Of a stretch of 10,209 nt of DNA, positions 1 to 10,209 are shown in pieces. This DNA comes from an uncultured bacterium. GTDB lineage: Bacteria; Cyanobacteriota; Vampirovibrionia; Gastranaerophilales; Gastranaerophilaceae. Position 1 is the first letter of the stretch. Every line of letters begins with the position of its first letter. The position numbers were made by a program, and so were the translations under genes. The DNA lies in contig CANAXK010000044.1 of assembly GCA_947365485.1 (NCBI GenBank), forward strand, positions 1 to 10,209. Reading direction: 5' to 3'. The notes beneath the pieces were generated by a model, which had not been told where the DNA came from, made no database searches, and worked only from the letters and a program-made list of their open reading frames with translations.

Positions 1-314
1 TGCTCGGGATTCTATCAACAGTGCTCATGGTTTTGTTTGAAACCCCGACCCTCGATTCAATAATTGCGTGCAAAGTCCCGATTCTTTATGCCGGAGTTTT
101 GACCTGCGGTGTGGCGTACACGCTCCAGATTTACGGGCAGAAATACACAAATCCGGTTGTTGCATCGTTAATAATGTGCCTGGAATCCGTGTTTGCGGTA
201 TTGGGTGGAGCGTTGATTCTGGGTGAGACGATGACAATAAAAGAGCTTGTGGGGTGTGCGTTTATGATTGGCGCGGTTATTTTGTCGAATACAAAGGCGG
301 AGAAAAGGTTTTAA
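1..314 (+). CDS. EamA/DMT-family transporter, C-terminal part (5' end outside window)
   Basis: The frame is open from base 3 to a TAA at 312-314, so this is the tail of a gene that starts left of the window; the GTG at 21 is an internal Val codon, not a start. About 103 residues are visible. They are strongly hydrophobic and form roughly the last three or four membrane helices. The pattern is the typical EamA C-terminal half: an A-G-V-L-T-C-G-V-A-Y helix, then a helix around N-P-V-V-A-S-L-I, the conserved L-E-S-V-F-A-V-L-G-G stretch, G-E-T, and a final helix ending S-N. Proteins of this drug/metabolite transporter superfamily are inner-membrane exporters or exchangers of small metabolites; the substrate cannot be told from this fragment. 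The gene converges on rpsA, with a palindromic terminator between them. Confidence 0.85.
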   Translation, partial: LGILSTVLMVLFETPTLDSIIACKVPILYAGVLTCGVAYTLQIYGQKYTNPVVASLIMCLESVFAVLGGALILGETMTIKELVGCAFMIGAVILSNTKAEKRF

Positions 315-318
315 ATTG

Positions 319-367
319 CCCCTCACCCCAACCTCGCCCCTTCGGGGTCTCTCCCGTAGGGCGAGGG
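319..367 (+). repeat. GC-rich palindromic intergenic repeat, copy A
   Basis: Starts just after the transporter stop codon. It opens with CCCCTCACCCC and contains two competing palindromes: CCTCGCCC (332-339) with GGGCGAGG (359-366), and CCCC-TTC-GGGG (337-347). The opening motif recurs on the opposite strand at 1496-1530, on the other side of rpsA. This kind of sequence is a widespread REP-like intergenic element, often responsible for spurious short ORFs; that statement is general knowledge, while the palindromes and the second copy are visible here. Confidence 0.7.
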
Positions 368-381
368 AGTCATAGAAATAA

Positions 382-410
382 GAAGGGGGCGAACTTCGTT
401 CGCCCCCTTC
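382..410. terminator. Bidirectional intrinsic terminator between the transporter and rpsA
   Basis: A perfect 13-bp inverted repeat (382-394 with 398-410) around a 3-base loop, with five consecutive G:C pairs in the stem. Read on the minus strand it begins five bases after the rpsA stop codon and is followed by a T-rich TTATTTCT stretch. Read on the plus strand it follows the transporter gene, and the downstream bases (ATTCATTATTTC) are moderately T-rich. Convergent genes with one shared hairpin fit a two-way terminator; the minus-strand direction looks stronger. Confidence 0.8.
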
Positions 411-415
411 ATTCA

Positions 416-1468
416 TTATTTCTGAATATCTTTTACGCTTAATGCGATTCTGTGTTCTTTTGGAGTGAATTTCTTGATTAGAACATCAACTTCTGAACCC
501 ACTTTGAACATGTTGAACGGATTAACGTTTTCGTCTGACATTTCTGAAACAGGAAGCAATGCTTCTACGCCAGGGAAGATGTTAATGAAAGCGCCGAAAG
601 TTGTCACTTTGTTTACAGTACCTTTAACAACCTGACCTTCTTCAAACTGGCCTTCGATTTGCTGCCAAGGGTTTTCGCCCATTCTCTTAAGTGAAAGTGA
701 AATTCTCTTAAGTTCTGTATCAATCTTAATGATTTTAACTTCGATTGTGTCACCAAGAGTGATTACATCAGAAGGATGCTTGATTCTCTGCCAAGAGATT
801 TCAGAGATAGGAAGCAAGCCGTCAATGCCGTTGATGTCAACGAAAGCACCAAAGTCAGTGATTCTTACTACGTTACCTGAAACAACCTGATCTTCTTCAA
901 GTGAAGAAAGAACGTTGTCAACAACCTGATCTCTCTGCTCAGCAACAGCCTGTCTTTGAGAAAGGATAAGTTTGTTTTTCTTAGGATCAGCTTCAAGAAC
1001 CTTAACTTCGATTTTTGTATCAATAAGCCCGTCGAACGGAGTGCCGGTTCTAAGTTGAGAAGAAGGGATGAAGCCCTTTAGGTCTGCAACGTCAACAAGA
1101 ACGCCGCCTTTAACAGTTGAAACAACCTTAGCAAGGATTGTATCGCCCTGAATCTTAGCGTCGTTAAGCTGTGCCCATGCCTGAGCAAATGCGATTCTCT
1201 TCAATGAGAGCTGCATAGCATCGTCGTTGTTTTCTTCTTTCAATACATAAAATTCTCTTGTATCACCAACTTCAAGCTCGGTAATGTCGCTTGAAAGTTC
1301 TCTGTTTGGAAGGTAGGCTTCCATTTTAGCGCCTTTAACGCTTACAAGATAACCGTCTGATTCTTTCTTGATAACTGTACCTTCTACGATATCAGCCACT
1401 GTGTTAGTTTTAGCAAAGCTTTCTTCTAACAGCATTTCAAATTCGTCACGAATTTCTGTAGTTGTCAT
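416..1468 (-). CDS. rpsA: 30S ribosomal protein S1, four S1 domains
   Basis: A 350-residue protein made of four OB-fold S1 RNA-binding domains at about residues 25-90, 106-172, 193-262 and 276-346. The last two are the most canonical, with the T-D-F-G-A-F-V-D and T-T-F-G-A-F-I-N signatures followed by L-L-P-[IV]-S-E. S1 on the 30S subunit helps bind and unfold mRNA leaders. Four domains is the shorter form, compared with six in E. coli. The start is set at the ATG of M-T-T-T-E-I-R-D: AAGGAGA lies 9 bases upstream. The frame stays open for 22 more codons to 1534, but that extension runs through a palindromic repeat and overlaps the ispH stop, so it is almost certainly not translated. The gene follows ispH on the same strand with a 62-base gap and ends at a strong terminator. 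Confidence 0.93.
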   Translation of the reverse strand: MTTTEIRDEFEMLLEESFAKTNTVADIVEGTVIKKESDGYLVSVKGAKMEAYLPNRELSSDITELEVGDTREFYVLKEENNDDAMQLSLKRIAFAQAWAQLNDAKIQGDTILAKVVSTVKGGVLVDVADLKGFIPSSQLRTGTPFDGLIDTKIEVKVLEADPKKNKLILSQRQAVAEQRDQVVDNVLSSLEEDQVVSGNVVRITDFGAFVDINGIDGLLPISEISWQRIKHPSDVITLGDTIEVKIIKIDTELKRISLSLKRMGENPWQQIEGQFEEGQVVKGTVNKVTTFGAFINIFPGVEALLPVSEMSDENVNPFNMFKVGSEVDVLIKKFTPKEHRIALSVKDIQK

Positions 1469-1470
1469 AA

Positions 1471-1494
1471 TTAATTGTCTCCTTTTTTGTACAT
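1471..1494 (-). other. Possible seven-codon leader ORF in the rpsA 5' region
   Basis: On the minus strand an ATG at 1492-1494 opens a reading frame for M-Y-K-K-G-D-N, then TAA at 1471-1473, two bases before the rpsA ATG. It is preceded by AAGGAG within the right arm of the repeat-derived hairpin, and the rpsA ribosome binding site lies inside its GGA-GAC codons. It could couple ribosome loading to S1 translation, or be chance. Only the sequence arrangement supports it. Confidence 0.25.
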
Positions 1495-1495
1495 T

Positions 1496-1530
1496 CCCCC
1501 TCTCCTTGAGGAGAGGGCCGGGGTGAGGTG
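1496..1530 (-). repeat. GC-rich palindromic intergenic repeat, copy B
   Basis: Lies between the ispH stop and the rpsA ribosome binding site. It holds an 8-bp perfect stem, CCCTCTCC (1498-1505) with GGAGAGGG (1510-1517), and a 4-base loop. Read on the minus strand it starts CACCTCACCCC, matching the start of copy A at 319 in inverted orientation. No T-tract follows the hairpin on either strand, so it is unlikely to terminate transcription. Its in-frame translation (T-P-H-P-G-P-L-L-K-E-R-G) is of the kind seen in many misannotated N-termini. Confidence 0.75.
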
Positions 1531-2397
1531 TCAACCCACTCCTTTTATTTTCGTTATAACTTTATCTATTATCGATTGTGGCGTTGACGCACCGGCTGTG
1601 ACCCCGATTGATTCAACCCCTATTAATAATTCTTTGTTAAGTTCACTGTCGTTTTCAATGTGAACCGTTTTGGTGCAACCTTTCAGAATCTCTGCAAGAT
1701 GGCTTGTGTTGGCACTCTTTCTTGAACCCACCACCACCATCAAATCGCTTTCTTTAGCAAGCTCTTTTGCTTCCTTCTGACGCATTGCTGTTGACTGGCA
1801 GATTGTGTTGTAGATTAAAAGTTCTTTTGCAAGCGTATTAAGGTGGCTCACAATCAAATTTAAAGACGAAACCATCTGGGTTGTCTGCACAACAACACCA
1901 ACATTGCGGTGCGACTTAATTTGAGCCTCGTAAGGCTCAAGCTCCTCGATAGTTGTTGCAACAACGACCTTGTCCGAGTACAAATCCGCATTAGCCTTGA
2001 TTGCCATGACTTCCGGATGGTTTGGTTTTCCAACAATCACAACAAAGTAATCGTTTTGAGCAAGCTCAATTGCGCGCTGCTGAACCTTCTTAACGTCAGG
2101 GCAAGTCAGGTCAACAACTTCAAATCCGGCTTTTTTGATTTGCTCAAAGACTTGAGGTGAAGCGCCATGGCTCCTTACAATACAGATTCCGTCTCCTTTT
2201 TCAGGAAGCTCGTAAATCGTTTTAATCCCTAAATTTTCCAACTCGTTAATAACATCCGTATTGTGAATCAATTCACCTAAGATGTAGACATTCTTGTCAG
2301 GATTTTCTTCTTTGAGTTTTTTTGCGGTCTCTACGGCTCTTTTTACCCCGTAGCAGAATCCGGCAAATTTGGCTAGTTTAATATTTGGATTACTCAA
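1531..2397 (-). CDS. ispH: 4-hydroxy-3-methylbut-2-enyl diphosphate reductase
   Basis: Cytosolic [4Fe-4S] enzyme of the last MEP-pathway step, reducing HMBPP to IPP and DMAPP. The 288 residues match the usual bacterial length of about 300. The three cluster-ligand cysteines are present: C15 (G-F-C-Y-G-V), C99 (L-T-C-P-D-V) and C200 (T-I-C-Q-S-T). Substrate-site residues are also visible: H45 in G-E-L-I-H-N, H77 in R-S-H-G-A, H127 and E129 in P-N-H-P-E, the S-A-N-T motif around 228-231, and S271 in G-A-S-T-P. The enzyme therefore looks intact. The start is a TTG at 2395-2397; no ATG or GTG lies in frame between it and the upstream TAG, and the N-terminus agrees with the family. No convincing Shine-Dalgarno sequence is seen. 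A sigma-70-type promoter lies about 50 bases upstream. rpsA follows, an arrangement also known from Clostridia, where the two can be fused. Confidence 0.95.
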   Translation of the reverse strand: MSNPNIKLAKFAGFCYGVKRAVETAKKLKEENPDKNVYILGELIHNTDVINELENLGIKTIYELPEKGDGICIVRSHGASPQVFEQIKKAGFEVVDLTCPDVKKVQQRAIELAQNDYFVVIVGKPNHPEVMAIKANADLYSDKVVVATTIEELEPYEAQIKSHRNVGVVVQTTQMVSSLNLIVSHLNTLAKELLIYNTICQSTAMRQKEAKELAKESDLMVVVGSRKSANTSHLAEILKGCTKTVHIENDSELNKELLIGVESIGVTAGASTPQSIIDKVITKIKGVG

Positions 2398-2448
2398 AAA
2401 TATGTAATTCGCTTTCTTAAGAACTAGAGGCTCTGCCTCAGTAATAAT

Positions 2449-2477
2449 ATTAAACTATAAATAAATTTATATGGCAA
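2449..2477 (-). promoter_or_regulatory. Sigma-70-type promoter for ispH-rpsA
   Basis: On the minus strand TTGCCA (2472-2477, one mismatch to TTGACA) and TTTAAT (2449-2454, one mismatch to TATAAT) are separated by exactly 17 AT-rich bases. Transcription would begin near 2442, giving a leader of about 45 bases before the TTG start of ispH. The leader contains a small 5-bp stem (2427-2431 with 2435-2439) of unknown meaning. The promoter lies in the only sizeable gap of this part of the block, which supports ispH-rpsA as a separate transcription unit. Confidence 0.5.
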
Positions 2478-2496
2478 GAGGGGGCGCAAACCACCG

Positions 2497-3219
2497 CTAG
2501 CCCCAATACTTATCCAGCCACTTCGTCGGCTTAATATACCGGAACCCGAGCTTCCCGAAATAACCCTTGTAAGCCTCTTCCGGAGTCGGCTTCCCGTGGA
2601 AAATAAGAATCTTTGCTTCTTCCGGGTCGCGCGGAACCTTGAACCAGCAGAGCGGAAATTTGTGCAGACACTGACGCTTGAAGCTTACTACCCAGTCTTT
2701 CGGCCAGTACTTTAACAAGCCCTTTCTGTCCATTTCATAAGAAAGGAATGCCTGCTCGTTCTTGTATCTCTTGCGGATGTCTTTACCTTCCTGATAGAAA
2801 TGCTCGATGATTTCTGGATGCTTGCCAACCTCAAAACGGAACACGGAAGAATTTCCGATAATGTCATGCGGAAAATCGTAGTCTTTTGAGATTAAGAAGC
2901 TGCCCTCAACCTCAAAAAACGGGTCAAGCGAGCCTCTGATAATTATGTCCAAATCAAGAAACAGAGCCGTACCTTTTAAATCAGAAAGCGGCGACGCAAA
3001 GAGCCCGAGCTTCTTCCACATTCTATCCGGAATACCCTCGTCATCCAGCTCCGGAAGCGGCCTGATTTCAACACCCTCGTCAATTCCTTCGGCGTTATCA
3101 GTGAAACACACGAATCTGTGAGGCAGAGTTAAGTTCTTCTCAACCATCTTGTAGAGCTTGTTTACGTATTCTGCTCCAAACTTTGTACCCCATTTAATAC
3201 AAATAACATTTCTTTCCAT
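2497..3219 (-). CDS. GT-A-type glycosyltransferase-like protein
   Basis: About 240 residues with no signal peptide or membrane span, so probably cytosolic. Three features suggest a GT-A nucleotide-sugar transferase related to family GT8. The N-terminus is a beta strand, V-I-C-I-K-W-G-T-K, followed by a Y-V-N-K-L-Y helix. A D-L-D motif sits in F-L-D-L-D-I-I-I-R-G-S-L-D-P-F (about residues 89-101 of the product), the usual metal and sugar-nucleotide site. Near the C-terminus, I-F-H-G-K-P fits the conserved HxGxxKP-like end of GT8 enzymes. Donor and acceptor are unknown. Two in-frame ATGs compete: 3225 and 3219. GGGAG lies only 3 bases before the first but 9 before the second, so 3219 is preferred. 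The gene follows the lipoprotein gene after a short gap without a terminator and may be the last gene of that operon. Its codons look more GC-rich than those of its neighbours. Confidence 0.75.
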   Translation of the reverse strand: MERNVICIKWGTKFGAEYVNKLYKMVEKNLTLPHRFVCFTDNAEGIDEGVEIRPLPELDDEGIPDRMWKKLGLFASPLSDLKGTALFLDLDIIIRGSLDPFFEVEGSFLISKDYDFPHDIIGNSSVFRFEVGKHPEIIEHFYQEGKDIRKRYKNEQAFLSYEMDRKGLLKYWPKDWVVSFKRQCLHKFPLCWFKVPRDPEEAKILIFHGKPTPEEAYKGYFGKLGFRYIKPTKWLDKYWG

Positions 3220-3260
3220 AATCATATACTCCCTGTGCAGTCAAGAATACCATAAATAAC

Positions 3261-4274
3261 CTAATTAAACAATTCTTTGTTAAGTTTATCCGCTCTTTTT
3301 TTGTAATCCTTGCCAGCAAACACAACCTCCGAGCGCTCTATCGCCTCCAAAAACGCCTCACCGCCCTTGATTTCGCAGTCTTTTCTTGCAGGAACAATCA
3401 AGCCGGTTTTTGCAAAATATTCAATGCTCTCTTTCGTAGAAAGATAATCAACAAGCTTAAACGCAGCCTCTTTGTGCTTAGAATCCTTAGAAACCGCCCA
3501 GCCAGAAGCGTCAGCAGGGACTTTGCCCGGAAAATTCACAACCGACCACGGAAATTCTGCGCTCTCTTCGATTTTCGGATACATCCATCTGCCTGAAAGA
3601 TAGAAAGCAATCTTCCCGTCCAGAAACATCTGCGCAAGAGTCTGACTCCCAACAGCAGCAGGAGTCGGCGCGTATTTGCCTTCAAGTTTTTTATAAAAAT
3701 CTACGCCCTTATCAATTGAGCCAAGAGTAAGCACATAAGGCATTGCCCAGAAAATATCTCTCTCGTAGCTGACTCCAAAAACATCTTTTGTGGTTGAACT
3801 CTGAACAAGTTTATAAAACTCGTCCATTGTCCAGTCTTTATCAGGATTTCCTTCTACCAGATTCTTGTTATAAAAAAACACCAGATTGGAAATATCTCTT
3901 GGAACAGCGTAGAGTTTTCCCTCATAGCTTAGAGCCTCAAGGCCTTGGGGATAGAAGTCTGATTTATCAAGCTCTTTGATTTCCTCGAGTTTTGAGGCAT
4001 AAACAGGGAGATAGATATTGTTTACAAAAATCACGTCAGGTGCCTGATTTGAGGCAAAGAGCAGGTGGATTTTCTGGAAATAATTTTGAGGGATGTGCAT
4101 AAAATTCACCCTGATTTTAGGATTATCGTTCTCAAAATCAGAAATCAAATGTTCCAGAATCTTTGTCTCTGTAATCGAGCCCCATGAAGAAAATGTCACT
4201 TCTTCTACATTGCTTTTAGTACAAGCGCATAGCATAAACGGTATCAGAAAAAGGATTAGCAGTTTTCTTAGCAT
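3261..4274 (-). CDS. Extracellular solute-binding lipoprotein, family 1 (sugar-type ABC substrate-binding protein)
   Basis: 337 residues. The N-terminus has a type II signal: M-L-R-K, a hydrophobic stretch, and lipobox L-C-A-C with C18 as the likely lipidated residue, so the mature protein is membrane-anchored outside the cytoplasm. The body follows the MalE/UgpB-like family 1 fold: an early F-S-S-W-G segment, A-P-D-V-I-F-V-N near the first domain crossover, the A-V-P-R-D...F-F-Y-N-K-N-L segment, W-T-M-D-E-F, a central S-G-R-W-M, and the late A-A-F-K-L-V-D-Y-L...V-P-A-R region. The family normally delivers sugars or similar solutes to an ABC permease, but no permease or ATPase gene is next to it. 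Its ATG overlaps the end of the large membrane-protein gene by 7 bases, indicating translational coupling. It may therefore act as a ligand sensor rather than a transport component; that is inference. Confidence 0.88.
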   Translation of the reverse strand: MLRKLLILFLIPFMLCACTKSNVEEVTFSSWGSITETKILEHLISDFENDNPKIRVNFMHIPQNYFQKIHLLFASNQAPDVIFVNNIYLPVYASKLEEIKELDKSDFYPQGLEALSYEGKLYAVPRDISNLVFFYNKNLVEGNPDKDWTMDEFYKLVQSSTTKDVFGVSYERDIFWAMPYVLTLGSIDKGVDFYKKLEGKYAPTPAAVGSQTLAQMFLDGKIAFYLSGRWMYPKIEESAEFPWSVVNFPGKVPADASGWAVSKDSKHKEAAFKLVDYLSTKESIEYFAKTGLIVPARKDCEIKGGEAFLEAIERSEVVFAGKDYKKRADKLNKELFN

Positions 4275-6871
4275 AAATCCATTACAAACTCCAGATTATC
4301 GTCTTTTGCGTTCATAATAAACTTATGCACCCCGAGTCTCACAATATACCTTGTTGTCCCGTCAGCCATTTTTTCGCTTGCTCTTGCCTGCATCTGTTCG
4401 GATTTGAGGCTCACATAGTGTTTAATCTTAAATGTCCTGTCGCCCGCATACCCGATAACAGTGTACCCGTTAGAGTTTTTGCCCAAACAGCAGCCCATAT
4501 TGCCGTCAAAGTCTGAGCGGCAAAGAATTTCGTACTCTTCACCTCTTACAGTACAGAACTCTTTTTCCCCTGATTGTGCGTTCTGTTGAGGTTCAGGCTT
4601 TTCTTTCTCTCTTTTAATCTCGCGCTCAGCACGTTTTTCCTGAATAAATTGCAGAAGCTTATCCGAGTCATAATCGCGTTTTGGCTCTAGTTTCTTTGGA
4701 GCCGGTTTTTTAAGTTTTGGAAGCTCTTCCATCATATCATTGAGCTCTTTATCAAGTTCCTGCGCGGTTTTGTTATCCAAATCAACAAAGCTGTTATCGT
4801 AAAGTGATTCAAAGTCGTCGTATTCGCGCTGGGTTTGAACTTCCAACTCATCGTCGTTAACAATTTGAATATCGCTAAACTGGTCAAATTCTTTTTGCAT
4901 GTCAGAAATACTCGGAGCGTTCGAGTCATCAAACTCATTAATTATCTCAAAATCCCGTGACCCGTCATCAAACGGCTTAAATGTAACATTGGAAATATTC
5001 TTAAGCAGTGCTTCTTCGTCAACTAACACAGGCTCCGGCTCTTTTGTTTCGTATTTTTCAGGGTTCTTAAGCACATCCCTTAAATCAGGCAGCCCTGAAA
5101 TTGTCATCTTCTGAACATCATACCCTGATTCAGAGTACTCAACAGCATCAGAAGGCCTTGTTTTGTAAGCATCCTTGTTATTGATTTCAAGCGAAAGGTC
5201 AGGTAGTTTGTCTTTGAGTGACAGAATACTAACGTCATAGCCTTCACTAAAATAAACGACTTCCGGCTTAGCATCTGATTCGATTTTTCTTCCCCCCTGT
5301 TTCTTGAGCGCCTCAGACAAATCAGGAAGCATGTCTTTTACGTTCAAAGTAAGCAGCTCGGAAGTCTTATGCGGCTTGTCTTTTGATTTTGCTATCTCTT
5401 CTTCTCTGCGCTTGATAATATCAGGGTCAGTCTTCAAGTCCGTAATAAAGTCGCTGTCAATCTCAACAGAAATCAGCTTGTTCAAAGCCTCGATATCAGA
5501 ACCCGTAAACACAATGTTCTGGTCAATGCTGTATGTTGTAACCAAATCCTCAAGAACCTCTGCAGGAGTACGTTTTTTCTCAACCACAGGAACAGTAATA
5601 TAATCCGTAATATTCTTGAGCGTATCGTCGTTAATCTCTGAATTAAGGAGCTGGTTAATCTTATCAACATCGTCTTTAGAGAATTTCAACTCCTCGTCTG
5701 AAATATATTTTTCATAAAGCTCCTCATCATAGCCAGAGCCTTCTTCGACTTCCTCCTCGTCTTCCTCATCAAAAGAGAATCCTGCAAGAAAGTCCTCCAA
5801 ATCCGCGTTGAAATCCTCGTCCGGTGCTTCTTCCGCAGCCGGAGTTGGTGACTGTTTTGTTTCCTGAAAAATTTCGTCCAAATCTACAATTGTAGGAGCT
5901 TCTTCAACCTCAGGCTCCTCAATTTCCGGAGCTGGTTGAGGCGCAACGTTTACCGGCATCTTATCCGGCTTGGTGTATTTTTTATCAAGGCTCTTCACGG
6001 CCTTGTTAATCTTTGTTATGCTTTGTTTTTTAGCAGCCTCTTTTTTCTTCTTCTTTTTGGCATCTTCCTCGTCATCAAAATCAAACTCTGTCTGCTCGCC
6101 AATAATCTCACGCATAGTGCTTTTTGCTCTCACAACAAGAAGCACCATCAAAATGGCAATCAGTATAAGCCCGCCAATAAACGTCCAAGAACTCGGTCCC
6201 TGCTCCTCTTCAGGATTCTGTATCGGGGCGTTATCCTCATCAGGGCTGGAAGGCTCTTCATAAGAGTTGTTTCTTTCAGGCTCCGAAGTTTGAGGACTCT
6301 GTTCAAACTGTTTAACGCTTTGGCGTATATCAACAGGGTTAATTTGGTCGACTCCGCTTCTTGAGCGAATCGCTTCTTGTCTTACCTCAGGTTGTGGTGT
6401 ATATTTTTCCTCAACACGCGGTTCGTCAAATTTAGGCTGCTCCGGCTGTTGGGCAGTTGTTTCAATAAGTCCCTGGTGCTGTTCAGGAATGAAGAGCCCC
6501 TTAGAAGCATTCAAAACAGTATTTGGGGAGGTTTTTATTGTAATCTTGGTATAGCCTTTACTGCTTGTTGTATAAGGCATGGTTGAGACGTTTACGCTAT
6601 CAATGTTTGAGACGAGTCTTGCTGCGCCCTTCATCTGGCTGTTGGTTTCCGGAAGCATGATGACGTAAGTGTTTGCATCTTTTCTCACAGCAGATATACT
6701 GTTTGCATAATCCTGTTTTGTGAGCACAGTCAAATTAACAGCACCGTTTTCCGTGTTGTCAAGTTGTAATGCCATAAGGCTGTTTTTATAATTCTCTGCT
6801 CCAAAAGCTCCAACTACTGTTACTACTGAAGCCAGTACCAATGCAATCGTCTTCTTTTTAAACTGCTTCAT
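4268..6871 (-). CDS. Large single-pass membrane protein with FimV/HubP-like plan; function unknown
   Basis: 867 residues, no family recognised with certainty. In order: signal peptide (M-K-Q-F-K-K-K, hydrophobic core, probable cut after A-F-G-A at 25); a small beta-rich external domain at about 32-131 that could be AMIN-like; a Pro/Gln/Glu-rich linker; one membrane helix at about 230-247 followed by Arg/Lys; a six-Lys run at 272-277; then a long, very acidic cytoplasmic region. That region has two repeat families: a pair of 26-residue units (396-421 and 454-479) and three L-P-D-L units (leucines at 515, 556, 594). A compact domain closes the protein (about 770-867) and holds all five cysteines. 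The start is the ATG at 6871; an in-frame TTG at 6898 would spoil the signal peptide. This signal-periplasm-TM-acidic plan resembles FimV/HubP polar organisers, and the chemosensory neighbours fit. LysM and TPR were not identified, so this is likeness of design, not proven homology. Confidence 0.85.
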   Translation of the reverse strand: MKQFKKKTIALVLASVVTVVGAFGAENYKNSLMALQLDNTENGAVNLTVLTKQDYANSISAVRKDANTYVIMLPETNSQMKGAARLVSNIDSVNVSTMPYTTSSKGYTKITIKTSPNTVLNASKGLFIPEQHQGLIETTAQQPEQPKFDEPRVEEKYTPQPEVRQEAIRSRSGVDQINPVDIRQSVKQFEQSPQTSEPERNNSYEEPSSPDEDNAPIQNPEEEQGPSSWTFIGGLILIAILMVLLVVRAKSTMREIIGEQTEFDFDDEEDAKKKKKKEAAKKQSITKINKAVKSLDKKYTKPDKMPVNVAPQPAPEIEEPEVEEAPTIVDLDEIFQETKQSPTPAAEEAPDEDFNADLEDFLAGFSFDEEDEEEVEEGSGYDEELYEKYISDEELKFSKDDVDKINQLLNSEINDDTLKNITDYITVPVVEKKRTPAEVLEDLVTTYSIDQNIVFTGSDIEALNKLISVEIDSDFITDLKTDPDIIKRREEEIAKSKDKPHKTSELLTLNVKDMLPDLSEALKKQGGRKIESDAKPEVVYFSEGYDVSILSLKDKLPDLSLEINNKDAYKTRPSDAVEYSESGYDVQKMTISGLPDLRDVLKNPEKYETKEPEPVLVDEEALLKNISNVTFKPFDDGSRDFEIINEFDDSNAPSISDMQKEFDQFSDIQIVNDDELEVQTQREYDDFESLYDNSFVDLDNKTAQELDKELNDMMEELPKLKKPAPKKLEPKRDYDSDKLLQFIQEKRAEREIKREKEKPEPQQNAQSGEKEFCTVRGEEYEILCRSDFDGNMGCCLGKNSNGYTVIGYAGDRTFKIKHYVSLKSEQMQARASEKMADGTTRYIVRLGVHKFIMNAKDDNLEFVMDLC
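5060..5368 (-). repeat. Three L-P-D-L units coded inside the large membrane protein
   Basis: Three successive segments of the acidic region share a hydrophobic-K-D-x-L-P-D-L-S core, spaced 41 and 38 residues apart. The second and third are also preceded by S-E-(S)-G-Y-D-V, making a longer unit. The units look like short linear motifs that dock partners, as in the acidic repeats of polar scaffold proteins. The similarity is seen directly; the docking role is inference. Confidence 0.65.
5435..5512 (-). repeat. Second copy of a 26-residue duplicated unit in the large membrane protein
   Basis: Residues 454-479 of the 867-residue product. Aligned without gaps to residues 396-421 (bases 5609-5686), the units share F, D, N, L, E, I and D at matching positions, and most other positions are conservative (I/L/V, D/E/N, S/T). 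The pattern is F-[ST]-x-x-D-[VI]-x-x-[IL]-N-x-L-[LI]-x-x-E-I-x-x-D. This suggests an old internal duplication of a small helical element. Confidence 0.6.
5609..5686 (-). repeat. First copy of the 26-residue duplicated unit in the large membrane protein
   Basis: Residues 396-421 of the product, just after the most acidic stretch (about 366-395). It pairs with the unit at 5435-5512; the two copies begin 58 residues apart, and the intervening sequence is not obviously repeated. Confidence 0.6.
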
Positions 6872-6936
6872 ATACTCTATTTTATCATAATGTCTCAAAA
6901 TGAACTAGACTTGAAACAAAAAATCATCAATTTAAA

Positions 6937-7935
6937 TTACATGTCAGTAATAATGATTCTTTTGTCCGACGAAATTTTCTCAATATTAAGAATTGTGTAC
7001 AATGTCTCGTTATAAATAAACTCGTTTGAGAAATATCCTTCGCCCACATCCAGCAGGCTGTCTTCCTGATAATCAAAAAGCTCGTTGATTTTATCTATCA
7101 AAAGCGCAAGTTTGAGTTCGTTGCACTTGATAATAATAACCGGTTTCTTATCAGAAGTCTCTTTTTCAGGAAGGCTAAGGAATTTTTTCATGTTGATTAC
7201 AGTAATGTAATCCCCTCTCAGGTTCATAATCCCCTCAATAAAATCAGGGGTTCCCGGAACATTCGTAATAGATGTGTCTTTCAAAACCTCTTTCACATAG
7301 TCAAGCGCAATACAATAGTGGTCGCTGTTGAGGTTAAAAGAAATATACTTGTTCTTGACATGCAGTTCCCCAGATGCCAGCTTCAAATTTGATTTAGCAG
7401 CAATATCAGAAGTCCTCTTTGCCATTATTGCTTTTGAGTTTTCATCCTGTGGGAAGAGTGTCGGAATATCGACTTCTGCCCAGGTATTGTGCTGTTTCAG
7501 GAGGTTTTCTATTGCATAAATATTAATGATGAATATTGTTTCCTGATTGAACTTGTAGATGGAATCAATAATCATTTTGTTATCAACAAACGGAATCGCG
7601 TCCACAAGGGCAGATTCAAAAGGAATAATCCCGATAATTTTGTCGGTTATAATCCCGAAGATAATCTCGTCTGTTTTTACAATCAGAAGTTCGTTATTCG
7701 TGCTGTAAGGCGGTACTTCTATATTCAGAAAGAATCTCACATCAAGCACATTGATAACAAAATTGTTATACTTCAAAAGCCCGACAATATTGTTAGGTAG
7801 TTTCTGCGGATAATCCAGAGCCGGCAGCTTCATAATCTCAAGCACGTTATCAGAATTAATCGCGTACTTGTTTTCACCTATTCTAAAATACAGGTGTGTG
7901 TTCTTCTTTTGTTCAAGATAATTATTGCTGCTCAT
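6937..7935 (-). CDS. Tandem CheW-domain protein (two CheW domains)
   Basis: 332 residues, cytosolic, no other domain. Two CheW folds lie in tandem at about residues 12-148 and 193-325. CheW couples chemoreceptors to the CheA kinase. The second domain carries the classic G-I-M-N-L-R-G-D-Y-I-T-V-I-N signature at 235-248, including the R240 position that touches receptors in E. coli CheW. The first domain aligns well but has G-L-L-K-Y-N-N-F-V-I-N-V-L-D at 52-65, so N-L-R-G is replaced by K-Y-N-N and its binding surface may differ. A linker of about 45 residues joins them. The ATG lies inside the end of the upstream diguanylate cyclase gene (14-base overlap), so the two are probably co-translated. 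Double CheW proteins are less common than single ones and might bridge two partners in an array. Confidence 0.93.
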   Translation of the reverse strand: MSSNNYLEQKKNTHLYFRIGENKYAINSDNVLEIMKLPALDYPQKLPNNIVGLLKYNNFVINVLDVRFFLNIEVPPYSTNNELLIVKTDEIIFGIITDKIIGIIPFESALVDAIPFVDNKMIIDSIYKFNQETIFIINIYAIENLLKQHNTWAEVDIPTLFPQDENSKAIMAKRTSDIAAKSNLKLASGELHVKNKYISFNLNSDHYCIALDYVKEVLKDTSITNVPGTPDFIEGIMNLRGDYITVINMKKFLSLPEKETSDKKPVIIIKCNELKLALLIDKINELFDYQEDSLLDVGEGYFSNEFIYNETLYTILNIEKISSDKRIIITDM

Positions 7936-9379
7936 GTAATACTACCCTGTTTCTTCCGCTCTCTTTTGCCTTATACAAAGCCTCATCAGCAGATTTGAGA
8001 ATATCTGCCGCTGTATTAAATTCCTGAAAATTCATTGTAAGCCCGATACTTGCCGTAACCTTTGTCTTGACTCCGTTGTAGTCAAAATCGTATTCCTCAA
8101 TCATTCTTCTTAGACGCTGCACTGGAATAACAGCACCTTCAATGTTTGTCTCCGGCATAATCATAACCAGCTCTTCACCGCCGTATCGATAAAGAAGGTC
8201 GGTTTTTCTAAATGCTGTCTTCATCAAACCTGCAACCGTCTTGAGCACATAGTCTCCGTACTGGTGGCCGAAAGTATCGTTTACCTTCTTAAAGAAGTCA
8301 ATATCAAGAATCGCAAGGCTGAAATCAGACGGGTGGCGCTTAGAACGGTTGTGCTCCTGCTCCAAGCTGATTTCAAACTGGCGCCTGTTATATAATCCTG
8401 TAAGTCCGTCAAGAACTGACATGAACTCTTTTTCTGTATACTGGTACTTCATTTTGAATATGGAGAGCAGCTCTCCAATCATGATATCAAAATACCTGAA
8501 TGAAGCGTAGTCCATCTCCTGCCTTGTGTAGAAGCAGATTCCGCCAATAAGTTTTTTATCAAACACAAGCGGGATAATAATTTTTGACTTCAAATCCGTA
8601 AACTGATAATCAATTTCCTTGCCTAGAAGCATTCTTACAACTTCAAACTTGGAGTCCTTAACGCTTTTGAGCTCTTCCATTTTTCTGAAGAAGTCGAACC
8701 GGATATCAGAAAGCACGTTTTTCGAAAGGTTTCTTCCAAGCGTATCCAGATAAAGAATATTTTCTGCGAAATCGTCAGGTGAAGCGAAGAAAATCCCCGC
8801 AACGCTATATTCTACAAACGAGCTAAGCAGCGAGAAGAGTTTTTCCACAAGGATTCTTTCATAGTTCAAAAAGTCGCTCAGATTTCTAAACTCGTTAGCG
8901 AAAACAGACTTCAAGAGCAGGTCATTAAGAATTGTATTGAGTCTTGTCTGCGCAGAGTTATCCGTTTGAGCCTTCATTGTAAGCGCTGCCTTATACTCAT
9001 CGCTCACAGGATATCGTCTCAATGTTGCGTTAATATTTCTGACAAGTTCGTTAACGTCAATGGATTTTGACAAAAACAGCTGTGCGCCGGCTTTTTTACC
9101 CCAGAAGCTGTCAATTTTCTTGTCAAGCACTGTAAGCAGGACAACCGGAATCTTTTTTGTTTCGTCAACATTCTTAATCATTCTGCATAGTTGATAACCG
9201 TCGATTACTGGCATCATAATATCCGAAACCACAAGATCCGGAACGTACTCGAATATTTTTTTGTACGCTTCTGCCCCGTTTGTCGCGGTTTCTACTTCAA
9301 ACCCGTTAGATGTAAGCCCCTCTTTTAGGAATTTTAACTGGGTATCGCTATCTTCTACTAATAAAATTTTTGCTGCCAT
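7922..9379 (-). CDS. Response regulator diguanylate cyclase (REC - GAF-like region - GGDEF)
   Basis: 485 residues. The REC domain (about 3-122) has the acidic pocket at E9/D10, phosphoacceptor D53 in V-S-D-I-M-M-P, T83 and K105, so it should accept phosphate from a CheA-type kinase. A middle region (about 160-310), with helices and a strand-rich end, resembles a GAF-type sensor, though not clearly. The GGDEF domain (about 318-482) starts with D-G-L-T-G-L-Y-N-R-R, has metal ligand D360 in L-D-I-D-F-F-K, and an active-site variant G-G-E-E-L at 400-404, normally still active. An RxxD inhibitory site (R391, D394) sits exactly five residues before it, predicting product feedback. It should make c-di-GMP in response to phosphorylation, as WspR and PleD do. 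The ATG at 9379 faces the divergent chemoreceptor across 83 bases. The 3' end overlaps the CheW gene. Confidence 0.95.
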   Translation of the reverse strand: MAAKILLVEDSDTQLKFLKEGLTSNGFEVETATNGAEAYKKIFEYVPDLVVSDIMMPVIDGYQLCRMIKNVDETKKIPVVLLTVLDKKIDSFWGKKAGAQLFLSKSIDVNELVRNINATLRRYPVSDEYKAALTMKAQTDNSAQTRLNTILNDLLLKSVFANEFRNLSDFLNYERILVEKLFSLLSSFVEYSVAGIFFASPDDFAENILYLDTLGRNLSKNVLSDIRFDFFRKMEELKSVKDSKFEVVRMLLGKEIDYQFTDLKSKIIIPLVFDKKLIGGICFYTRQEMDYASFRYFDIMIGELLSIFKMKYQYTEKEFMSVLDGLTGLYNRRQFEISLEQEHNRSKRHPSDFSLAILDIDFFKKVNDTFGHQYGDYVLKTVAGLMKTAFRKTDLLYRYGGEELVMIMPETNIEGAVIPVQRLRRMIEEYDFDYNGVKTKVTASIGLTMNFQEFNTAADILKSADEALYKAKESGRNRVVLHEQQ

Positions 9380-9462
9380 AATATCTTATGTTCCAATTTT
9401 GTCAGTTTTATTATAAAATGATTATATAATAAATACTTAAAAAAAACTATAGGAGAGAAGAA
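9380..9462. promoter_or_regulatory. AT-rich divergent promoter region between the diguanylate cyclase and chemoreceptor genes
   Basis: The 83-base gap is very AT-rich and holds TATAAT hexamers in both directions: 9425-9430 on the plus strand, and 9421-9426 and 9410-9415 on the minus strand. For the plus strand, TTGTCA at 9399-9404 stands 17 bases before TTATAT (9422-9427), a fair promoter for the chemoreceptor. No good -35 box accompanies the minus-strand -10 candidates. Overlapping divergent boxes would let the two transcripts compete or be co-regulated. AGGAG at 9451-9455 serves the chemoreceptor. Confidence 0.4.
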
Positions 9463-10209
9463 GTGCTTAACGATTGGAATTTTGGATTGAAACAGAAGTT
9501 TAATATTAAATGCCTTATTGACCTGGCAGCCTTTGTAATAACATGTATGATTTTCTTGTTCTTTGCAAGAATGAATCAGGTAGCACCTTATGACGCGTTT
9601 GTATTTTTAACGATTGTGCTTGCGCTTAACCTTGCTGTACACTTCATTACAAAGCAGTGGATTGTAAAAGCAATCAGAAAATCCATGACAACCCAGTCTG
9701 ACTCGCTTGCTGACACAACCGGTGAAATCATGCTCTCAATTGATTCCCAGAAAAAAGTGTTTGAAAATCTTACAACAAACACCAAGAGCATCTCATCTCT
9801 TATCGAAAAGCTCAAAAGTCTGTCAGAAGAATCTGTTACAACTTCCAAAAACACCGAAAAGCAGGTTAACCAGTCAATCAACCTTTCTGAAAGAGAGCAT
9901 GAAGCAATTTCTTCCAACGCAGATAAAATGTTAGTTTTGAGACAAAAAATTCAGATGATTGCAGAGCTTATCCTTGAACTTTCAGAGCACTCACAGCAAA
10001 TCGGAAATTCAATCAGTGTGGTAGACGACATTGCAGAGCAGACAAACATGCTTGCGCTTAACGCAGCGGTTGAAGCAGCAAGAGCAGGGGAGCATGGTAA
10101 GGGTTTTGCTGTTGTTGCGGGTGAAATCAGAAAGCTTGCGGATGAATCAAAGCAGGCAATCACAAAGATTACATCGCTCACAAGCAACATTCAATACACC
10201 ACAAACTCC
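9463..10209 (+). CDS. Methyl-accepting chemotaxis protein with minimal external domain (3' end outside window)
   Basis: The start is GTG at 9463, with AGGAG 7 bases upstream; 249 residues are visible and the frame is open to the end of the window. Two membrane helices at about residues 17-35 and 43-62 are separated by only about seven residues, so there is no periplasmic ligand domain. A coiled-coil-rich stretch follows, with many Q, S, T and E residues, then the highly conserved receptor hairpin tip at about 190-229: [28 protein letters not shown], and E-I-R-K-L-A. This is the part that binds CheW and CheA. The second half of the hairpin is outside the window. No clear HAMP domain is seen. 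The gene diverges from the REC-GGDEF/CheW operon, which points to one signalling system. The receptor probably senses a membrane, cytoplasmic or protein-partner signal. Confidence 0.95.

Follow-up and report, generated by a model that had tools for sequence, protein, structure and literature searches.

A Gastranaerophilales protein family with an AMIN-like modelled outer domain and an apparently tandem FliO-type domain, often encoded next to a solute-binding lipoprotein

The window analysed here is a stretch of 10,209 nucleotides of contig CANAXK010000044.1, from an uncultured gut relative of the cyanobacteria in the Gastranaerophilaceae. Behind genes of chemotaxis type it encodes a protein of 867 residues, termed X in the following, and the locus raises the question of what kind of protein X is and which of its neighbours it belongs to. 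The genes concerned are:

3261..4274, minus strand: solute-binding protein (SBP_bac_8/1) with a lipobox-like LCAC, downstream of X
4268..6871, minus strand: X, 867 residues, ATG at 6871, stop codon at 4268-4270
6937-7935, minus strand: two-domain CheW protein (CheW2), upstream of X on the same strand
7922-9379, minus strand: REC-GGDEF protein, upstream of X on the same strand
9463..10209, plus strand: MCP signalling protein, running the opposite way and cut by the window end

Read in frame, the plus strand across 4268-6871 contains many stops. A TTG located 27 bases upstream of the ATG would extend X to 876 residues; the relatives in the protein alignment begin at the position of the ATG, not of the TTG. 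The X gene and the solute-binding gene share 7 bases (ATGCTAA). The first-pass annotation had described X as following the REC-GGDEF and double-CheW genes on one strand, and this is borne out, all three being on the minus strand. In longer relatives the MCP gene is followed by a CheA of about 980-1035 residues, for which Hpt, CheW and REC domains were found in the one relative scanned.

The architecture of X, in window coordinates, is as follows:

6800..6871, minus strand: putative N-terminal signal segment, residues 1-24 (hydropathy and conservation)
6476..6790, minus strand: AMIN-like ectodomain, residues 28-132
6101..6190, minus strand: single transmembrane helix, residues 228-257 (hydropathy and AlphaFold2 model)
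4562..6001, minus strand: acidic cytoplasmic tail, residues 291-770, mostly of low pLDDT
5603..5689, minus strand: helical repeat unit 1, residues 395-423
5429..5515, minus strand: helical repeat unit 2, residues 453-481
5030..5359, minus strand: three LPDL repeat units, residues 505-541, 542-580 and 581-614
4271..4564, minus strand: all-beta domain at the C-terminus, residues 770-867, interpreted as a FliO-type core in tandem

Apart from the N-terminal segment, hydropathy indicates one strong helix at about residues 229-250. The AlphaFold2 model comprises a beta N-domain (31-126), the helix (228-257) and a nine-strand C-domain (772-865), with a mean pLDDT of 59.3 and a pTM of 0.24; the two domains reach about 70-85 and the tail is mostly of low confidence. 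Aspartate and glutamate account for 26% of residues 291-770, which carry a net charge of -63. The LPDL motifs of the three units are located at 515, 556 and 594, and the helical units begin at 395 and 453. These repeats exceed chance, as four pairwise profile comparisons gave 92.8-97.2 and each was matched by 0 of 100 shuffles. Hydropathy, model and shuffles thus confirm the layout first proposed for the product, namely a signal segment, a small outer domain, one membrane helix, an acidic repeat-bearing cytoplasmic part and a C-terminal domain.

The EIDALL motif of FliM was the basis for considering the helical repeats as CheY-docking peptides. A regular expression for the FliM-type motif in these repeats matches 19 of the 29 X members, which was striking until a FliM-derived score matrix was applied: its p of about 9e-4 per sequence window is expected by chance in 867 residues, and the docking reading was therefore rejected.

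Pfam and NCBIfam searches with the window protein named no family. Homologues were found in 39 of 57 genomes by single-sequence search and in 117 of 146 genomes of the order by profile search, its own genome counted in both. Two homologue searches at E <= 0.001 returned 295 and 494 proteins, sets that may overlap; the relatives named include metagenome genomes of Candidatus Gastranaerophilales and Melainabacteria, and the 120 homologues listed per search are without Pfam domain and functional name. Among the literature matches listed on Gastranaerophilales chemotaxis, Melainabacteria FliO and related topics, which were available as excerpts, no description of X was found. X represents an undescribed protein family. 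Across the order its tail measures between 67 and more than 700 residues. Strong acidity is seen in this genus, in the genus that comes next by score (L056-L058) and in family f6; in some other groups the tail is mildly acidic, and in many it is not acidic. Tails of 67-250 residues without acidic character occur elsewhere in the order, so that the long acidic tail noted at first holds for the window protein but not as a trait of the order. Some members (L070, L073) have no detectable N-domain. At three further loci (L059:6437-7981, L062:6243-7592 and L065:6763-8373) the N-domain and transmembrane segment are joined to another kind of C-terminal part, and the FliO-type domain is missing.

The Pfam FliO profile matches 17 of 36 C-domains from across the order at E <= 1 (best 2.6e-7), and the window protein by itself has no match to it. 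At E <= 0.1 the profile finds four of ten full-length relatives, two of them over the curated cut-off, and misses six. A profile of the C-domain compared with 16 local FliO proteins gave 94.5%, the maximum of 200 column shuffles being 4.6; the two FliO groups gave 80.5 against each other, and 113 control windows from 20 other protein families reached at most 3.8, some of these alignments consisting of two sequences only. Taken singly, both halves of the domain align to the FliO core (85.6 and 95.4), and the domain is accordingly read as two such cores in tandem; against each other the halves gave 7.5%, with shuffles up to 11.8, i.e. hardly any direct mutual recognition. A reverse search with the C-domain profile through ten genomes recovered X in nine. 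Its 19 non-X rows comprise ten FliO genes (E 4.5e-5 to 0.1) and nine rows outside that FliO set, including an unassigned one at 2.1e-4 and one that is NuoD-like by sequence. By sequence comparison and model, the C-domain thus apparently consists of two FliO-type beta units in succession, which provides the order-wide family with a first domain reading.

The modelled ectodomain aligns to AmiC, and the outer domain of X may have an AMIN-like fold by this model. At the sequence level the match to AMIN proteins is only marginal: Pfam AMIN matches 5 of 37 N-domains at E <= 1 (best 0.0018), comparison of the N-domain profile with a local AMIN profile gave 1.0%, and X is not among the AMIN matches of its own genome at E <= 10. 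Unlike AmiC and PilQ, X has no amidase or secretin part.

An AMIN-TM-FliO architecture has been reported for FliO, as in Campylobacter jejuni (excerpts of PMC12403147), and this FliO and X share one transmembrane helix, a small cytoplasmic beta domain and a periplasmic domain, putatively of AMIN type in X. X fits this plan, with the core apparently doubled and the tail very long. Like FliO (Pfam PF04347), it is predicted by model and hydropathy to have one transmembrane helix followed by a cytoplasmic beta-sheet core, and the FliO profile is reached through its relatives, the profile comparison and the reverse search. It differs from FliO in the apparently tandem core, in a tail of up to about 700 residues, in being constantly paired, in this group and several related ones, with a solute-binding lipoprotein, and in occurring on top of ordinary FliO genes. 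Its gene is also not part of a flagellar operon and has no fliP next to it; within the genus the two are at least 17 kb apart or on separate contigs. To the diversity of FliO that has recently become apparent, X adds an apparent tandem-core branch located away from fliP.

The lasting neighbour of X is the solute-binding lipoprotein gene, not the chemotaxis genes. It follows X in 33 of the 34 genus loci with visible downstream sequence (the exception being L010) and in 18 of 21 loci from other genera of the family and from families f6 and f7, the calls at L160 and L161 being made from their sequences; L048 and L052 are too short to judge. None of seven loci from f2-f4 has it, three of these being N-domain only. 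The gene order is constant and the genes overlap in many loci. The lipoprotein is nearest to sugar-binding proteins, and its family has numerous sugar-binding relatives among PDB structures. Its overlapping gene is the one by which a reading of X can be tested.

The AMIN-like modelled fold, the one membrane helix, the two FliO-type units and the overlapping lipoprotein gene are the computed support for the reading to which we incline, if tentatively: X may be a bitopic inner-membrane protein in which the AMIN-TM-FliO plan was enlarged in this lineage, a trans-envelope scaffold with FliO-type parts that is coupled to the lipoprotein. From these parts and the gene order we infer how it could work. 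The AMIN-like part would anchor X to a periplasmic partner, either peptidoglycan or the lipoprotein. The acidic tail would be a flexible linker carrying repeated docking motifs, and on the cytoplasmic side the FliO-type domain would hold a membrane machine or help in its assembly. The likeliest client would be an export apparatus of flagellar type or, for this genus, the chemosensory array.

The chemosensory operon is located directly upstream of X in about seven of ten genus genomes, CheW2 being adjacent in 27 of 38 and not in the other 11. In a first set of 34 genomes, reduced to 32 by leaving out G014 (no X) and G001 (no CheW), 21 have the adjacency, with gaps of 21 to about 330 bases, and 11 do not (G007, G010, G012, G013, G016, G025, G027, G029, G030, G031, G033; ten of these loci were read directly and G030 was judged from contig ends). 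All six genomes examined in addition have it (G127, G136, G139, G157, G164, G176). In G010 and G025 the pair of X and lipoprotein is found some kilobases past CheA, on the far side of the che cluster. G014 keeps the cluster and has no X by single-sequence search; an FlhB-like open reading frame, judged from its start, lies directly beside its CheA (L152:4110-5171). At the loci examined outside the genus, neither CheW2 within 600 bases nor REC-GGDEF within 1.8 kb was found upstream of X. Conservation of the cheW and GGDEF neighbourhood, which had been proposed as a check, therefore holds within the genus and not beyond it, where the chemosensory operon was rejected as a conserved context of X. 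Three CheW domains per genome were counted in 37 of 38 genus genomes, for which the loci read account by a single CheA and a single CheW2. A FliO-derived X might have left the flagellar operon and become a lipoprotein-linked trans-membrane adaptor that feeds or organises the only chemosensory pathway of the genus. In this way a secretion-gate assembly factor would have been turned to sensory use; we regard this as doubtful.

X had also been proposed as an organiser like FimV and HubP. According to excerpts of PMC12918733, these proteins are characterised by a LysM-like domain outside, a transmembrane region, an acidic cytoplasmic part and a C-terminal TPR domain. X is alike in size, in the ground plan of a periplasmic domain, one membrane span, a long acidic repeat-bearing cytoplasmic part and a C-terminal domain, and, in this genus, in its chemosensory and GGDEF context. 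The single transmembrane region is present by hydropathy and model, and the extensive acidic cytoplasmic domain is present in the window protein but not conserved order-wide. In contrast, the outer domain is modelled as AMIN-like instead of LysM-like (no LysM in Pfam scans of X and of 37 N-domains), and the C-terminus is an all-beta, nine-strand FliO-type model without a FimV or TPR match. NCBIfam contains FimV models; 0 of 29 X members match them. With two of the four features and not the other two, X may work like FimV/HubP but is not one of them; membership was rejected, while the alternative of an undescribed family with the same ground plan proved correct. X suggests that this ground plan can be built from other parts. 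Were X a polar hub in the FimV/HubP sense, it would recruit the chemosensory array and the REC-GGDEF enzyme to the pole via its acidic repeats. The shared plan and the frequent CheW2 adjacency agree with this, as do the acidic imperfect repeats of HubP (excerpts of PMC12918733) and the reported binding of a GGDEF domain to HubP (excerpts of PMC9061725). It is nevertheless unlikely, as X has no FimV/HubP domain, 11 of 38 genus genomes lack the adjacency, G014 has the cluster and no detected X, and outside the genus X often lacks the acidic tail and has no che gene as its immediate upstream neighbour.

We consider it equally improbable that X and the lipoprotein form a sensor pair, in which the lipoprotein would bind sugar and dock on the ectodomain, and the tail would signal to the CheW/CheA/REC-GGDEF pathway. 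The constant, often overlapping gene order and the similarity to sugar-binding proteins are consistent with such a pair, and the MCP of the cluster seems to be missing an outside sensor. However, X has no known signalling domain, the two genes persist where che genes are not adjacent, and both ligand and contact are putative.

FliP was found in 56 of 57 genomes and FliO in 55 of 57, mostly with two matches each. In the loci read, the second FliP has the shorter FliO as its immediate neighbour. The longer FliO lies less than 2 kb from the first FliP in G022, but in G015, G036 and G038 it is on a different contig and in G039 at a great distance. It is very unlikely that X is an extra FliO serving one of two export gates. 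Its FliO-type C-domain, the two FliP matches of most genomes, the published AMIN-TM-FliO architecture (excerpts of PMC12403147) and an N-domain-only relative beside FliO-FliP in G035 would fit, but most genomes have two ordinary FliO genes, one of them beside FliP at every second-gate locus read, and X differs by its separation from FliP, its doubled core and its long tail. Least likely of all is nutrient uptake, with the lipoprotein serving a distant ABC permease that X tethers or regulates: the sugar-binding PDB relatives and a sugar-permease-like open reading frame elsewhere in G015 (L100, judged from sequence) would agree, but a Pfam scan of 18 neighbour proteins found no ABC permease or ATPase, and we know of no uptake role for FliO-type domains.

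Two FliP genes with FliQ- and FliR-like neighbours are present in most related genomes searched (L095/L096, L097, L101/L102, L104/L105, L106/L107), and the sequence starts next to the second FliP set include none of FlhA or FlhB type. In G035 (family f3, L195:182-4146) the N-domain-only relative is oriented divergently beside FliO, FliP and a gene with a FliN/SpoA-like end, recognised by eye. Flagellin was found in 53 of 54 genomes and a PilT match over the cut-off in 38 of 38 genus genomes. Each genus genome has between 5 and 13 matches of flagellin type, some of which lie in open frames exceeding 1000 residues. EIDxLL is the CheY-docking motif of FliM. It is absent from the FliM N-terminus in all 15 genus proteins read (L175:3290-4270, L176-L185, L190, L170, L171 and L173 among the examples) and in both read from f7, and present in 9 of 9 from f2-f6.

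As read from the sequence, the cluster MCP (9463-10209 and its relatives) has two hydrophobic segments with next to nothing between them, and hence no evident outside sensor domain. A protein of 242 residues encoded at 2497-3225 is placed after the solute-binding gene in about a dozen genus loci, with 86-100% identity; it has no Pfam (E <= 0.2) or NCBIfam match and contains an FLDLDI stretch, which we take to suggest a glycosyltransferase.
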